A stretch of DNA of 64,000 nt. Origin: Roseimicrobium gellanilyticum (lineage in GTDB: Bacteria > Verrucomicrobiota > Verrucomicrobiia > Verrucomicrobiales > Verrucomicrobiaceae). Below, one piece after another: positions 1 to 64,000 of this stretch (the first letter of the stretch is position 1; each line of letters starts with the position of its first letter). The stretch lies in NCBI RefSeq assembly GCF_003315205.1, contig NZ_QNRR01000005.1:124001-188000 (forward strand). Direction: 5' to 3'. A program made the position numbers and the translations under genes. The notes below the pieces were generated by a model. The model was not told where the DNA came from. It saw only the letters and a program-made list of their open reading frames with translations, and did no database searches.

Positions 1-338
1 TCATAGACCGGCGAGCTGTTGGTCACGACCAGCTGCTTCTCTCCCACCCCACTGCGGAATTCGGGAGTATCATACCGTGTGATGCTGGCCGTGCTCACTT
101 GCAACCAGCGGAGATTTTTGGAGCCCAGCACCCCAGCCACGGCAGGCTGTCCGAGGGCGATGTGCGCTTCCGCAAGCTGGGCATCAATTGGCGCATCCTC
201 CAACACCGAGGTGCCACCCGCTGAGGGCACGAGCAATCGATGAGGTTCAATGCCGGTGCGCAGCCGCTCCAAGAGCGCGGGCTCGACTTGAATGTCCGTG
301 AAAACGTTCAGCGTGGCGGGCAGGTCGGGAGGAGACAT
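1..338 (-). CDS. D-isomer-specific 2-hydroxyacid dehydrogenase, N-terminal part
   Basis: Only the first 112 codons lie in the window; the gene runs off the left edge. The reading starts MSPPDLPATLNVFTDIQ. It contains a stretch around residues 80-95 (KNLRWLQVSTASITRYD) that resembles the substrate-domain motif of NAD-dependent 2-hydroxyacid dehydrogenases, where a polar or charged residue follows NLRW(V/L)Q. The Rossmann NAD-binding domain and catalytic Arg/Glu/His would lie outside the window. Family members reduce 2-keto acids or oxidise D-2-hydroxy acids in the cytoplasm. The substrate cannot be inferred. It is followed by an intergenic region holding the terminator of the next upstream minus-strand gene. 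Confidence 0.6.
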   Translation of the reverse strand, partial: MSPPDLPATLNVFTDIQVEPALLERLRTGIEPHRLLVPSAGGTSVLEDAPIDAQLAEAHIALGQPAVAGVLGSKNLRWLQVSTASITRYDTPEFRSGVGEKQLVVTNSSPVY

Positions 339-417
339 TGCAGGGAATACTCCCGAAATCGAAAGGCGGACTCAAGGTGGGTGCATCTTCCTGCGGGACG
401 TCACACAAAAAGCAAAA

Positions 418-446
418 CGCCGCGCCTGCTTGTGGCAGGCGCGGCG
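418..446 (-). terminator. Intrinsic terminator of the first EF-hand gene
   Basis: A perfect 12-bp GC-rich stem (418-429 with 435-446) has a 5-base loop. On the minus strand it is followed by a T-rich tract (complement of 405-417). It lies 38 bases past the stop codon of the EF-hand gene at 484-789. Confidence 0.85.
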
Positions 447-483
447 GTTGATGACAGGAAAGCCAGTCGTCGGGGAGGAAGGC

Positions 484-789
484 TTACTTGGCTTCCTTCT
501 TCTTGCCAACGGCGGTGAATTCTTCCTTGGTCAGGGAACCGTCCTTGTCCTTGTCCTTCCGGCCAAAGGCGGTTTCAGCCTTGGCAGCGTCCTTCTGACC
601 CTTGAGGAATTCTTCCTTGGTCACCTTGCCGTCGCCATTCGCGTCTTTCTTGGCGAACTGGGCGGCCAGATCGGGCTTGGGCTTGGCACCCTCAGCAGGC
701 TTGGCGCCTTCGGCGGGCTTCTTCTCGTCAGCGGCGAAAGAGACGGAGGCGCTCATGATAAGCGCGAAAAGAACTGCAGTGATTTTCAT
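484..789 (-). CDS. Small secreted EF-hand calcium-binding protein
   Basis: The product has 101 residues. Residues 1-20 form a signal peptide (MKITAVLFALIMSASVSFAA), followed by a Lys/Pro/Ala-rich linker with a repeated PAEGAK motif. Two canonical 12-residue EF-hand loops follow, at 49-60 (DANGDGKVTKEE) and 79-90 (DKDKDGSLTKEE). Both have Asp at positions 1, 3 or 5, Gly at 6 and Glu at 12, so both should bind Ca2+. The start at 789 was chosen over an upstream in-frame ATG at 837 because it places the signal peptide at the N-terminus. It is a paralogue of the next gene (1049-1408), and each has its own terminator. Its role is unknown. Small exported EF-hand proteins are common in Verrucomicrobiota. 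Confidence 0.85.
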   Translation of the reverse strand: MKITAVLFALIMSASVSFAADEKKPAEGAKPAEGAKPKPDLAAQFAKKDANGDGKVTKEEFLKGQKDAAKAETAFGRKDKDKDGSLTKEEFTAVGKKKEAK

Positions 790-974
790 ATTCTGATTCT
801 GATGATGTTTTAAGTTTGGATTGTCACGCACCGTCACGCGAAACGCTCAGCGCGGGCGGGGGTAACGCTGAGTCTTGCAGGACATTGCAGGATTTTTTTA
901 TATCGCACTGGGCAGGGACCTTTTGCTTCGGAATCTTCTGAATTCTTTACCGTAGGATCCCCGGGAAAAAAGAA

Positions 975-1003
975 CCCCTGCCCCGGCGCAGCCGGAGCAG
1001 GGG
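975..1003 (-). terminator. Intrinsic terminator of the second EF-hand gene
   Basis: A 13-bp stem with one mismatch (975-987 with 991-1003) has a 3-base loop. On the minus strand it is followed by a T tract (complement of 966-974). It sits 45 bases beyond the stop of the gene at 1049-1408. Confidence 0.85.
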
Positions 1004-1048
1004 CGGGTATGACTCGGACCCTACTGATTTGCTTCTTAGCCCAGGGGA

Positions 1049-1408
1049 TCAGGGCTTCTTGTCGCCTTCCGGCTTCTTGCCGGGGCGGTCGCCACCTTCA
1101 CCGGGCTTGCGGCCACCTTCAGGACGGGCAAGAAACTCTTCCTTCGTGAGCTTGCCGTCCTTGTCCTTGTCCTTGGCGGCGAAGCCCTTCTCAGCGCGTT
1201 CCGCGTTTTCCTTGGCGCGAGGAGAGGCCAGGTACTCTTCCTTGCTGATGGCGCCGTCACTGTTGGTGTCGAGCTTCTTGAAGAATTCTTCGGGATTGCC
1301 GCGGGGGCGGTCACCGCCACCAGGGGGCTTGCCGGGCTTGTCGCCTTCAGCGGCGAGGGCGAGGGTGGCGCTCAGGAGCATGGCTCCAAGGGTCAGGATG
1401 ATCTTCAT
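1049..1408 (-). CDS. Small secreted EF-hand protein, paralogue of the adjacent gene
   Basis: The product has 119 residues. A signal peptide covers residues 1-20, followed by a Gly/Pro/Lys/Asp-rich linker. EF-hand loops lie at 47-58 (DTNSDGAISKEE) and 80-91 (DKDKDGKLTKEE), and the C-terminal tail is Gly/Pro/Lys-rich. The second loop is nearly identical to that of the neighbouring gene, and the order of parts is the same, so the two probably arose by tandem duplication. The start at 1408 was chosen because it begins directly with the signal peptide; an in-frame ATG at 1492 would add 28 residues without signal character. A soluble periplasmic or extracellular calcium-binding role is inferred. 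Confidence 0.85.
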   Translation of the reverse strand: MKIILTLGAMLLSATLALAAEGDKPGKPPGGGDRPRGNPEEFFKKLDTNSDGAISKEEYLASPRAKENAERAEKGFAAKDKDKDGKLTKEEFLARPEGGRKPGEGGDRPGKKPEGDKKP

Positions 1409-1564
1409 CGTCGTGGATGGTTTGGCTATGGTTGATAAGGCGCCTCGCACCGGTAAGCCGATTGGGGCGTGTTGTGCTTCAACCTCCGACAATGCTCAGG
1501 GTTGCGCGGGAATGTGTATTCTCTTCGAAGGCGAGGTGACTGCGGCCTCATGATCCGAAAAAGT

Positions 1565-1596
1565 CGAAGGCCCTGGACGGCGGTCCAGGGCCTTCG
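1565..1596 (-). terminator. Intrinsic terminator of the PhoH-family gene
   Basis: A perfect 14-bp stem (1565-1578 with 1583-1596) has a 4-base loop. On the minus strand it is followed by a short T run (complement of 1557-1564). It lies 37 bases after the stop codon of the gene at 1633-3243. Confidence 0.88.
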
Positions 1597-1632
1597 GCAG
1601 CTTGATAGGGTGAATGCTCCTGGCGGCAGCGA

Positions 1633-3243
1633 CTACAACAACCTCGCTCCCGCCTCTGCCAGCGGGCTGCGTTCGCCCTTGCTGAGGGGAACGTGGGCCG
1701 CGAAGGGCTGGCCACGCAGTCGCTGGCGGGTGTACACGAGGCCGTTGCTGCGGCTGTCCACATACGGGTTGTCGATCTGGGCTGGGTCGCCGATGAGCAC
1801 CAGCTTGCTACCGCGGCTCATGCGGGTGACGACCGTCTTGGCCTCGAGTGGTGTGAGCTGCTGAGCTTCATCCAGAATGAAGAAGCGATCCGGAATGCTG
1901 CGTCCGCGGATGTAGCAGAGCGCTTCAATCTCCACCATGCCGGCCTGGATCAGTGGGTCGTAGGGAGCGGAGGCACCGCCGGCTACCGTGGACATGGGAG
2001 CAGGGCTGGGGTTGCCATGACGCGCCGCCTTCTTCTTGCTGAAGGTGGGATTCGCGGAGGGGCGGGTGAGCAGGTCGAGCGCGTCGTATACCGGCTGGAG
2101 CCAGGGGCGCATCTTTTCCTGCAGACTGCCGGGGAGGAAACCGATGCCCTGGCCCATGGCCACGATCGGGCGGCTCACGGTGATGCCGGTGTAGGCATTG
2201 CCCAGTACCTGCGAGAGACCCGCGGCGCAGGCAAGGAGCGTCTTGCCCGTGCCTGCCTGGCCGAAGCAGGTCACCAGCGAGATGTCCGGATTCATCAGCG
2301 CATCCAGAAAGCAGGCCTGGCCCAGGTTCATGGGCTTGATGGTGCGTCCCTGCATGATGCGCATGCTTTCCGGCACGAGCAGGCGGGTGAAGCCCATTTG
2401 CCCGATCCAGCGCGCGGGCATGGATTGTTTTTCACCTGCCATGAGGAGCACGTATTCATTGAGCGCGAGTCCGGCCGTGCGTGCCGGTGGAAGCTCAAGT
2501 GTTCCGCTGCTGGCGAAGCGCTGGAGTTCATGCGCCGTGACTTCGATGCGGGCAATCTCATGATGCGTGGCATCACGAGCCTCGACCTTGTCATGCAGAT
2601 AGTCTTCACACACCACGCCGGTAGCGCGGGCCTTGAGCTGCATGTTCAGATCCTTCGTCACCAGAATGACAGGGCCTGCGGTGCGCTCGGCCATCCACAA
2701 TGCACAGGCGAGGATGCGGTGATCTGGTTTGTCCAGGTCGTGGAAAATGCGCTGGAATCGCTGAACCGCGAGGGAGCATTTCGCCTCCTCGGTATCGAAC
2801 ACGATGAGGCGCACGCGTCCGCCACCAGCGGTGGGCACACCTTCCATCACATTGATCTCCGGCTGCGCGAAGAACTTCGAGAGTGTGCGGTGCACTTCAC
2901 GTGCATTCGCACCACGCTCGCTGGGCTCGCCTTTGAAGCGATCCAGTTCGCCGAGGACTTCCACGGGGATGCACACATCGTTTTCCTCGAAGCGATGCAG
3001 ACACGCGGGGTCATGCAGCAGGACATTCGTATCCAGCACGAAGGTCTTCACCTGCGTGGGCTTGGCAGTGCCGTTGCGGCCCTGGGTTCCTCTTCGTCGT
3101 CTCAATCCGACTTTGGTGGAACCGTTGCCATTGGGAGCGTGCTCGGGGAAATGGCCGTGCCCATTTCCATTTCCGTTCCACTGCCGGGTTTCTTCTTCTG
3201 AGAAAAGGGACACATCGGCAGGAGAGGCGGCTTCATGGAGCAT
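1633..3243 (-). CDS. PIN domain-PhoH family ATPase
   Basis: The product has 536 residues. Residues 1-62 are low complexity, rich in Asn, Gly, His and Arg. A PIN-like domain (about 66-210) starts with KTFVLDTNVLLHD, where Asp71 is the expected first acidic metal ligand. The PhoH ATPase domain follows, with Walker A GQAGTGKT at 328-335 and a Walker B strand ending FFILDEAQQL. This PIN-plus-PhoH layout matches the YlaK/PhoH2 type, which is linked to RNA unwinding and cleavage. That function is known for the family and not shown here. The start at 3243 gives the N-rich linker. In-frame upstream codons at 3405 and 3471 would add up to 76 poorly conserved residues, so the exact start is uncertain. 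It is transcribed alone, divergently from the PIG-L gene. Confidence 0.88.
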   Translation of the reverse strand: MLHEAASPADVSLFSEEETRQWNGNGNGHGHFPEHAPNGNGSTKVGLRRRRGTQGRNGTAKPTQVKTFVLDTNVLLHDPACLHRFEENDVCIPVEVLGELDRFKGEPSERGANAREVHRTLSKFFAQPEINVMEGVPTAGGGRVRLIVFDTEEAKCSLAVQRFQRIFHDLDKPDHRILACALWMAERTAGPVILVTKDLNMQLKARATGVVCEDYLHDKVEARDATHHEIARIEVTAHELQRFASSGTLELPPARTAGLALNEYVLLMAGEKQSMPARWIGQMGFTRLLVPESMRIMQGRTIKPMNLGQACFLDALMNPDISLVTCFGQAGTGKTLLACAAGLSQVLGNAYTGITVSRPIVAMGQGIGFLPGSLQEKMRPWLQPVYDALDLLTRPSANPTFSKKKAARHGNPSPAPMSTVAGGASAPYDPLIQAGMVEIEALCYIRGRSIPDRFFILDEAQQLTPLEAKTVVTRMSRGSKLVLIGDPAQIDNPYVDSRSNGLVYTRQRLRGQPFAAHVPLSKGERSPLAEAGARLL

Positions 3244-3654
3244 GGAGGTGCGGGTGTGGGTTTGGTTGCGGGTTGGTATCAACTGCTTCAGCCTTGGTGC
3301 TGAGAGTATTCCACCATCGGGAGACGTCGTGCGTCCTCGGGTGGTTTTTGGAGTGCGGATGAGACGGGCATCCGAGTTCTTTAAGTTGCCCGAAGTATTC
3401 TTCATCCCTGGCTGGTATAGCAAGCACAAAAATCCGGAATCTCTGAAAAATGAGGCTCTTGGGAGTGACAAGTTCGTTGCATGCGTAAAGCATGCCAGCA
3501 GGCATGGGCATTACGGAAATGTGAAGCACTTGAATTTCTTGAGTGCTCACCTGCCATGTTGAAACCGTAAGGCAGCGCACAATGGAAGTCGCGGCTGGGT
3601 TCGGGACATTTGCTTGCCCGCCTTGTGTTCCCCGCCACATTGAGTGCCTTCCTC
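3244..3654. other. Divergent intergenic region between phoH-like and PIG-L genes
   Basis: These 411 bases separate two divergent genes and should hold both promoters. Part could be coding if either gene uses a longer start (minus-strand ATG at 3405; plus-strand TTG at 3610). I see no convincing promoter hexamers, RNA gene or repeat. Confidence 0.5.
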
Positions 3655-4503
3655 ATGCTCTTTCGTCATCCCAAAGCCGACCTTTTCGTTCCCGATCAAA
3701 GCGACCCCGCCCAAGCCTTTGCCCGTGTGACGCACCTGGGCATTGTGAGCCATCAGGATGACCTGGAAATTGCGGCCTATCACGGCATTACTGAGTGCTT
3801 CCGTCGTGAGGACAAATGGTTCGGCGGTGTCGTAGTGACGAATGGATCCGGCAGTCCGCGCAAAGGTCCGTACGCGGAGTACACGGATGAAGGCATGCAG
3901 GAAGTGCGGAAGCAGGAGCAGCGCAAGGCGGCCTTCGTAGGTGAGTACAGTGTGATGGTGCAGCTCGGCTACCCCAGTGATGAGGTGAAGCACACGCGTC
4001 GTGAAGATGTGAGCGCTGACATCCTGAGCATCCTGAAGATGACGCAGCCGCAGTTTGTGTATCTGCACAATCCGGCGGACCGTCATGATACGCACGTGGC
4101 GACATTCCTGCGCTGTCTGGAAGCGCTGCGCTCCCTGCCCAAGGAAGCGCGCCCGCAGAAGGTCTACGGCTGCGAAGTATGGCGCAAGCTCGACTGGCTG
4201 CTCACGGATGACAAGGTGATGCTCTGGGTGGACCAGTTCCCCCACCTCATCAGTGCACTGATCGCGGTGTTTGATTCGCAAATCAGTGGGGGCAAACGCT
4301 ACGATCTCGCCGAGGAAGGCCTGCGTCGCGCGAATGCGACCTACTTTGACTCGCACACCACGGACAACACGAACTCTCTTACATTCGCCATGGATCTCAC
4401 GCCGTTGATCCTGGATGACAAGCTGGACCCGGAAGCGTTTGCACTGGGGTTTGTGGATCGTCTGAAGGAAGATGTGCGCACGAGGATTCGGAAGTTTCAG
4501 TGA
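3655..4503 (+). CDS. PIG-L family deacetylase
   Basis: The product has 282 residues. The zinc and catalytic motif of the LmbE/PIG-L family appears as SHQDDLE (His33, Asp35, Asp36), a variant of the usual HPDDE. The second motif is HNPADRHDTH at 138-147, giving further His ligands at 144 and 147. Family members remove N-acetyl groups from GlcNAc-like or related small substrates; the substrate here is unknown. The ATG at 3655 was preferred to a TTG at 3610, which would add only 15 hydrophobic residues. It heads a co-directional run of small genes; the next starts 25 bases downstream. Confidence 0.82.
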   Translation: MLFRHPKADLFVPDQSDPAQAFARVTHLGIVSHQDDLEIAAYHGITECFRREDKWFGGVVVTNGSGSPRKGPYAEYTDEGMQEVRKQEQRKAAFVGEYSVMVQLGYPSDEVKHTRREDVSADILSILKMTQPQFVYLHNPADRHDTHVATFLRCLEALRSLPKEARPQKVYGCEVWRKLDWLLTDDKVMLWVDQFPHLISALIAVFDSQISGGKRYDLAEEGLRRANATYFDSHTTDNTNSLTFAMDLTPLILDDKLDPEAFALGFVDRLKEDVRTRIRKFQ

Positions 4504-4528
4504 TCTACAGCCGTAGAGGGCTGCTGCG

Positions 4529-5053
4529 ATGAGTTCACTCACCTACACCGTCCGCATCCCCGGCCAGCAGGCGCCGGCGCAGATGGAGTTTGCCAAGTTG
4601 AAGAATGCGTATGCGGATGGCAACATCCCAGGCACAGCGCTGGTGACGCTGGAGCACCAGGATTTCTGGTATCCGCTGGCGGAGCTCATGGGGGATGCGC
4701 CGACGAAGCCGCTGCTCTTTCCCTGCGGCGCGTGCAAGCAGATGGTGAAGTCGCGCTGGATCGATCGCGGCAATCCGGTGAAGTGTCCCAAGTGCCAGGG
4801 GACTCTCACAGTTCCCAATCCAGAAGCCACGCGTGCGCAAATCGCGGTGGAGCAGAAGCAAGCAAAGGCCACACCGTTTTTGTGGTTGGGAGTGGGAATG
4901 ATTCTGATTGGGGCCGGTACGACCATCTTCTCCTATTTGCATGCCCGGTCCGAGGGAGGTGGCTACGCGATTTTTTATGGCATGGTGCTGGTCGGTTTCT
5001 TCATGGTCATGGACCATTGGTTTGATTTCCGGGGCAAGCGGAAGGGGAGGTAG
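4529..5053 (+). CDS. Zinc-ribbon membrane protein of unknown function
   Basis: The product has 174 residues. The N-terminal 60 residues (VRIPGQQAPAQMEFAKLKNAYADGN) look like a small GYF_2-type module. A zinc ribbon follows with Cys66, Cys69, Cys86 and Cys89 (CGAC and CPKC pairs). Two membrane helices lie at about 117-137 and 146-163, and the C-terminus is basic. The layout suggests a cytoplasmic zinc-binding head on a membrane anchor. I cannot name a function. It starts 25 bases after the PIG-L gene and may be co-transcribed with it. Confidence 0.72.
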   Translation: MSSLTYTVRIPGQQAPAQMEFAKLKNAYADGNIPGTALVTLEHQDFWYPLAELMGDAPTKPLLFPCGACKQMVKSRWIDRGNPVKCPKCQGTLTVPNPEATRAQIAVEQKQAKATPFLWLGVGMILIGAGTTIFSYLHARSEGGGYAIFYGMVLVGFFMVMDHWFDFRGKRKGR

Positions 5054-5126
5054 CAGGGAGTGCTCGCGCGCCACCAAGCCCGACATTCGAACGAAAGCAG
5101 ATGGAATGCAGTCCCAACGACACAGC

Positions 5127-5552
5127 ATGAAGAAGGTCTTTTCGATTCTGGTCCTGGCGCTCTTGTGGCCACTCGTGATTCGGGCTGATGAACCGAAGGG
5201 TGGCGGTTACTCCGCCTACGAGGCTTATACCTCCTTGATGAGCACCAGTACCTTCGCGATCGGCGGAGTGGGTTTCGCAGGCACGACGTCGGGTCCCGAG
5301 CTGGCGCTCCGCGAAGTGTTGAAACAGCCTGATGCGGTGGCGACCTGTCAGAAGCTGGTGGCCAATGCCACAGTCGAAGGGCAGCTGTACGGGTTGCTGG
5401 GCTTGAAACTCAGCGATGACAAGGCCTTTACCCAAGCACTGCCCAAGTTCAAAAACTCGAAGACGGCAATCAAGGTGATGAGCGGCTGCATCCTCGGTAC
5501 GGATAAAGTGGGAGAGGTGGCGGAGAGGATTGAGAAGGGTGTCTACAAGTAA
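5127..5552 (+). CDS. Secreted protein of unknown function
   Basis: The product has 141 residues. A signal peptide (MKKVFSILVLALLWPLVIRA) is followed by a mature domain of about 120 residues. The mature part starts with a Ser/Thr-rich segment and then holds helical stretches with Leu repeats (ALREVLKQPDAVATCQKLV and QLYGLLGLKLSDDKAF), reminiscent of short alpha-helical repeats. The start at 5127 was chosen because the signal peptide begins there; an ATG at 5106 is the alternative. Two Cys residues might form a disulfide after export. I do not recognise the family with certainty. Proteins of this kind recur in Verrucomicrobiota. Confidence 0.65.
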   Translation: MKKVFSILVLALLWPLVIRADEPKGGGYSAYEAYTSLMSTSTFAIGGVGFAGTTSGPELALREVLKQPDAVATCQKLVANATVEGQLYGLLGLKLSDDKAFTQALPKFKNSKTAIKVMSGCILGTDKVGEVAERIEKGVYK

Positions 5553-5648
5553 AGCAAGTCGCAACTTGGTCCTGGAGGGTCGCGGTTGGTTGACAATGCT
5601 CTCGCTACGGTGAGGCTCGAAAGAGAACTCCATGCACCTTGAAGCGCC

Positions 5649-5969
5649 ATGAGTGACGCCCAGCCACCGCCCATTCCTTCGCAGGTGCCACCACCGGTGT
5701 CCGCCGCCGCCGAGCCGCTTCGAGACAAGAACAAGGAGGGCTACCACGTGTTTGCGGACAAGATTGGTGGTGTGCCCAATGTGCGGATGGAGGACAATCT
5801 GTACCAGGCGCTCGCCATTGGCGCATTCGTGGCTGTCGGTTCGCTTGTTGGTTTGTTCAAAGGCGGCTGGCCTGGTGGGTTCATTGCCGGTGCCATATGC
5901 GGTATGGTGGCCGGGCTGCTCCTGAGTGGAGCGGTACTGACGGTGATCGGACTCAAGCGGAAATCCTGA
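5649..5969 (+). CDS. Small two-helix membrane protein
   Basis: The product has 106 residues. The Pro-rich cytoplasmic-looking N-terminus (PPPIPSQVPPPVSAAAEP) is followed by about 25 polar residues. Two Gly-rich membrane helices lie at about 55-75 and 78-100, with a short basic end (GLKRKS). It has no recognisable enzyme motif. It lies between a secreted protein and a DUF488 gene on the same strand, with 18 bases to the latter. The function is unknown. Confidence 0.6.
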   Translation: MSDAQPPPIPSQVPPPVSAAAEPLRDKNKEGYHVFADKIGGVPNVRMEDNLYQALAIGAFVAVGSLVGLFKGGWPGGFIAGAICGMVAGLLLSGAVLTVIGLKRKS

Positions 5970-5987
5970 CCATACTTCAAGCTTCCC

Positions 5988-6374
5988 ATGATCCGTACGA
6001 AGTCCGCCGAAGAGAAACCTTCGAAGCAGGATGGTGTGCGCCTGTACGTGACCCGCTTCTGGCCACGTGGCCACGGTCGCGATGAATGCGATGCGTGGCT
6101 GCCGAATCTCGCGCCCAGTGAGAAGCTGCTGCGTGCCTTTCTCGCCGACCAGATCACGTGGGCTGCCTTCTCGAAAGAGTACAAGAAGGAAATGACGAAG
6201 GGTTATGGTGATGAGGATGGGAAGAATGCGCACATGAGGAACTCCGGTCAGAAGCACACGCTGAAATTGCTGAAGTTGCTCGCGAAGGGCCAGACCGTCA
6301 CGCTCATCTGTTCCTGTGCGCCCGATGAAAAACACTGCCATCGGCATTTGCTTCAGGCATTGCTGGAGGATTGA
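5988..6374 (+). CDS. DUF488 family protein (YeaO-like)
   Basis: The product has 128 residues, the usual length for the YeaO branch of DUF488. The diagnostic stretch VRLYVTRFWPRG lies near residue 17, and the C-terminal VTLICSCAPDEKHCHRHLL matches the family's conserved LLYSAKD...NHA-type segment but with Cys and His. The biochemical function of this family is unknown. Its stop TGA overlaps the ATG of an in-frame upstream start for the CYTH gene (TGATG at 6372-6376), so the two are probably translated together. Confidence 0.8.
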   Translation: MIRTKSAEEKPSKQDGVRLYVTRFWPRGHGRDECDAWLPNLAPSEKLLRAFLADQITWAAFSKEYKKEMTKGYGDEDGKNAHMRNSGQKHTLKLLKLLAKGQTVTLICSCAPDEKHCHRHLLQALLED

Positions 6375-6388
6375 TGCGAGGTTCAATC

Positions 6389-6859
6389 ATGGGACAGGAG
6401 ATCGAACGCAAATTTCTGGTGACGGGCGATGGCTGGCGCGAAGGCGCCGAGGGCACGCTGTATCGCCAGGGCTACCTCGCCAAGGACAAGGAGCGCACCG
6501 TGCGCGTGCGTGTGGCGGGTGCGAAGGCGTATCTCACCATCAAAGGCCGCACGAGTGGCACGAGCCGCGCGGAGTATGAGTATGAGATCCCGCTGAAGGA
6601 TGCAGAGGAACTCCTGAATCTGTGCGAGGGACCTTTGGTGGAGAAGACGAGGCACAAGATTCCGTATGCCGGTCACACGTGGGAGGTGGATGTCTTCCAT
6701 GGAGACAACGAAGGTCTCATCATGGCGGAGGTGGAATTGCAGAGCGAAGACGCGCATGTGGAGATGCCGGATTGGGCGGGCAAAGAGGTCTCAGGCGATG
6801 TTCGCTATTACAATTCGAGTCTATCCAAGAAACCGTACAAAATGTGGACCGACACGTGA
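6389..6859 (+). CDS. CYTH domain protein (triphosphate tunnel metalloenzyme)
   Basis: The product has 156 residues and is a complete CYTH domain. The N-terminal signature EIERKF (residues 4-9) provides the paired Glu metal ligands. RVRVAGAKAYLTIKG follows on the next strands, and EVELQSEDA carries acidic tunnel residues. Relatives hydrolyse inorganic triphosphate or similar substrates, so triphosphatase activity is likely but unproven. The start at 6389 has a GAGG ribosome site 8 bases upstream. ATG 6374 and TTG 6371 are alternatives that add 5-6 residues. It overlaps or abuts the DUF488 gene. Confidence 0.88.
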   Translation: MGQEIERKFLVTGDGWREGAEGTLYRQGYLAKDKERTVRVRVAGAKAYLTIKGRTSGTSRAEYEYEIPLKDAEELLNLCEGPLVEKTRHKIPYAGHTWEVDVFHGDNEGLIMAEVELQSEDAHVEMPDWAGKEVSGDVRYYNSSLSKKPYKMWTDT

Positions 6860-6901
6860 TTGCTCGACAAGGGCCGATGCCATGCCTAGCATGCCCCTGC
6901 C

Positions 6902-7354
6902 ATGAAGATTGAAGGCATCAAAGGCTGCTATGAAAAGACGGGCGGGCTCTTCTATTTCCCGCGCATGTGCTCAAAAATTCGCCTGCACGCGGAAGGCAAG
7001 CTTCCGGAGGGGCATCACGCGTATCTCGGTACGGGCTTTGATGGTCGCACCTGCCGTTACCTGAAGGTGAACTACGAAGACGTGAAGGCCCAGGTGCTCG
7101 CCGGGAAGTCGGATGGGGAAGTGCTGGAGTGGTGCCAGAGCACAGGACGCCGGCTCAATGATGAGGAGATTCTTTTCTTCAACAGCTTCATGAGCAAGCG
7201 CGGCTGGCGTGACGATGAAACGGACAGCTACATCCCGGAATGTATTCGTGACTATGGCTTTGCGGATGACGGCACGCTGGTGACGGACTTCGACCTCATT
7301 GAGAAGGATGAAGGCCGCTGGTATTCGGATCAGTGGCGGGATGCGTGGAAGTGA
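6902..7354 (+). CDS. DUF5069 domain-containing protein
   Basis: The product has 150 residues. The motif CSKIRLHAEGKLPEGHHAYLG at about residues 23-43, with GFDGRTCRYLKVNYEDV directly after it, is typical of DUF5069, a family seen mostly in Verrucomicrobiota and Planctomycetota. The C-terminal part is acidic and rich in Asp, Trp and Tyr. The function is unknown; the protein looks soluble and cytoplasmic. It lies 42 bases downstream of the CYTH gene on the same strand. Confidence 0.78.
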   Translation: MKIEGIKGCYEKTGGLFYFPRMCSKIRLHAEGKLPEGHHAYLGTGFDGRTCRYLKVNYEDVKAQVLAGKSDGEVLEWCQSTGRRLNDEEILFFNSFMSKRGWRDDETDSYIPECIRDYGFADDGTLVTDFDLIEKDEGRWYSDQWRDAWK

Positions 7355-7501
7355 GTGGTGATCTATGAAACCCTTCGGGAACCGCGCGCCGATGAATCCA
7401 TGGTGTGGAAAGCACTCAACATGTGAAGGAGCGCTTTTCATCCTGGTACGGAATAGAGAGCCTCCGGCTTGTCTGATGTACTTTAAGCATAATCCGCTCC
7501 A

Positions 7502-8152
7502 ATGAAATTCCTCATCGCTTTCTCACTGCTTGTAGCTGTGCATGCAACCTTCGCCGCAGATGCGCCGAAGAAGGTGGTCGTCTTTGGCGACTCCATTACG
7601 CAGGGAAGTGCGATGCCGAAGGAGGACAAACCGAAGGTCTGGGTGACTACGGTGCAAGGCGACTCCAGGGGAAGGCTGGAGATGATCAATGAAGGCAAGG
7701 GCGGCAGGCCGACGGATTCCGTGAAGGAGTTTGAGGCGATGTTGCAGCGTCAACCGAAGGCAGACATCCTGGTGATTGCGCTGGGCACGAATGATTCCCG
7801 CGACATCACGGACAAGTGTGTCCCCAAGGCCGTGGCGAATGTGAAGAGCATGGTGGAGAAAGGGCGCACGGCTTATGGTGCGAAGCTGGCCGTGCTTCTG
7901 GTGGGACCTCCGAACATCAACAAGAACGCGCTTGGCCCCACGAAACCGATTGCGAATGAGCGAGATGGGAAGCTGGTGGAACTCGGTGCGGCGTTTGAGA
8001 AACAGGCGAAGGAGATGAACGCGGAGTTTGTGACCTTGTACGGCGTGGTGCCTGCAAACGCTCTAACAAAGGATGGCGTGCATCCTGATGTGTCAGGGAA
8101 TGCGGCCATTGCGGAGGTGATGCTCGCGAAACTGATGGAGATGGTGAAGTAG
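7502..8152 (+). CDS. Secreted SGNH/GDSL-family hydrolase
   Basis: The product has 216 residues. A signal peptide (about 1-19) precedes the SGNH blocks. Block I is FGDSIT with nucleophile Ser31, a Gly block lies near 66-69, block III is LGTND with Asn97, and block V is KDGVHPD with Asp191 and His194. All four catalytic positions are present. The family cleaves esters, often acetyl groups on polysaccharides or lipid esters. The protein is probably periplasmic or secreted. It resembles the carbohydrate-esterase type common in polysaccharide-degrading Verrucomicrobiota; the substrate is unknown. Confidence 0.88.
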   Translation: MKFLIAFSLLVAVHATFAADAPKKVVVFGDSITQGSAMPKEDKPKVWVTTVQGDSRGRLEMINEGKGGRPTDSVKEFEAMLQRQPKADILVIALGTNDSRDITDKCVPKAVANVKSMVEKGRTAYGAKLAVLLVGPPNINKNALGPTKPIANERDGKLVELGAAFEKQAKEMNAEFVTLYGVVPANALTKDGVHPDVSGNAAIAEVMLAKLMEMVK

Positions 8153-8172
8153 CGAGGAGGAGATTGGAGGTT

Positions 8173-8414
8173 AGGCCTTCTGGCCTGACAGTGGGCGTTA
8201 GACCTCCGGTCTGACCGTCACTCACCCTCTCCTTACCCACAGCTACTTTGAGTTGTGGCATGACGTGTATATCCATACCAAGAAATGGTGGCATCACGCA
8301 CTGAAACAAAGACACGTTGTGAAGGGATTCCTCCTTCGTGGGCTCCGCTAACGCGGGCTACGTTTCATGACGGTCAGACCGGAGGTCTAACATCCGCTGT
8401 CAGGCGGGACGCCT
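8173..8414. repeat. Inverted-repeat element with paired hairpins
   Basis: Two arms of about 48 bases (8173-8220 and 8368-8414) are inverted copies with a few differences. Each arm forms two hairpins. The shared one is AGACC/GGTCT around TCC. The outer one differs between arms (AGGCC/GGCCT against AGGCG/CGCCT) but pairs in both. The spacer is about 147 bases and has no gene. The right arm overlaps the stop codon of the ABC-F gene. Confidence 0.75.
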
Positions 8415-10320
8415 AAGCTCCTTGTGCCGCCGCCTTGATCCCTTCCAGCTCTTCCCAGCGGGCATAGAGCCGTGCGACTTCGGCTTTCGCCGTTTCCAGT
8501 TCCGCGATCATCGCAGGGGCTTCGGCGGAGCGGGTGATGTAGAAGCTGGGATCGTTCAGCGTCGTGTCGAGCGTCTGCACCTTCTCCTCGGCGGCGAGGA
8601 TGGCTTCTTCGATGCCTTCGAGTTCACGCGTTTCCTTGAAGCTCAGTTTGCGAGGCTTCGTTGAAGTCTTCGATGCAGCAGCAGCGTTCGCAGCGGGCTG
8701 CTTGTCCACCTTCGCGGCCTGGATGTAGGCCTTGTCGCGCTGTTCACGTTCGCGACGCTTCTCCAGGTAGTAGCTGTAGTTGCCAACCTGTACGTGCACG
8801 CCGGCGTCTTCGAAGGCGATGATTTGATCGCACACACGATCGAGGAAGTAGCGATCGTGACTCACCACGATGCTGGTGCCATCGAAGTCGCTCAGGGCTT
8901 CTTCAAGGATGCGCAGGCTTTGCAGGTCCAAGTCGTTGGTGGGCTCGTCCAGCACGATGATGTTGCCGCCGCGCTTCAACACCTTGGCGAGCATCAATCG
9001 TGCTCGCTCGCCGCCGGAGAGGAGCTCCACTTTCTCATTGATGCGGTCATCGTTGAAGAGGAAACGGCGCAGGTAGCCGCGCGCGCCGAGCTTCTGCGTT
9101 CCGAAGAAGACAATCTCATCGTGGTCCACCACCTCTGCGAGCACGGTGCCGTTGCCATTGAGCTGCATGCGCGCCTGGTCGATGTAGTTGAACGCGGCCT
9201 TCTTGCCAATGGCCACGGTGCCTTCATCGGGCTGGCGTGTGCCCATGCAGAGACGCAGCAAAGTGGTCTTGCCCGCTCCATTGCGACCGACGATGCCGGT
9301 GCATTGTCCGGGCTTCAGTGAAGCGGTGAGGTTGCGGAACAGCCAGCGCTCCTGGCCCATCTCATCCACGACCATCGCGCCTGCGCCATCCAGTTCCACA
9401 GCCACGTTGCCGATTTCTGCCGGAGGTGGCAGGAGGAGGTCCATCTCGCGCTCCTCAGGTGGGGCTTGCAGGCCTTCGATCTGATAGAACATGTCGAGCC
9501 GGTGGCGCGATTTCGTGCCGCGGGCCTTCACGCCAGCGCGGACCCATTCCAGCTCAGTACGCAGAAAACGCTGACGGCGGCGTTCTGTTTGCTCCGCGAT
9601 GGCCTGGCGTGCGGCCTTGGACTCGAGATAGGCGGTGTAGTTTCCTTCGTGGGAGAAGCATTTCCCATCTGCGAGCTCGAGGATGCGTGTGGCGATGACA
9701 TCCAGGAAATAGCGATCGTGCGTGACGAAGATCACCGCGCCGGGAAAGCTGCGCAGGTAATCTTCCAGCCAGCGGATGGATTCGGAGTCGAGGTGGTTCG
9801 TCGGCTCATCCAGCAGCAGCAGATCCGGCTGTGAGACGAGAGCACGGCTCAGGGCCACGCGACGCTTCTCCCCCCCGGAGAGTGGACCCACCGGGGCATC
9901 CAGCGGAGGTGCAGAGAGTGCCGTGACGATGGACTTGATGCGTGAATCAAGATTCCAGCCATCGGCCGCCTCGATGTGATGCAGCAGGTCCGCATGCTCG
10001 GCTTCGCTGCCTTCGCCCGCCTCATACCGCGCGATCATGTCGATGAGGTCAGCGGCTCCGTTGCGGATGTTCTCCAGCACCGTCAGACTCCCATCCAATT
10101 CAAACTCCTGCGGCAGGTAGCCGATGCGCAGTCCGCGACGAATGGAAAGGTCGCCCGTATCCGCGCGCTCCGTGCCGGCGAGGATCTTCAGCAGGCTGGT
10201 CTTGCCGGTGCCGTTGCGCCCTACGAGGCCCACCTTTTCGCCTTCGTTCACTGCCAGCGTGATCCCGTCCAGCAGTCGGTGATTGCCATAGCTGAGGGTG
10301 AGTTCGTTGGCGGAGAGCAT
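8413..10320 (-). CDS. ABC-F family ATPase (Uup-like)
   Basis: The product has 635 residues with two ABC domains and no membrane segment. Domain 1 has Walker A GRNGTGKT at 34-41 and signature LSGGEKRR. Domain 2 has Walker A GRNGAGKT and signature LSGGERARL. Both have Walker B followed by DEPTNHLD or DEPTNDLD, the ABC-F hallmark. A linker lies between the domains, and a C-terminal coiled coil (about 560-635, rich in Glu, Ala and Lys) resembles Uup. ABC-F proteins act on the ribosome; Uup-like members also affect transposon excision. The start at 10320 was chosen because the ABC domain begins immediately. A long in-frame extension to 10839 would run antisense through the Amj gene. Confidence 0.9.
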   Translation of the reverse strand: MLSANELTLSYGNHRLLDGITLAVNEGEKVGLVGRNGTGKTSLLKILAGTERADTGDLSIRRGLRIGYLPQEFELDGSLTVLENIRNGAADLIDMIARYEAGEGSEAEHADLLHHIEAADGWNLDSRIKSIVTALSAPPLDAPVGPLSGGEKRRVALSRALVSQPDLLLLDEPTNHLDSESIRWLEDYLRSFPGAVIFVTHDRYFLDVIATRILELADGKCFSHEGNYTAYLESKAARQAIAEQTERRRQRFLRTELEWVRAGVKARGTKSRHRLDMFYQIEGLQAPPEEREMDLLLPPPAEIGNVAVELDGAGAMVVDEMGQERWLFRNLTASLKPGQCTGIVGRNGAGKTTLLRLCMGTRQPDEGTVAIGKKAAFNYIDQARMQLNGNGTVLAEVVDHDEIVFFGTQKLGARGYLRRFLFNDDRINEKVELLSGGERARLMLAKVLKRGGNIIVLDEPTNDLDLQSLRILEEALSDFDGTSIVVSHDRYFLDRVCDQIIAFEDAGVHVQVGNYSYYLEKRREREQRDKAYIQAAKVDKQPAANAAAASKTSTKPRKLSFKETRELEGIEEAILAAEEKVQTLDTTLNDPSFYITRSAEAPAMIAELETAKAEVARLYARWEELEGIKAAAQGA

Positions 10321-10461
10321 GCAGAAGGGGTTCTGGGGGGGGATTGGCGGGTGAAGGCTGTAGGCCAGTCTGGAAGGTGGGGCAAGTGGGGAGGGGTTCC
10401 AACTTGATTGCCGGAAATCGCATGTCAGCGCGCACGAGGTGCGGTAGAGTGCGCCTGTCGC

Positions 10462-11262
10462 ATGGATACCAACCTGCTCGTGATCTGCGGTCTGACGTTT
10501 GTCATCCACCTCATCGGGACCCTGGCTTATGCCGCCCGTATTGCGGGAATCCGGACGGGGCACATCGCCACAGCGTTGACGCTCTTCAATGTGCTGGTGC
10601 TGATCTCGCGGACCTCGAATTCCTTTCAGGCACCCTTCCTTGCGAAGCGCATCGAAGTTTCCCTCGCGGAATCCATGGCTCCGTTGTTTGCAGACTTTCA
10701 GTGGATTCTCGGCGCTGCCGCGTTGGCGACCGCTGTGGGCGCGATTCTGGTACCCACGGCGCAACGCGCTCTCTCGCGTGCGGTCGCGTTGTTGCAGGTG
10801 CATCGTTCGATGTTCCGGCTGGTGTGCCACGGCATGCATCCGCGCCGGTTGCTGCTCATGCGGCGCTATCTCACTCTGCCTTCACGTGGAAATCTCCGGG
10901 CCATGCAGACGCGTGGCGGGCTCTCGTGGAATTTTATCGTGCTCAACGTGGTGGCGGTCGCACTTTGGACGGTGGGTGTTTTCGCTGCCCTGTATGCCGG
11001 TGCCTTGGAGCCCCAGTTCCGGGTGACCTGCAGCAACCTCTCCGCCATCATCAATGGCCTCGCGACCATCATCATGTTCCTGGTACTCGATCCACAGCTC
11101 TCGCTGATGACTGATGATGCCGCGCGGCAGCGGGTGGGGCAGGGGCAGTTCCGGGCGGCGGTCACGTCATTGGTGGGCGCGCGTCTTGCTGGGGTGCTTC
11201 TCGCGCAGTTGCTCCTGGTGCCAGCGGCCATGTTGATTGCGCAGGTGGCGCGGTGGATTTGA
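10462..11262 (+). CDS. amj: Lipid II flippase, Amj family
   Basis: The product has 266 residues with about six membrane helices. The N-terminus (VIHLIGTLAYAARIAGIRTG, followed by a segment containing LISRTSNSFQAPFLAKRIE) matches the Amj/YdaH family, the alternative MurJ that flips lipid II for peptidoglycan synthesis in Bacillus subtilis. The start at 10462 follows the divergent ABC-F gene by 141 bases. It is followed 24 bases later by a small membrane protein, probably in the same transcript. Whether it replaces or complements MurJ in this organism cannot be judged from this window. Confidence 0.82.
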   Translation: MDTNLLVICGLTFVIHLIGTLAYAARIAGIRTGHIATALTLFNVLVLISRTSNSFQAPFLAKRIEVSLAESMAPLFADFQWILGAAALATAVGAILVPTAQRALSRAVALLQVHRSMFRLVCHGMHPRRLLLMRRYLTLPSRGNLRAMQTRGGLSWNFIVLNVVAVALWTVGVFAALYAGALEPQFRVTCSNLSAIINGLATIIMFLVLDPQLSLMTDDAARQRVGQGQFRAAVTSLVGARLAGVLLAQLLLVPAAMLIAQVARWI

Positions 11263-11286
11263 CTGGATGCTTCATTCTCTGAACTC

Positions 11287-11577
11287 ATGATTCCGCAATT
11301 TTTCCATTCATGGACGGCGCCGCTCTTTGTCACCGGATTGGTGGTGGGTGTTGTCGGCTGGGTATGGTTTCTCTTTGCGAGTTATCGGGCAGATGCCCAC
11401 ATGGCGCGCTGGTCGCGATTTCTTCCGATGCTCGCCATTCGATTGGCTCTGGAACATCGGGAGACCTGCTTGAAGCCATTCATCCTGCTGCATCTAGGCG
11501 GCTTGCTTTGCCTGCCGCAGGTGTTGCGCATGGTGTCAGCGATGTCGGTGGTCGAACAACGCGTGTTCGGTTACTGA
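11287..11577 (+). CDS. Small membrane protein of unknown function
   Basis: The product has 96 residues. One clear membrane helix lies at about 13-31 (LFVTGLVVGVVGWVWFLFA) and a second, less certain, at about 64-82. A basic, amphipathic stretch lies between them. There is no recognisable motif. It follows the amj gene by 24 bases and precedes a shared bidirectional terminator, so it is probably the last gene of an amj transcript. Confidence 0.55.
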   Translation: MIPQFFHSWTAPLFVTGLVVGVVGWVWFLFASYRADAHMARWSRFLPMLAIRLALEHRETCLKPFILLHLGGLLCLPQVLRMVSAMSVVEQRVFGY

Positions 11578-11608
11578 CACCTCTGGCAGACCCATTTCAC
11601 GCAACGAA

Positions 11609-11631
11609 AAAGGGGGCACGAAGCCCCCTTT
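11609..11631. terminator. Bidirectional intrinsic terminator
   Basis: A perfect 9-bp stem (AAAGGGGGC at 11609-11617 with GCCCCCTTT at 11623-11631) has A residues before and T residues after. It lies between the convergent genes ending at 11577 and 11663 and can serve both. Confidence 0.85.
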
Positions 11632-11662
11632 CCTTGAATGATGGAAGGTGTACCCTGTTTGC

Positions 11663-12217
11663 TTAGCGGTTGGTGAATTCTCCGCGCGCCGGGTTGAACG
11701 AGCATTTGAAGCCATCAATCTCCACCTTGCGACCATTCAGCGATCCTGAGCCGCTCAGGGTCAGGTGAGCCCACTGGCCATCCTTGGACCAGCCGGCGCA
11801 GTCGAGGTAGCGGGAATTCTTCAGCACGGTGCTGCTGATCTCCTTGCCAGTTTCCACTTGGAGGGCGAGGCGTTGGGTGGCGAGGTCGAAGTCATACGCG
11901 GTGACCTTCGAGTACTTCACGCCCGAGTTGCGCTTGTACAATGAGACGCGGGTGCCGATGCTGGAGCCATCTGTCACGAAGACGTACTTTTCATCTGGCG
12001 AGAAGGTGAGCTTCAGTGCGGTGGGCGCGGAAACGTCGCAGAGCTTGGAGGAGGAACCTTCCTGATTGGTGAAGTAGAGGCCGTTGGTGGCGGGGTCCAC
12101 GCTCCAGGTGATGTACTTGGAGGGGGAGCGACCCCACACCTGGGATTCACGTGCGGGTGCGAGGGGGGCGAGGGCGACAAGGGCCGCGACGGCGGAGAGG
12201 ACGAGGGATGCTTTCAT
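11663..12217 (-). CDS. Secreted protein of unknown function
   Basis: The product has 184 residues. A signal peptide (MKASLVLSAVAALVALAPLAPA) precedes a beta-rich mature domain. The segment LKLTFSPDEKYVFVTDGSS resembles one blade of a PD40/WD40-like propeller, and the overall size would allow only a small beta fold. The start at 12217 was chosen because the signal peptide begins there. It is convergent with the amj transcript. I do not recognise the family. Confidence 0.65.
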   Translation of the reverse strand: MKASLVLSAVAALVALAPLAPARESQVWGRSPSKYITWSVDPATNGLYFTNQEGSSSKLCDVSAPTALKLTFSPDEKYVFVTDGSSIGTRVSLYKRNSGVKYSKVTAYDFDLATQRLALQVETGKEISSTVLKNSRYLDCAGWSKDGQWAHLTLSGSGSLNGRKVEIDGFKCSFNPARGEFTNR

Positions 12218-12310
12218 GGAATGGGACTTCGTAGTGGAATGGCAAAAAATCCGGGAGTGTGACAGGCGAGTCACGACTTTTACCTATTTCAAGGCATTGT
12301 TGTGTCAGAC

Positions 12311-12913
12311 CTAGCGCTCATACCGAAAGTCTTCGTAGCTGTCGCGCTTAAGGGTGTGATCCAAGAAGGGCACGCCTATCTTTGCAGCAATGAGTGCGCC
12401 AAGCTCCTGTGCACGCTCGCGAGTGTCGGGCTGAGCGGCGAGGAATTCGTTCGTACCTTTTCCCTTCAAAGTGACATCGAGCCGGTACTTCTCGACGGTG
12501 GAGTTGCTTCTATTCTGGCTCACTTCGTGAGTGCCCCGCACCGCAGACACTTCAGAAATCTCATGCCGCTTCGTCTTCCGCCACGCCACGTAGTCGCGCA
12601 TCTCAGAGATGTAGCCTTCCGCAGGATGCACCTCCACCACACTCCGGGCGAAGAGCATCCAGAGTCCGGGAAGCACAAAGGCGGCGGTCATCACCACCAG
12701 GAGGATGAGGCCAAAGATGTAGGTGAACATGTAGCCGAAGTCCGCATGGAGTACGGCCCGCGCCATTTCACCCAGGGCCAGCAGCAGCCACCACCCAAAC
12801 TTCGCGCCTACCAACAGGAGAATCCCGGCACACACCCAGATCACCGGGCCACCGTTGGCGCGGTCCTGAATGCGAAGCGTGTCCTGCTGGGTGACCTGCC
12901 ACGTGAGTGCCAT
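12311..12913 (-). CDS. Membrane protein of unknown function
   Basis: The product has 200 residues. A short cytoplasmic N-terminus precedes two membrane helices (about 23-50 and 62-88). The soluble C-terminal half of about 110 residues is rich in charged residues (WRKTKRHEISEVSAV and TLKGKGTNEFLA). This pattern resembles PH-like or YcxB-type membrane proteins, where a beta domain follows two helices; the resemblance is weak. It starts 7 bases downstream of the M28 peptidase gene and is probably co-transcribed with it. Confidence 0.6.
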   Translation of the reverse strand: MALTWQVTQQDTLRIQDRANGGPVIWVCAGILLLVGAKFGWWLLLALGEMARAVLHADFGYMFTYIFGLILLVVMTAAFVLPGLWMLFARSVVEVHPAEGYISEMRDYVAWRKTKRHEISEVSAVRGTHEVSQNRSNSTVEKYRLDVTLKGKGTNEFLAAQPDTRERAQELGALIAAKIGVPFLDHTLKRDSYEDFRYER

Positions 12914-12920
12914 GCGGCGC

Positions 12921-15900
12921 TCAGTCTCGCGAGCCCGGAACGATTTTCAACTCCACGGGCTTGCCCTCCCGCTGGACGATGATGGTGGTCTCCTTGCCGA
13001 TCTTCATCTCACCCATGACGTAGGTGTAGTCATAGATGTTCTGGATATCCTTGTCCCCGAGCTTGGTGATGATGTCGCCCGCCTTCACGCCTGCCTTCGC
13101 AGCCGGGCCCACGGGAGACACGCCGCTGAGCTTCACGCCCTTGATGTCACCCTGCGCGTAGTCGGGGATGGTGCCAAGGTAGACACGCAATCCCGTGCGT
13201 GTGCCCTGATTCTTCGGCGCTTCCATGGCGATGTAGTCCGGCGCATCAAAGGTGGTGGACAGTGAACGCGTGACGAGCCCCATGAACTTCGCCACCTGCG
13301 CGGCCTTCTCGTAGTTGATCTTGTCTGCTGTATCGGAGGGCATGTGGTAGTCCTCATGTGCGCCGGTGAAGGCATTCAACGTGGGGATGCCGCGTGTGTA
13401 GAAGGTGGTGGAGTCCGTGGCGAGATGCGCGTCATTCTGTGTGGTGATGGGAATGCCCAGCGGCGCATTGCGCTGCTCGATCTCACGCGGCCACCAGGAG
13501 CTGCTGCCCACGCCCTGCAGGACGAGGTTTTTGTTGAAGCGGCCGATCATGTCCATGTTCAGCACGGCGGCGAGCATGCCGGTGAGTTTGGCGTTGGGAT
13601 CGCCTTTGATCATCTTCGCCAGGCTCTCGCAGAAGTGGGTGGAGCCCAGCAGGCCGAGCTCTTCCCCGGACCATGCGGCGAAGAGGATGTCGCGCTTTTG
13701 GTCTAGCTTGCCCTGCTTCTTCATGTCCACCAGCCACTGGGCAATTTCCAGCACACCGGCGCTTCCTGAGGCGTTGTCATCCGCGCCATGGTGAATCTTG
13801 TGCACGTCGCCGCCTTTCGCGCGCGAGCTGGAGCCGCCATTGGTGCCGAGGTGATCGATGTGCGCACCGATGATGATGGGCGCGGTGTGGAAGTCGGGCT
13901 CCGTGCCCTTGCAGAGGACGGCCAGCACGTTGCGGCCCTTCTTCTTTTCCTGGGCGATGGCGATGTGTGCGGACAGCTTCAGCTTGCCGAGGGGAATGCC
14001 CTGGATGGGATCGCCTTTGTCCAGATCGGACTGGAGCTGGACCAGTGTCTTTCCGATTTCCGCAGCGGCGAGAATTCGATCCGCTGTCGCATCGGTAACG
14101 CTCACTGCCGCAATGCCGGAGGAGGCGAGTGAGGCATCGAAGGTGAGTGGCACAAGCTGCTCCACGACTTTGCTGTTGGGGCCGCTGGCAACAATGATGC
14201 CGCGCGCGCCTTTCTGTCGTGCTGTGAGGGCCTTGTGCCGCAGGCTGGTGAAGCGGAGCAGTTCGTTGCGACGATCCTGGGAAAGATTCTCCGGCAGGTA
14301 GCGCAGCACAAGCACCCACTTGTCTTTTACGTCGAGATGGAAGTAGCTGCTGTACGGCTCGAGTTTCTTGCCGTTGCTGTCCGTCCAGTTGTCCGGCGTT
14401 TCGATGCCATAGCCCGCGAAGACGATCTCCGAGGCGGCGATATCGCCCGTCTGGGAGAAGGATAGGGGGCGCCAGTCCTGATCGCTCGTCAGATGCATCT
14501 TCTGCGAGGCACTGGTGAGTTCCATCTTGTTTCCCTCACCAAGGGCCACGCCGGCGGTGAATTCGAAATTTGAGTAGTAGGTGTTGTCATCACCGAAGGG
14601 AACCAGGCCGAGTTGTTGGAAGACGCTGGCCATGTACTCGGTGGCGAGTTTTTCGCCGGGTGTGCCCGTGAGGCGGCCCTGCAGTGCATCACTCGCGAGG
14701 TAGGTGATGTGCTGTTTCATGTCCGCGGGTGTGATCTCTGCACTGGTGGTGGAGAGATCCGGTGCGCCCGGGGGTGGCTCCACAGTGCCGGGTTTGGGTG
14801 CCGTGCCTTTCTCAGCGACGGCGCCCGTGCTGGGCTTGTCCAGTCCCAGGGTCTTGCGTGCCGCGGCATCATTCCAGTCGGCGATGAAGATTTGCGAGTT
14901 GCTGTTCGCCGTGCGGCCGCTGGTCCAGCTCAGCTTCTTGCCATCGGGAGAGAAGACCGGCAGTCCATCGAAGCCATCCGTCCCGGTGATGCGCACCGGG
15001 TCGTGTTTGCCCAGCGCGTCCACGATGTAGAGCTCGAAGTTGGCGAAGCCGTTCACGTTGTTTGTGAAGATCAGGTAGTCACCACTGGGGTGGAAATACG
15101 GTGCCCAGGACATGGCGCCCACCTTGGTGATCTGGCGCTGGTCGGAGCCATCTGTCTTCATGGTGTGGATCTCGGCAGTCATGCCTTTCTCATCAAAGCG
15201 CCGCCAGCAGATGCGCGAGCCATCCGCGCTGAAGAAGGGGCCGCCATCATAGCCGGGTACATCCGTGAGGCGGCGCGCGTTCGTGCCGTCCGCATTCATC
15301 ACGTAGATGTCCATGAAGTACTGCTTGTCGATCTTCAGGCGCTCTGCGTCGGAGGCGCTGAGCTGGCCTTCATAGGCGGCGCGATTGCTGGCGAAGACGA
15401 TCTGGCGTCCATCCGGGGAGACGGCACCCTCCGCATCGTAGCCGACGGAGCTGGTGAGCTGCGTGAGCTTGTTGTCGGACAGTGAATAGGAGAAGAGGTC
15501 AAAGTGCTCGTCGTAGTCCCACGAGTACTTCCGCACGCGATTGCTCTGGCGTTCCTTGAACTCGGCGTCCTGCTTGGCCTTTGCTTCCGGGTCGAGGTGG
15601 GTGGAGGCGAAGAGGATGCGATTGTCATCCGGGTAGATCCAGGCGCAGGTGGTCTTTCCAAAGCCGGGGGAAACGCGGCGCTGGTCGCCGGTTTCCAGAT
15701 CCATCAGGTAGATTTGGTAGAAGGGGTTGTCCGCCTCACGCTCACTCTGGAAGATCATCTTCTTCCCGTCCGCGCTGAAGTAGCCCTCCCCGGCGCGTTT
15801 GCCTTCAAAGGTGAGCTGGCGGATGCCGGTCAAAAAAGCTGCCTCGTCCGCCCGGGAAGGGGAGGGCGTGAGGAGGGTGGCGGCAGCGGCGAAAAGAGTG

Positions 15901-15926
15901 GAGGCGAGGAGGTGCGGGGCTTTCAT
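12921..15926 (-). CDS. Secreted M28 peptidase with PD40 propeller and PDZ domain
   Basis: The product has 1001 residues. It has a signal peptide (about 1-27), then a PD40/TolB-like beta-propeller (about 35-330) with repeated blades such as FSADGKKMIF, VSPDGRQIVF and FSPDGKKLSW. An M28 zinc peptidase domain (about 395-900) has an inserted PA-like segment. Visible co-catalytic motifs are GAHIDHLG, HHGADDNASGS, WSGEELGLLGS, NMDMIGR and EDYHMPSD, which supply the two-zinc ligands and the general-base Glu. A C-terminal PDZ domain (about 915-1000) contains GPAAKAGVKAGDIITKLGD. It probably acts in the periplasm or outside the cell on peptides. The start at 15926 fits the signal peptide; a longer open frame to 16760 is antisense to secG. 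Confidence 0.9.
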   Translation of the reverse strand: MKAPHLLASTLFAAAATLLTPSPSRADEAAFLTGIRQLTFEGKRAGEGYFSADGKKMIFQSEREADNPFYQIYLMDLETGDQRRVSPGFGKTTCAWIYPDDNRILFASTHLDPEAKAKQDAEFKERQSNRVRKYSWDYDEHFDLFSYSLSDNKLTQLTSSVGYDAEGAVSPDGRQIVFASNRAAYEGQLSASDAERLKIDKQYFMDIYVMNADGTNARRLTDVPGYDGGPFFSADGSRICWRRFDEKGMTAEIHTMKTDGSDQRQITKVGAMSWAPYFHPSGDYLIFTNNVNGFANFELYIVDALGKHDPVRITGTDGFDGLPVFSPDGKKLSWTSGRTANSNSQIFIADWNDAAARKTLGLDKPSTGAVAEKGTAPKPGTVEPPPGAPDLSTTSAEITPADMKQHITYLASDALQGRLTGTPGEKLATEYMASVFQQLGLVPFGDDNTYYSNFEFTAGVALGEGNKMELTSASQKMHLTSDQDWRPLSFSQTGDIAASEIVFAGYGIETPDNWTDSNGKKLEPYSSYFHLDVKDKWVLVLRYLPENLSQDRRNELLRFTSLRHKALTARQKGARGIIVASGPNSKVVEQLVPLTFDASLASSGIAAVSVTDATADRILAAAEIGKTLVQLQSDLDKGDPIQGIPLGKLKLSAHIAIAQEKKKGRNVLAVLCKGTEPDFHTAPIIIGAHIDHLGTNGGSSSRAKGGDVHKIHHGADDNASGSAGVLEIAQWLVDMKKQGKLDQKRDILFAAWSGEELGLLGSTHFCESLAKMIKGDPNAKLTGMLAAVLNMDMIGRFNKNLVLQGVGSSSWWPREIEQRNAPLGIPITTQNDAHLATDSTTFYTRGIPTLNAFTGAHEDYHMPSDTADKINYEKAAQVAKFMGLVTRSLSTTFDAPDYIAMEAPKNQGTRTGLRVYLGTIPDYAQGDIKGVKLSGVSPVGPAAKAGVKAGDIITKLGDKDIQNIYDYTYVMGEMKIGKETTIIVQREGKPVELKIVPGSRD

Positions 15927-16094
15927 CTCTTGCGGTTCAGGTTGAATACGGAGCGAGATCTGCGGCTGCAACGGGAAAAAGCTGGCCGGGCAGCACTCCG
16001 CAAGCATGGGCCAATAGGGTGGCGTGGCAGGAGCTCCGCCGGGGACGCGGTTTCCCTTGCCAAGAGGGCGCACGGTGCCATACTGCGACCCCTT

Positions 16095-16742
16095 ATGTCC
16101 ATTCTTATCGGTTTCCTCATGGTGCTGACGGCGATCGTCTGTCTGCTCCTCGTCCTCATCGTCCTGATGCAGCGCCCGCGTCAGGAGGGTCTTGGTGCGA
16201 CTTTCGGCGCTGGCATGATGGACTCTCTGGCCGGTGCGCAAGCGACCAATGTGCTGCAGAAGGGCACGGCGTGGCTTGGCGGTTTGATGTTCTTGCTGAC
16301 CTTCGTCCTGGCGGCGCTTCTGGCGCACAACGCTCCGAAGCCCAAGGCTTCCCTGGCGGGTGAAGGCAGCGCTCCCGCTCCCGTGGTGGCTCCTGCCGCG
16401 CCTGAGACCCCGGCACCCGTTCCGGGCGCTCCTGCAGTCCCTGCCCCTGCGGAAAACAAGCCTGCTACGGCTCCCGCGCCTGCGGCTCCTGCTCCTGAAA
16501 CCAAGCCGACCGAGCCCGTGAAGCCCGCCGACGCTGTTCCTGCTGCTCCAGCCAGCACTCCTACCCCGGCTCCGACGCCTGCGCCCGCACCTTCCGCTGC
16601 CCCGGCCAGCACCCCTGCGCCTGCTCCTACAGCCCCTGCGCCTGCTCCCGAGAACAAGCCCGCAAGCGAGCTTCCGGTGGCTCCCGCACCCGTGCCCAGC
16701 ACGCCTCCGGCACCTCCCGCTCCTGCCCCTTCGGGTAACTAA
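16095..16742 (+). CDS. secG: SecG translocase subunit with a long Pro/Ala tail
   Basis: The product has 215 residues. The first 80 residues are a standard SecG, with helix 1 at about 2-22, the cytoplasmic loop VLMQRPRQEGLGATFGAG, and helix 2 at about 55-77. SecG is a non-essential SecYEG subunit that aids export. Residues 80-215 form a Pro/Ala tail with scattered Glu, Lys and Thr (PAPAPTPAP-like repeats), roughly doubling the usual length of 75-110. It lies divergently from the M28 gene with 168 bases between them, and a strong terminator follows. Confidence 0.88.
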   Translation: MSILIGFLMVLTAIVCLLLVLIVLMQRPRQEGLGATFGAGMMDSLAGAQATNVLQKGTAWLGGLMFLLTFVLAALLAHNAPKPKASLAGEGSAPAPVVAPAAPETPAPVPGAPAVPAPAENKPATAPAPAAPAPETKPTEPVKPADAVPAAPASTPTPAPTPAPAPSAAPASTPAPAPTAPAPAPENKPASELPVAPAPVPSTPPAPPAPAPSGN

Positions 16743-16775
16743 GGGTAGCGAGAGCGACACGAGCGCCTCATTTTC

Positions 16776-16810
16776 AACCGTCCGCAGCTGAGTGCTCCGG
16801 ACGGTTTTTT
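16776..16810 (+). terminator. Intrinsic terminator of secG
   Basis: A 9-bp stem (AACCGTCCG at 16776-16784 with CGGACGGTT at 16798-16806) has a 13-base loop, with a T run to 16810. It lies 34 bases after the secG stop. Confidence 0.88.
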
Positions 16811-16828
16811 GTTTTCAGACGAGTCCTT

Positions 16829-16908
16829 AAAGTAGCTTCGGCTTCAGCCGAACTCGGGATGGCCCAGCGAGTGGTAACGTCCACTTCGGCTGAAGCCGAA
16901 GCTACTTT
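16829..16908. repeat. Short inverted repeat with hairpin arms
   Basis: Two perfect 24-base inverted arms (16829-16852 and 16885-16908) flank a 32-base spacer. Each arm contains its own hairpin (TTCGGCT and AGCCGAA, two-base loop). It sits between secG and fabI. Confidence 0.75.
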
Positions 16909-17006
16909 GGGAGTGCTCTTTGCCGCTTCCGAGAATCGGTCTGGGCATTCTGCATTTCTGACCTGAAGTTGATCTTTGGCGGAACTCAGCCTATGCAAGC
17001 CGTCCC

Positions 17007-17783
17007 ATGAACGCCAAACCACTCGAAGGAAAAGTCGGACTCGTCTTCGGAGTCGCCAACAAACGCAGCATTGCGTGGGCCATTGCACAGGCCTGGGCGG
17101 AAGCGGGTGCGAAGCTGATTTTCAACTACCAGGGCGAACGCCTGAAGGACAATGTGGAAGAACTGGCGGGCACCTTTGGCTCGGACACCCCCCTCTTCCC
17201 CTGCGATGTGACCAAGGACGAGGAAGTCGATACCTTCTTCAACAAGGTGAGTGAGATCACCCCCAAGGTGGACCTGCTCCTGCACAGCATCGCCTTCGCC
17301 CCGAAGGAAGCTCTGGAAGGCGACTTCATCAACACCTCCCGCGAAGCGTACGCGACCGCGCACAACATCAGCGCCTACTCGCTGGTGCATCTCGCCCGCA
17401 AGTCTGCTCCCCTCATGACGGACGGCGGCAGCATCATTGCCATGAGCTACTACGGCGCGGAGAAGGTGGTGCCCCACTACAACGTGATGGGTGTGGCCAA
17501 GGCCTCCCTGGAAGCCAGCACGCGCTACCTCGCGTACGACCTGGGCAAGAAGAAGATCCGTGTGAATTGTATCAGCGCTGGCCCGGTGAATACCCTCGCG
17601 GCGCGTGGCATTGCCGGCTTTGGCGCAATGCTGAAGCACTATGATGCGCATGCTCCGATTGGCCGCAGCTGCGAGCCTTCCGAACTGGGCGCCACGGGTG
17701 TCTTCCTCGCCAGCGATGGCGCAGCGTCCATCACCGGCCAGGTGCTCTACGTGGACGGCGGCTACCAGATCATGGGCATGTAA
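17007..17783 (+). CDS. fabI: Enoyl-ACP reductase FabI
   Basis: The product has 258 residues, the usual FabI length. It reduces trans-2-enoyl-ACP with NADH in the last step of each fatty-acid elongation cycle. The short-chain reductase fold starts with GLVFGVANKRSIAWAIAQ, the typical FabI nucleotide site. The catalytic set is Tyr148 (in SYYGAEK), Tyr158 and Lys165, corresponding to Tyr146, Tyr156 and Lys163 of the E. coli enzyme. C-terminal ITGQVLYVDGGYQIMGM is typical. Transcription may continue into the FAD oxidoreductase, which starts 45 bases downstream. Confidence 0.95.
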   Translation: MNAKPLEGKVGLVFGVANKRSIAWAIAQAWAEAGAKLIFNYQGERLKDNVEELAGTFGSDTPLFPCDVTKDEEVDTFFNKVSEITPKVDLLLHSIAFAPKEALEGDFINTSREAYATAHNISAYSLVHLARKSAPLMTDGGSIIAMSYYGAEKVVPHYNVMGVAKASLEASTRYLAYDLGKKKIRVNCISAGPVNTLAARGIAGFGAMLKHYDAHAPIGRSCEPSELGATGVFLASDGAASITGQVLYVDGGYQIMGM

Positions 17784-17827
17784 ATTCAGTGAATGGCAGC
17801 CGGGCGGAGTGCCTGGCTGCAAACGCC

Positions 17828-18892
17828 ATGTCCGCCGCGAGTTCGAGTGCACTGCCCGTGTTGATTGTGGGCGGTGGGCTCGCGGGGACTGCGGTGGCCT
17901 GGCAATGCTGGGCGCGCGCAGTGCCGTTTCTGGTACTTGATCCGGGTGAGCCAGGGACCACCTCAAAGGTGGCTGCTGGTCTGGTGACTCCCATCACCGG
18001 CCAAAGGCTCAAGGTGAGCTGGAGGCTGGAGGAACTGCTGCCCGAGGCACGTGTATTTTATCAGCGCATGGAGCAGGCGGTGGGGGGAACGTTTTACCAT
18101 CCCTCGCCGATGGTGCGGCTTTTCAGCAATGAGCGGGAACTGAAGTTCTGGGGGCTGCGCAGAGACGAGCCTGACATCCAGCGATGGGCGGATACGACCA
18201 CCGCGGACGCGCAGGTGGATGCGTCCATCTTCCACAACGAGCTGGGCGGCTTCGGCCAGCCCGATGCGGCATGGCTCGATACCGTGGCGTATCTGGAGGC
18301 ATCCAAGGAATTCTTTTCTGCGAAGGGAAGGTGGATTACCGGCGCCTTCAAGGATGACGAGCTGGATGTTTCCAGTGATATGGTCACATGGCAGGGTGAG
18401 AGGTATGCTGCCGCGGTGTTCTGCCGCGGTGCTGACGAACGCCATGCCTCGCGATTCTTTCCCTGGCTGCAATGGGATTGCGCGCGCGGCGTGATTGCGG
18501 ATGTGCGCGCGGACTATCGCGACCACCGGATGGTGCAGCGGGGCGGGTGGATGCAGCCGCGGGGTGATGGCGGGATCTACCGCGCGGGCTCGACCTATGA
18601 GTTCGATTTCACGCGGAGCCTTGAGGAATCCACCGAAGAGTTGCGAGGGAAGCTGCACGTGTTGTTGAAGGTGCCATTTGAGATTCTCTCTTCACAGACC
18701 GGTCTCAGACCGATTGTGAAGCGGCAGCAGTTGATTGTGGGCCGGCATCCCGTGCATGAGCGCGTGTTGATCCTGAATGGACTTGGCTCCAAGGGGGTGC
18801 TGCGTGCGCCGTTCTTCTCGCGGATGCTGATGGAGCATTTTTGGGACGGAAAGCCCATCGAAGCGGAGGTGGATGTGCGGGCGAATGGGTGA
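17828..18892 (+). CDS. FAD-dependent oxidoreductase (DAO family)
   Basis: The product has 354 residues. A Rossmann FAD site lies at the N-terminus (VLIVGGGLAGTAVAW, about 11-25), followed by an acidic residue ending strand 2 (FLVLDPGEPGTTSK). The C-terminal half has the beta-rich DAO substrate domain and the second FAD contact (LILNGLGSKGVLRAPF). The enzyme is related to D-amino-acid and glycine oxidases or the FAD part of MnmC; the substrate is not evident. The ATG at 17828 was preferred to a GTG at 17789 that would add 13 residues. It directly follows fabI. Confidence 0.82.
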   Translation: MSAASSSALPVLIVGGGLAGTAVAWQCWARAVPFLVLDPGEPGTTSKVAAGLVTPITGQRLKVSWRLEELLPEARVFYQRMEQAVGGTFYHPSPMVRLFSNERELKFWGLRRDEPDIQRWADTTTADAQVDASIFHNELGGFGQPDAAWLDTVAYLEASKEFFSAKGRWITGAFKDDELDVSSDMVTWQGERYAAAVFCRGADERHASRFFPWLQWDCARGVIADVRADYRDHRMVQRGGWMQPRGDGGIYRAGSTYEFDFTRSLEESTEELRGKLHVLLKVPFEILSSQTGLRPIVKRQQLIVGRHPVHERVLILNGLGSKGVLRAPFFSRMLMEHFWDGKPIEAEVDVRANG

Positions 18893-18990
18893 ACCTCGCG
18901 CTCGTCGTGATGACATGATGCCAGGGAGCCATGGTGATCTGTGAGTGCATCGCGTTGAACTATGAGTGATAGAGTAGGCCCCGCTGCTCC

Positions 18991-19611
18991 ATGCCTTCCG
19001 AATCTCCATCTTCCTTCACCGCTCTTCCCACTGCTGTGCAGTGGTCGCATCAGATCGTGGGGCCACGTCTGCGTGCGGGCGATTGGGTGGTCGATGCCAC
19101 GGCGGGAAACGGCCATGACTCACTCTTCCTGGCGCAACGAGTGCTTCCCGGCGGACGTGTGTTCACGTTCGATCTGCAAGCGCAGGCGATTGAAAAGACG
19201 CGTGAGAATCTGGCGAGCCATCTGACCATTCAGCAGCTGGCGGAGGTGTCCCTGCACCATGCCGGACACGAGCGCATGGCGGAGCTGTTGCCGGCTGAGG
19301 CGCGCGGACGTCTGCGCACGGTGATGTTCAACTTTGGTTACCTGCCTGGCGGAGACAAGAAAGTCATCACGCAAGAGGCAACCTCACTTGCAGCCGTGCG
19401 CATTGCGCTGGAGTGGCTCGCTGAGGACGGCATCATGACCGTCGTGCTATATCCTGGTCACGAGGGTGGCAGGGAGGAGGCGAGCTCGGTGGAGTGCCTG
19501 ATCACGGCACTGCCATCCATGGAGTTTGAGGCTCAGCGCATCGGCTTCCTCAACTTCCGATCCTCGACGCCTTTCTGCATCGCGGTGCGACGACGGGCCG
19601 TGAACGCTTGA
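18991..19611 (+). CDS. SAM-dependent methyltransferase, YtqB/rRNA methylase-like
   Basis: The product has 206 residues. The SAM-binding motif I is VVDATAGNGHDSLFLA (about 33-48), followed by motif II VFTFDLQAQAIE. The family-specific MFNFGYLPGGDK segment near residue 112 is characteristic of the YtqB group (annotated as putative rRNA methylase). Recent work on relatives suggests tRNA modification; the target here is unknown. It starts 98 bases after the oxidoreductase and ends 14 bases from a convergent gene. Confidence 0.85.
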   Translation: MPSESPSSFTALPTAVQWSHQIVGPRLRAGDWVVDATAGNGHDSLFLAQRVLPGGRVFTFDLQAQAIEKTRENLASHLTIQQLAEVSLHHAGHERMAELLPAEARGRLRTVMFNFGYLPGGDKKVITQEATSLAAVRIALEWLAEDGIMTVVLYPGHEGGREEASSVECLITALPSMEFEAQRIGFLNFRSSTPFCIAVRRRAVNA

Positions 19612-19625
19612 AGAAGGAGGAGAAC

Positions 19626-20045
19626 TTAGGCGGGTTTGTGACCCATGTGCTCAAACACGGCAGCGAGGGCGGCGTTCAGCTCGTCCATCGTCGCCTGCTC
19701 AAGAGTGGGATCCAGCGCTGGTTCGCGCAGCGGTTCCGGGGTCATGGCAAAGTCCTGGGCGGTGAGTTCCACGATATTGCTCGGTTTGGAGGGTTTGAAC
19801 TTCGAGGGGGTTTTTTCTGAACCTTCGGCTGAAGTTTCAGCCTCGGGACGGTAGACCGTGAGGGCGGTATCGAAATCCTTCAGCGATTCCATCCACTGGC
19901 GGATGGAGGCCAGCTCTTCATCCAAGGCGCTGAGCACCCGACCGCGAGTTTCTTCCAGAGAGGACTCCAACTGAGCGAGATGCTCACGAAGAATCATCTT
20001 CGCAACAGGCTGGTGGGCAAAGGCGGCGGAAGACTTGGGCGGCAT
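19626..20045 (-). CDS. Coiled-coil protein of unknown function
   Basis: The product has 139 residues. The first half is predicted alpha-helical with heptad-like spacing (HLAQLESSLEETRGRVLSAL through SIRQWMESLKDF). A Pro/Lys/Ser linker (about 75-90, TPSKFKPSKPS) separates it from a second helical part ending NAALAAVFEHMG. There is no signal peptide and no catalytic motif. Its upstream region is unusually AT-rich and carries two palindromes (20080-20144). The function is unknown. Confidence 0.6.
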   Translation of the reverse strand: MPPKSSAAFAHQPVAKMILREHLAQLESSLEETRGRVLSALDEELASIRQWMESLKDFDTALTVYRPEAETSAEGSEKTPSKFKPSKPSNIVELTAQDFAMTPEPLREPALDPTLEQATMDELNAALAAVFEHMGHKPA

Positions 20046-20079
20046 AACGAAGGCAGTTTACTCTAATTTCCATAATTTC

Positions 20080-20144
20080 ACAACAATATTTGTTGTTTCT
20101 GCATACGTTAGACAAAGCAGATTTTAAAGATGTTCAAAACATCT
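20080..20144 (-). promoter_or_regulatory. Two palindromes upstream of the coiled-coil gene
   Basis: ACAACAA-TAT-TTGTTGT (20080-20096) and AGATGTT-CAA-AACATCT (20128-20144) are perfect 7-bp inverted repeats with 3-base centres in an AT-rich stretch just upstream of the gene starting at 20045. They look like protein-binding sites; the regulator is unknown. Confidence 0.45.
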
Positions 20145-20378
20145 GAATGACCTAATAAAACTGCACCCATGCCCCTTCATCTTGTGGCTGGATCCTCTTT
20201 TAGGAATCGCTGCTCAGGCACAAAAGATGGGGTGGGCATCTCCATGCAATTCTCCACCGGGCGGTAATCCGAACTCTGATGGCTTGGTTGCCGCCTCAGT
20301 CAGCTCGACCGATCCCCGCCAGCATCGTGTGATGGAATGCTTTTCGCGGTGCCGTCATTGATGCTTCCTGGCGTGGAT
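20145..20378. other. Gene-free stretch between coiled-coil and CesT genes
   Basis: No coding frame of plausible composition, RNA gene or terminator hairpin is visible. Together with the palindromic region it forms a 333-base gap upstream of one minus-strand gene and downstream of another. Confidence 0.5.
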
Positions 20379-20849
20379 TTACGGAGGAACGTGGGCGGAG
20401 CGTGTCGACGCCGCGGCCTCGTCTGGATAGCCCAGGTTGAGACTCTTCTGCCAATGACTGGAGACGCTGTAGAGTCTGGCAATGATGTCTTGAATCACTG
20501 CGGCATCCTCCAACGGGAGATCGACGCGGTAAGAGAGTGTCACCAAGCCGGTCTCGGAATCGAGACCCAGTGCGCCGCCTTCGGTATGGTTCCATTCGTG
20601 ATTCGCCTCCAGGAGTTCCTGCATGGCGCTGGTCACCTCTCCGGGCGCGGTCGGCAGGGCGCCGAGGATCCAGTTCATGAAGATGGTCTCCGCCGTTTCA
20701 TTGAGCGTGATGATGACGGTGATGTCTTCGTCGAAGGTAAGGCAGCACTGGTTGCTCTCGTCCCACTCGATAGCTGCTTCTCCCTCCATGGGAAGTGACT
20801 CCTGGATGAGACGGAGAAGATCGTTGGCATGTTGACGGATTTCAGACAT
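20379..20849 (-). CDS. CesT-family type III secretion chaperone-like protein
   Basis: The product has 156 residues, acidic, with no signal peptide. An N-terminal helix (RQHANDLLRLIQESL) is followed by a beta region containing ITVIITLNETAET. Then comes the family signature, in which a helix runs into a strand ending LGLDSETGLVTLSYRVDLP, and a C-terminal helix includes SHWQKSL. This matches CesT/Tir chaperones, which bind effectors or needle-complex proteins before secretion. No secretion apparatus or effector gene is visible in the window. The start at 20849 was chosen from the family N-terminus; an upstream in-frame ATG at 20906 adds 19 residues. Confidence 0.72.
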   Translation of the reverse strand: MSEIRQHANDLLRLIQESLPMEGEAAIEWDESNQCCLTFDEDITVIITLNETAETIFMNWILGALPTAPGEVTSAMQELLEANHEWNHTEGGALGLDSETGLVTLSYRVDLPLEDAAVIQDIIARLYSVSSHWQKSLNLGYPDEAAASTRSAHVPP

Positions 20850-21051
20850 CTGCGGAGTGAGTGAGAACAATCTGGTGACGAGGGAGAGTTCGGCTTCTCT
20901 GCTCACTGGTTAGCCATCACGAGCAAAAAATATCTGGAAGCCCACTCTCAGGCCTCGTCGAGACCTTCCCATCTGAATTCCTCTTCAATGATGATGTGCG
21001 CAAACGAGGTCAGACGTGTGAGACTGAAGCGCGACACCGACACATCCTATA

Positions 21052-21936
21052 TCAATGTGTTCTCCCGTGCTGCCTGCGAAACGTCTGTGGGCTCGTGGCT
21101 TTGATCTGCTGGAAGACGCGATTGAAATTCGAGATGGACTGGAATCCACTCGCGAAGGCGATCTCGCTCACACTTTGCGAAGTATCCGTGAGAAGTTTGC
21201 ATGCCTGCGTAATGCGCAACTCGCTCAGCAGGCGTGTGGGCGTGCGTCCCGTGACCCGTTTGCAATAGCGGCAGAAGGCGGCGCTGCTCATGCCGGCAGC
21301 GCGAGCGAGATCATCGAGCCCGATGGGATCGGCGAGATGAGCGTAGATGAATTGATACACGCGCCGTACACGATCCGCGGCGTGATCATCACAGGCTGGA
21401 AGGTAGTGCTCGCCGGCGAGTGGTCGTGTGTCGGCTGTGCCATCACACAGCGTTTGCAGAATGCCGAGCAGTGCGAGCAACTGATGGGAACCTTCCTTGT
21501 CAGGGAGGCGCTCAAGGTCCTTCGCGGCGTGCGAAGCGGTCCTTCCTTCGAAGGCCAGCCCACGCCGTGCACGCTCCAGGAGTTTTTTCCATGAAACAGC
21601 CTCCGGTAGCGAAAGCAGGGATCTACCAAAGTTCTCCTCGCGCAGATGCACTACCACAGCACGGGCACGTTCCCGAGAAGGCCTGGCTTTGCTGGATGGG
21701 GCATGCGCGTGGCTGTGCCAGTAATGCGGAAGGTTCCCCGCGAGCAGTACCAGGTCACCCGCGCGGAAGGATTCCAGGTGATCTCCCACGCACCGATCTC
21801 CGCTGCCCTCCAGAATGAGAGTGAGCTCCGGCTCAGGATGGAAGTGCCACGGCACGGTGAAGCGAGGCAGGTCGAACGTCCGGACGAGGAACGACTCGTG
21901 ACCGGTCCAATGCACATCTTCGAACTGCGCCCGCAT
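21052..21936 (-). CDS. AraC-family transcriptional regulator
   Basis: The product has 294 residues. The N-terminal cupin sensor domain (about 10-90) contains WHFHPEPELTLILEGSGDRCVGD. The C-terminal double helix-turn-helix (about 195-290) includes IGLDDLARAAGMSSAAFCRYCKR and SVSEIAFASGFQSISNFNRVF, the latter being the strongest AraC signature. The cupin suggests sugar or small-molecule sensing. The ATG at 21936 was chosen over a TTG at 21996. It is divergent from the ferritin-like gene with 124 bases between, so that gene is its likely target. Confidence 0.9.
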   Translation of the reverse strand: MRAQFEDVHWTGHESFLVRTFDLPRFTVPWHFHPEPELTLILEGSGDRCVGDHLESFRAGDLVLLAGNLPHYWHSHAHAPSSKARPSRERARAVVVHLREENFGRSLLSLPEAVSWKKLLERARRGLAFEGRTASHAAKDLERLPDKEGSHQLLALLGILQTLCDGTADTRPLAGEHYLPACDDHAADRVRRVYQFIYAHLADPIGLDDLARAAGMSSAAFCRYCKRVTGRTPTRLLSELRITQACKLLTDTSQSVSEIAFASGFQSISNFNRVFQQIKATSPQTFRRQHGRTH

Positions 21937-22060
21937 GGGGGCTATTTTGCCAGCATTCTGTCCGATCTGGCAAGTTTTGGGTGCCCCGGCGGTCAAAATC
22001 CGGGGAATATCGGCAAACGGCAGGGTGGCTGGAAAAGGGCTATGCCGGTAAAATCAGGGC

Positions 22061-23509
22061 ATGACTGCCATTGAATCCTTCAAGGCGAACTATCGCCCGT
22101 ACAAGAACCTTCCCCCGCTGGCCGGGCTGGCTTCGTTCGGAGATGCGATGAAGCCCGGGCTTTCCATCGATGACTGCGTGGATCGCGTGAAGCGCTATCA
22201 CTTTGCGCTGAAGCGGCTCATGCAGATCTTCCAATCCCGCCTCACAGCTGAGCCGGTGTATGAGCTGAAGATGGCTTTCAGCCTGCACTCACACTACTGT
22301 GCGGAACATTGCAGCGCCATGCGCGAGCGTGTGGCGGAGATGCGCACGCCGCCGCTCGGGCTGGAGAAGATACCGAATGAACATCTCAAGGTGTTCTTTG
22401 ATGAGATCCAGAATGCTCCCACCACGGAGGAGTTGGTCATCGGAGTTTATGAGTATGCGATCCCTGCTTTGATCTGGGGCATGCGGCGCCATCTGGATGT
22501 GACGCATCCGATTGCGGATCATCCCACGGTGCGGATCCTGAAGTTTGCCCTCATGGAGATGGAGGAGGCGGAACGGTATGGGATGGAGGCGGTGCGTAGC
22601 CTCGTGGAGGATATCCGCAGTGACGCGGTGTTGAAGTGGCAGAAGCTGCTGGAGAATCTCCTGCATGCCGCCGGCGATCTCGATGGTTCGCAAGAGCCGC
22701 GTATCGCCGAAGACCTGACGCCGATCCACAGTGCGACTCCCTTCAAGTATGATGGGGTGCCGCAACGCGATGAGCGTTTCCCCGATCCGTACAACATGGG
22801 CGTGCATGCAGAGGAATTCCTCTATGACGCCAAGTTTCGCGCACGGGACAAGACGCTCATGATGTACTACAAGCGGCTTCGTGAAATCGACGTGCCGGAG
22901 ATGATGGCCTCCATTCTCTCGGAAACGACGGACAAGCCGTGGGGCTACTACCGCGACATGACGCGCCAGCTTTGGGATGAAGCGAGACACGCGATGATGG
23001 GTGAGATAGGTTTCGTGGCGAATGGCATCGACTGGCCGCGCCTCGTATTGGTGAATCACACGTGGGCGCTTGGCCTGAACACCCAGCTCAAACCTTGGGA
23101 GCGGCACGCCGTGTTGTATTTCATCGAGCAGGGCTTGATGACGAAGACGGGCAAGCGCTTCGAGTGGGAAGTGGGAACCGAGTCTGGAGATCCGCTGGCC
23201 CGCCTCTTCCAGGACTATGACTGGGCGGACGAAGTCCTGCACGCGAGCATCGGGAAGCAGTGGTACGTGAGCGCTTTTGGTGACCAGAAGCAGGCGATCG
23301 AGTACGGCAGCAACTGCTGGAGCAAGGTGCTCATCGGCTGGCGTGAGTGGAAGGATGAAGGCAAGACGGACCACTACAACTGGTGGCCGGACCTGTACGC
23401 CGAGTTCTGCTCGCTTCATGGTCTGCAGCCGGATCCGGAGGCGATGGTGTACAACACCACGTACGAGACCACGCGCGCGGATCTCGAGAAGCTGGCGGTG
23501 AGTGGCTAG
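22061..23509 (+). CDS. Ferritin-like superfamily protein of unknown function
   Basis: The product has 482 residues, soluble, without signal peptide and mostly alpha-helical. Three segments look like diiron ligand motifs of the ferritin-like fold: EMEEAERYGMEAV near 167, LWDEARHAMMGEIGF near 307 (ExxH), and DEVLHASIGKQWYV near 393 (ExxH-like). The spacing would suit an oxygenase or oxidase, but I cannot assign a substrate. The divergent cupin AraC regulator suggests induction by a small molecule. It is monocistronic and followed by a repeat-rich gap. Confidence 0.65.
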   Translation: MTAIESFKANYRPYKNLPPLAGLASFGDAMKPGLSIDDCVDRVKRYHFALKRLMQIFQSRLTAEPVYELKMAFSLHSHYCAEHCSAMRERVAEMRTPPLGLEKIPNEHLKVFFDEIQNAPTTEELVIGVYEYAIPALIWGMRRHLDVTHPIADHPTVRILKFALMEMEEAERYGMEAVRSLVEDIRSDAVLKWQKLLENLLHAAGDLDGSQEPRIAEDLTPIHSATPFKYDGVPQRDERFPDPYNMGVHAEEFLYDAKFRARDKTLMMYYKRLREIDVPEMMASILSETTDKPWGYYRDMTRQLWDEARHAMMGEIGFVANGIDWPRLVLVNHTWALGLNTQLKPWERHAVLYFIEQGLMTKTGKRFEWEVGTESGDPLARLFQDYDWADEVLHASIGKQWYVSAFGDQKQAIEYGSNCWSKVLIGWREWKDEGKTDHYNWWPDLYAEFCSLHGLQPDPEAMVYNTTYETTRADLEKLAVSG

Positions 23510-23883
23510 GAGAGGTGGAGCGTGCTGGGTGATTTCGGGTTAACCGCAAAGGGGCAGAGGCGCAAAGGACGCAGAGGATTGGAGATTCTCTGCGTGGGGT
23601 AGGTTGTGGATGCTTCGGGGTGGTGTGTCTCGAGTTGGAGGAGGCAGAGATGCGGAGGCGGCCCAAAGGAGCGTGGACACTCTTGTCCGCCGTTCTGTGG
23701 CGTGGCGACCCGCAGCCGCCCTTAGCCTCCTGTCTCTGTGACCAACCCTTCACCAGAAGCCCCTTGCCGGAGGGGTGGGCAGGGGTCCACTTCGCCCTTG
23801 CAGATCGGCCCCGTTGCGGTAGGTAGCCAGCCCTTTTTCCGCACCTTCCGGCATTCCTCGCACCCACCCAATACTCAAAGTAA
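23510..23883. repeat. Repeat-rich intergenic region
   Basis: The 374 bases hold an imperfect tandem of CGCAAAGG/GCAGAGG units at about 23545-23579, a small hairpin GGACA-CTCT-TGTCC (23675-23688), and GC-rich stretches up to about 23825. Open frames across it have no plausible protein character. Similar sequences recur between genes in other Verrucomicrobiota as far as I recall. The transketolase promoter should lie at the right end. Confidence 0.5.
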
Positions 23884-25863
23884 ATGAACAAAGCTATCCT
23901 TCAGAAAGCCGCCAATGAAGCCCGTGGCATTGCCATGGACGCGGTGCACAAGTGCCAGTCCGGACACCTTGGTCTGCCCCTCGGCGCAGCGGAAATCGGC
24001 GCCGTCCTTTTCGGAGAAATGCTCCAGTGCGACCCGACCGACCCGAAATGGCTCAATCGCGACCGCTTCATCCTGAGCGCAGGCCACGGTTCGATGTTCA
24101 TCTACACCTGGCTGCACCTCGCGGGCTATGACCTGCCGATGAGGGAGCTGGAAAACTTCCGCCAGCTTCACAGCCATACCCCCGGCCACCCGGAGTCCTT
24201 TGAGACCGTGGGCGTGGAGTGCACCACCGGCCCCCTCGGCCAGGGCGTGGCCAATGCAGTCGGTTTCGCCATCAGCGGCAAGATGGCCGCGGCGAAGTAC
24301 AACACCGCCGACTTCAAGCTGCTCGACAACCACATTTTCGTGCTCGCCGGTGACGGCTGCCTTCAGGAAGGCGTGGCCCGCGAAGCGGTGGCTTTTGCCG
24401 GCCACAACGGCCTCGACAACCTGATCCTCATTTACGATTCCAACGACGTCACCCTCGACGCGATGGCCAAGCTCACCCAGAGCGAAGACACCGCCAAGGT
24501 GTACGAAGGCATGGGCTGGGATGTCATCACCATCGACGGTCACAGCTTCGGCGACATCTACAGCGCCATCGACCGGGCGAAGACCAGCAACAACAACAAG
24601 CCGAAGATCATCATCGCCAAGACCGAGATCGGTCGCGGTATCCCCGAAGTGGCCGGCACCGCCAAGGCCCACGGCGAAGGTGGCGCGAAGTTTGTGGACG
24701 CTGCCCGCGCGGCGCTCGGCCTCCCTGCTGACCAGCACTTCTTCGTGAGCGAGGAAGTGAAGGCCCACTTCTCCGAGCTCAAGGACAAGCGCGTCGCCGC
24801 GAAGGCTGACTGGCAGAAGCGCTTCGAAGCCTGGGGCAAGGCCAACCCTGAGCTCAAGGCCCAGCTCGATGACGCCCTCAATCACGACTACACCGCGGAA
24901 GAGCTGCTGAAGCTCATCCCTGAGTATCCCGCCGAAGGCAAGGCCGCGACCCGCAACAGCGGTGGCGAGATCCTGAACCATCTGGCGAAGGCGATCCCGC
25001 ACATGATCACGGGCAGCGCTGACCTCTTCGGCTCCACGAAGAACTACATCAAGGACGGCGGCGACTTCTCCAAGAACACGCCCACCGGCCGCAACCTGTG
25101 GTTTGGCATTCGTGAACACGCCATGGCTGCGATGGTGAACGGCATCAAATACGACGGTCTCTTCCGCGCCAGCAGCGCCACCTTCCTGGTGTTTGCTGAC
25201 TACTGCCGCGCGTCCATGCGTATCGCCGCCCTGGCCAAGCTTCCCGCAACCTACATCTTCACGCACGACTCCGTGGGTGTGGGTGAAGACGGCCCGACCC
25301 ACCAGCCGGTGGAAACGGTGAGCGGCCTCCGCCTTATTCCGAACCTCGACGTCATCCGCCCTGGCGATGCCGAAGAGTGTGCCGCTGCCTTCGCCGCTGC
25401 GTTCAGCCGTCCAGATGGCCCCACGCTCCTTGCTCTTACCCGCCAGGACATCCCGCACCAGGGCAGCGCCAGCGCCGCCGCACGCCGCGAAGGCACCCTC
25501 AAGGGTGGCTACGTGCTGGTGAAGGAAAAGGGCGACCTGAAGACCATCCTCCTCGCGAGCGGTTCCGAAGTGCAGCACGTGGTGGAAGCTGCGAAGCAGC
25601 TCGGTGACGGCGTCCGCGTCGTCAGCGTGCCCTGCTTTGAGCGCTTCGATCGCCAGACGCAGGCCTATCGTGACGAAGTGCTCCCGCCCTCCTGCACGAA
25701 GCGCGTCGCCATCGAGGCCGGTGTGTCCGCCCTCTGGTGGAAGTACGTCGGCACCGCCGGCAAGGTACTCGGCATCGACCGCTTCGGCATCAGCGCCCCT
25801 GGCAATACCGTCATGAAGGAACTCGGCATGACTGCTGAGGCTGTGGTGAAGGCTGCGAGCTAG
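23884..25863 (+). CDS. tkt: Transketolase
   Basis: The product has 659 residues, the full family length. It transfers two-carbon ketol units in the pentose phosphate pathway with thiamine diphosphate and Mg2+. Visible landmarks include His28 in [29 protein letters not shown], the ThDP motif starting [14 protein letters not shown] and ending near YDSNDVT, and the pyrimidine-domain segment [16 protein letters not shown] with its conserved Glu. [14 protein letters not shown] carries another active-site His. It is transcribed alone and ends at a strong terminator. Confidence 0.96.
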
Positions 25864-25903
25864 GCAGAGCTGCGAAGAGCAGTATCAATATCACACTTTG
25901 TGA

Positions 25904-25934
25904 AACGGGAAGCTGGAGACGGCTTCCCGTTTTT
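25904..25934 (+). terminator. Intrinsic terminator of tkt
   Basis: A 10-bp stem (AACGGGAAGC at 25904-25913 with GCTTCCCGTT at 25922-25931) has an 8-base loop and a T run. It lies 41 bases after the tkt stop. Confidence 0.9.
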
Positions 25935-26042
25935 CCGTTATGGTGTGGAATGCAGAGGCCGTGCGAGATTCTCATGGGTCCCGTTCTGCGAATGTGCGTC
26001 AAGATTGGAAGGCATCGTGATACACGCGACTGATCCAGACGC

Positions 26043-26246
26043 TGTGACGCGAAGCGTCCTTGGACTGTGCGCAGCCTTGCTGCCGCTTTCCAGAGTCCAC
26101 AGCCTGCTGTGGCGATGGTGATACTCGCTCGCAGGGTGATGCGTCCAGAGAAGGTTGGCGACTTCGTCGCGGTGAAGCGTGCAGCAGGCTGCACTTGAGG
26201 AAAGCGGCAGCAGGGCTGCACGCAGTCCAAGGTGGCTTCGCCACAC
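26043..26246. repeat. Inverted-repeat element made of hairpins
   Basis: Arms 26043-26112 and 26179-26245 are inverted copies of about 67-70 bases, with a 66-base spacer. Each arm holds two clear hairpins that pair in both copies despite sequence changes: GACGC/GCGTC against GTGGC/GCCAC, and CCACAG/CTGTGG against GTGCAG/CTGCAC. It fills the gap between the tkt terminator and the end of the DUF1501 gene. Confidence 0.78.
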
Positions 26247-26263
26247 AAGTTTCCCTTTATCGG

Positions 26264-27484
26264 CTACGCCACCAATCCCACCTTGCCGAACTCACACTTG
26301 GGAAATACGGTGCTCGCCGCTGTAGAATCAAGCCCAAGCGAACCACGCAACACTTCTGCAAACACGCTGCGATAGTCATGCTGGATCTGCATGCCGCCGG
26401 GGCCGGCGGGCGAATCGTTTTCCACGACGCAGGGCCATTTGCCGAGGATGCGACCGCCTTGGATCTGATTGCTCAAAGTCATGAGAGCGAAGCCGCGACC
26501 GTGGTCGGTGCCGAGGGAGGCGTTCTCGTAAATACGGCGACCGAACTCGGTGGTGACCATCACCGTGAAGCTGCCGCGCTGATCCTTGAGATCCGCATCG
26601 AAGGCGGCGAGACCTTCGGCGAGAATGCGGGCCCGCTCGGCCTGGAAGCTGTCCGTGGTTCCTTGGAAGAAGTGGGTGTCCCAGCCTCCCACATCGATGC
26701 AGGCGACTTCGAGACCGACCCGAGCTTTGATCAAGCGCGCGATCTCCCGCATGCCATTGCCGAAGCCGTCCTTGGGATACTTGGCATCGTTGGCAGGCTT
26801 GTAGCCGCCTTCCTGAAGGGCGCTGACACGTTTGAAGAGGTCGAGTGTTTCGCGTCCCTGGGCTCCCAGCAGGGTGACATCCGCGCCGTACATCGCGGCG
26901 AGCACAGCCGCAGCGGCATCGGGTTTGCCGGAAGGTGTGCGGATGGCGATTTCTTCCAGCGACTGCATCACGCTGGCTACCGGCGCGCCGCGCAAGCTCT
27001 CTGGCAGAGTGGTGCCGAGAGCCACAGCGCTCAACGGGCCGAGCTTGGAATTCGCACGCGTGCGGAGGTAGCGCCCCAGCCAGCCTCCGCCTGCAGCGGA
27101 GGCAGCCATGGAATCACCGTGTTCCATCTGGTCCTGGCACTCAAAGTGGGAACCAGTGGTGTTGTCTGTGCCCACGGCCTGCACGATGGCGAGGCGGCCT
27201 TCGTTGAACTTCTCGTGCAGGGGCTGCAGCGCCGGATGGAAGCCGTAGCGATCATCCAGGCGCAGTGCGCGTCCCTTGTCGGAATCGCCAGTAGGTGCCT
27301 TGATGGCGATGGTAGGCCGCGCTTTGTAGTAGCTGTCGTCGGCGTACGGCACCACGAGATTCATCGTGTCCGCACCACCGCGAAGGAAGACGACGATGAG
27401 CGTGTGGCGACCAGCATCCTCCACCGGCGGAGCAGCAGCCACGGCAAGCTTGGAAAGCAGGGCGCGTCGGGTGAAGGAGGGCAT
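26264..27484 (-). CDS. DUF1501 domain-containing exported protein
   Basis: The product has 406 residues. The N-terminus has a twin-arginine-like leader (RRALLSKLAVAAAP). It is followed by the DUF1501 start (HTLIVVFLRGGADTMNLVVPYADD), where the GGADTMN segment resembles the metal site of sulfatase/alkaline-phosphatase relatives. C-terminal VMVTTEFGRRIYENASLGTDHGRGF carries the other conserved Glu, Asp and His. The family is abundant in Planctomycetota and Verrucomicrobiota and its reaction is unknown. It is encoded 23 bases downstream of the DUF1800 gene, its usual partner. Confidence 0.9.
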   Translation of the reverse strand: MPSFTRRALLSKLAVAAAPPVEDAGRHTLIVVFLRGGADTMNLVVPYADDSYYKARPTIAIKAPTGDSDKGRALRLDDRYGFHPALQPLHEKFNEGRLAIVQAVGTDNTTGSHFECQDQMEHGDSMAASAAGGGWLGRYLRTRANSKLGPLSAVALGTTLPESLRGAPVASVMQSLEEIAIRTPSGKPDAAAAVLAAMYGADVTLLGAQGRETLDLFKRVSALQEGGYKPANDAKYPKDGFGNGMREIARLIKARVGLEVACIDVGGWDTHFFQGTTDSFQAERARILAEGLAAFDADLKDQRGSFTVMVTTEFGRRIYENASLGTDHGRGFALMTLSNQIQGGRILGKWPCVVENDSPAGPGGMQIQHDYRSVFAEVLRGSLGLDSTAASTVFPKCEFGKVGLVA

Positions 27485-27507
27485 GATGGAAATGGATACA
27501 GGCTGGA

Positions 27508-29097
27508 TTAACAGCGTTGAAAAGCGGGAGACGCGAGGACGAGTGCGAGCAGGTCCGCATCATCTTCCACAGACTGCAAGGCAGTGAGTTCGGCCTCGGC
27601 AGGTTTGCGACCGATGCAGTGGGCGAAGAGCCGCGACGCCTTGTCTTTGGAGTCCTTGCGCAGGCCCAATGCCTTGCGCAGCGCGTTGCCCTCCGTCTTC
27701 ACGTCAGGCACAAAACTTCCGCCTAGTGCGAAGGCGAAGTTCCAGCGCCACAACAGCGTGCCGAGCCACGGCGTTTCCTCATCGGGATAGCCGTCCGGGG
27801 TGGGATGGCGGAAGAGCGGCTGACCCAGTGGATGGAGATAGCTCACCAGAGGAATGCGCGGTGGCTTGCCCTGGATAGCTTGAGTGGCGGCTGCGGCAGG
27901 ATTGTCGCGACGACCCACATAGCTGGTCTCCACATCGGCAGCGACGGCGCGCAGTGAAGAAACGATGAAACGGAAAGGTCGCTTCAAGAGCTGTCCGCGG
28001 GCATTTGCAAACTCCTCACTCTGGAACAGCACGCGCAGCGTGCTCTTGATATCGCCCGACGTTCGGGTGAACTCAGCAGTCACTTTGTCCACCGCGCTCT
28101 GTGGCGGTTCATGGCTGATGAAGCGTCGGCACAGCTTCTGGGAGATGTATTTCGCCGTGGAAGGATGGGCGCACACGATGTCCACCACGCGCTCCAGATC
28201 GGCTTCGCCGCCTTTGGCCGCGATGGTGTGACCGAGCACTTCCTTGGTGCCGTCGTCGTGCCATTCCTTCTTGAAGTGAGTCGTACCGCGCTGGGCCTTG
28301 AAGGGATTCAGCGCATCCGCCATGCGCATCTTCAGGTCCACAGTCCAACCGCTGAGGCAGCGCGCGGCTTCATAGATGTCCTTCTGCGTGTAGCCACCGT
28401 TCACGCCCATGGTGTGCAGCTCCATGAGCTCGCGGGCGTAGTTCTCATTCGGCACCGGGCTCTTCTTCGTGACCTTGTTATCGCGGCCATCGAGGTAGGT
28501 GAGCATCGCAGGCGACTTCGCGGAGGCGAGGATGAGATCGCGGAACTTGCCCATCGCATGCTTGCGGATCACATCGCGATCATCGGAAGGGCGCAGGTAG
28601 ATGCAGTCCGTCTTCTCCAGATCGATGTTGAGGTGGTCGCCCCAGAACTCGACCATGGCCTCGAAGAGCTGCCGCTTGGAATACACGGCGCGCAAGACAG
28701 CATGGCGCGTGAGTTCATCACGCAGCACATCCTTGCGGAACTCCCACGCATTTCCCGCATCCATGTAGAGGGACTCAAACCACTCGGCGCGCAGATCGGC
28801 GGCAGAGTCATCGATGCGCTCCGGGTGAAGTTGTTCCTCCAGCCAGGCGTCGCGGCCCATCTGCTTCACCTTGGCGAGGTCTCCGGGCCAGGGACCAAAG
28901 CCGGCGCGCGAGACCAGATGGAAGTCGGGATCGATGTCTGCACTCTGTGCCGGAGTCAGGTTCGGCGGGATGGATTGGCCCATCTGGTCGCCAAAGAATG
29001 CCGTAGATCGTTCGCAACCTGTGAGCGCTGCCGCAGTGCCGGCCAGGGCTGCCTTGAAGAGCGAGCGCCGTGAGGTGGAGATGCCGTCCGTGGACAT
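27508..29097 (-). CDS. DUF1800 domain-containing exported protein
   Basis: The product has 529 residues. A Tat-type leader (SRRSLFKAALAGTAAALTGC, about 9-28) ends in a Cys, so it could be a Tat-exported lipoprotein. The DUF1800 body contains HLVSRAGFGPWPGDL, the segment MVEFWGDHLNIDL, NENYARELMELHTMGVNGGYTQ and CRRFISHEPP, all typical of the family. Its function is unknown; it is nearly always paired with DUF1501, as here, and the pair is thought to act in the periplasm. It lies 28 bases downstream of a membrane-protein gene on the same strand. Confidence 0.9.
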   Translation of the reverse strand: MSTDGISTSRRSLFKAALAGTAAALTGCERSTAFFGDQMGQSIPPNLTPAQSADIDPDFHLVSRAGFGPWPGDLAKVKQMGRDAWLEEQLHPERIDDSAADLRAEWFESLYMDAGNAWEFRKDVLRDELTRHAVLRAVYSKRQLFEAMVEFWGDHLNIDLEKTDCIYLRPSDDRDVIRKHAMGKFRDLILASAKSPAMLTYLDGRDNKVTKKSPVPNENYARELMELHTMGVNGGYTQKDIYEAARCLSGWTVDLKMRMADALNPFKAQRGTTHFKKEWHDDGTKEVLGHTIAAKGGEADLERVVDIVCAHPSTAKYISQKLCRRFISHEPPQSAVDKVTAEFTRTSGDIKSTLRVLFQSEEFANARGQLLKRPFRFIVSSLRAVAADVETSYVGRRDNPAAAATQAIQGKPPRIPLVSYLHPLGQPLFRHPTPDGYPDEETPWLGTLLWRWNFAFALGGSFVPDVKTEGNALRKALGLRKDSKDKASRLFAHCIGRKPAEAELTALQSVEDDADLLALVLASPAFQRC

Positions 29098-29125
29098 GGC
29101 AGCGACAGCGAGGTGAACCCAAAAA

Positions 29126-29719
29126 TCAAGCGACGGCCTGAGGAAGGGGCGGCGCGTTTGCGGGAAGCGGTGGGGTCGTCACCGTACCAGTGGTCACCAA
29201 GGGTGATGGAACTGGAGCAGGAAAGGGTTGTGTTTCGGGTTGCGGGACGCGCATGAACCACATCCGCACGCGAATTCCGAGGCCGATGGTCAACAGCACG
29301 GCGAAGAGCACATACCAGCCGATGAAGGGAATGGCCAGCACCCCGGCAACCACCAGGCCTCCGCGCCAGAGGGCACGCCAGGCTTCGTCACCAGTACATC
29401 CCGGCCACAACCGGGAGCCGATGTGCAGTGCCAGGCCCGTGAGTCCTGCGAGACCCCAGATGGCTACGAGGCTGACGACGGCGATGCCGATGATACCGCC
29501 CACCTGGCCACGCTTGCCTCCTACCGTGAGGATGGTCAGGGCGATGGCGAAGACGGGGACGCCGATGAGGAAATTCACCAGCAAACCACGCGAGGCTGCC
29601 GCGCGGGATTTTTCTGTCATCACGGGCCACATGCCGCGGGAGAAGAGCCAGAACGCCGGCAGCCCGAAAAGGACCCCAAGCCCGATGAGGAGGTAGAAGA
29701 ATTGCTGGGAGAAAAGCAT
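29126..29719 (-). CDS. Membrane protein upstream of the DUF1800/DUF1501 pair
   Basis: The product has 197 residues with about five membrane helices (near 5-27, 48-66, 73-98 and 118-147). A Pro/Thr-rich cytoplasmic or periplasmic tail (about 158-197) carries PLPANAPPLPQAVA-like repeats. I see no enzyme motif. It lies 28 bases before the DUF1800 gene and could be the first gene of that transcript, or an independent gene. Confidence 0.6.
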   Translation of the reverse strand: MLFSQQFFYLLIGLGVLFGLPAFWLFSRGMWPVMTEKSRAAASRGLLVNFLIGVPVFAIALTILTVGGKRGQVGGIIGIAVVSLVAIWGLAGLTGLALHIGSRLWPGCTGDEAWRALWRGGLVVAGVLAIPFIGWYVLFAVLLTIGLGIRVRMWFMRVPQPETQPFPAPVPSPLVTTGTVTTPPLPANAPPLPQAVA

Positions 29720-29805
29720 GGCCGTGAGCGGTGGGTGATTGAGGGGTGTGACGCTGCAGGCGTGGGACGGTTACAGCCTCCGGGTTGTTTCATGGTGATC
29801 ATGAC

Positions 29806-29843
29806 CAACAAAAAACCAAGCACCGTTGCCGATGCTTGGTTTT
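29806..29843 (-). terminator. Intrinsic terminator of ilvD
   Basis: An 11-bp stem (29812-29822 with 29833-29843) has a 10-base loop, with an A run on the plus strand (29809-29815) giving a T run on the minus strand. It lies 26 bases past the ilvD stop. Confidence 0.88.
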
Positions 29844-29869
29844 CAGAAGTTCTCGAAGGAGAGGGCAGA

Positions 29870-31594
<1,725 letters not shown>

Positions 31595-31672
31595 GGGGAA
31601 TGGGTGGGTGAGCGGGCGGGTAAGATGGGGCGAATCGCTCGGCGTGCAAGCACTCGCGAGTCCGCAGGCGGG

Positions 31673-33598
31673 CTACCGTACGGGTTTCAGCGTCAGCCTG
31701 ACAAAGGCCACATGCACCTTGCTGTCATCTCCGCCTGGGATCTTGCGGACACCGAGGCAGATGGCCTGTCCCGATTTTACCTGTTTCTTGCCTTCCCAAG
31801 TGGCTTTGAATTCCACCGGATCGGGAGGACTGCCTGCCTCTACGGTGCCCGCAACCTTGGGAAAGTGTTTCAGAGTCTCATCCAAGGTGGGCAGGCGAGG
31901 AAAGGCGGCATCGTGGCTGAGCTTGTAGGTCAGGGTGACTGATGGTGGTGCTGAGAAGTCGAACGGGCCTGTGGGAGACGGTATCTCCGCGGTGATCGCC
32001 CAAGCGGTGCCGACCGGGATCATCCCCATCGCTCCCGGCCAGAAGCGTCCGGGTATCTCCTCCACAGGATCTCCTTCGGCGCAATACTCCATGAGGTACA
32101 CCATGCGTACGGTCGCTGCCTTCCCCGGCAAGGTCTTCACGACGGCATGCCCTGCCAGGGTGGCGGTACCTTCCTTGACCCGGAATAGCAATTTTTCGAG
32201 GCGGGATTGGTCTTCTGTGGGTGACCCCATTGTATTCCACGAATCGAATTCCTTGGCCAGCACCTCGAAGACCATGGCCTCCCCTTCGAGCTGAGCTGCC
32301 GCCTCCGGTGCGATGTCTTTGGTACCTGCCGGCGTCTCATCCAGCCTGGCGAACAAGAGCATCGTCTCACCCGGTGCCAGTCCTTCTCCGTCCTTCAGGC
32401 ATTCAGGCGTGCGGATGATGGCGATGAGGGAGACACCATCCGCTGGAACAGTGGTGGTGGTCCTCACCGACTGCTCGTAGAACTGGGGACGCCAGATGGT
32501 CATCTCAGGGGAGTTCTTCGCGCACTGCCATGTCTGCTGCCGAGGCGGGCACGGAGATTGCATGAGGTCCAGCACGAGGGTACGAATAGCCTTCCGCTGG
32601 ATGCGAAGCTGAGTTCCGACACCCGTGTCGCACTCCCAAGAGGTGGGAAATACGATGGTGTCAGCGGGCCTGCTGTGCCGCCTGATCGATTCGAGATCGG
32701 AATCGTAGACGGGGCTGGTGGCCTGAAGACCTGCGACCACGCGCAAGGTGGCTTTGCCAGCGCGTTGTCGTTGCAGGAGGTCCTTCAACAACGAGTGATC
32801 GGACAAAATGTCACGACTCTCGAGCAGCGTTTGCGCATCTTCTGAACTCACGCCGAGGCCCAGCAGCATCACATTCGCGAGGGACTCCGTGGCAGGTTGG
32901 TTGCTGGAAGCTGGGGCACTCTGGGGGTGTGCTTCCGCCAGGATCACATCGAGCACCGCCTCTCTTCGTGAACCCATCTCCACATGGTCCGCCGGACGCA
33001 TGAATCCCAACACTGACGAACCGGACGCCGGAGCCCAACCAATCACAGTCAGGCGTTCCTCATAAAGGTCCTGCTGCTTGAAGATGCCTGCGCCGGGTTC
33101 TTTTTTGGCAGGCCAGACGAGCGGCCACTCTAGTGTAGTTGGGTCTCGCGGAGAAAAGTGCATGGCCCAGGCTACCTCTGTCCCAGGCTCGTTCCTGATC
33201 GCGTAACTCTTCCGTGCGGCGACCTCCAGCGAGGAGCCAAGCAGCACGCTAAAGAAATCAGTGGGAGTTGAGGTGAAATTGTCCTCGTTCTCATCGCACA
33301 CCCATGGCCACTGGATGGTTTTGCCCGTCTCCATCTGAAGTCGCGAGTCTCCCTGCGTAGCGCCTGCGAGTGAGGACACCTCATGTGCTTCGCCCGCCGT
33401 GACCATTCGTTGCACTTCCGCCGCGAATGCAGCTCCCTGGCCGTGGGTCATTACCGCTTCGATGATGGCGGATTCGGGGGCGCGGATGATGCGCTGCCGT
33501 ACTTCCATGATGGGCTGCGCCTCAGCCTTACCGCACACAGGTGTGGCGGCACTCAAGCAGGCTGCGAGCAGGATGATGACTGTGCAGTTCTGCATCAT
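31673..33598 (-). CDS. Large secreted protein with three related modules
   Basis: The product has 641 residues. A signal peptide (about 1-23) precedes a mature region that seems to hold three related modules of roughly 170-210 residues. Each starts with an amphipathic helix leading into a (R..)G(K/E/T)A strand: RMVTAGEAHEV, RQRAGKATLRV and RVKEGTATLAG. Each ends with a strand pair such as ERLTVIGWAPASGSS, VPADGVSLIAIIRTPE and VKSGQAICLGVRKIPG. The helix-GKA-strand pattern recalls secretin-type modules, but there is no pore domain. I do not recognise the family. It is transcribed alone, 79 bases upstream of ilvD on the same strand. Confidence 0.6.
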   Translation of the reverse strand: MMQNCTVIILLAACLSAATPVCGKAEAQPIMEVRQRIIRAPESAIIEAVMTHGQGAAFAAEVQRMVTAGEAHEVSSLAGATQGDSRLQMETGKTIQWPWVCDENEDNFTSTPTDFFSVLLGSSLEVAARKSYAIRNEPGTEVAWAMHFSPRDPTTLEWPLVWPAKKEPGAGIFKQQDLYEERLTVIGWAPASGSSVLGFMRPADHVEMGSRREAVLDVILAEAHPQSAPASSNQPATESLANVMLLGLGVSSEDAQTLLESRDILSDHSLLKDLLQRQRAGKATLRVVAGLQATSPVYDSDLESIRRHSRPADTIVFPTSWECDTGVGTQLRIQRKAIRTLVLDLMQSPCPPRQQTWQCAKNSPEMTIWRPQFYEQSVRTTTTVPADGVSLIAIIRTPECLKDGEGLAPGETMLLFARLDETPAGTKDIAPEAAAQLEGEAMVFEVLAKEFDSWNTMGSPTEDQSRLEKLLFRVKEGTATLAGHAVVKTLPGKAATVRMVYLMEYCAEGDPVEEIPGRFWPGAMGMIPVGTAWAITAEIPSPTGPFDFSAPPSVTLTYKLSHDAAFPRLPTLDETLKHFPKVAGTVEAGSPPDPVEFKATWEGKKQVKSGQAICLGVRKIPGGDDSKVHVAFVRLTLKPVR

Positions 33599-33733
33599 GG
33601 GATGACATCCAGGATTCTCGATTGCGAAGAGTCAACACAGGGACGGCTCTTCGCGCCAGACTATTCGAGCACCCACCGAATCCATTCTGGAGAGGAATGC
33701 TCCCGATACCTGGCGTCTGCTGAGCAATAGAAA

Positions 33734-33762
33734 GCCGGGAAGGCCAGCATGGCCCTCCCGGC
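33734..33762 (-). terminator. Terminator-like hairpin after the carbonic anhydrase gene
   Basis: A 12-bp stem with one mismatch (33734-33745 with 33751-33762) has a 5-base loop. The T run on the minus strand is short (complement of 33731-33733). It lies 24 bases past the stop codon. Confidence 0.65.
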
Positions 33763-33785
33763 GAAACGCTCGAAGCTAAATCTGC

Positions 33786-34481
33786 TTACTTGGCGCCTTC
33801 GCTGAGGAACTCCACCTTGCCCGTGTCGAGGTCGTAGTGCGCGCCCACGACGGTGAGCTTGCCAGCCGCGGCCTTTTCTTTCAGGAAGGGCTCGGACTCG
33901 CGGAGGGTTTTGGCCACGTGCAGGGCGTTGGCCTTGGCGGTCGTTTCGGCATCGGCGGAGGACGTGGTGGCCACGGCGGGCTCGATGGCCTTGACCAGCG
34001 ACTGGATGTGGCCCGGTGCTTTGCCATTGGTGGCGATGGTATCACGAGCGGCCTTCACGGCGCCGCAGCGCTCATGGGCCAGCACCACGATGAGCGGGCT
34101 GCCGAGGTGTTCCACGGCGTATTCGATGCTGCCTATCGTTTCATCATTGAGCACATTGCCCGCGACACGGATCACGAAGAGGTCACCGAGACCCTGATCA
34201 AACACGAGCTCGGGAGAAGTACGGGAATCCGCGCATCCGAGGACGATGGCGAAGGGATGCTGGCCCTTGGCGAGCTCTGCGCGGGAGGTGCGGTCTTGGT
34301 GCGGGTGATTGAGCTTGTCCGCCACGAAGCGCACATTCCCTTCTTTAAGAAGATTGAGTGCTTCGGCACCGGTAACCGTGGGAGCGGCTTCCGAGGGTGC
34401 CGGGTCCTTGGCCTGAAGGTAGGCTGCAAGAGAAACGGAGAGGGCGACCATGGTGGTCAGAAGACAAACTTTCGTTTTCAT
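33786..34481 (-). CDS. Periplasmic beta-class carbonic anhydrase
   Basis: The product has 231 residues and interconverts CO2 and bicarbonate. A signal peptide (about 1-24) implies export, which is less common for beta-class enzymes. The zinc site is complete: Cys83 with Asp85 and Arg87 (CADSR), His136 and Cys139 (AHERCGAV). The start at 34481 gives the signal peptide; a longer frame to 34601 has no such character. It is monocistronic, divergent from the sialidase-like gene. A role in inorganic-carbon or pH handling at the cell envelope is inferred. Confidence 0.92.
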   Translation of the reverse strand: MKTKVCLLTTMVALSVSLAAYLQAKDPAPSEAAPTVTGAEALNLLKEGNVRFVADKLNHPHQDRTSRAELAKGQHPFAIVLGCADSRTSPELVFDQGLGDLFVIRVAGNVLNDETIGSIEYAVEHLGSPLIVVLAHERCGAVKAARDTIATNGKAPGHIQSLVKAIEPAVATTSSADAETTAKANALHVAKTLRESEPFLKEKAAAGKLTVVGAHYDLDTGKVEFLSEGAK

Positions 34482-34698
34482 GGAGATGATTTTGACGGGG
34501 ATGGCATCGGCAAAGATGCCGCATCCGTGGGATGTGCCTGATGATAAGGGCGTGACCGGAAGCGCCGGGGATCTCGCAGGGACGGAGAAAATCGCCAGCA
34601 CTAAAGAGTGAATTTTTCTCTAGAAAGACACGGACTGGATTCAGGCAAAATCAGTGGAGGTTGAGCAAAACGGAGAAGCCTCAACGTAAGGTCTTTTC

Positions 34699-35946
34699 AT
34701 GAAGCGCTTCCTCTTCTCCGCCTCACTTCTGGCTGTGGTCTGTTCTGTTTCCGGCGTCGCCGTAGCCCAGCAGACACCGTTGCAAAAGAAGGACACCACA
34801 CTGGCGCCGCCGAAGAACCTGAAGACGAAGCTCCCGCCGGGCTACACGATCCCGATTGTGGATATCAGTGGGGAGAAGGAGCGGCAGGTGGTGGTGGACA
34901 AGGAGCCGGGACAATATCTCGGACACCCGACGACTTTGTTGCTGGAGGACAACAAAACCATGCTCATCGTGTATCCGAAGGGGCATGGACGTGGCGCGAT
35001 TGTGTACAAGCGCAGCACGGATGGAGGTCTGACTTGGAGCGAGCGTCTTCCCACACCGAAGAATTGGGAGACGTCGCTGGAAGTGCCTACGCTGCACCGC
35101 GTGGTGGATGCGGCGGGGAAGAAGCGCATCATCATGTTCAGCGGGCTGTATCCCATCCGCATGGCGGTGACGGAGGATGACGGGGTGAACTGGAGCGAGC
35201 TCAAGCCGATTGGAGACTTCGGTGGAGTCGTGACCATGGCGACGGTGATCGGGTTGAAGACGCCCGGGTACTACCTTGCCTTCTTCCATGATGACGGCCG
35301 TTTCATTCGCGGTGGCATGGAGGGTAAGTTTACCGTCAAAGGTCCGCACAGTGACCACACCTCGTCCGCAGCCAAGCCCTGGCGCTTCTGGGTGTACACG
35401 ACTCTCTCCAAAGATGGCGGCCTGACGTGGAGCGTGCCGGCACCGATTGCCATGCTGCCGGATGCAAACCTCTGCGAGCCAGGAGTGCTGCGCTCACCGG
35501 ATGGAAAGCAGATTGCGGTCCTGCTGCGCGAGAACAGTCGCAAGTACAACTCCTTCGTGATTTTCTCCGATGACGAGGGCCTGACGTGGACGGAGCCCAA
35601 AGAACTGCCTGCCGCTCTCACGGGAGACCGCCATGTGGCTAAGTATGCGCCGGATGGCCGCCTCTTCATCAGCTTCCGTGATACCACGCATGTGAGCCCC
35701 ACCAAGGGAGACTGGGTCGGTTGGGTGGGTACCTATGATGACATCGTGAAAGGCACCGAAGGGCAATACCGCATCCGTTTCATGGACAATACCAAGGGCG
35801 CAGACTGCACCTATCCCGGCGTGGAACTGCTACCGGACGGCACTTTCGTCACCACCACCTACGGCCACTGGGCGGAAGGCGAAATGCCGTGGATCGTGAG
35901 CGTGCGCTTCAAGCTGGAGGAGCTGGATAAGAAGGTGGTGAAGTGA
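34699..35946 (+). CDS. Secreted sialidase-like protein with Asp-box repeats
   Basis: The product has 415 residues. A signal peptide (about 1-23) precedes a six-bladed propeller. Three Asp-box motifs are visible: RSTDGGLTWSE, SKDGGLTWSVP and SDDEGLTWTEP. Other conserved spots are SGLYPIRMAVTEDDGVNWSE and LLRENSRKYNSF with Arg. The fold fits exo-alpha-sialidase and related glycoside hydrolases, but the full catalytic set (three Arg, Asp, Glu and Tyr) cannot be confirmed by eye. It probably acts on a glycan outside the cell. About 290 bases without features follow before the acyltransferase gene. Confidence 0.82.
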   Translation: MKRFLFSASLLAVVCSVSGVAVAQQTPLQKKDTTLAPPKNLKTKLPPGYTIPIVDISGEKERQVVVDKEPGQYLGHPTTLLLEDNKTMLIVYPKGHGRGAIVYKRSTDGGLTWSERLPTPKNWETSLEVPTLHRVVDAAGKKRIIMFSGLYPIRMAVTEDDGVNWSELKPIGDFGGVVTMATVIGLKTPGYYLAFFHDDGRFIRGGMEGKFTVKGPHSDHTSSAAKPWRFWVYTTLSKDGGLTWSVPAPIAMLPDANLCEPGVLRSPDGKQIAVLLRENSRKYNSFVIFSDDEGLTWTEPKELPAALTGDRHVAKYAPDGRLFISFRDTTHVSPTKGDWVGWVGTYDDIVKGTEGQYRIRFMDNTKGADCTYPGVELLPDGTFVTTTYGHWAEGEMPWIVSVRFKLEELDKKVVK

Positions 35947-36235
35947 AGGTTTAATGAGGGAAGGGAGCCACTCGTTGGATGGCAGCCCTCACTCCACAGA
36001 CGGTATTGGCGGAGGGGGGCTTTGCCTGGGTTGTCATTCTTACCACGGCTCTACATACATGCCCATAGAACGACATTGCCCTGTTCTGCCGCAAAAAATC
36101 AGTTGGAAGTAACTGCCAACTTGGTGCTAACGATGTGGTCCTTCCAACAGCCCGGGCAGCTTTCTCACGCATGCTTGACGTAACTCCAGCTCGTCATCCC
36201 GTCACCGCTCCGACTCAGAAGTTCGACAAGCCAGA

Positions 36236-37297
36236 ATGAAACAATATTGGAAATCTCTTGATGGTCTGAGGGCAATTGCGGTGGGCATAGTCATGCTGGC
36301 CCACGTAATAGGCTGGCCTCACTTCACCGGAGGCATAGGAGTAGACATTTTCTTTGTGCTGAGCGGTTTCCTGATCACAGGGATTCTTTCTGGAGAATTT
36401 CAGCGATATGGTTCCATCAGCCGAAAGAATTTCTACATTCGAAGACTTCTTCGGTTGAGTCCCTGCTTGGTGGCCTGCGTGCTCCTCTTCGTTATCCTCT
36501 CCCTTGTCTCGTTGGGTTCGGTAAGAATGGATATTTTTATCATCTCCCTTACATATACAAGCAATTTTGCGCGGGCATTGTTTGGATACGACCTGCAACA
36601 CATGGGGCATTGCTGGTCCCTGGCCATTGAAGAGCAATATTACCTCGTATGGCCGCTGGCGATAGTTGCTCTGGAACGTCATCTGGAAACAAACTTGAAC
36701 AAGTTTCTGGTTTTGCTGAGCTTTGCCCTTGCTCTCGCCCTCTACAGAGCGGCCATGGTGGGTACTTTTGGCGCAGAAAGAATATACTTCGGGCTTGATA
36801 CCCACATGGATGGCTTGGTCCTGGGCTCTTCCCTGTCCTATTTGGTGCAGTTTCTATCCAGCATAGAGGACCGGAAAGCGCTGGATGTTTTCTTTAAACG
36901 GGTAAGTAGAATCGCCCTCCCCATTAGTATCCTGATAACTCTTGGGCTGATGTTTCTCTCATGGTATAGCCCCTGGATGGGCCGCCTTGGATTTACGCTG
37001 GCGGCAATGGCAGCTTGTGTAGTGGTTCTGGACCTGGTGGCCTCTCCCTTTTCGTTGTTCCGAAATCTTCTGGAGAATCGGGTGCTTACCTACTGTGGGA
37101 AAATATCATATGGTCTGTACCTTTACCATTATCCCATTTATTACTTTGTGAACGATGCGTTCAGGCCTCTGGAATGGGTGTATCGTGTCCCCATCAAGGT
37201 TCTATCCACCTTTGCGATCGCCTCTCTTTCTTATCACCTCCTCGAAAAGCCCATTCTCTCTTTGAAAAAGCATTTTGAGCATGAGAAGAGGAATTGA
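36236..37297 (+). CDS. Acyltransferase 3 family membrane protein
   Basis: The product has 353 residues with about ten membrane helices. The family start is LDGLRAIAVGIVMLAHV, where the His of the last segment is the expected catalytic one. GGIGVDIFFVLSGFLITGIL follows, and the RLLRLSPCLVACVL and GHCWSLAIEEQYYLVWPL segments are also typical. Family members (OafA, NodX) O-acetylate or otherwise acylate surface sugars. Its codon use and GC content (near 50%) are clearly lower than in its neighbours, which suggests recent transfer. No neighbouring glycan genes are present. Confidence 0.85.
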   Translation: MKQYWKSLDGLRAIAVGIVMLAHVIGWPHFTGGIGVDIFFVLSGFLITGILSGEFQRYGSISRKNFYIRRLLRLSPCLVACVLLFVILSLVSLGSVRMDIFIISLTYTSNFARALFGYDLQHMGHCWSLAIEEQYYLVWPLAIVALERHLETNLNKFLVLLSFALALALYRAAMVGTFGAERIYFGLDTHMDGLVLGSSLSYLVQFLSSIEDRKALDVFFKRVSRIALPISILITLGLMFLSWYSPWMGRLGFTLAAMAACVVVLDLVASPFSLFRNLLENRVLTYCGKISYGLYLYHYPIYYFVNDAFRPLEWVYRVPIKVLSTFAIASLSYHLLEKPILSLKKHFEHEKRN

Positions 37298-37421
37298 GGT
37301 GGTATCGGACAGGGCGGTCGGGTATTCAGAAGTTGAGCGTCCTGGCGGACTTTCACGTGCTTTGCGATAACGCTCCGTCAAATCCGACGACCTCTACCTC
37401 CTGTAGTCGACCGGCTCGCCG

Positions 37422-37862
37422 CTACTCCATCTTCCTTCTCAGCTTCTTCAGCAGCTCGGCATTTCCTTCGAGCTCCTCCAGGATCAACGTGAGCACCTTC
37501 AGTGTGCTCTTGCTCATGTGGTGCTCCATGCCCTCCACGTCCCGGTGCACGGTTTCCGCGTCGAGGCCGAAGCCGGTGAGCAGACGCGAGAGGACGTCGT
37601 GGCGGCGGGCGATGGCCTGGCCGACTTTTTTTCCCTCGGGGGTGAGGGTCACGCCGCGGTAGCGCTCGTAGATGACGCAGCCCTCGGCGTCCAGTTTCTG
37701 GATCATGTTCGTCACGCTGGCCTGGGAGATGCCGAGATTGCGTGCGATGTCCACTACGCGGGCGTAGCCCTTGGTTTCGATGAGGTTATGAATCTGCTCC
37801 AGGCAATCCTCGCTGGCGCGGGATTGTCCGTTGGCTGGAGTGGTTTTGCGGGCGGCGGGCAT
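37422..37862 (-). CDS. mntR: Manganese-responsive repressor MntR
   Basis: The product has 146 residues in the DtxR/MntR family. The winged-helix domain includes KGYARVVDIARNLGISQASVT, and the wing is ERYRGVTLTPEGKKVG. All six metal ligands of B. subtilis MntR (Asp8, Glu11, His77, Glu99, Glu102, His103) are present at a constant offset of 11: Asp19, Glu22, His88, Glu110, Glu113 and His114. There is no SH3-like domain, as expected for MntR. It is divergent from the metal-transport operon, and palindromes in the 109-base gap are its likely sites. Confidence 0.93.
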   Translation of the reverse strand: MPAARKTTPANGQSRASEDCLEQIHNLIETKGYARVVDIARNLGISQASVTNMIQKLDAEGCVIYERYRGVTLTPEGKKVGQAIARRHDVLSRLLTGFGLDAETVHRDVEGMEHHMSKSTLKVLTLILEELEGNAELLKKLRRKME

Positions 37863-37943
37863 GCTTCGGGGGCTGACAACAGCTTCGGCGAAAGTGGCGG
37901 CTTGTTCAACAGGAACGAAACAAACTAAGCCCTTGCCAAAAAT

Positions 37944-37969
37944 GTTAGCCTCGTCTAACTCTGTTAACA
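37944..37969 (+). promoter_or_regulatory. Probable MntR operator before the metal-transport operon
   Basis: GTTAG-CCTCGT-CTAAC (37944-37959) and the palindrome TGTTAACA (37962-37969) lie immediately before the ATG at 37972. The position suggests that bound repressor would cover the promoter or start site. Between TTGCCA (37933-37938) and the ATG there is little room, so the transcript may be nearly leaderless. Confidence 0.6.
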
Positions 37970-37971
37970 TC

Positions 37972-38907
37972 ATGAAATACTTTTCTCTTGTCCCAACACT
38001 GGCCGCCCTCGCCGGACTGGTGCTGGCCTCGTGCAAACCGACCCCTCCGCAGCCGTCTGACGGCAAACTCTCCGTGGTGACTACCACGACCATGATCACG
38101 GACATGGTGAAGGAAATCGGCGGAGATCAGGTTCGGGTAGAGGCTCTCATGGGACCGGGCGTGGACCCGCATCTGTACAAGCCCACCGCGGAGGACGCCC
38201 GCAAGCTCCGCGAGGCCAAGGCGACTTTTTACAACGGTCTGATGCTGGAGGGGCGGATGCAGGAGCTTTTTGAGAAGTCCAAAAAGGACGGCGGGAAGGT
38301 CTATGAACTCGGCTCCGCCATCAACGAGGCGAACCGCAAGCACGCGGATGGCGACCACTATGATCCCCACGTCTGGGGCGACCCTCGCCTGTGGGTGCTC
38401 TGCGTGGACGTGGTGGTGAAGGGCCTGAGCGAGACGGATCCCGCCCATGCCGCGGACTACGCCAAGCGAGGCGCTGAGACCAAGGCCAGCTACACGGCCG
38501 CCTTTGAGTGGTGTCAGCAGCGCGTTTCGCAGATTCCGCCGGAGTCGAGGGTGCTCATCACGAGCCATGATGCCTTTGCCTATTTTGGCGATGCCTTTGG
38601 GTTCCAGGTGGTTGGGGTGCAGGGCATCTCGACGGTCACGGAAGCTGGCCTGGCGGACGTGGCCAAGGCGGTGGATTTCATCAAGAGCAAGAATGTGAAG
38701 GCCATCTTTGTGGAGTCCTCCGTGCCGCATGCCACCATTGAGCGCATCAGCAAGGACAGCGGTGCGAAGATCGGCGGTGAACTCTTCTCCGATGCGCTCG
38801 GCACGCCGGGGGACATGAAGGACGTCGGAGGCGAGAAGGTCGACCAGGGAACCTATGTCGGCATGATCAAGAGCAACGTGCACACCGTCGTGGAGGCGCT
38901 GAAGTAG
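37972..38907 (+). CDS. Metal-binding lipoprotein of an ABC transporter (TroA/YtgA-like)
   Basis: The product has 311 residues. A lipoprotein signal ends LASC with Cys21. The cluster A-I metal-binding fold has likely ligands His67 (DPHLYKP), His133 (DPHVWGD), His199 (TSHDAFAYF) and Asp274 (FSDALG), the pattern of TroA. His at position three leaves Zn, Mn and Fe all possible, while the MntR neighbour favours Mn or Fe. A short acidic/His stretch (HADGDHYDPH) precedes the second ligand. It is the first gene of the operon and carries the substrate to the permeases encoded downstream. Confidence 0.93.
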   Translation: MKYFSLVPTLAALAGLVLASCKPTPPQPSDGKLSVVTTTTMITDMVKEIGGDQVRVEALMGPGVDPHLYKPTAEDARKLREAKATFYNGLMLEGRMQELFEKSKKDGGKVYELGSAINEANRKHADGDHYDPHVWGDPRLWVLCVDVVVKGLSETDPAHAADYAKRGAETKASYTAAFEWCQQRVSQIPPESRVLITSHDAFAYFGDAFGFQVVGVQGISTVTEAGLADVAKAVDFIKSKNVKAIFVESSVPHATIERISKDSGAKIGGELFSDALGTPGDMKDVGGEKVDQGTYVGMIKSNVHTVVEALK

Positions 38908-38945
38908 TCATTGGGTGTCAGTTTTTAGTCATCAGTCATTTGGTC

Positions 38946-39764
38946 ATGAGAGTATCTATCTTGTTCCTTTCGCTCTTCCCGGTGGTGTGCCAGGCACTCG
39001 AGCCGGCCTCGCCGCCTGACAAATCCAGCTACACATTGCTGAATCCTACGCCGCGCGAATTCATGCGTGAGATGAGTACGGATCGGCCAGACACCACGGA
39101 GAGTGCGTACTCGGTGGATGCGGGCCACTTCCAGGTGGAGTCGACGTTGTTCGGCTTTGCCAAGGACGGCGGTGTGGAGGGCTTTACGTTTGCGGAATCC
39201 AACTTCAAACTAGGCCTCACAAACAACACCGACCTCCAGCTGGTGGTTCCCTTCTATGAGCACGTGCGCGGGGATGGTGTGGATGAGGGTGGCATTGGCG
39301 ATTTGCAGGTGCGCTGGAAGTGGAATCTCCTGGGTAATGACCAGGGTGACATCGCGCTCGCTGTCATGCCTTTCATCAAGGCGCCCACGGCAAGCCACGA
39401 CCTGGGCAATGACAAGGTGGAGGGGGGTGTGATCCTCCCACTGGCGGTGACGTTGAACGACACCTTCAGCTTTGGTACCATGTTCGAAGTGGACTGGGTG
39501 TACGATGACGTGCGTGATGGTTACGAAGTGGATTTCGTAAACACCATCGTGTTGGGCATCGAACTCTCTGAGCGCTGGGGTTCCTTTGTGGAATTCATCA
39601 GCGTGGCAACCACCCGGGCCGAAGCTTCGTGGGAGGGTTATGCGAAAGCCGGTGTCACTTTTGCTGTCTCGGACGATTTCGTATTGGACGCCGGCGCTGC
39701 TGTTGGCGTGAATGATGCAGCGGAGGACTTTGGTGCTTTCGTAGGCTTTTCTTGGAGGCATTAG
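38946..39764 (+). CDS. Outer-membrane transporter-like beta-barrel protein
   Basis: The product has 272 residues. A signal peptide (about 1-18) precedes a beta-rich domain with alternating hydrophobic residues and a terminal aromatic (FVGFSWRH). The opening MSTDRPDTTESAYSVDAGHFQVEST motif is typical of the MetA-pathway/transporter-type beta-barrel family. It lies 38 bases after the binding-protein gene and 10 bases before the ATPase gene, so it is part of the operon. A channel for metal entry across the outer membrane is a reasonable inference; nothing in the sequence shows metal binding. Confidence 0.75.
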   Translation: MRVSILFLSLFPVVCQALEPASPPDKSSYTLLNPTPREFMREMSTDRPDTTESAYSVDAGHFQVESTLFGFAKDGGVEGFTFAESNFKLGLTNNTDLQLVVPFYEHVRGDGVDEGGIGDLQVRWKWNLLGNDQGDIALAVMPFIKAPTASHDLGNDKVEGGVILPLAVTLNDTFSFGTMFEVDWVYDDVRDGYEVDFVNTIVLGIELSERWGSFVEFISVATTRAEASWEGYAKAGVTFAVSDDFVLDAGAAVGVNDAAEDFGAFVGFSWRH

Positions 39765-39774
39765 CAATTTTTCA

Positions 39775-40557
39775 ATGAGCGAACCCCTGACCCCGGCACT
39801 GGAGCTTCACGATCTCACGGTTTCTTACCAGAAGAAGCCTGTGCTCTATGGCGTGGATCTTCAGATTCCGGAGGGGTCGCTCGTAGGACTCATCGGTCCC
39901 AATGGCGCGGGAAAGAGCACGCTCATCCGTGCCGTGATGGGGCTGCTGCCGCTCTCGAGTGGCTGGGTGAAGGTCTTCGGCCAGCCGTTCAAGGATGCCC
40001 GCAAGCGTGTCGGCTACGTGCCGCAGCGTGAGGAGGTGGATTGGGACTTTCCCGTGAACGTCATGGACGTGGTGCTCATGGGAAGGTACGGGAAGTTGGG
40101 GCTCTTCAAGCGGCCGGGCAAGGAGGACCGCGAAAAGGCCCGTGAAGCGCTCGACAAGGTCTCCATGCTTCCTTTTGCTGGAAGACAGATCTCCAACCTC
40201 AGCGGTGGCCAGCAGCAGCGGGTGTTCCTTGCACGAGCGCTGGCGCAGGAAAGTGACCTGTATCTCATGGATGAGCCCTTCGCCGGGGTGGATGCGGCTA
40301 CGGAGCGCGCCATCATTGCGTTGCTCCAGGAGCTGAAATCCCGAGGCAAGACCATCCTGGTGGTCCATCATGATCTCACGACGGCGCGGGAATACTTTGA
40401 CCGGCTGGTGTTGCTGAACATGCGCGTGGTGGCCACGGGTCCCACGGAGCAGATATTCAATGCGGAGCTGTTGCAGAAAACCTACGGTGGCAAGCTCACC
40501 CTGCTGAGCGATGTCACGAGCGAACTGGCGCGTAGCGAAAGGGGGGAGCGGGGATGA
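39775..40557 (+). CDS. Metal ABC transporter ATP-binding protein (YtgB/MntB-like)
   Basis: The product has 260 residues. It has Walker A GPNGAGKST (about 42-50), the Q-loop in VGYVPQREEVDWDFP, signature LSGGQQQRVFLARAL, Walker B LYLMDEPFAGVD, and switch His in LVVHHDLTT. The VPQREEVDWDFPVNVMDVV stretch is typical of Mn/Zn/Fe importers of the MntABC/ZnuABC type. It powers uptake through the two permeases encoded directly downstream. Confidence 0.95.
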   Translation: MSEPLTPALELHDLTVSYQKKPVLYGVDLQIPEGSLVGLIGPNGAGKSTLIRAVMGLLPLSSGWVKVFGQPFKDARKRVGYVPQREEVDWDFPVNVMDVVLMGRYGKLGLFKRPGKEDREKAREALDKVSMLPFAGRQISNLSGGQQQRVFLARALAQESDLYLMDEPFAGVDAATERAIIALLQELKSRGKTILVVHHDLTTAREYFDRLVLLNMRVVATGPTEQIFNAELLQKTYGGKLTLLSDVTSELARSERGERG

Positions 40558-40570
40558 CCCGCGCTTGGAG

Positions 40571-42052
40571 ATGAACCGTCAGGGCATGATATCCAGGTTC
40601 GCAAGGCACGGGCGCAAGATCCTGATGCTGCTGTTGCTGGCATTGGTGGTCGCAAGTCCCGCGCACGCTGCACGGATTGGCGATGTGACGGACACCAATG
40701 CGTGGGAGCAGGCCCTGCGTTTCTTCAGTTTCCGTGACGATGGCCTGCGTGTGGCGTTGGCTGGTTGCATGCTGTTGGGGTTGAACTGCGGCCTGCTTGG
40801 CGGGTTCATCGTGGTGCGTCGTCTCTCGCTCGTGGGAGATACACTTTCACATGCAGTGCTCCCCGGGGTGGCACTGGGTTTCCTGTGGAACATGAGCAAG
40901 CACCCCGTGGCCATCCTGGTGGGCGCTACCTTGGTTGGCGGCCTGGCCATGCTGGTGGTGAATGTCATCACGCGCACTACGAAGCTGAAGCAGGACACGG
41001 CGCTGGGTCTCGTGCTCTCGTCATTCTTCGCGATTGGCTTGTGTCTGGTATCCATCATCCAGCAGTTGCCCACAGGGAACAAAAGCGGCCTGGACAAATT
41101 CTTCTTCGGCCAGGCGGCCGCGATCTCGGAGGGTGACCTGTGGCTGTTGTCCGGCACTTCGCTGGTGTCGCTCACATTCCTCGCAGTGTGTTATCGAGGC
41201 CTCCTCACGCTGAGTTTTCATCGCGGTTATGGGGAGACGCTCGGCCTGCCCATGAGCTGGCTGCATCACGTCCTCATGCTTCTCACCTCGTTCGCGGTGG
41301 TGACCGCGATGCAGGCAGTGGGAGTCGTGCTCGTCTCCGCCATGCTCATCATTCCTGCGGCCACGGCGTATCTGCTCACCGATCGCATGCACCGGCTGCT
41401 GGTGTATGCGGCGGTTCTGGGCGTGCTCACGGCGGCGTTGGGAGCCTTCTTCTCGTTCCTTGGAAACAATCTGCCCACGGGGCCTTTCATGGTACTCGCG
41501 GGAGCGGTGTTCTTCCTGGCGGCGTTCTTCCTGAGTCCCCGTCACGGCTGGCTGGTGAGGCTGTGGCGACAGCGTTCCCGTCGTCTTCGCACCGAGCGTG
41601 AGAATACGCTCAAGGCAATGCATCGTGTTCTGGAGAACCGCCAGTTTCACGGAGAGTCCGTGTCGCTGCTGGAGCTGGCCCAGCTCCGCCGTGAAACGCT
41701 TGAGGAAAGCCGGCTTCGGGCGCTTGAGCTGCAGCGTGCGCATCTGGCCACCCTGAGTGAGGGCGGCAAGGAATTGCACTTCACCCCGCAGGGCTGGCAG
41801 CAGGCGCAGGCCATTGTGCGGAATCACCGGCTGTGGGAGCTTTACCTCACGAACATCATGCAGTTCGAGTCGGACCATGTGCATGATGAGGCGGAGAAGA
41901 TCGAGCACATCCTCGGTGCGGACGCGGTGCGCGAGCTCGAGCGCAAGCTGGCGTTCCCGCAGACCGATCCGCACGGGCGTAAGATTCCGGGCGTGCGCGA
42001 GGCAGACATGGCCCCGCAGCCAACCTCGGACCTCACCGGTTACAAGTCATGA
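40571..42052 (+). CDS. Metal ABC permease fused to a DtxR-like regulator (YtgCR-like)
   Basis: The product has 493 residues. Residues 1-335 form a MntB/ZnuB-type permease with a hydrophobic leader and about eight helices, including GGFIVVRRLSLVGDTLSHAV. Residues 340-493 form a winged-helix plus metal-binding and dimerisation domain of the DtxR family. His419, Glu423, His438, Glu442, Glu445 and His446 align without gaps with DtxR His79, Glu83, His98, Cys102, Glu105 and His106, with Glu in place of Cys102 as in MntR. This architecture is known from chlamydial YtgCR, where the regulator is released by proteolysis. The start at 40571 is a choice between ATGs at 40511, 40571 and 40586. Confidence 0.92.
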   Translation: MNRQGMISRFARHGRKILMLLLLALVVASPAHAARIGDVTDTNAWEQALRFFSFRDDGLRVALAGCMLLGLNCGLLGGFIVVRRLSLVGDTLSHAVLPGVALGFLWNMSKHPVAILVGATLVGGLAMLVVNVITRTTKLKQDTALGLVLSSFFAIGLCLVSIIQQLPTGNKSGLDKFFFGQAAAISEGDLWLLSGTSLVSLTFLAVCYRGLLTLSFHRGYGETLGLPMSWLHHVLMLLTSFAVVTAMQAVGVVLVSAMLIIPAATAYLLTDRMHRLLVYAAVLGVLTAALGAFFSFLGNNLPTGPFMVLAGAVFFLAAFFLSPRHGWLVRLWRQRSRRLRTERENTLKAMHRVLENRQFHGESVSLLELAQLRRETLEESRLRALELQRAHLATLSEGGKELHFTPQGWQQAQAIVRNHRLWELYLTNIMQFESDHVHDEAEKIEHILGADAVRELERKLAFPQTDPHGRKIPGVREADMAPQPTSDLTGYKS

Positions 42053-43011
42053 GCCAGTTGATCCCAGCTTTCGATTTTCACCGTATGGTGGTCTCGCCAT
42101 GGACGGATGCGATCGATGTGTACGGGTGGATGGTGCTCATGGCCTTCCTCGTCACTGCCACGTGCGGCCTGGTGGGGAATTATCTCATCCTGCGTCGCAT
42201 GGCGTTGGTGGGAGACGCCATCAGCCACAGTGTGCTTCCGGGTCTGGCCGTGGCTTATCTTGCCACGGGCGCGTTGTCGATTCCCATCATGTTTGCCGGG
42301 GCGCTGGGAGCCGGGCTTCTCACCACGGGGCTTATTGAATTCATCCACACGCGCTCCCGCATCAAGGCGGACGCGGCCATCGGCATCACGTTCTGCACCC
42401 TGTTCGCGCTCGGTGTGGTGATCATCAATGTCTTTGCCTCGCGCGTGCACCTGGACACCGATTGCGTGTTGTACGGCGAGCTGAGCTATCTCAGCCGTGG
42501 TGCGGATGAAATCGCTCCGCAGGAAGTGCTGGTGATGGGTGGGGTGGCTATTGTCGTGGCACTTTTGATCGCGCTCTTCTACAAGGAACTGCTTGTCAGC
42601 TCGTTCGATGCATCACTGTCGGCATCGCTGGGCTTCCCTCCCAAGCTCATCCACCTCGCACTCATGGCGGTGCTTTCCATTGTGATTGTGTCGGCGTTTG
42701 AAAGCGTGGGGGCCATCCTGGTGATTGCCACGCTCATCCTGCCGGGTGCCACGGCGCAGCTTATTAGTTCCCGGCTTTCCGCCTGTCTGTGGCTGAGTGT
42801 GGTCTTTGCGGCCATCAGCTCGGTGCTTGGTTTGCATCTCAGTCTGTGGATCGGCAGCTCCATGGCGGCCGCGGTGGTGGTGTCGGGGACAGGATTGTTC
42901 GTCCTGGCGTGGCTGTTTGGCCCCCATGGATTGCTGCGCAGTCGTGCGGCGACCCACAATGCGATCGATGGGGGAAAGGAAGTTTCGTCCGCCGGTAGGG
43001 TGACGGAATAG
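42049..43011 (+). CDS. Second metal ABC permease (YtgD-like)
   Basis: The product has 320 residues with about eight membrane helices. The family motif is NYLILRRMALVGDAISHSVLPG, and the conserved VSAFESVGAILVIATLILPGATA lies near residue 205. It forms the channel together with the preceding fused permease. Its ATG overlaps the previous stop by 4 bases (ATGA), which implies translational coupling. The C-terminal 25 residues after LFGPHGLLRSR are polar and lie in the cytoplasm. Confidence 0.93.
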   Translation: MSQLIPAFDFHRMVVSPWTDAIDVYGWMVLMAFLVTATCGLVGNYLILRRMALVGDAISHSVLPGLAVAYLATGALSIPIMFAGALGAGLLTTGLIEFIHTRSRIKADAAIGITFCTLFALGVVIINVFASRVHLDTDCVLYGELSYLSRGADEIAPQEVLVMGGVAIVVALLIALFYKELLVSSFDASLSASLGFPPKLIHLALMAVLSIVIVSAFESVGAILVIATLILPGATAQLISSRLSACLWLSVVFAAISSVLGLHLSLWIGSSMAAAVVVSGTGLFVLAWLFGPHGLLRSRAATHNAIDGGKEVSSAGRVTE

Positions 43012-43068
43012 CCGCGTCTGCATCACCGCTGGCGCTTGCATCCCGCGCATCTGCGTGCTCCATGCCAC

Positions 43069-43740
43069 ATGCAGCATTTGGGATTCATCTTCGATTGGGA
43101 CGGCGTGGTCATCGATTCGCACGCCCAGCATGAGGAAAGCTGGGGCCTTCTCTTCGACGAGTTGGGCCGCGACATGCCGGAGGACTTCTTCAAGCGCACC
43201 TTCGGCATGCGGAATCAGCAGATCATCCCCGAGTGGTTCGACTTCGTAGACGCGTCCGACCTCGAGACTATTGCCCGCCTCGGTGGCCGCAAGGAGGAGC
43301 TGTATCGGGATATCCTGCGCCGGGATGGACTTCAGGCCTTGCCGGGGGTGCACGACCTCCTTGAGGAACTGCAGAACCTTGGAATCCCTGCGGCCGTGGG
43401 TTCGTCCACTCCCCGGGTGAACATCGACTTCGTCATGGATATGATCGGGCTGTCCGGCATGTTCACCGCCAGCGTCACGGCAGAGGACGTCACCGCCGGT
43501 AAGCCGGATCCGCAGGTCTTCTTGAAAGCGGCAGAAGGCATCCAGCGGGAGCCCAAGAACTGCATTGTATTCGAAGATGCCTACGTTGGCATCGAGGCAG
43601 GCAAGCGTGCGGGCATGAAAGTTGTGGGCGTGGCTACCACGCACCCGCGCCATACACTCACGGATGCGGACGTTGCCCTGCCGAACCTCGATGGTGTCAC
43701 CGTGAGCAGCCTGCTGGGCGCGCTGGGCATTCAGCGATAG
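43069..43740 (+). CDS. HAD-family hydrolase, beta-phosphoglucomutase-like
   Basis: The product has 223 residues. HAD motif I is FDWDGVVIDS (nucleophile Asp9, Asp11), motif II is VGSSTP, motif III includes Lys in AGKPDPQVFLKAAE, and motif IV is CIVFEDAYVGIEAGKRAGM. The helical cap between residues 18 and 85 marks the beta-PGM/phosphatase subgroup. It acts on phosphosugars or similar compounds. The ATG at 43069 was preferred to 43036. It follows the metal operon by 57 bases and may be read from it. Confidence 0.88.
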   Translation: MQHLGFIFDWDGVVIDSHAQHEESWGLLFDELGRDMPEDFFKRTFGMRNQQIIPEWFDFVDASDLETIARLGGRKEELYRDILRRDGLQALPGVHDLLEELQNLGIPAAVGSSTPRVNIDFVMDMIGLSGMFTASVTAEDVTAGKPDPQVFLKAAEGIQREPKNCIVFEDAYVGIEAGKRAGMKVVGVATTHPRHTLTDADVALPNLDGVTVSSLLGALGIQR

Positions 43741-43778
43741 ACGACTGCTCCCGCCACGCATGGAGCACGGAGGACTGA

Positions 43779-43795
43779 CCGCCGAGGCTCGGCGG
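43779..43795 (+). terminator. Terminator-like hairpin after the HAD gene
   Basis: A 7-bp stem (CCGCCGA at 43779-43785 with TCGGCGG at 43789-43795) has a 3-base loop and is followed by ACTACTTTCT. The T run is interrupted. It lies 38 bases past the HAD stop. Confidence 0.5.
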
Positions 43796-43818
43796 ACTAC
43801 TTTCTATCCGGGCACAAC

Positions 43819-43852
43819 AAAGCGTGCCGCCCACGGTGTGGCAGCACGCTTT
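43819..43852. terminator. Possible bidirectional hairpin between the HAD and ribosomal-protein genes
   Basis: AAAGCGTGC (43819-43827) pairs with GCACGCTTT (43844-43852), with a 16-base loop that has further pairing. It lies between convergent genes. Only three T residues follow in either direction, so termination strength is uncertain. Confidence 0.5.
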
Positions 43853-43914
43853 GAAGGAAAACTGTCGGGAGGGCAACACGCGGGACTGCAGCAAAAGCGT
43901 GCGTCCCAGGCGGG

Positions 43915-44019
43915 CTACGCCTTGTAACGCAAGCGCTTCTTGTGGCGGTTGGCCTTCATGCGCTTCTTGCGTTTGTGTTTGTTGATTTTCGTCTTACGAC
44001 GCTTCTTGAGCGAGCCCAT
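43915..44019 (-). CDS. Very small basic ribosomal protein, bS22/mS38-like
   Basis: The product has 34 residues, almost entirely Lys, Arg, His and Asn. It starts MGSLKKRRKTKINKHKRKKR and ends RHKKRLRYKA. The start MGS(x)KKRRK and KH(x)KK...R patterns fit the AURKAIP1/COX24 (mS38) domain, which includes mycobacterial bS22 and small Bacteroidota proteins. These sit near the decoding site of the small subunit. There is no ribosome-binding site. It lies 46 bases downstream of hisG on the same strand and is probably co-transcribed. Because of its length it is easily missed in annotation. Confidence 0.78.
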   Translation of the reverse strand: MGSLKKRRKTKINKHKRKKRMKANRHKKRLRYKA

Positions 44020-44065
44020 GTTTCGTGTTTGTCTTTGGTTTGGTTAGGGGAAAGGGGTCTGCAGG

Positions 44066-44959
44066 TCAATGGACGACCTTGTTCAGAGGGTATTCGATGA
44101 TCCCCTCCGCGCCGAGCGCCTTCAGTTGGGGGATGATTTCACGGACCACCGATTCATCAATGATGGTTTCGATGGCCACCCAGCCACCGCCGGCGAGCTG
44201 GGAGATGGTGGGACGGCGCAGGGAGGGCAGAGCGTGGAGCATGTTCTCCAGCTTGTGCTCTGGCAGGTTCATCTTCACGCCGACCTTGTAGCGGGCTTCG
44301 AGGGCTCCATTCAGCAGCATCGAGAGACGCTGCATCTTTTCGCGCTTCCAGGGATCCGAGTAGGCCGGCTTGCTGCTGACGAACTGCGGGTAGCTCTCCA
44401 TCAGCGTGTCCACGATGCGCAACTTGTTCGCACGCAGGGAGGAACCGGTCTCTGTGATGTCCACGATGGCGTCTACCATTTCGGGGACCTTCACTTCGGT
44501 AGCACCCCAAGAGAACTCGAGCTCCGCCTGAACGCCGTTGCGGTCAAGGTAGGCACGGGTGAGACCGATGGCCTCGGTTGCGATGCGCTTGCCCTGAAGG
44601 TCTTTGACGGTCCGGATAGAGGAGTCCTCGGGGACAACCAGCACCCAGCGGGTGGGCATGGAAGTGGCCTTGCTGTAACGCAGGTCTGTAATCACCTCAA
44701 CGTCAGCAGCATTCTCCGCAATCCAGTCCTTTCCGGTGATGCCGCAGTCGAGGAACCCATGGTCGACGTAGCGACCGATTTCCTGGGCGCGCAGCAAGCG
44801 GATCTCCAGTTCCGGATCATCCACGCTGGGGCGGTAGGAGCGGCTGTTGACGACGATGTTGTATCCAGAACGGTTGAAGAGATCCAAGGTCGGCTCCTGG
44901 AGGCTGCCTTTGGGCAGTCCGAGCCGGAGGATGTTCTTCTGGGTGCTGTTGTCCGCCAT
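44066..44959 (-). CDS. hisG: ATP phosphoribosyltransferase, long form
   Basis: The product has 297 residues and catalyses the first, feedback-regulated step of histidine synthesis. [18 protein letters not shown] starts the domain. [17 protein letters not shown] and [17 protein letters not shown] are the expected catalytic segments. The C-terminal 75 residues (from about 220) are the ACT-like regulatory domain of the long form, so no separate HisZ is needed. No other his gene is nearby. The bS22-like gene follows 46 bases downstream. Confidence 0.95.
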
Positions 44960-45077
44960 GCGCGTTGTGGAAAAGGGGGCGCGCAGAATACACGGGTGGT
45001 CTAGCTTGGCGAGGGAAAAAATGCCAGGATGTCGTCCTTCGCCTTCCGGCTCTATTCCGCTGGGGGCGGTCTGAGCT

Positions 45078-45347
45078 TCAAGGCGGGATCTTGACGTCCC
45101 GACCGCTGCACAAGCTGAAGTACCATGCGTAGAACTCGGCAGCCGGGTGCCATTTCACGAGAAGGCCAATGGGGGAGTAGGCGATGGAGACCGCCTTCTC
45201 CATCGTTTCGTTTGATTTCCAACCCCAGCGGATGGAGGCCGCCACAAGCAGGCCGGGAGATAGCAAATACACGAGTAGCACCAGGGTGCAAACGGCAGCC
45301 CACATCGTGGTGGTGGTTGTCTTCTGTGGAGCCGGCTCTTCGCCCAT
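45078..45347 (-). CDS. Small membrane protein of unknown function
   Basis: The product has 89 residues. A Thr-rich N-terminus precedes one strong membrane helix (about 16-38, [21 protein letters not shown]) and a weaker hydrophobic stretch near 55-75 ([20 protein letters not shown]). There is no motif. It lies 118 bases upstream of hisG on the same strand, with a 160-base gap to the divergent gpmI. A coding sequence is plausible but not certain. Confidence 0.5.
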
Positions 45348-45507
45348 GCAGGAGTGATATCATAAATGGGCATTCGGCACCAGCGCATAGGTCAGGCGTG
45401 CAGCTGGCTTTTGTTCCCCTTGATTCCGGCCTCTTTGCAGGCATGGAAACAGCTCGCCACATCCTGCACGAGGATCGCCCGGCGTCCTTAACCCTTTTCA
45501 TATCATC

Positions 45508-47058
45508 ATGTCCAAGAAACCCGTTGTTCTGATCATCCGCGATGGCTGGGGAATCAACCCCGGCGGCAAAGCCAAGGCCGTGGACAATGGCGATGCGACC
45601 CTGCTGGCGCGCACGCCCTTCCACGATCATCTGTATGCCACCTATCCCTGGGGCAAGGTCAGCGGAAGTGGTGAGGACGTGGGCCTGCCGGAAGGCCAGA
45701 TGGGCAACAGCGAAGTGGGCCACCTGAATCTCGGCGCGGGCCGCGTCGTGTATCAGGACCTGACCCGTATCAACAAGGCGATCCGCGAAGGCGAGTTGGT
45801 GAAAAATCCCGTGCTGCAGGAGGCGCTGAGCAAGGCACAGGGCAAGCGCATCCACTTCCTCGGCCTCATCAGCGATGGTGGGGTGCATTCTCACCAGGAC
45901 CATCTCGTGGCCCTCTGCAATGCCGCGAAGGCGGCTGGGGTGAATGACATCATGGTACATGCGATCACGGATGGCCGCGACACTTCGCCGAAGGGTGGTG
46001 CGGGATACCTTGCCAAGCTGGAGGCGGATCTCGCGGCCAGTGGGGCGAATATTGCCACCGTCATCGGTCGTTACTTCGCCATGGACCGTGACAAGCGCTG
46101 GGAGCGCAACAAGCTCGCGTGGGATGCCATTGTGCTGGGTCGCGGTGAGGTGAAGGCCAACAAGCCGAGCCAGGCCATCCAGGAGGCATATGCCACCGAA
46201 ACCCGTGGTGATGAATTCCTGCCGCCTCTCATCTTCAGCCATGCGAATGAGCAGCGTGTGCGCGACGGCGATGTGATCTTCTGGTTCAACTTCCGTGCCG
46301 ACCGCGCGCGCCAGCTTTCCGTGGCCTTCCTCGATCCCGAGTTCAAGGGCTTCGACCGCGAGGTCCAGCCGAAGGTGGAGTACTACACCCTCACTGAATA
46401 TGATGCCACCTATGAGGCGTTCGGCGTCAAGGTGGTATTCACGGCGGAAAGCATGAACAACATCCTCGGCCAGGTGGTGTCCGCCGCCGGGCTGAAACAG
46501 CTCCGATCCGCGGAGACGGAGAAATACCCGCACGTGACCTTCTTCTTCAATGGTGGCGTGGAGACACCCTTCCCTGGCGAAGATCGCTACCTCGCCATCA
46601 GCCCTAAGGAAGTGCCTACGTACGATCAGAAGCCGCAGATGAGCGGACCGGATGTGGCCTTCGAGGTGTATCGCCGTCTCGAGAACTACGATCTCGTGAT
46701 CGTAAACTTCGCCAATCCGGACATGGTGGGCCACACGGGAATTGTGGAAGCCGGCGTGCATGCGGTGGAGACCATCGATCTCGGTGTGCAGCTCCTGGTG
46801 GAAAAGACCCTCGCATTGGGCGGCAAACTCTTCATCACCGCCGACCACGGAAACTGCGAGCAGATGCGCAATGAGGATGGCTCGCCGCACACCGCGCACA
46901 CCACCAATCTGGTGCATGGCGTGTATGTGGCCAAGGACGCCCACCTCTTCTCCGTGGGCGATGGCAAACTGGCAGATGTCGCGCCGACGCTGCTGGAAAT
47001 GCTGGGCGTGCCGCAGCCTCCTGAAATGACCGGCAAGTCCCTTCTGCGCCGAAGCTAA
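45508..47058 (+). CDS. gpmI: 2,3-bisphosphoglycerate-independent phosphoglycerate mutase
   Basis: The product has 516 residues, the usual length for GpmI. It interconverts 3- and 2-phosphoglycerate in glycolysis with two Mn2+ ions. Asp12 in IRDGWG and the phosphoryl-accepting Ser68 in GQMGNSEVGHLN are present. So are SDGGVHSH, DGRDTSPK, WFNFRADRARQLS, NPDMVGHTG and TADHGNCEQM. It is monocistronic and ends with a strong terminator. The enzyme's need for Mn fits with the Mn-type regulation seen nearby, though there is no direct link. Confidence 0.97.
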   Translation: MSKKPVVLIIRDGWGINPGGKAKAVDNGDATLLARTPFHDHLYATYPWGKVSGSGEDVGLPEGQMGNSEVGHLNLGAGRVVYQDLTRINKAIREGELVKNPVLQEALSKAQGKRIHFLGLISDGGVHSHQDHLVALCNAAKAAGVNDIMVHAITDGRDTSPKGGAGYLAKLEADLAASGANIATVIGRYFAMDRDKRWERNKLAWDAIVLGRGEVKANKPSQAIQEAYATETRGDEFLPPLIFSHANEQRVRDGDVIFWFNFRADRARQLSVAFLDPEFKGFDREVQPKVEYYTLTEYDATYEAFGVKVVFTAESMNNILGQVVSAAGLKQLRSAETEKYPHVTFFFNGGVETPFPGEDRYLAISPKEVPTYDQKPQMSGPDVAFEVYRRLENYDLVIVNFANPDMVGHTGIVEAGVHAVETIDLGVQLLVEKTLALGGKLFITADHGNCEQMRNEDGSPHTAHTTNLVHGVYVAKDAHLFSVGDGKLADVAPTLLEMLGVPQPPEMTGKSLLRRS

Positions 47059-47101
47059 GCGGCACAACTTGGGTCTCTCAACCTCAAGAGTTTTCCATCC
47101 A

Positions 47102-47141
47102 GCCCCGCTGCGGTCTTGATACTGTAGCGGGGCAATTTTTT
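47102..47141 (+). terminator. Intrinsic terminator of gpmI
   Basis: GCCCCGCT (47102-47109) pairs with AGCGGGGC (47126-47133), with a 16-base loop, followed by AATTTTTT to 47141. It lies 43 bases after the stop. The rest of the gap to 47392 holds no further gene. Confidence 0.88.
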
Positions 47142-47392
47142 GCGCTGATCCGTGAATTGAGGCGGCGGGAGGGGCCCTGCTTTTTCGGCTGGAGGCGAGT
47201 GGCGACATGCTGGAATTGACGCCAAGCAATTCCTTTAGTGATGCATGCATGTCATTCTTGCTGAGATGACTGCGTATGTATCTGGCCGGACAGTCCCGAC
47301 GGCCTGAACAATTCCTCCGAGCAGCCCGTCCAAATTCTCAGATCCGATTAGTTAACGTCCGACACTATTGCCAGATGGAAGGAAATCCCGCC

Positions 47393-47845
47393 ATGCCCCA
47401 AGACTGCGCCGCCGAGTTGCTCGAGGTGGTGCCGATGGTCATGCGCGCCATGAGGGCAGAGGTGCGCGGGCATCGTGCCCCGGAGCTCTCGATGCCCCAG
47501 TTCCGAGCATTGGCCTTCATTGGCCGAAATGAGGGGGCCATGCTTTCTGACGTGGCCAACTTTCTGGGTCAGAGCCTGCCTGCCGCTTCGAAGCTGGTGG
47601 AGGGCCTCGTCGTGGCGCAGTTTGCGATTCGCCGCCAGGATCCCACGGACCGCCGCAAGATTTCTCTGAAGCTCAGCCCTTCGGGGGAAGCGAAGCACCA
47701 GGCCATACTCTCGCATGCCCGCGCCTTCCTCTCGCACAAGGTGGAGCACCTCGGAGAGCCGCAGCGTTCGGAGATCCTGTCCGCCATGCGCAGCCTGCGC
47801 AGCATTTTCCAGCCTTGCCAGCCCATGGAGGTGGCCCGCACCTGA
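47393..47845 (+). CDS. MarR-family transcriptional regulator
   Basis: The product has 150 residues. The winged-helix core starts at about 35 (LSMPQFRALAFIGRNEGAMLSDVANFLGQSLPAASKLVEGL). The wing is RRQDPTDRRKISLKLSPSGE, in which the DxRR motif is diagnostic for MarR. The start at 47393 has AAGGA at 47379-47383, 9 bases upstream; ATG 47375 is the alternative. It is followed 95 bases later by RND efflux genes on the same strand, so it most likely represses them. Confidence 0.9.
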   Translation: MPQDCAAELLEVVPMVMRAMRAEVRGHRAPELSMPQFRALAFIGRNEGAMLSDVANFLGQSLPAASKLVEGLVVAQFAIRRQDPTDRRKISLKLSPSGEAKHQAILSHARAFLSHKVEHLGEPQRSEILSAMRSLRSIFQPCQPMEVART

Positions 47846-47940
47846 TGCGTCCCGCCATCTCACTACTTCCCTTCGAAATCACCACGGGGGCAGCGCCAAA
47901 AGAAACCCTCCTCAACCGGTCCCAGAAAGGCAGCTTTTCC

Positions 47941-49128
47941 ATGTTTCCCCCCAACCACCACCACCGCCTGCTCGCACTCGCGGGATGCGTCCTGTCCCTG
48001 GCGCTCGCCGCGTGTTCCAAATCGCCGGAAGGCGCCCAGAAGGGCGGTGGTGGCCGGGGTGGTGGTGCGGTGCCGGTGACTGCGGCGGACGTGGTGAAGA
48101 AGGACATGCCGGTGATACTGCCGGGCATCGGCAATGTGCGGGCTTTTTCCACGGTGTCGGTGAAACCGCGGGTGTCCGGCCAGATCGCGGAGCTTCATTA
48201 CAAGGAAGGGCAGTTCGTGAAGCAGGGTGACTTGCTGGTGACGATCGATCCGAAGCCTTTCCAGGTCGCCCTCGCGCAGGCGAAGGCCAAGCAGAACCAG
48301 GTGGGCACGCAGCTCAATCTCGCGCAGAAACAGGCGGATCGTTATGTCGCGCTGCAGAAGTCCGGCGCGGTGGCAAAAGAGCAGGTGGACCAGGTGCAGA
48401 GTGACCTGAAGGTGGCCCAAGCGAACGCCGAGGCGGAAGAAGCGGCCGTGGAAGCTGCGGAGCTGCAGCTCTCCTATTGCACGATCTACTCGCCCATGGC
48501 TGGTCGTGTGGGCCGCCGCGTCATGGATGCGGGCAACGTGGTGAAGGCGGACGAGACAGAACTGGTGGTGATCAACCAACTCCAGCCGATTGAGGTGGTA
48601 TTCTCGGTACCAGAGCAATACCTCGGCGTGATTTCAAAGGAGATGGCGAAGGGACCGCTCAAGGCTGGCATTGCGCTGAATGAGAATGCCGCAGCGCAGA
48701 CCTCGGGTGAACTCACCTTTGTGGACAACGCGGTGAAGCCCGCCACGGGCACCATCGAGCTGAAGGCCATGTTTCCCAACAAGGACCTCACCCTCTGGCC
48801 AGGGCAGTTCGGCGAAGTGATGCTGACACTCTCCACACAAAAAGATGCCACGGTGGCGCCAGCGGTGGCTGTGCAGATCGGGCAGAAGGGGCCTTATGTG
48901 TTTGTGGTGAAAGCCGACAAAACGGTCGAGGTACGCGAGGTCGTGGTGGAGCGTACAGTGGCGGATGAAAGCGTGATCCAAAAGGGTCTCAATCCGGGCG
49001 AGAGTGTGGTCATTGATGGGCATCTGCGCCTCTTCCCTGGCGCGAAGGTGGAACTCAAGCCGCCGGTAGGCAGCGAAGCCCCTCCCGCAGAAGCCGCCGG
49101 CAAGCAGGTGGCGAACACCGTGCCCTGA
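47941..49128 (+). CDS. RND efflux periplasmic adaptor lipoprotein
   Basis: The product has 395 residues. A lipoprotein signal ends LAAC (Cys25), followed by a Gly-rich linker. The membrane-fusion-protein domains follow: beta-barrel and lipoyl halves around VSVKPRVSGQIAELHYKEGQFVKQGDLLVTID, and a coiled-coil hairpin rich in Ala, Gln and Glu (about 108-175). A second lipoyl half (IYSPMAGRVGRRVMDAGNVV) comes next. It bridges the inner-membrane pump (next gene, 35 bases downstream) and an outer-membrane channel. No TolC-like gene is present here. Confidence 0.94.
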   Translation: MFPPNHHHRLLALAGCVLSLALAACSKSPEGAQKGGGGRGGGAVPVTAADVVKKDMPVILPGIGNVRAFSTVSVKPRVSGQIAELHYKEGQFVKQGDLLVTIDPKPFQVALAQAKAKQNQVGTQLNLAQKQADRYVALQKSGAVAKEQVDQVQSDLKVAQANAEAEEAAVEAAELQLSYCTIYSPMAGRVGRRVMDAGNVVKADETELVVINQLQPIEVVFSVPEQYLGVISKEMAKGPLKAGIALNENAAAQTSGELTFVDNAVKPATGTIELKAMFPNKDLTLWPGQFGEVMLTLSTQKDATVAPAVAVQIGQKGPYVFVVKADKTVEVREVVVERTVADESVIQKGLNPGESVVIDGHLRLFPGAKVELKPPVGSEAPPAEAAGKQVANTVP

Positions 49129-49163
49129 TCAGTCCGGCTCAGTAATCTTCATTTTCATACGCC

Positions 49164-52100
49164 ATGACCACGCCGGAACTCTGCATCCGCCGACCTGTGA
49201 TGACCTCGCTGGTCATGATTGGCATCCTGGGCTTTGGCCTGCTTGCCTACTTCAAGCTGCCGGTCAATGACCTGCCCAACGTCGACTTCCCCACCATCTC
49301 GGTGAGCGCGAGTCTGCCGGGCGCGAGCCCGGAAACAATGGCTTCTTCCGTGGCGACGCCGCTGGAGAAACAGTTCTCCACGATTGCCGGCATTGATTCG
49401 ATGACCTCCGTCAGTGCGCTGGGCTCCACTTCGATCACCATCCAGTTCAAACTGGATCGCGATATCGATGGGGCGGCGCTGGACGTGCAGACCGCGATCT
49501 CCAGTGCTTTGCGCAATCTGCCGCCGGACATGCCGAATCCGCCCTCCTTCCGCAAGGTGAACCCGGCGGACTTCCCGGTTCTCTACCTCTCGCTGGTGTC
49601 TCCAACGCTCCCGCTTTCTGAGGTGGATGAGTATGCGGAAACGGCGATCGCCCAGCGCATCTCCATGGTGGAAGGCGTGGCCCAGGTGGAAGTGCGTGGT
49701 GCGCAAAAGTATGCCGTGCGTGTGCAGGTGGATCCGCTGAAGCTGGCCTCGCGAGGCATTGGTTTCGATGAAGTGCGCAATGCGATCTCACAAGGGAACA
49801 GCAATCTGCCCACGGGCACTCTACAGGGACGCGACCAGAACTTCACAGTGCAAACCAGCGGGCAGCTGGAGAATGCCAAGCAGTTCCGACCGGTGATTGT
49901 GGCCTATCGCGATGGTGCTCCGGTACGGCTGGATCAGGTGGCCTTGGTTTCGGACAGTGTGGAGAACGACAAGGTGGCAAGCTGGTTCGGGACGGAGCGA
50001 GCCATCGTGCTCAGCATCCAGCGCCAGCCCGGGACCAATACCGTCCAGATCGTTGACGCCATCAAGGAGCTGCTGCCTTCCATCAATGCCCAGCTTCCCG
50101 CCGCGGTGCAGGTGAAGATTCTCACCGACCGTGCGCAGACGATCCGTGAGTCCGTGCATGACGTGCAGCTCACACTTCTGCTAACCATCGGGCTGGTGGT
50201 AATGGTGATCTTCCTTTTCCTGCGGAACCTGACAGCAACGGTCATTCCCAGCATTGCCATTCCGCTCTCGATCGTGGGCACGTTCGGCGTGATGTACTTG
50301 CTCGGGTTCAGCATCAACAACCTGTCGCTCATGGCGCTGACCCTGAGCGTGGGCTTCATCGTGGACGACGCCATCGTGGTGTTGGAGAACATCGTGCGTC
50401 ACGTGGAGAATGGGGAGAAGGTGTGGGACGCGGCACTGAAGGGCTCGCGAGAGATCGGCTTCACGGTCATTTCCATGACCATCTCTCTCGCGGCGGTGTT
50501 CCTGCCTGTGCTCTTCATGGGAGGCATCTTGGGGAGACTGCTCAATGAATTTGCCGTCACCATTGCCGTGGCCATCCTTGTATCCGGCGTGGTCTCGTTG
50601 ACCCTCACGCCGATGTTGTGCAGCCGCTTCCTGAGAGGGCAGCACCAGGAGAAGAAGCCCGGGAAGATTTTCCAGCTTTCGGAGAGGTTCTTTGACTGGA
50701 TGCGGGACATCTATGACCACACGCTGAGATTCTCCCTGAAACATCGTGTCACCATGATGCTCCTCACAGCCGGCACTGTGGCCGTGACGGCTTGGCTCTT
50801 CCTGCATCTGCCCAAGGGATTCATCCCGCCGGAAGACATCGGACAGATTATGGTGAGCACGGAGGGCGCCCAGGATGCCTCGTATGAATCCATGGTCAGG
50901 CACCAGCAGGCGGTTGCGGCCATTCTGGAGAAGAATCCGTACATCCAGGCCTACAGCTCCTCCGTGGGCGCGAGTGGGTCGAGTTCCACGGGTAACAGCG
51001 GTCGTATCTTCATCCAGCTCAAGCCGCGCAAGGAGCGTCCTTCAGCCGCGCAGATCGTAGATGAGTTGCGTCCCCAGTTCGCAAAGATTCCCGGCATCCG
51101 GGCCTATGCCTCGGTACCTGCGGCCATCCGCATTGGCGGACGCGCGAGCAAGAGCCCATATCAGTTCACGCTGGCCAGCCCGGACATCGAGGAACTCTTC
51201 TCGGTGGCACCCAAGATTGAAAAACTGATGAGTGGACTTCCGGGTCTCACGGACGTGACCAGTGACCTGCAGGTAACCAGCCCACAGATCTTCGTGAAGG
51301 TGAATCGCGACAAGGCTTCCACCGTGGGCCTCACCGCCAACCAGATCGAGACGGCGCTCTACAACGCCTACGGCTCGCGCCAGATCTCCTCCATCTTCAC
51401 TCCGAGCAACCAGTACTATGTGATCATGGAGGTGGATCCCAGGTACCGGGCCGACCCTGAAGCGCTCTCCATGCTGTACATCCGCGGTGGCAATGGCGAC
51501 CTGGTGCCACTGGGTTCCGTGGCGGAGATTCGCCGCACGGTGGGCCCGCTCACGGTGAATCACGCGGGTCAGCTTCCGTCCGTGACGGTCTCCTTCGCGA
51601 CGAAGCCGGGCGTGTCCCTGGGGGATGCAGTGAATTCCATCCAGGATGCCGTGCAAGGACAGCTCCCTGTGACAGTGAGCACCAGTTTCCAAGGGGAGGC
51701 ACAGGCGTTCCAGAGTTCTCTGCAAGGCCTAGGGCTGCTTCTCGTGATGGCGGTGCTGCTCATCTATCTCGTCCTGGGCATCCTCTACGAGAGCTTCATC
51801 CACCCGATCACGATTCTCTCCGGCCTGCCTTCCGCCGGTGTGGGCGCCCTTCTGACGCTGCTGATCTTTGGTTATGAGCTGAACGTGTATGGCTTTGTGG
51901 GCATTCTGATGCTGATCGGCATTGTGAAGAAGAACGCCATCATGATGATCGACTTCGCCCTGGAGGCGCAGCGCAACGAAGGCAAGAGCCCTGCGGATGC
52001 CATCTACCAGGCATGCCTTGTGCGTTTTCGCCCCATCATGATGACCACCTTTGCGGCGCTGATGGGCGCGCTGCCGATCGCCATGGGCATTGGTGCTGGC

Positions 52101-52295
52101 GCGGAGTCGCGACGCTCCCTCGGCCTTGCGGTGGTGGGTGGTCTGCTGTTGTCCCAGCTTCTCACGCTGTACATCACGCCCGTGTTCTACATTTACATGG
52201 AGCGTTTCCAGGCCTGGTTGAAGCGTGGCAAGAAGGGGAAGAACGAGGAAGAGAAGGAAAAGCTGCCGGGTAGTGGAGAAGCGGTGCCGGTGTGA
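49164..52295 (+). CDS. RND-family multidrug efflux pump (MdtB/MdtC-like)
   Basis: The product has 1043 residues, the normal length for an HAE1 RND pump with twelve membrane helices and two large periplasmic loops. It starts LCIRRPVMTSLVMIGILGFG. The proton-relay acidic pair in helix 4 is visible (LSVGFIVDDAIVVLENIVRHVE). GLVVMVIFLFLRNL and RFRPIMMTTFAALMGALPIA are conserved. It exports drugs or other amphipathic compounds together with the adaptor, using the proton gradient. It is the third gene of the MarR operon. Confidence 0.95.
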   Translation: MTTPELCIRRPVMTSLVMIGILGFGLLAYFKLPVNDLPNVDFPTISVSASLPGASPETMASSVATPLEKQFSTIAGIDSMTSVSALGSTSITIQFKLDRDIDGAALDVQTAISSALRNLPPDMPNPPSFRKVNPADFPVLYLSLVSPTLPLSEVDEYAETAIAQRISMVEGVAQVEVRGAQKYAVRVQVDPLKLASRGIGFDEVRNAISQGNSNLPTGTLQGRDQNFTVQTSGQLENAKQFRPVIVAYRDGAPVRLDQVALVSDSVENDKVASWFGTERAIVLSIQRQPGTNTVQIVDAIKELLPSINAQLPAAVQVKILTDRAQTIRESVHDVQLTLLLTIGLVVMVIFLFLRNLTATVIPSIAIPLSIVGTFGVMYLLGFSINNLSLMALTLSVGFIVDDAIVVLENIVRHVENGEKVWDAALKGSREIGFTVISMTISLAAVFLPVLFMGGILGRLLNEFAVTIAVAILVSGVVSLTLTPMLCSRFLRGQHQEKKPGKIFQLSERFFDWMRDIYDHTLRFSLKHRVTMMLLTAGTVAVTAWLFLHLPKGFIPPEDIGQIMVSTEGAQDASYESMVRHQQAVAAILEKNPYIQAYSSSVGASGSSSTGNSGRIFIQLKPRKERPSAAQIVDELRPQFAKIPGIRAYASVPAAIRIGGRASKSPYQFTLASPDIEELFSVAPKIEKLMSGLPGLTDVTSDLQVTSPQIFVKVNRDKASTVGLTANQIETALYNAYGSRQISSIFTPSNQYYVIMEVDPRYRADPEALSMLYIRGGNGDLVPLGSVAEIRRTVGPLTVNHAGQLPSVTVSFATKPGVSLGDAVNSIQDAVQGQLPVTVSTSFQGEAQAFQSSLQGLGLLLVMAVLLIYLVLGILYESFIHPITILSGLPSAGVGALLTLLIFGYELNVYGFVGILMLIGIVKKNAIMMIDFALEAQRNEGKSPADAIYQACLVRFRPIMMTTFAALMGALPIAMGIGAGAESRRSLGLAVVGGLLLSQLLTLYITPVFYIYMERFQAWLKRGKKGKNEEEKEKLPGSGEAVPV

Positions 52296-52356
52296 GGAGG
52301 GAAGGAATCTTCCTGTTTCCTGCTGGCATCTGTGATAGGGTGTATTTACCAAAATC

Positions 52357-53184
52357 ATGACTGCCACAGACACCAACGCCACGATGGCGGTGTATCTCGA
52401 TCTGGAGAACATCGTCATCGGCATCCAGGAAGCGCGGTATCCCAAGTTCGACATCCAGAAGGTGCTCGAGCGACTGCTGCTCAAGGGACACATCGTGACG
52501 AAGAAGGCGTATTGCGACTGGGAGCGGTACAAGGAATTCAAGCGCAGCTTGCACGAGACGGCGTTTGAGATGATCGAGGTGCCACACCTCCGGCAGTCGG
52601 GGAAGAACTCGGCGGACATCCGCATGGTCGTGGATGCACTGGATCTGTGTTACACAAAGAGCCACGTGGATACGTTCGTCATCGTGAGCGGTGACTCGGA
52701 TTTCTCGCCGCTGGTGAGCAAGCTGCGTGAGAATGCCAAGAAGGTGATCGGCATGGGGGTGAAGAACTCCACCGCGAATCTTTTCATCTCGAACTGCGAT
52801 GAGTTCATCTACTACGATGACCTGGTGCGCAAGGAAGCCTCCAAGGTGCGGAAGCATGTGAAGGAGAAGGATGCCAAGGATGCTGCAGCGCCCAAGGAAA
52901 CCGAGCATGGGCCGGCAGTGAAGAAGCTGGATCCCGAGGACGCACTGCAGAAGCTGAGCGAGACGATCGAGCTTCTGGCAGAGGAGCGGGATTCAGACGA
53001 TCCTATCTGGGGTTCCATGATCAAGCAGGCGTTGAAACGCCGCGACCCGGGATTCAATGAGCGGGCGTTTGGTTTCAAGTCGTTCAATGCCCTTCTGGAA
53101 GAGGCCCAGCGGAGAGGATTGGTGACACTGAAGGCGGATGAAAAGGCTGGGAACTACAACTACGCGGTGCGGGTGAAGGGGTAG
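52357..53184 (+). CDS. NYN-domain protein with OST-HTH/LOTUS domain
   Basis: The product has 275 residues. The N-terminal NYN (PIN-like nuclease) domain has acidic sites in MAVYLDLENIVIG (Asp15), DIRMVVDALDL and IVSGDSDFSPL. A Lys/Glu-rich linker (about 165-195) follows. The C-terminal OST-HTH domain (about 200-275) contains WGSMIKQALKRRDPGFNERAFGF. The pairing suggests an RNA-processing nuclease, with the C-terminal domain binding RNA, as in LabA-type proteins. An in-frame ATG at 52384 is an alternative start. It lies 61 bases after the RND pump. Confidence 0.88.
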   Translation: MTATDTNATMAVYLDLENIVIGIQEARYPKFDIQKVLERLLLKGHIVTKKAYCDWERYKEFKRSLHETAFEMIEVPHLRQSGKNSADIRMVVDALDLCYTKSHVDTFVIVSGDSDFSPLVSKLRENAKKVIGMGVKNSTANLFISNCDEFIYYDDLVRKEASKVRKHVKEKDAKDAAAPKETEHGPAVKKLDPEDALQKLSETIELLAEERDSDDPIWGSMIKQALKRRDPGFNERAFGFKSFNALLEEAQRRGLVTLKADEKAGNYNYAVRVKG

Positions 53185-53260
53185 TCGGTGCGACGGTAAG
53201 CAGTGCGACGGTAGGACGGTGGTCGTCGGTTTGTTGTTTCTACTGCATACCGAAGTTGCT

Positions 53261-53541
53261 GCCTGAAGGGCAGCGGGAATCCAGCCCAGAGTTAGGGAGC
53301 CTTAGCGACCGACACTCTGGGTAGACGCAAGAATCCATCCCACCCTGAAAGGGTGGAGGAGCGGGCGGTGTGATCCAGCGCATGCTATCTATGACCGATG
53401 GTTTTGACTGGGTATCCATCCGTCATTCGGGTGGAGCATTCTCCTCCGCCCCTTCAGGGCGGTAGTGCAATTTCATGCGACCCAGGGTGTCGGTCGCTAA
53501 GGCTCCCTAACCCTGGGCTGGACTCCTGCGCCTTCAGGGCG
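53261..53541. repeat. Large inverted-repeat element with covarying hairpins
   Basis: Two arms of about 101 bases (53261-53361 and 53441-53541) are inverted copies separated by 79 bases. The 41-base cores (53282-53322 and 53480-53520) differ at only two places, and both differences preserve pairing within each arm (CCCAGAGT/ACTCTGGG against CCCAGGGT/ACCCTGGG). Smaller hairpins built on TGAAG/CTTCA lie at both ends. There is no gene inside; it sits between NYN and FAD-oxidoreductase genes. Confidence 0.85.
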
Positions 53542-53591
53542 CGAATGCGGTGGATTAGTTGTGTACAGCGGGTTTCCGTCGTTTTTTTGTT

Positions 53592-55499
53592 CTACTCCGC
53601 CGAAAGCTTGTACCACGCACGGATGACATCACCTCGAGTGGTCTTGCTATCTGCTTTCAGCGCAAGGGCTATCGCCTTCGTTCGCACACTCTCCGGCAAC
53701 AGCGAAATCCAGCGCTGGAGCAATGCCTCATCAATCGGCTTCTCCAGCTCCACCTCATGAAGCGGATACGGCTTCGCATACTGACCGAAGAGCGGTTGCC
53801 AGAGGGGCTTGTTCTCGCCTTCAGGTTTGTGAAATCCATGCAACCCACCCAGCATGCCGAGCCACTGGACGGCGGCATAGTCCGGGGAGTTCTGCGGAAC
53901 GTCATTCACATAGATGGTCGCAGCACCATGGGAGTGCAGTAGGCGTTGCAGCAACTTTACATCCACCTTCTGCACTGAGCCAGCATCTTCCTTCAGTGCG
54001 AGATGCGCGGCGAAGCCAGCAGCATGGCCCATCTGGGTCCAGATAGGCTCAAGGCGAAGCGCGCAGAAGCCCACGTGGCTGGAGGAGGCAGCGACGGGTA
54101 CGAGGAGGTTGCTCACCGATTTTGGAACCAACGTGCCATACGCCACCTGATACGGCGCTGCACGCTGGTAGAACTCGCCGGTGTGCTTGCCATTGAAACG
54201 CGTGCCTTCGCGACCGGTGCCATGACAGTTGTGTGAATAGTCGCCGATGGCGATGCTGTCCTTCTTCAAGGGAATGCGAACGTCATCCGGGCCGAAGGCG
54301 GTGTCATTCTGCGTGAAGACATGCATGCCCACCATGCGCCGTGCTTCGCGCACGTAGAGCTGCTCTGGCAGGTGGCTGTTCTTCACGAATTCGTCCTTGG
54401 GAAAGCCCCAGCGATGGGCGTCTTCGCGCACGTTGGCGGGCACCTCCGGATCGTTTTGCAGGAAGTAGAGGAGGCCGAGAGCATACGAAAGGTGCTGCTG
54501 CACGATCCGGGTGCGTTCTTCATCCGACGCATCGGGATATCCGTCGTTGATATCCGGCATGGAGAGGCGCACCACGCCGTGGGACATATCGTTGATGTCC
54601 GTCTTGTCATTCGGCAGGAGAGGCGGTTGGACCTTGTAGATGGCCTTGGAAGTCTTGGCTCCCATGCTGTCTGGAACTTCCAGCCCGGTGGTGATGGCCA
54701 CGCCGAAGACATGGGTGAGCTTCTTGCTCCTGTAGAGATCCAGCACAGGTAGGAAGTCCTCGCGATTGTAACCTTCAGGTTTCGGCGCGGGCAATTTGTT
54801 AGCCGGGTCAATGGTCATGCACCAGCGGAAGTTGTAGCCCTGCACCTGCTTGTCCCCGCCGGCCGGCACACCCTTCGCCAGTGACTCGCCATACTTGGCC
54901 TGGTCTTCACGCCCGACGGTGTATTCCACACCCGCCTTAGCCATGAGGTCTCCTTCATAGGAGGCATCGATGTACATGCCTGCGGCGAGATTCACTTGCT
55001 CTCCGTCGCCTTTGCGAAACACAGTCGAGATGATGCGCGAGGGCATGCTGCGAGTGCTGGCCACATTCAGCAGCCGGTGCTTTGTCAGCACGGACACCCC
55101 TTTGCGCTCCGCCAGCATGGCTTCGAGGAGCTGCTGGTTCACCTTCGGTTCGCCGAATTGTCCCTGGAAACTCAGCTTCGCCTGTGGTGAGTCCTTGCCA
55201 TACTCTCTCACGTAGTGAGCGTACACACGCTGGGTGAAGTCCCACCAGAAGCCGGAGTGGCACTCCATGGATCGGAAGTCGGTATGGCTCAGTCCATTCG
55301 TCACCAGGCCACCTACAAAGGAGAAGGGCTCCACGAGGGCCACGGTACGCCCCTCATCTGCGGCGGCGCAGGCGGCGGCGATGCCTGCAGGTGTGCCTCC
55401 ATACACCAGCACATCGTAGCGGGCTGGTTGTTGCGCGGTCAGAGTGCCCGTGCCCACGAGGAGCGCGGCTAGCAGGGCGAGAAAGAAGCGTCGGTTCAT
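53592..55499 (-). CDS. Secreted FAD-dependent oxidoreductase (xanthan-lyase-like)
   Basis: The product has 635 residues. A signal peptide (about 1-22) precedes a Rossmann FAD motif (YDVLVYGGTPAGIAAACAAADEG, about 28-50), followed by VALVEPFSFVGGLVTNGLS. This opening is typical of the FAD_oxidored family that is common in Planctomycetota and Verrucomicrobiota and often annotated as xanthan lyase. C-terminal parts contain LVPVAASSSHVGFCALRLEP and MGHAAGFAAHLALKE, the second FAD contact. It probably acts on a sugar or glycan outside the cytoplasm; the substrate is unknown. It is divergent from the PQQ-type propeller gene. Confidence 0.86.
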   Translation of the reverse strand: MNRRFFLALLAALLVGTGTLTAQQPARYDVLVYGGTPAGIAAACAAADEGRTVALVEPFSFVGGLVTNGLSHTDFRSMECHSGFWWDFTQRVYAHYVREYGKDSPQAKLSFQGQFGEPKVNQQLLEAMLAERKGVSVLTKHRLLNVASTRSMPSRIISTVFRKGDGEQVNLAAGMYIDASYEGDLMAKAGVEYTVGREDQAKYGESLAKGVPAGGDKQVQGYNFRWCMTIDPANKLPAPKPEGYNREDFLPVLDLYRSKKLTHVFGVAITTGLEVPDSMGAKTSKAIYKVQPPLLPNDKTDINDMSHGVVRLSMPDINDGYPDASDEERTRIVQQHLSYALGLLYFLQNDPEVPANVREDAHRWGFPKDEFVKNSHLPEQLYVREARRMVGMHVFTQNDTAFGPDDVRIPLKKDSIAIGDYSHNCHGTGREGTRFNGKHTGEFYQRAAPYQVAYGTLVPKSVSNLLVPVAASSSHVGFCALRLEPIWTQMGHAAGFAAHLALKEDAGSVQKVDVKLLQRLLHSHGAATIYVNDVPQNSPDYAAVQWLGMLGGLHGFHKPEGENKPLWQPLFGQYAKPYPLHEVELEKPIDEALLQRWISLLPESVRTKAIALALKADSKTTRGDVIRAWYKLSAE

Positions 55500-55614
55500 G
55501 GGAGGAAGGTGAGGTCTACAGGTGGGGCTGGCCCAAGTCACGGTGAAGAAAACAATCAGGATCCGCGACGAAAAAGCGCCAGACGCTGGTGGATTGGACA
55601 CGTATTCTTGCGCG

Positions 55615-56859
55615 ATGAAATGTGTCACCCTCGCTCTGATCATCCTCGCAGCGGACGTCTGTGCCCAGGCCAATGTGCATGAATGGCCGCGTTTTCGCGG
55701 ACCCAAGGGGGACGGAGCATGGAATCCGCCGGGTCTGCCCAAGGACCTCGCTGGCATCAATCCCCAACAACGCTGGAGTGTGAAGATCGGCGGTGGATAC
55801 GGTGGCGTGACCGTGAGCGGAGGACGCGTCTATGTGATGGACCGCGAGAAGCAACCCGAGTCTGAGCGGGTGCTGTGCCTGGACGAAGCGACCGGGAAGA
55901 CGATCTGGGAGCATCGCTATCCTGTGACGTACGGCTCCATCGACTACGGCAATGGTCCGCGCGCGAGTGTGGTCATTCACGACGGCAGGGCCTACACCCT
56001 AGGCACCACAGGAGTGGCTGCATGTCTGGATGCCGCCACGGGCAAGGTGGTCTGGCAGGTAGATCTGGTGCAGGAGCACAGCGCGGTGATTCCCACCTGG
56101 GGGTTCGCGGCTTCTCCCTTCCTGTGGGAGGGTGCGGTGCTTTTGCACTGTGGCGCGGAACCAAAGGGAAGCATCATCGCCCTGGAGTCGGCTACGGGAA
56201 AGTTGCGCTGGCGTGGCGGTAGTGACAAGGCGGGCTACTGCACGCCGGTGGTGTTTGATGCGCCGTCAGGACCCATGCTCATCCAGTGGGGGCCACAAAA
56301 CATCACCGGAATGTCGCCGAAGGATGGCCAGGAGTACTGGAAGTTCCCCTATGAAATCACCTATGGTGTCTCCATTGCGCAGCCCATCTATCATGAGGGC
56401 ATCCTGCTTGTCTCCGGCTACTGGCATGGAACGCGCGCGCTCAAGCTGGGAAGCGGACCTGAGGATGTGAGTCTGGCGTGGAGTGATGAGAAGACACTCT
56501 GCGGTCTCATGAGCCAGCCACTGTACAAGGAGGGCTATGTTTACCTGCTGACGAAGGCGCAGGGGGTGATCTGCTTCAAGCTCAGTGACGGCTCCATTCA
56601 ATGGAAGGACGATCACCAACTCACACCGAAGGATCGCAATCCGCAGATCAGCCTCGTGTGGGCGGATGAGAAGAACAACATTGCCTGCGGCCTGAATGCG
56701 AATGGTGAGCTGTTCTTTGCGCAGTTCACGCCGGAGAAGATGGAGGAGATCACGCGTCACCAGATTGTCGGGAAGACCTGGGCCCATCCCGCCTTTACGA
56801 AGGGTGCAGTATATGCCCGGAGCGACACGGAGATCGTGGCGTGGGATCTCTGGAAATGA
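55615..56859 (+). CDS. Secreted PQQ-like beta-propeller protein
   Basis: The product has 414 residues. A signal peptide (about 1-19) precedes WPRFRGPKGDG, the typical opening of this family. Repeated blades of the PQQ type follow, for example VLCLDEATGKTIWEHR, AACLDAATGKVVWQVDL and IALESATGKLRWRGG. The (L)DxxTGxxxW motif supports an eight-bladed propeller. Bound PQQ cannot be confirmed; many Verrucomicrobiota members lack the enzyme residues and serve as scaffolds. The start at 55615 fits the signal peptide. Confidence 0.9.
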   Translation: MKCVTLALIILAADVCAQANVHEWPRFRGPKGDGAWNPPGLPKDLAGINPQQRWSVKIGGGYGGVTVSGGRVYVMDREKQPESERVLCLDEATGKTIWEHRYPVTYGSIDYGNGPRASVVIHDGRAYTLGTTGVAACLDAATGKVVWQVDLVQEHSAVIPTWGFAASPFLWEGAVLLHCGAEPKGSIIALESATGKLRWRGGSDKAGYCTPVVFDAPSGPMLIQWGPQNITGMSPKDGQEYWKFPYEITYGVSIAQPIYHEGILLVSGYWHGTRALKLGSGPEDVSLAWSDEKTLCGLMSQPLYKEGYVYLLTKAQGVICFKLSDGSIQWKDDHQLTPKDRNPQISLVWADEKNNIACGLNANGELFFAQFTPEKMEEITRHQIVGKTWAHPAFTKGAVYARSDTEIVAWDLWK

Positions 56860-56961
56860 GGCGCGGGCATCTGCGGGGCATAAGCGAAAGCGCATTCGGT
56901 GCCATGGGGCAAAAGTGATGCTTGGGCTCTGCCAAGTGCCTGTGGTAGCATCCGCGCCATC

Positions 56962-58023
56962 ATGCTTCGCTTTGCCGCTCTCGTTTTGCTTCCTTCCCTT
57001 TGCTGCATCGCAGCTGAAGTGGAAAAGTCCCCCGGGGCGCCGGGGGATTTCCCAAAGCCAGCCAAAGGCAGCCCCTGGAAGCATGAGGAGTCCGGCATCC
57101 AGCTTCCTCAGAAACTGGGAGGTCTCACCATGCAGGGCGGTCGCCGTCATGACACCCCTGATCTCGGAGTGTCCGTACGCTACGCCAGTGAAGACGGGAG
57201 TGTCCGGGCGGAGGTGAACGTGTACCCTTGCAAGCAACCCCACGGCACCGAGGAGGAAAAACTGAAGGTGGTCAGTGGCGAGGCAGCGGCAGTGCTCGGC
57301 GACCTCAAAAAGATGGAGAAGGAGGGTGCTTGTTCCAAGCTGGAGTACGGCGAGGGCGAGTCCTGGAAGGTCTCCACCGGTCCCAATGAGAAGACGGCGT
57401 TTGTAGAGGTCCCCCTTTCCTGCGTGGTCCACGAAAGTGCTGGCAAGGCCGCGAGACCGGTTTCTTCACGACTGGGAGTGACCGTGGTGAGTGGGTACTT
57501 CGTGAAAGTGCGCTATATCTACCCTGCGGATCGCAAGCTCGAGGGCGACCCGGCGAGTGTGGTGTGGGTGAAGAAGGTGCGCATGGCGATCTCGGAGCCT
57601 TTCCTGAGACCAAAGGTCGAGGAGGCGCTGAAGAAATATCACCAGGACCCGCTCTCGGATGAAGGTGTGACGGCGGCTGGCAGCGTGGCCGCCTACGCAG
57701 AAGAGTCACCCTTCGTGTCGCTGAACATCCCGTTGGAGATCGTGCAATGGGGAGGGGTCTGTGAAAAGGTCGCTCCTGACAGCCGTCTGCATTTGTTGAG
57801 AGCCTTCATCGTGGGAGGCGTGGAAGCGTCGATGAAAAGCCAGTCGGACGACGAGGTGATTGCGGCTGGCATGGGTGTCACGGCGGAACTCTACCAAAGG
57901 CTCAAGAAACAGCACACGGAGCTGAATGTGGATGACATGGAGAAACTGGTGGAGGCCGTGGATGCAAGGAAGGGAGTGGAGTTTTACAAGAACCTGGACT
58001 CTATCTCCAAGAAGGGAGGCTGA
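56962..58023 (+). CDS. Secreted protein of unknown function
   Basis: The product has 353 residues. A signal peptide (about 1-18) precedes a Pro-rich N-terminal part. A beta-rich middle follows, starting LPQKLGGLTMQGGRRHDTPDLG and including VRAEVNVYPCKQPHG. The C-terminal third, after about residue 210, is helical (EEALKKYHQDPLSDEGV, later MEKLVEAVDARKGVEFY). I do not recognise the family. It follows the propeller gene by 102 bases and precedes a long untranslated stretch with a possible RNA element. Confidence 0.6.
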   Translation: MLRFAALVLLPSLCCIAAEVEKSPGAPGDFPKPAKGSPWKHEESGIQLPQKLGGLTMQGGRRHDTPDLGVSVRYASEDGSVRAEVNVYPCKQPHGTEEEKLKVVSGEAAAVLGDLKKMEKEGACSKLEYGEGESWKVSTGPNEKTAFVEVPLSCVVHESAGKAARPVSSRLGVTVVSGYFVKVRYIYPADRKLEGDPASVVWVKKVRMAISEPFLRPKVEEALKKYHQDPLSDEGVTAAGSVAAYAEESPFVSLNIPLEIVQWGGVCEKVAPDSRLHLLRAFIVGGVEASMKSQSDDEVIAAGMGVTAELYQRLKKQHTELNVDDMEKLVEAVDARKGVEFYKNLDSISKKGG

Positions 58024-58053
58024 GCAGCCGGTGACCGCGAATTCAGCACCCAG

Positions 58054-58265
58054 TTGACAAATTTTCGCGTCGACTTAATCTCCCATACATTCCCTTTCTC
58101 AATTGATGACCTGGTCCCTCCAGCTCTGCGCCAAGCCTGAACACCGAATTTACGTCGGCGGTGGCAAGTTTGCGCGTGGCGGGTCCAGGGCCGGATGATC
58201 GAGGAACTATTTCGTTTTCCCATCCCCTTTGCGAAGCCCGCCACCACCGTGAGCGGGCTTTTTTG
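58054..58265 (+). ncRNA. Possible small RNA or attenuator leader before the MFS gene
   Basis: A promoter-like TTGACA (58054-58059), 16 bases and TAATCT (58076-58081) precede a rod-like fold. 58110-58122 pairs with 58177-58189 (eleven pairs, two single mismatches). 58127-58134 pairs with 58169-58176. A top hairpin is CACCG/CGGTG (58142-58146 with 58159-58163). A terminator follows at 58234-58264, 62 bases before the MFS ATG. It could be a roughly 180-base small RNA, a riboswitch-type leader, or just the 3' end of the upstream gene. I do not recognise a known class. Confidence 0.4.
58234..58264 (+). terminator. Intrinsic terminator upstream of the MFS gene
   Basis: AAGCCCGC (58234-58241) pairs with GCGGGCTT (58253-58260), with an 11-base loop and a run of six T residues (58259-58264). 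It lies 211 bases after the preceding stop codon and 62 before the next start. Confidence 0.88.
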
Positions 58266-58325
58266 TGGCCTGCTCGTTGCCGCCTCTCCCGCCTTCTCAA
58301 CGATCCACGCCCCGCTCCTGCTCCC

Positions 58326-59567
58326 ATGCCTCCCTCCTTCAGAGAAAGTATACGCATCCTGCCTGCGCCCTTCTGGGTGCTGATGGGCGCAACCTTTGTG
58401 ACGAGGTTCGGGGTATTCGTGGTCCCTTTCTTGACATGGGTGATGACCAAGCGTGGTTTCTCGCCGCTGGAGGCTGGGTGGACGGTGGCGGCCTACTCGG
58501 CTGGCAGCTTTTGTGCGTCCCTTGTCGGAGGTTGGGTGGCGGATCGGTTCGGCAGAAATGTGACCATGGCAGCGGCTGGCCTCCTGGGAGCGGTGTGCAT
58601 GCTCCTGCTTTCGCAGGCGGAGCAGTTGCACTGGCTGGTGCTGTTGACGCTGCTGGCGGGATTTGTGGGTGAAGCCGGCGGACCAGCCAGCGTGGCCCTG
58701 GTGCAGGACATCGTGCCCCCGGAACACCGCCTGGCGGCATACGCAGTACAGCGCTTTGTGGTGAACTTGGCATGGGCCTTCGGTCCGGCTGTGGCGGGAT
58801 TTGTCGTGGAGAGGTCGATTTTCTGGCTGTTCGCTGGGGATGCGATTTCGAGTGGGATCTTCGGGGTGGTGGCCTTGTTCTTCCTGCCCCGGGGGAAGCG
58901 CTCATGCCGCCACACCAGCGGATGGAGTCACGCACTGGCCTCCATTCGGGTGAATCGTCCTTTCCTCGTGCTCTTCATCTCGTGCGTGGCGGTGGCATTC
59001 ATGTTCCGGCAGACGAACACGACATTCACACTGCACTTCGAGAAGAGCGGGAATCCGGCTTCGGTGCTCGGCTGGGTGCTCGCGATCAATGGTGTGATGA
59101 TCTGCCTGATGGAAATGCCGCTGGCCTCGTACACACGGTGGATGCCCGTGCGGAATGCCATAGCTGTGGGTTATGTGGGGATGGCCCTGAGCTTCATTGT
59201 GTTTCTCTTCGGCAACAGCGTCACGGCCTTCACGGTGTGCATGGTGATCTTCACGGCCGGTGAGATGATGGCCTTCTCGCGGCAGCAGGCGTATGCAGCC
59301 AGCCTCTCACCTGAAGACATGCGGGGTCGGTACAGCGGCTTCCTGGGGCTGGCATGGAGCATCGGAAATATCACTGCTTCGGTGGGGGCGATGGCGCTCT
59401 ACCAGTGGAGTCCAAATGCCGTGTGGGTGGTGACGGCCACGGTGGGTGTGCTCGCGGCCCTGGTGCTGGTGCGGGCCTCTGTCGCTCGCAACGCGGGCAC
59501 GGCGACGACCAGCGTGGACAAAGCGCCGAAGTCCCCTGTGCAAGCGGAGGAGGCCGTGCCACGTTGA
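58326..59567 (+). CDS. MFS transporter
   Basis: The product has 413 residues with about twelve membrane helices. The loop 2-3 motif (GGWVADRFGRNVTM) is the classic MFS motif A, here G-x3-D-R-x-GR. The family resembles small drug/H+ antiporters of the YwoG or MdtH type. A short Ala/Lys-rich tail follows the last helix. The substrate is unknown. Its stop is 6 bases from the start of the large fused enzyme gene, so the two are co-transcribed; export or import of a peptide or glutathione product can be guessed but not shown. Confidence 0.88.
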   Translation: MPPSFRESIRILPAPFWVLMGATFVTRFGVFVVPFLTWVMTKRGFSPLEAGWTVAAYSAGSFCASLVGGWVADRFGRNVTMAAAGLLGAVCMLLLSQAEQLHWLVLLTLLAGFVGEAGGPASVALVQDIVPPEHRLAAYAVQRFVVNLAWAFGPAVAGFVVERSIFWLFAGDAISSGIFGVVALFFLPRGKRSCRHTSGWSHALASIRVNRPFLVLFISCVAVAFMFRQTNTTFTLHFEKSGNPASVLGWVLAINGVMICLMEMPLASYTRWMPVRNAIAVGYVGMALSFIVFLFGNSVTAFTVCMVIFTAGEMMAFSRQQAYAASLSPEDMRGRYSGFLGLAWSIGNITASVGAMALYQWSPNAVWVVTATVGVLAALVLVRASVARNAGTATTSVDKAPKSPVQAEEAVPR

Positions 59568-59573
59568 TAGCGC

Positions 59574-62500
59574 ATGCACTGTTTCTTCCGCATCGCTCCG
59601 TGCTTGGGCGCCATGTTGCTTTTCATGGTGTCCCAGGCAGCCGCCCAGTATCCCGGTGGTTCCTGGGAGGCGGCGACGCCGGAAAGTCTGGGAGTGGACA
59701 AGGCCAAGCTGGCGCAGGCGCGTGACTATGCGCTCACGGGAGAAGGATCCGGACGCATCATCTATCGGGGAAAAGTGGTCATGGAGTGGGGGGATCCGAA
59801 GGCGATGTATGACTTGAAGTCGTCTTCGAAGGGCATCGGCGTGACGCTGCTGGGCATCGCCATGAAGGATGGGAAGGCGAACCTGGATGACCTTGCGAAG
59901 AAACATCATCCGGATTTCGGTGTGCCACCGGACGAGAACAAACAGCAGGGCTGGCCGGACAAGGTGACCCTGCGCATGCTGGCGAACCAGACGGCAGGCT
60001 TCGCGAAGAAGGGTGGGTATGAGCCGCTGCTTTTCGAGCCGGGAACCAAATGGCACTACAGCGACGGTGGCCCGAACTGGCTGGCGGAATGCCTCACGCT
60101 CGACTATGGCCGCGATCTCGATGCGGTGATGTGGGAGAGGGTCTTCACACCCATCGGCATCAAGCAGGGGGACATCCGCTGGCGCACACATGCCTACCGG
60201 CCGAAGGAGTTCAACGGGGTTCCGAGACGCGAGTTTGGATCCGGCTTTACCGCCAATGTGCAGGCGATGGCGCGTCTGGGATATCTGTATCTGCGGGATG
60301 GAAAATGGAACGGGCAGGAAATTCTTCCGAAGGCCTTCATTGATGCGATTCGCCATCCTGAACCGGGTCTCGCGGGACTTCCCCAGCATGAACCGGAGCT
60401 CCATGAGCTCGCTCCGAAACACTACTCCATGCTGTGGTGGAACAATATCGATGGCACCATTTCTGATCTTCCCAAGGACGCGTGCTGGACGTGGGGTATG
60501 TATGACAGCCTCATTGTCGTGGTGCCGAGCCTGGATCTGGTGGTGGTGCGAGCGGGGAAGTCTCTGCCTCGGGAGGAGGGCGACGCACATTATGAGCCTC
60601 TGAAACCCTTTCTGGGTGTGATTGCCTCCGCCATGGCGCCTGCAAGGGCCGCACTGCCCTATCCACGTAGCACCGTGATCACCGGAGTGGAGTGGTCTCC
60701 CGTCGAGTCGATTGTGCGCAGCGCCAGGGGCAGTGACAATTGGCCCATGACATGGGCGGACGATGACGCCCAGTACACGGCGTATGGCGATGGGAATGGC
60801 TTCGAACCCTTTGTGCCGCAGAAGCTGAGCATGGGCTTCGCAAAGATCACCGGCGGGCCCGGCGGCTTCACAGGAACGAATGTACGCTCATCCAGTGGTG
60901 AAACGATTGGGCACGGGCCCACGGGAAAGAAGGCAAGCGGCATGCTCTGCGTGGATGGCGTGCTGTATTTGTGGGCACGCAATGCGGGCAATGCGCAACT
61001 CGCGTGGTCTGAAGATCATGGCGTGACCTGGCAGTGGAGCGACTGGAAGTTCACCACCAGCTTTGGGTGCCCGACGTTCCTGAATTTTGGAAAGAACTAT
61101 GCAGGCGCGCGTGATGAGTTCGTGTACACCTATTCGCAGGATGCCGACTCTGCATACAATGTCGCAGATGGTGTGGTGCTCGCGCGAGTGCCGAAGGGGA
61201 AGTTGAAAGAACAGAGCGCATGGGAGTTCTTTGCGGGGCTGCATGCGGATGGCACTGCACGCTGGAGCGGTGAGGTGAAGGACAGGCAGCACGTGCTCAA
61301 GCACCCTGGCAAAGCATACCGTACCAGCGTCTCGTATCATGCGTCGACGAAGCGCTACCTTCTTGTGCAGCCGATCGCGAGTGAAGAGGCGCGGGACAAG
61401 TCAGGCAGGCTGGATGTGCGGTTCTCCGGAGGACTGGCCGTGTTCGATGCTCCGGAACCGTGGGGACCATGGAGCACGGTGTTTTATGAGCCCACGTGGG
61501 ACACGGGGCCGGGTGACTCCGCGAGTCTTCCTGTGAAGTGGATGGCTGAGGATGGCCGTGCGTTGCACCTCGTTTTTTCAGGCAATGACAGCTTCTCCAT
61601 CCGCAAAGCCACACTCAAGATGGCGGAGCCGAAGCCGGTGTGGGCGAAGGGAGCTGTGGCCTCGGTGCACCCGCTGGCTACGGAAGCGGGCCTGAATGCG
61701 ATGAAGCGTGGGGGCAATGCCGTGGACGCGGCGATTGCGACCGCCATCACATTGGGTGTGGTGGATGGACACAACAGCGGTCTGGGAGGCGGTTGCTTTG
61801 TGCTGATCCGGAGAATGGATGGATTGATTATCGCCATCGATGGCAGGGAGACGGCACCTGCGCTGGCCACCCGTGACATGTATCTGAGAGACGGCAAGGT
61901 GGATGACGAGGCGAGCAAGACAGGTGCGCTCGCGCCGGGCACGCCAGGTGCATTGGCAGCATACGCATTCGCCATCGAGCATCACGGCAAGTTGAATCTT
62001 GCGGACGTGCTGTTGCCTGCTGCCAAGCTGGCAGAGGAAGGCTTCGCGCTTGATGCGGTGTACGCACGCAAATTGGAATCGACTAAGGAGGAGTTGGCAA
62101 AGTTCCCGGCATCAAAGGCGCTCTTCTTCAAGGAGGATGGCAGCCTGTTGAAAAAGGGCGATGTCCTGAAGCAGCCGGATCTGGCGCGCACACTTCGGAA
62201 TATCGCAGAGCATGGACCCGATTGGTTCTATCGTGGTGAAGTGGCTGAGAAGGTTGATGCCTGGATGAAGGAAAACGGTGGCATCCTGCGGAAGGAAGAC
62301 TTCGGGAGGTATGAAGCCAAACTGCACGTTCCATTGCAAACAGACTACCGCGGGTACGAGATCCTGGGATTCCCGCCGCCCAGCAGTGGTGGAGTGCATG
62401 TGGCGCAGATCCTCAACATGCTGGAAACGTTTGAACTGGCCTCAATGCCTGTCGTGGACCGCGAGCACGTGATCGCAGAGAGCATGAAACTGGCCTTCGC

Positions 62501-63260
62501 AGATCGGGCCCATTGGTTGGGCGATCCGGATTTCGCCAAAGTACCGCGCGGACTCATCCATCGCGACTATGCCAGGGAACTTGCGGCCAAGATTGACCTC
62601 ACAAAGGCCACGGTGGTGCCATCGCATGGTGAACCGCCACGTGCGCAGGAAGATATCTTTGGCGACACCCTGAAGCACACCACCCATCTCTCGGCAGCGG
62701 ATGCGGAAGGGAATTGGGTCGCGCTCACGCAAACGGTGAATACTGCCTTTGGCAGCAAGGTCATCGTACCGGGTACCGGGGTGATTCTGAACAATGAGAT
62801 GGATGACTTCGCCGTGGCGCCGGGTGTGCCGAATGCCTTCAAGCTGGTAGGTGCAGAAGCGAATGCCATCGCACCAGGTAAACGTCCCCTCAGCAGCATG
62901 AGCCCCACCATCGTGCTGGACAAGGATGGAGAGCCTTTTCTGGCCATCGGTGCAGCGGGAGGTCCCACCATCATCTCACAGACCCTGCAAAACCTCGTGA
63001 ACGTGCTCGACCTGAAGATGGGGGTGGAGGAAGCGCTCGGTGCGCCGCGGCTGCATCACCAGTGGTCGCCCGATGAGTTGCGTGTTGAGAAGGCGATGGG
63101 AGACGAGGTCATGAAGGTGCTCAGGGAACGTGGACACATCATCAAGGAGTCCAGTGGCGTGGGCATTGGTGTGAGCCAGGGGGTGATGTGGGACAAGGAG
63201 GCAAAGTCGTTCCGGGCTGCGCATGACCCACGTGTGCCGGGAAAGGCCGACGGATGGTAG
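59574..63260 (+). CDS. Fused serine beta-lactamase, propeller and gamma-glutamyltransferase
   Basis: The product has 1228 residues. A signal peptide (about 1-24) leads to a class C-type beta-lactamase/serine hydrolase domain (about 28-365) with Ser83-x-x-Lys86 (SSSK) and YSD in WHYSDGG. Residues about 375-685 form a five-bladed propeller resembling DUF4185 (MTWADDDAQYTAYGDG). Residues about 690-1228 are a complete gamma-glutamyltransferase, starting near AVASVHPLATEAGLNAMKRG. It has the autoprocessing Thr1036 in HTTHLSAAD and PGKRPLSSMSPT. All three domains keep their main motifs, so none looks degenerate. The whole protein is probably periplasmic; cleavage at Thr1036 would detach the C-terminal chain. 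Confidence 0.88.
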   Translation: MHCFFRIAPCLGAMLLFMVSQAAAQYPGGSWEAATPESLGVDKAKLAQARDYALTGEGSGRIIYRGKVVMEWGDPKAMYDLKSSSKGIGVTLLGIAMKDGKANLDDLAKKHHPDFGVPPDENKQQGWPDKVTLRMLANQTAGFAKKGGYEPLLFEPGTKWHYSDGGPNWLAECLTLDYGRDLDAVMWERVFTPIGIKQGDIRWRTHAYRPKEFNGVPRREFGSGFTANVQAMARLGYLYLRDGKWNGQEILPKAFIDAIRHPEPGLAGLPQHEPELHELAPKHYSMLWWNNIDGTISDLPKDACWTWGMYDSLIVVVPSLDLVVVRAGKSLPREEGDAHYEPLKPFLGVIASAMAPARAALPYPRSTVITGVEWSPVESIVRSARGSDNWPMTWADDDAQYTAYGDGNGFEPFVPQKLSMGFAKITGGPGGFTGTNVRSSSGETIGHGPTGKKASGMLCVDGVLYLWARNAGNAQLAWSEDHGVTWQWSDWKFTTSFGCPTFLNFGKNYAGARDEFVYTYSQDADSAYNVADGVVLARVPKGKLKEQSAWEFFAGLHADGTARWSGEVKDRQHVLKHPGKAYRTSVSYHASTKRYLLVQPIASEEARDKSGRLDVRFSGGLAVFDAPEPWGPWSTVFYEPTWDTGPGDSASLPVKWMAEDGRALHLVFSGNDSFSIRKATLKMAEPKPVWAKGAVASVHPLATEAGLNAMKRGGNAVDAAIATAITLGVVDGHNSGLGGGCFVLIRRMDGLIIAIDGRETAPALATRDMYLRDGKVDDEASKTGALAPGTPGALAAYAFAIEHHGKLNLADVLLPAAKLAEEGFALDAVYARKLESTKEELAKFPASKALFFKEDGSLLKKGDVLKQPDLARTLRNIAEHGPDWFYRGEVAEKVDAWMKENGGILRKEDFGRYEAKLHVPLQTDYRGYEILGFPPPSSGGVHVAQILNMLETFELASMPVVDREHVIAESMKLAFADRAHWLGDPDFAKVPRGLIHRDYARELAAKIDLTKATVVPSHGEPPRAQEDIFGDTLKHTTHLSAADAEGNWVALTQTVNTAFGSKVIVPGTGVILNNEMDDFAVAPGVPNAFKLVGAEANAIAPGKRPLSSMSPTIVLDKDGEPFLAIGAAGGPTIISQTLQNLVNVLDLKMGVEEALGAPRLHHQWSPDELRVEKAMGDEVMKVLRERGHIIKESSGVGIGVSQGVMWDKEAKSFRAAHDPRVPGKADGW

Positions 63261-63368
63261 AAGGGGGATGGACGTGACAGGTACAAAGATACACGGTGAG
63301 GGACCTCGGTCTCAGGGCACTCGTATGAAATGGGGTGGCTGCATGAGCCCGAGGGAGAGCTGATTACC

Positions 63369-64000
63369 ATGTCCGGAACTTCATCGCCGCCTCTCGCCAC
63401 GCCGCCCCACACGGCCCGGGATTGGGTGCAATTGCATCTGGTCGTGCTGGCATGGGGATTCACGGCGGTGCTGGGGAAGCTGCTGACCCTGCCCCCCGTA
63501 GAAGTCGTGGTGTGGCGCACGGCGCTGGCGACCCTGGGATTGGTGGTCGTGACACGCTACATGGGCGCCACTCTGCGCATTCCCTCCGTGGTGGTGGTGA
63601 AGCTGCTCGGCATAGGTCTGCTCATCGGCACACACTGGATGCTCTTCTTTCTCTCCGTGCGCCTGAGCAATGTCTCCGTCTGCATGGCTGCCATGCCCAC
63701 TACCATGCTGTGGTGCACCCTGCTGGAGCCGCTCTTTGAAAAGGGGCGCCGTATCAGCAAGCTGGAACTGGGCATGGGTGCGCTCATGGTGGCGGCGGTT
63801 TGGCTCATCTTTCGCGTGGAGTTCACACACTGGGCGGGATTCGCCGCGGGCCTCGCAGCAGCCTTCGCCGGCGCGGTATTTGCCGTGATGAACAAGGTGC
63901 TTGTGTCACGACAGCACTACGCCGTGGTGTCCTGCTATGAAATGGCCGGGGCCTTTGTTGCGTCCTCTATCGCCCTGCCATTCTTTGCTGATGGCGGCAC
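63369..64000 (+). CDS. EamA-family (DMT) transporter, truncated by the window end
   Basis: 210 complete codons are visible; the gene continues past the right edge. Membrane helices alternate with short loops, and the first EamA repeat contains LVVLAWGFTAVLGKLLTLPPVEVVVWRT. The segment LLIGTHWMLFFLSVRLSNVSV and the later AGLAAAFAGAVFAVMNKVL fit the family. It exports or imports small metabolites; the substrate is unknown. The ATG at 63369 is the first good start, 108 bases after the fused-enzyme gene. Confidence 0.82.
   Translation, partial: MSGTSSPPLATPPHTARDWVQLHLVVLAWGFTAVLGKLLTLPPVEVVVWRTALATLGLVVVTRYMGATLRIPSVVVVKLLGIGLLIGTHWMLFFLSVRLSNVSVCMAAMPTTMLWCTLLEPLFEKGRRISKLELGMGALMVAAVWLIFRVEFTHWAGFAAGLAAAFAGAVFAVMNKVLVSRQHYAVVSCYEMAGAFVASSIALPFFADGG

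Follow-up and report, generated by a model that had tools for sequence, protein, structure and literature searches.

The 64-kb window (the whole stretch of Roseimicrobium gellanilyticum DNA that was analysed) contains an operon on the + strand that encodes a metal-binding protein of the ZnuA/MntC type (PF01297; 37972..38907), a PF13557 protein (38940..39764), an ATPase (39775..40557) whose top two NCBIfam matches are Mn/Fe and Mn ABC ATPases, each below its cut-off, a 493-residue fused permease (40571..42052) and a second ABC-3 permease (42049..43011), the start of which overlaps the stop of the fusion. The fused permease consists of an ABC-3 permease (residues 59-321) followed by a DtxR-like C-terminal domain (residues 338-479); the second permease has no such domain. 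Divergent to the operon and upstream of it, on the - strand, lies a gene for a stand-alone MntR of 146 residues (37425..37862) with both the DNA-binding (PF01325) and the metal-binding (PF02742) domains, which the first-pass annotation had overlooked, and between this gene and that of the binding protein is a putative MntR operator, TTAGCCTCGTCTAA (37945..37958). Analysis of the sequence suggests that the locus encodes a Mn(II)- or Fe(II)-type ABC importer, the first permease of which carries a DtxR-derived cytoplasmic domain. The order binding protein, ATPase, fusion, permease agrees with that of chlamydial ytgABCRD, to which it had been likened at first, except that the PF13557 gene is interposed between the binding protein and the ATPase, so that the match is not exact. 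Homologs of the PF13557 gene occupy the same place in 17 of 77 loci; its product is possibly an outer-membrane part of the uptake route, which is a guess.

The fused permease is encoded by one uninterrupted open frame, with its ATG at 40571 and its stop at 42052. The concern that a sequencing error had affected the fusion is set aside by an uninterrupted ortholog of 91% identity in the same genus and by the 13 of 68 family genomes, its own included, that carry the fusion at full length. Pfam assigns ABC-3 to residues 59-321 (E 7e-67) and Fe_dep_repr_C (PF02742), the metal-binding and dimerisation core, to residues 405-473 (41783..41989, + strand; E 1.3e-24). By eye, residues 1-35 (40571-40675) resemble a signal peptide, with a hydrophobic run to AHA-A, which is odd before a permease.

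An AlphaFold2 model of the fusion, for which 73 aligned fusions served as input (mean pLDDT 89.6, pTM 0.84), agrees with the single frame and the Pfam domains in supporting a permease with a fused DtxR-like domain. Residues 44-330 of the model superpose on the permease of the PsaBC Mn(II) importer (7kyp; Z 35.3 over 272 residues), although the matched chains, at 258-290 residues, are too short for a C-terminal domain of this kind. Residues 338-479 superpose on residues 3-139 of DtxR (Z 18.8, 2.0 A, 137 residues), which places a winged-helix fold in the fused domain; as modelled, the C-terminus of the permease comprises both domains of a DtxR-like fold in full. When eleven fused domains were made into a profile, this likewise matched DtxR-type regulators over their first two domains, among them the Mn-dependent regulator 5zr4 (E 6.7e-27). 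The domain shares its fold over about 137 residues, as well as its metal ligands, with DtxR (1bi2), DR2539 (8pvt), SloR (5cvi) and other DtxR/MntR/IdeR proteins; unlike them it is fused to a membrane protein, and the Pfam scan of the 493-residue fusion found neither a match to the DtxR DNA-binding model PF01325 nor a FeoA domain. The six residues H419, E423, H438, E442, E445 and H446, correctly named as ligands in the first-pass annotation, align with the DtxR ligands H79, E83, H98, C102, E105 and H106. Glu442 thus stands at the Cys102 position, as that annotation had also recognised, and N345 occupies the position of DtxR M10. The alignment, described there as gapless, is so across residues 405-473 and contains small gaps in the winged-helix part. 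In the model a single helix (residues 327-356; 41549..41638, + strand) bridges the end of the membrane domain and helix 1 of the winged helix, an arrangement still compatible with cleavage.

An ABC-3 permease and a C-terminal DtxR-like domain in one frame make up the architecture of Chlamydia trachomatis YtgCR (CT069), as had been proposed, and this architecture is widespread in Verrucomicrobiota. According to three papers (PMC7755916, PMC5599777, PMC6504234), YtgCR is an ABC-type metal permease with a C-terminal DtxR-like domain, encoded in the ytgABCD operon; YtgR is cut from YtgC, runs at 28-30 kDa and acts as a repressor at the promoters of ytg and trpBA, and no other iron regulator has been identified in Chlamydia. 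PMC5599777 cites Thompson 2012 for permease-DtxR fusions in 11 phyla, which means that a fusion of this kind has precedent. What differs here, by comparison with YtgCR as it is described, is the companion stand-alone MntR with its box and the loss from the fused domain of the DtxR DNA-binding signature. The fragment of about 17 kDa that was predicted to be released from the Roseimicrobium protein would not match the size reported for YtgR. The domain order and the metal core are as described for YtgCR, the modelled DtxR fold is complete, and cleavage and repression by YtgR are on record for C. trachomatis; the Roseimicrobium fusion could on these grounds be a dual protein: once cleaved from the permease, its C-terminal domain would form a metal-dependent dimer and repress the operon, either by itself or together with MntR. 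The comparative evidence below makes this unlikely.

A scan of contigs gave 581 confirmed stretches, of which the best 80 were kept; judged by their titles, 78 of these bear verrucomicrobial names, one is named Candidatus Sumerlaeota and one Klebsiella, and none is chlamydial, so that the sample is uninformative on absence there. Cultivable relatives with the fusion include Rubritalea marina (L088) and Persicirhabdus sediminis (L093). The stretch labelled as a Klebsiella pneumoniae metagenome-assembled genome (L064) carries an operon of the verrucomicrobial type, and its label is probably wrong. Long frames in two other genomes (G017, G107) proved not to be permease fusions. There were 103 distinct sequences of fused first permeases (permease-1), of which 76 are less than 85% identical to each other; 73 of the 76 were scanned, two with unknown residues and one partial sequence (L062) being left out. 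They were compared with stand-alone regulators picked by similarity to the window MntR or to the fused domain (set A3), 47 of whose 48 kept rows were aligned, with one fragment (L089) omitted and the window MntR in place of its own copy (L005).

The metal-binding domain PF02742 was found in 73 of 73 permease-1 fusions, in nine of nine fusions of the second permease (permease-2) and in 47 of 47 stand-alone regulators. The DNA-binding domain PF01325 was found in all 47 stand-alone regulators and in none of the 73 permease-1 fusions (at E up to 0.01) or the nine permease-2 fusions. The permeases of a second phylum, that of G259 (titled Candidatus Sumerlaeota), gave 12 of 21 for PF02742 and 0 of 21 for PF01325. 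Among all 103 permease-1 fusions, H419, E423, E445 and H446 are invariant (103 each), H438 is His in 88 and Asp in 15, and E442 is Glu in 86 and Asp in 17; His to Asp and Glu to Asp both keep ligand character, and ligands so nearly invariant fit selection for metal binding. Of the 15 fusions with Asp at the H438 position, L046, L050 and L052, for example, have Asp at E442 as well; this variant site possibly has another metal preference.

The part of the domain that would read DNA has drifted. At the position of the DtxR recognition helix (residues 376-390; 41696..41740, + strand), the signature of the stand-alone regulators is missing from the Roseimicrobium fusion, which has E378, E379, R381 and R383. 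Mean column entropy in the 73 fusions is 0.23 bit for the ligands and 2.67 for the recognition helix, compared with 0.35 and 1.62 in the 47 stand-alone regulators. Four recognition-helix features, picked after inspection of the alignment columns, are all present in 46 of the 47 stand-alone regulators (the other has one); 37 of the 73 fusions have none of the four, 28 have one, seven have two and one has three. The window fusion scores 0/4 on these features and 6/6 on metal ligands, and the window MntR 4/4 and 5/6. At the position of DtxR Thr40, 47/47 stand-alone regulators have Thr or Ser, and 49/73 fusions have Glu or Asp. Thus the DtxR sensor that had been called intact is so in its metal core and not in its DNA-reading part, for which PF01325 is unmatched, and the comparison points to a fused domain that is of the metal-binding type and is probably not a typical DtxR DNA binder. 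The net charge of the helix fails to separate permease-1 fusions (mean +0.29) from stand-alone regulators (+0.26), and the recognition helices of permease-2 tails are basic (mean charge +2.8); with the fold retained and these helices basic, some DNA binding is possible. The absence of PF01325 is the main argument here, and it weakens if YtgR, which is reported to bind DNA, also fails to match this model.

Transcription of the operon would be the task of the stand-alone MntR. The longer frame of its gene (37422-38105) scores 141.8 against the NCBIfam MntR model PRK03902, whose cut-off is 138. The putative operator is the sole TTAG-N6-CTAA in the 64-kb window, where 0.04 are expected, and the same pattern precedes the binding-protein gene in 32 of 74 regions, the window included, as against a mean of 0.34 in base shuffles. 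A second operator-like box, TTTGA-N4-TCAAA, was seen in the same place in 15 of the 74 regions (e.g. L115, L119 and L122), none of which has TTAG-N6-CTAA. Before regulator genes, TTTGA-N4-TCAAA was seen only with regulators of at least 219 residues; TTAG-N6-CTAA is found mainly, not exclusively, before short MntR genes. All 12 of the family genomes sampled that lack the fusion (hand-picked out of 55) have an MntR gene with TTAG-N6-CTAA upstream, so that neither MntR nor its box requires the fused domain. This finding, the full DNA-binding domain of the adjoining MntR and the score of 0/4 for the fused domain of the window all speak against the proposal of the first-pass annotation that the fused domain is the cleaved repressor of its own operon. 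The box was not found before mntR in five family fusion genomes that have mntR elsewhere (L190-L194), and the palindromic pattern is not enriched genome-wide, with 8 sites compared with 51 for a reversed control pattern. No wider MntR regulon emerged: the downstream gene was scanned at 3 of the 7 other sites, and these led to an MFS gene (L226), a CHASE3 gene about 0.9 kb away (L227) and a CHRD gene (L231), none of them a metal gene.

The fused domain is not the sole DtxR-type regulator of its genome, which has two PF02742 genes. A second PF02742 gene is present in 11 of the 12 other family genomes with the fusion, the twelfth being 85% complete, and in 45 of 50 further fusion genomes that were sampled, a large share of which are metagenome assemblies; in the other five of the 50 it was not seen. 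Three of the 50 (G211, G212 and G250) are probably repeats of family genomes (G167, G169 and G149), with the same coordinates, and in G229 the second PF02742 match holds an in-frame stop. Of 77 loci in which the binding protein is seen (69 with at least 700 bases upstream of it), 26 have a DtxR/MntR gene near the operon. Among the sampled genomes, therefore, it is rare for the fusion to be present without another DtxR/MntR gene. This is unlike the situation described for Chlamydia, where YtgR is the sole identified iron regulator, and together with the separate MntR and its own box, the missing PF01325, the lost recognition-helix signature and the junction spanned by one modelled helix, it leaves a cleaved, YtgR-like repressor with a low probability.

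Phylogenetic analysis indicates that the domain and the permease have a shared history. In a domain tree of 82 out of 129 rows (26 of the 73 permease-1 fusions, all nine permease-2 fusions and all 47 regulators), the fused domains form one clade apart from the stand-alones (100/97). The distances between permeases correlate with those between domains (Mantel r 0.85; none of 999 permutations as high); the permease and the fused domain diverged together. In a permease tree of 97 rows, computed by a quick method with SH-aLRT support only, permease-1 proteins with any tail group in a single clade (99), and a separate clade (99) holds the permease-2 proteins, tailed and tailless alike. A single origin followed by losses would fit the trees. 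Non-fused operons of the family were considered as natural losses of the domain and rejected as such; the 17 loci, which include three of the 12 sampled genomes without the fusion (G157, G159 and G189), sit in another ABC-3 lineage in the permease tree and are evidence only of MntR and its box occurring where there is no fusion.

The first-pass annotation considered that the arrangement may be ancestral in the PVC superphylum; the same kind of fusion occurs in the second phylum, that of G259, and fusions are on record from 11 phyla. Both permeases carry the domain in eight loci of Verrucomicrobiota and six of the second phylum. At six further loci of the latter (L220-L225), the tail of both permeases is a winged helix of about 95 residues, and the metal-binding domain is missing; nine of the 12 permeases concerned were used in one comparison. 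A model of one such permease (mean pLDDT 90.3) has a comparable long helix. On a plasmid of Azospirillum ramasamyi, a permease (L198:4890-6113) has a tail that appears by eye to be a degenerate winged helix without metal ligands, unmatched by PF02742, and a divergent mntR (L198 2392-2841) lies beside it.

Retention of the winged helix without the metal part at L220-L225 would suit a structural tail, in which the winged helix is a protein-contact module that joins permease and ATPase and the metal of the site is structural and carries no signal. So would W422, which is present in 82/82 fusions and only 2/47 stand-alone regulators, and R373 and N418, which are nearly invariant among permease-1 fusions. 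The ligands, near-invariant in 103 fusions with sole changes that preserve their character, make a purely structural role improbable. DtxR-type sites act as sensors in known relatives. This, and the fact that no acceptor is known, render it very improbable that the domain is a metal chaperone or sink that takes the ion leaving the channel and passes it on, even though the domain is attached at the cytosolic end of this protein and has an intact site.

We propose instead that the fused domain is probably not a cleavable repressor but a tail that senses metal and adjusts transport, a reading that draws on sequence comparison and the model. The stand-alone MntR would control transcription of the operon at the TTAG-N6-CTAA box, and the fused domain would bind imported Mn or Fe in the cytosol; the metal-bound domain would then change its packing against the permease or the ATPase, and import would most likely be slowed when metal is plentiful. 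We assign this feedback gating a probability of roughly 60%. It would require neither cleavage nor DNA binding. Transporters with regulatory domains fused to them are well known; those of the MetNI and ModBC importers are on the ATPase and have a different fold. The proposed logic resembles theirs, in that substrate inside the cell switches the importer off; a 2023 review (PMC10710835) reports that methionine and molybdate importers are inhibited by substrate, and the word DtxR is absent from its text. Unlike those systems, the present one has a DtxR fold on the permease, and its feedback is a proposal. In the open-access literature searched, no paper on gating of transport by a fused DtxR domain was found.

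Several lines of evidence support the sensor reading: PF02742 is universal and PF01325 absent in permease-1 and permease-2 fusions, unlike in stand-alone regulators; the ligands are near-invariant, the recognition helix has drifted and DtxR/MntR genes coexist with the fusion; MntR and its box occur without the fusion, and one modelled helix (327-356) spans the junction; and the fused domains form their own clade, diverge together with the permease and recur on both permeases. Against it stand the retained winged-helix fold, the basic helices of permease-2 tails and the equal helix charge of permease-1 fusions and stand-alone regulators; the report of chlamydial YtgR as a DNA-binding repressor; the presence of the domain on just one of the two permeases here, though the DtxR type forms dimers; and the five of 50 genomes without a second PF02742 gene, the missing box at the mntR genes of L190-L194 and the lack of genome-wide enrichment. 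The winged-helix-only tails on both permeases of some relatives suggest that the tail may do more than sense metal.

A broader history can be offered tentatively, at somewhat less than even odds: a DtxR-type repressor captured by an importer lost its reading of DNA and became an allosteric gauge, so that the same metal is sensed by MntR on the promoter and by the fused domain on the transporter. Loci with two fusions, and tails made up of the winged helix alone, would represent steps or side branches of this process, and chlamydial YtgR would be an exception that still, or again, acts on DNA.

In the open-access literature searched, the only worked example of a permease-DtxR fusion is YtgCR of Chlamydia, a transporter with a repressor of its own attached. 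The present comparison suggests that the fused domain is no longer a typical DtxR DNA binder, either in Verrucomicrobiota or in the relatives sampled from a second phylum, and that in Verrucomicrobiota it works beside a true MntR or DtxR; caution is therefore advisable in annotating permease-DtxR fusions as repressors. If the sensor reading is true, importers of this type would each have a sensor for the metal that they carry built into the permease.
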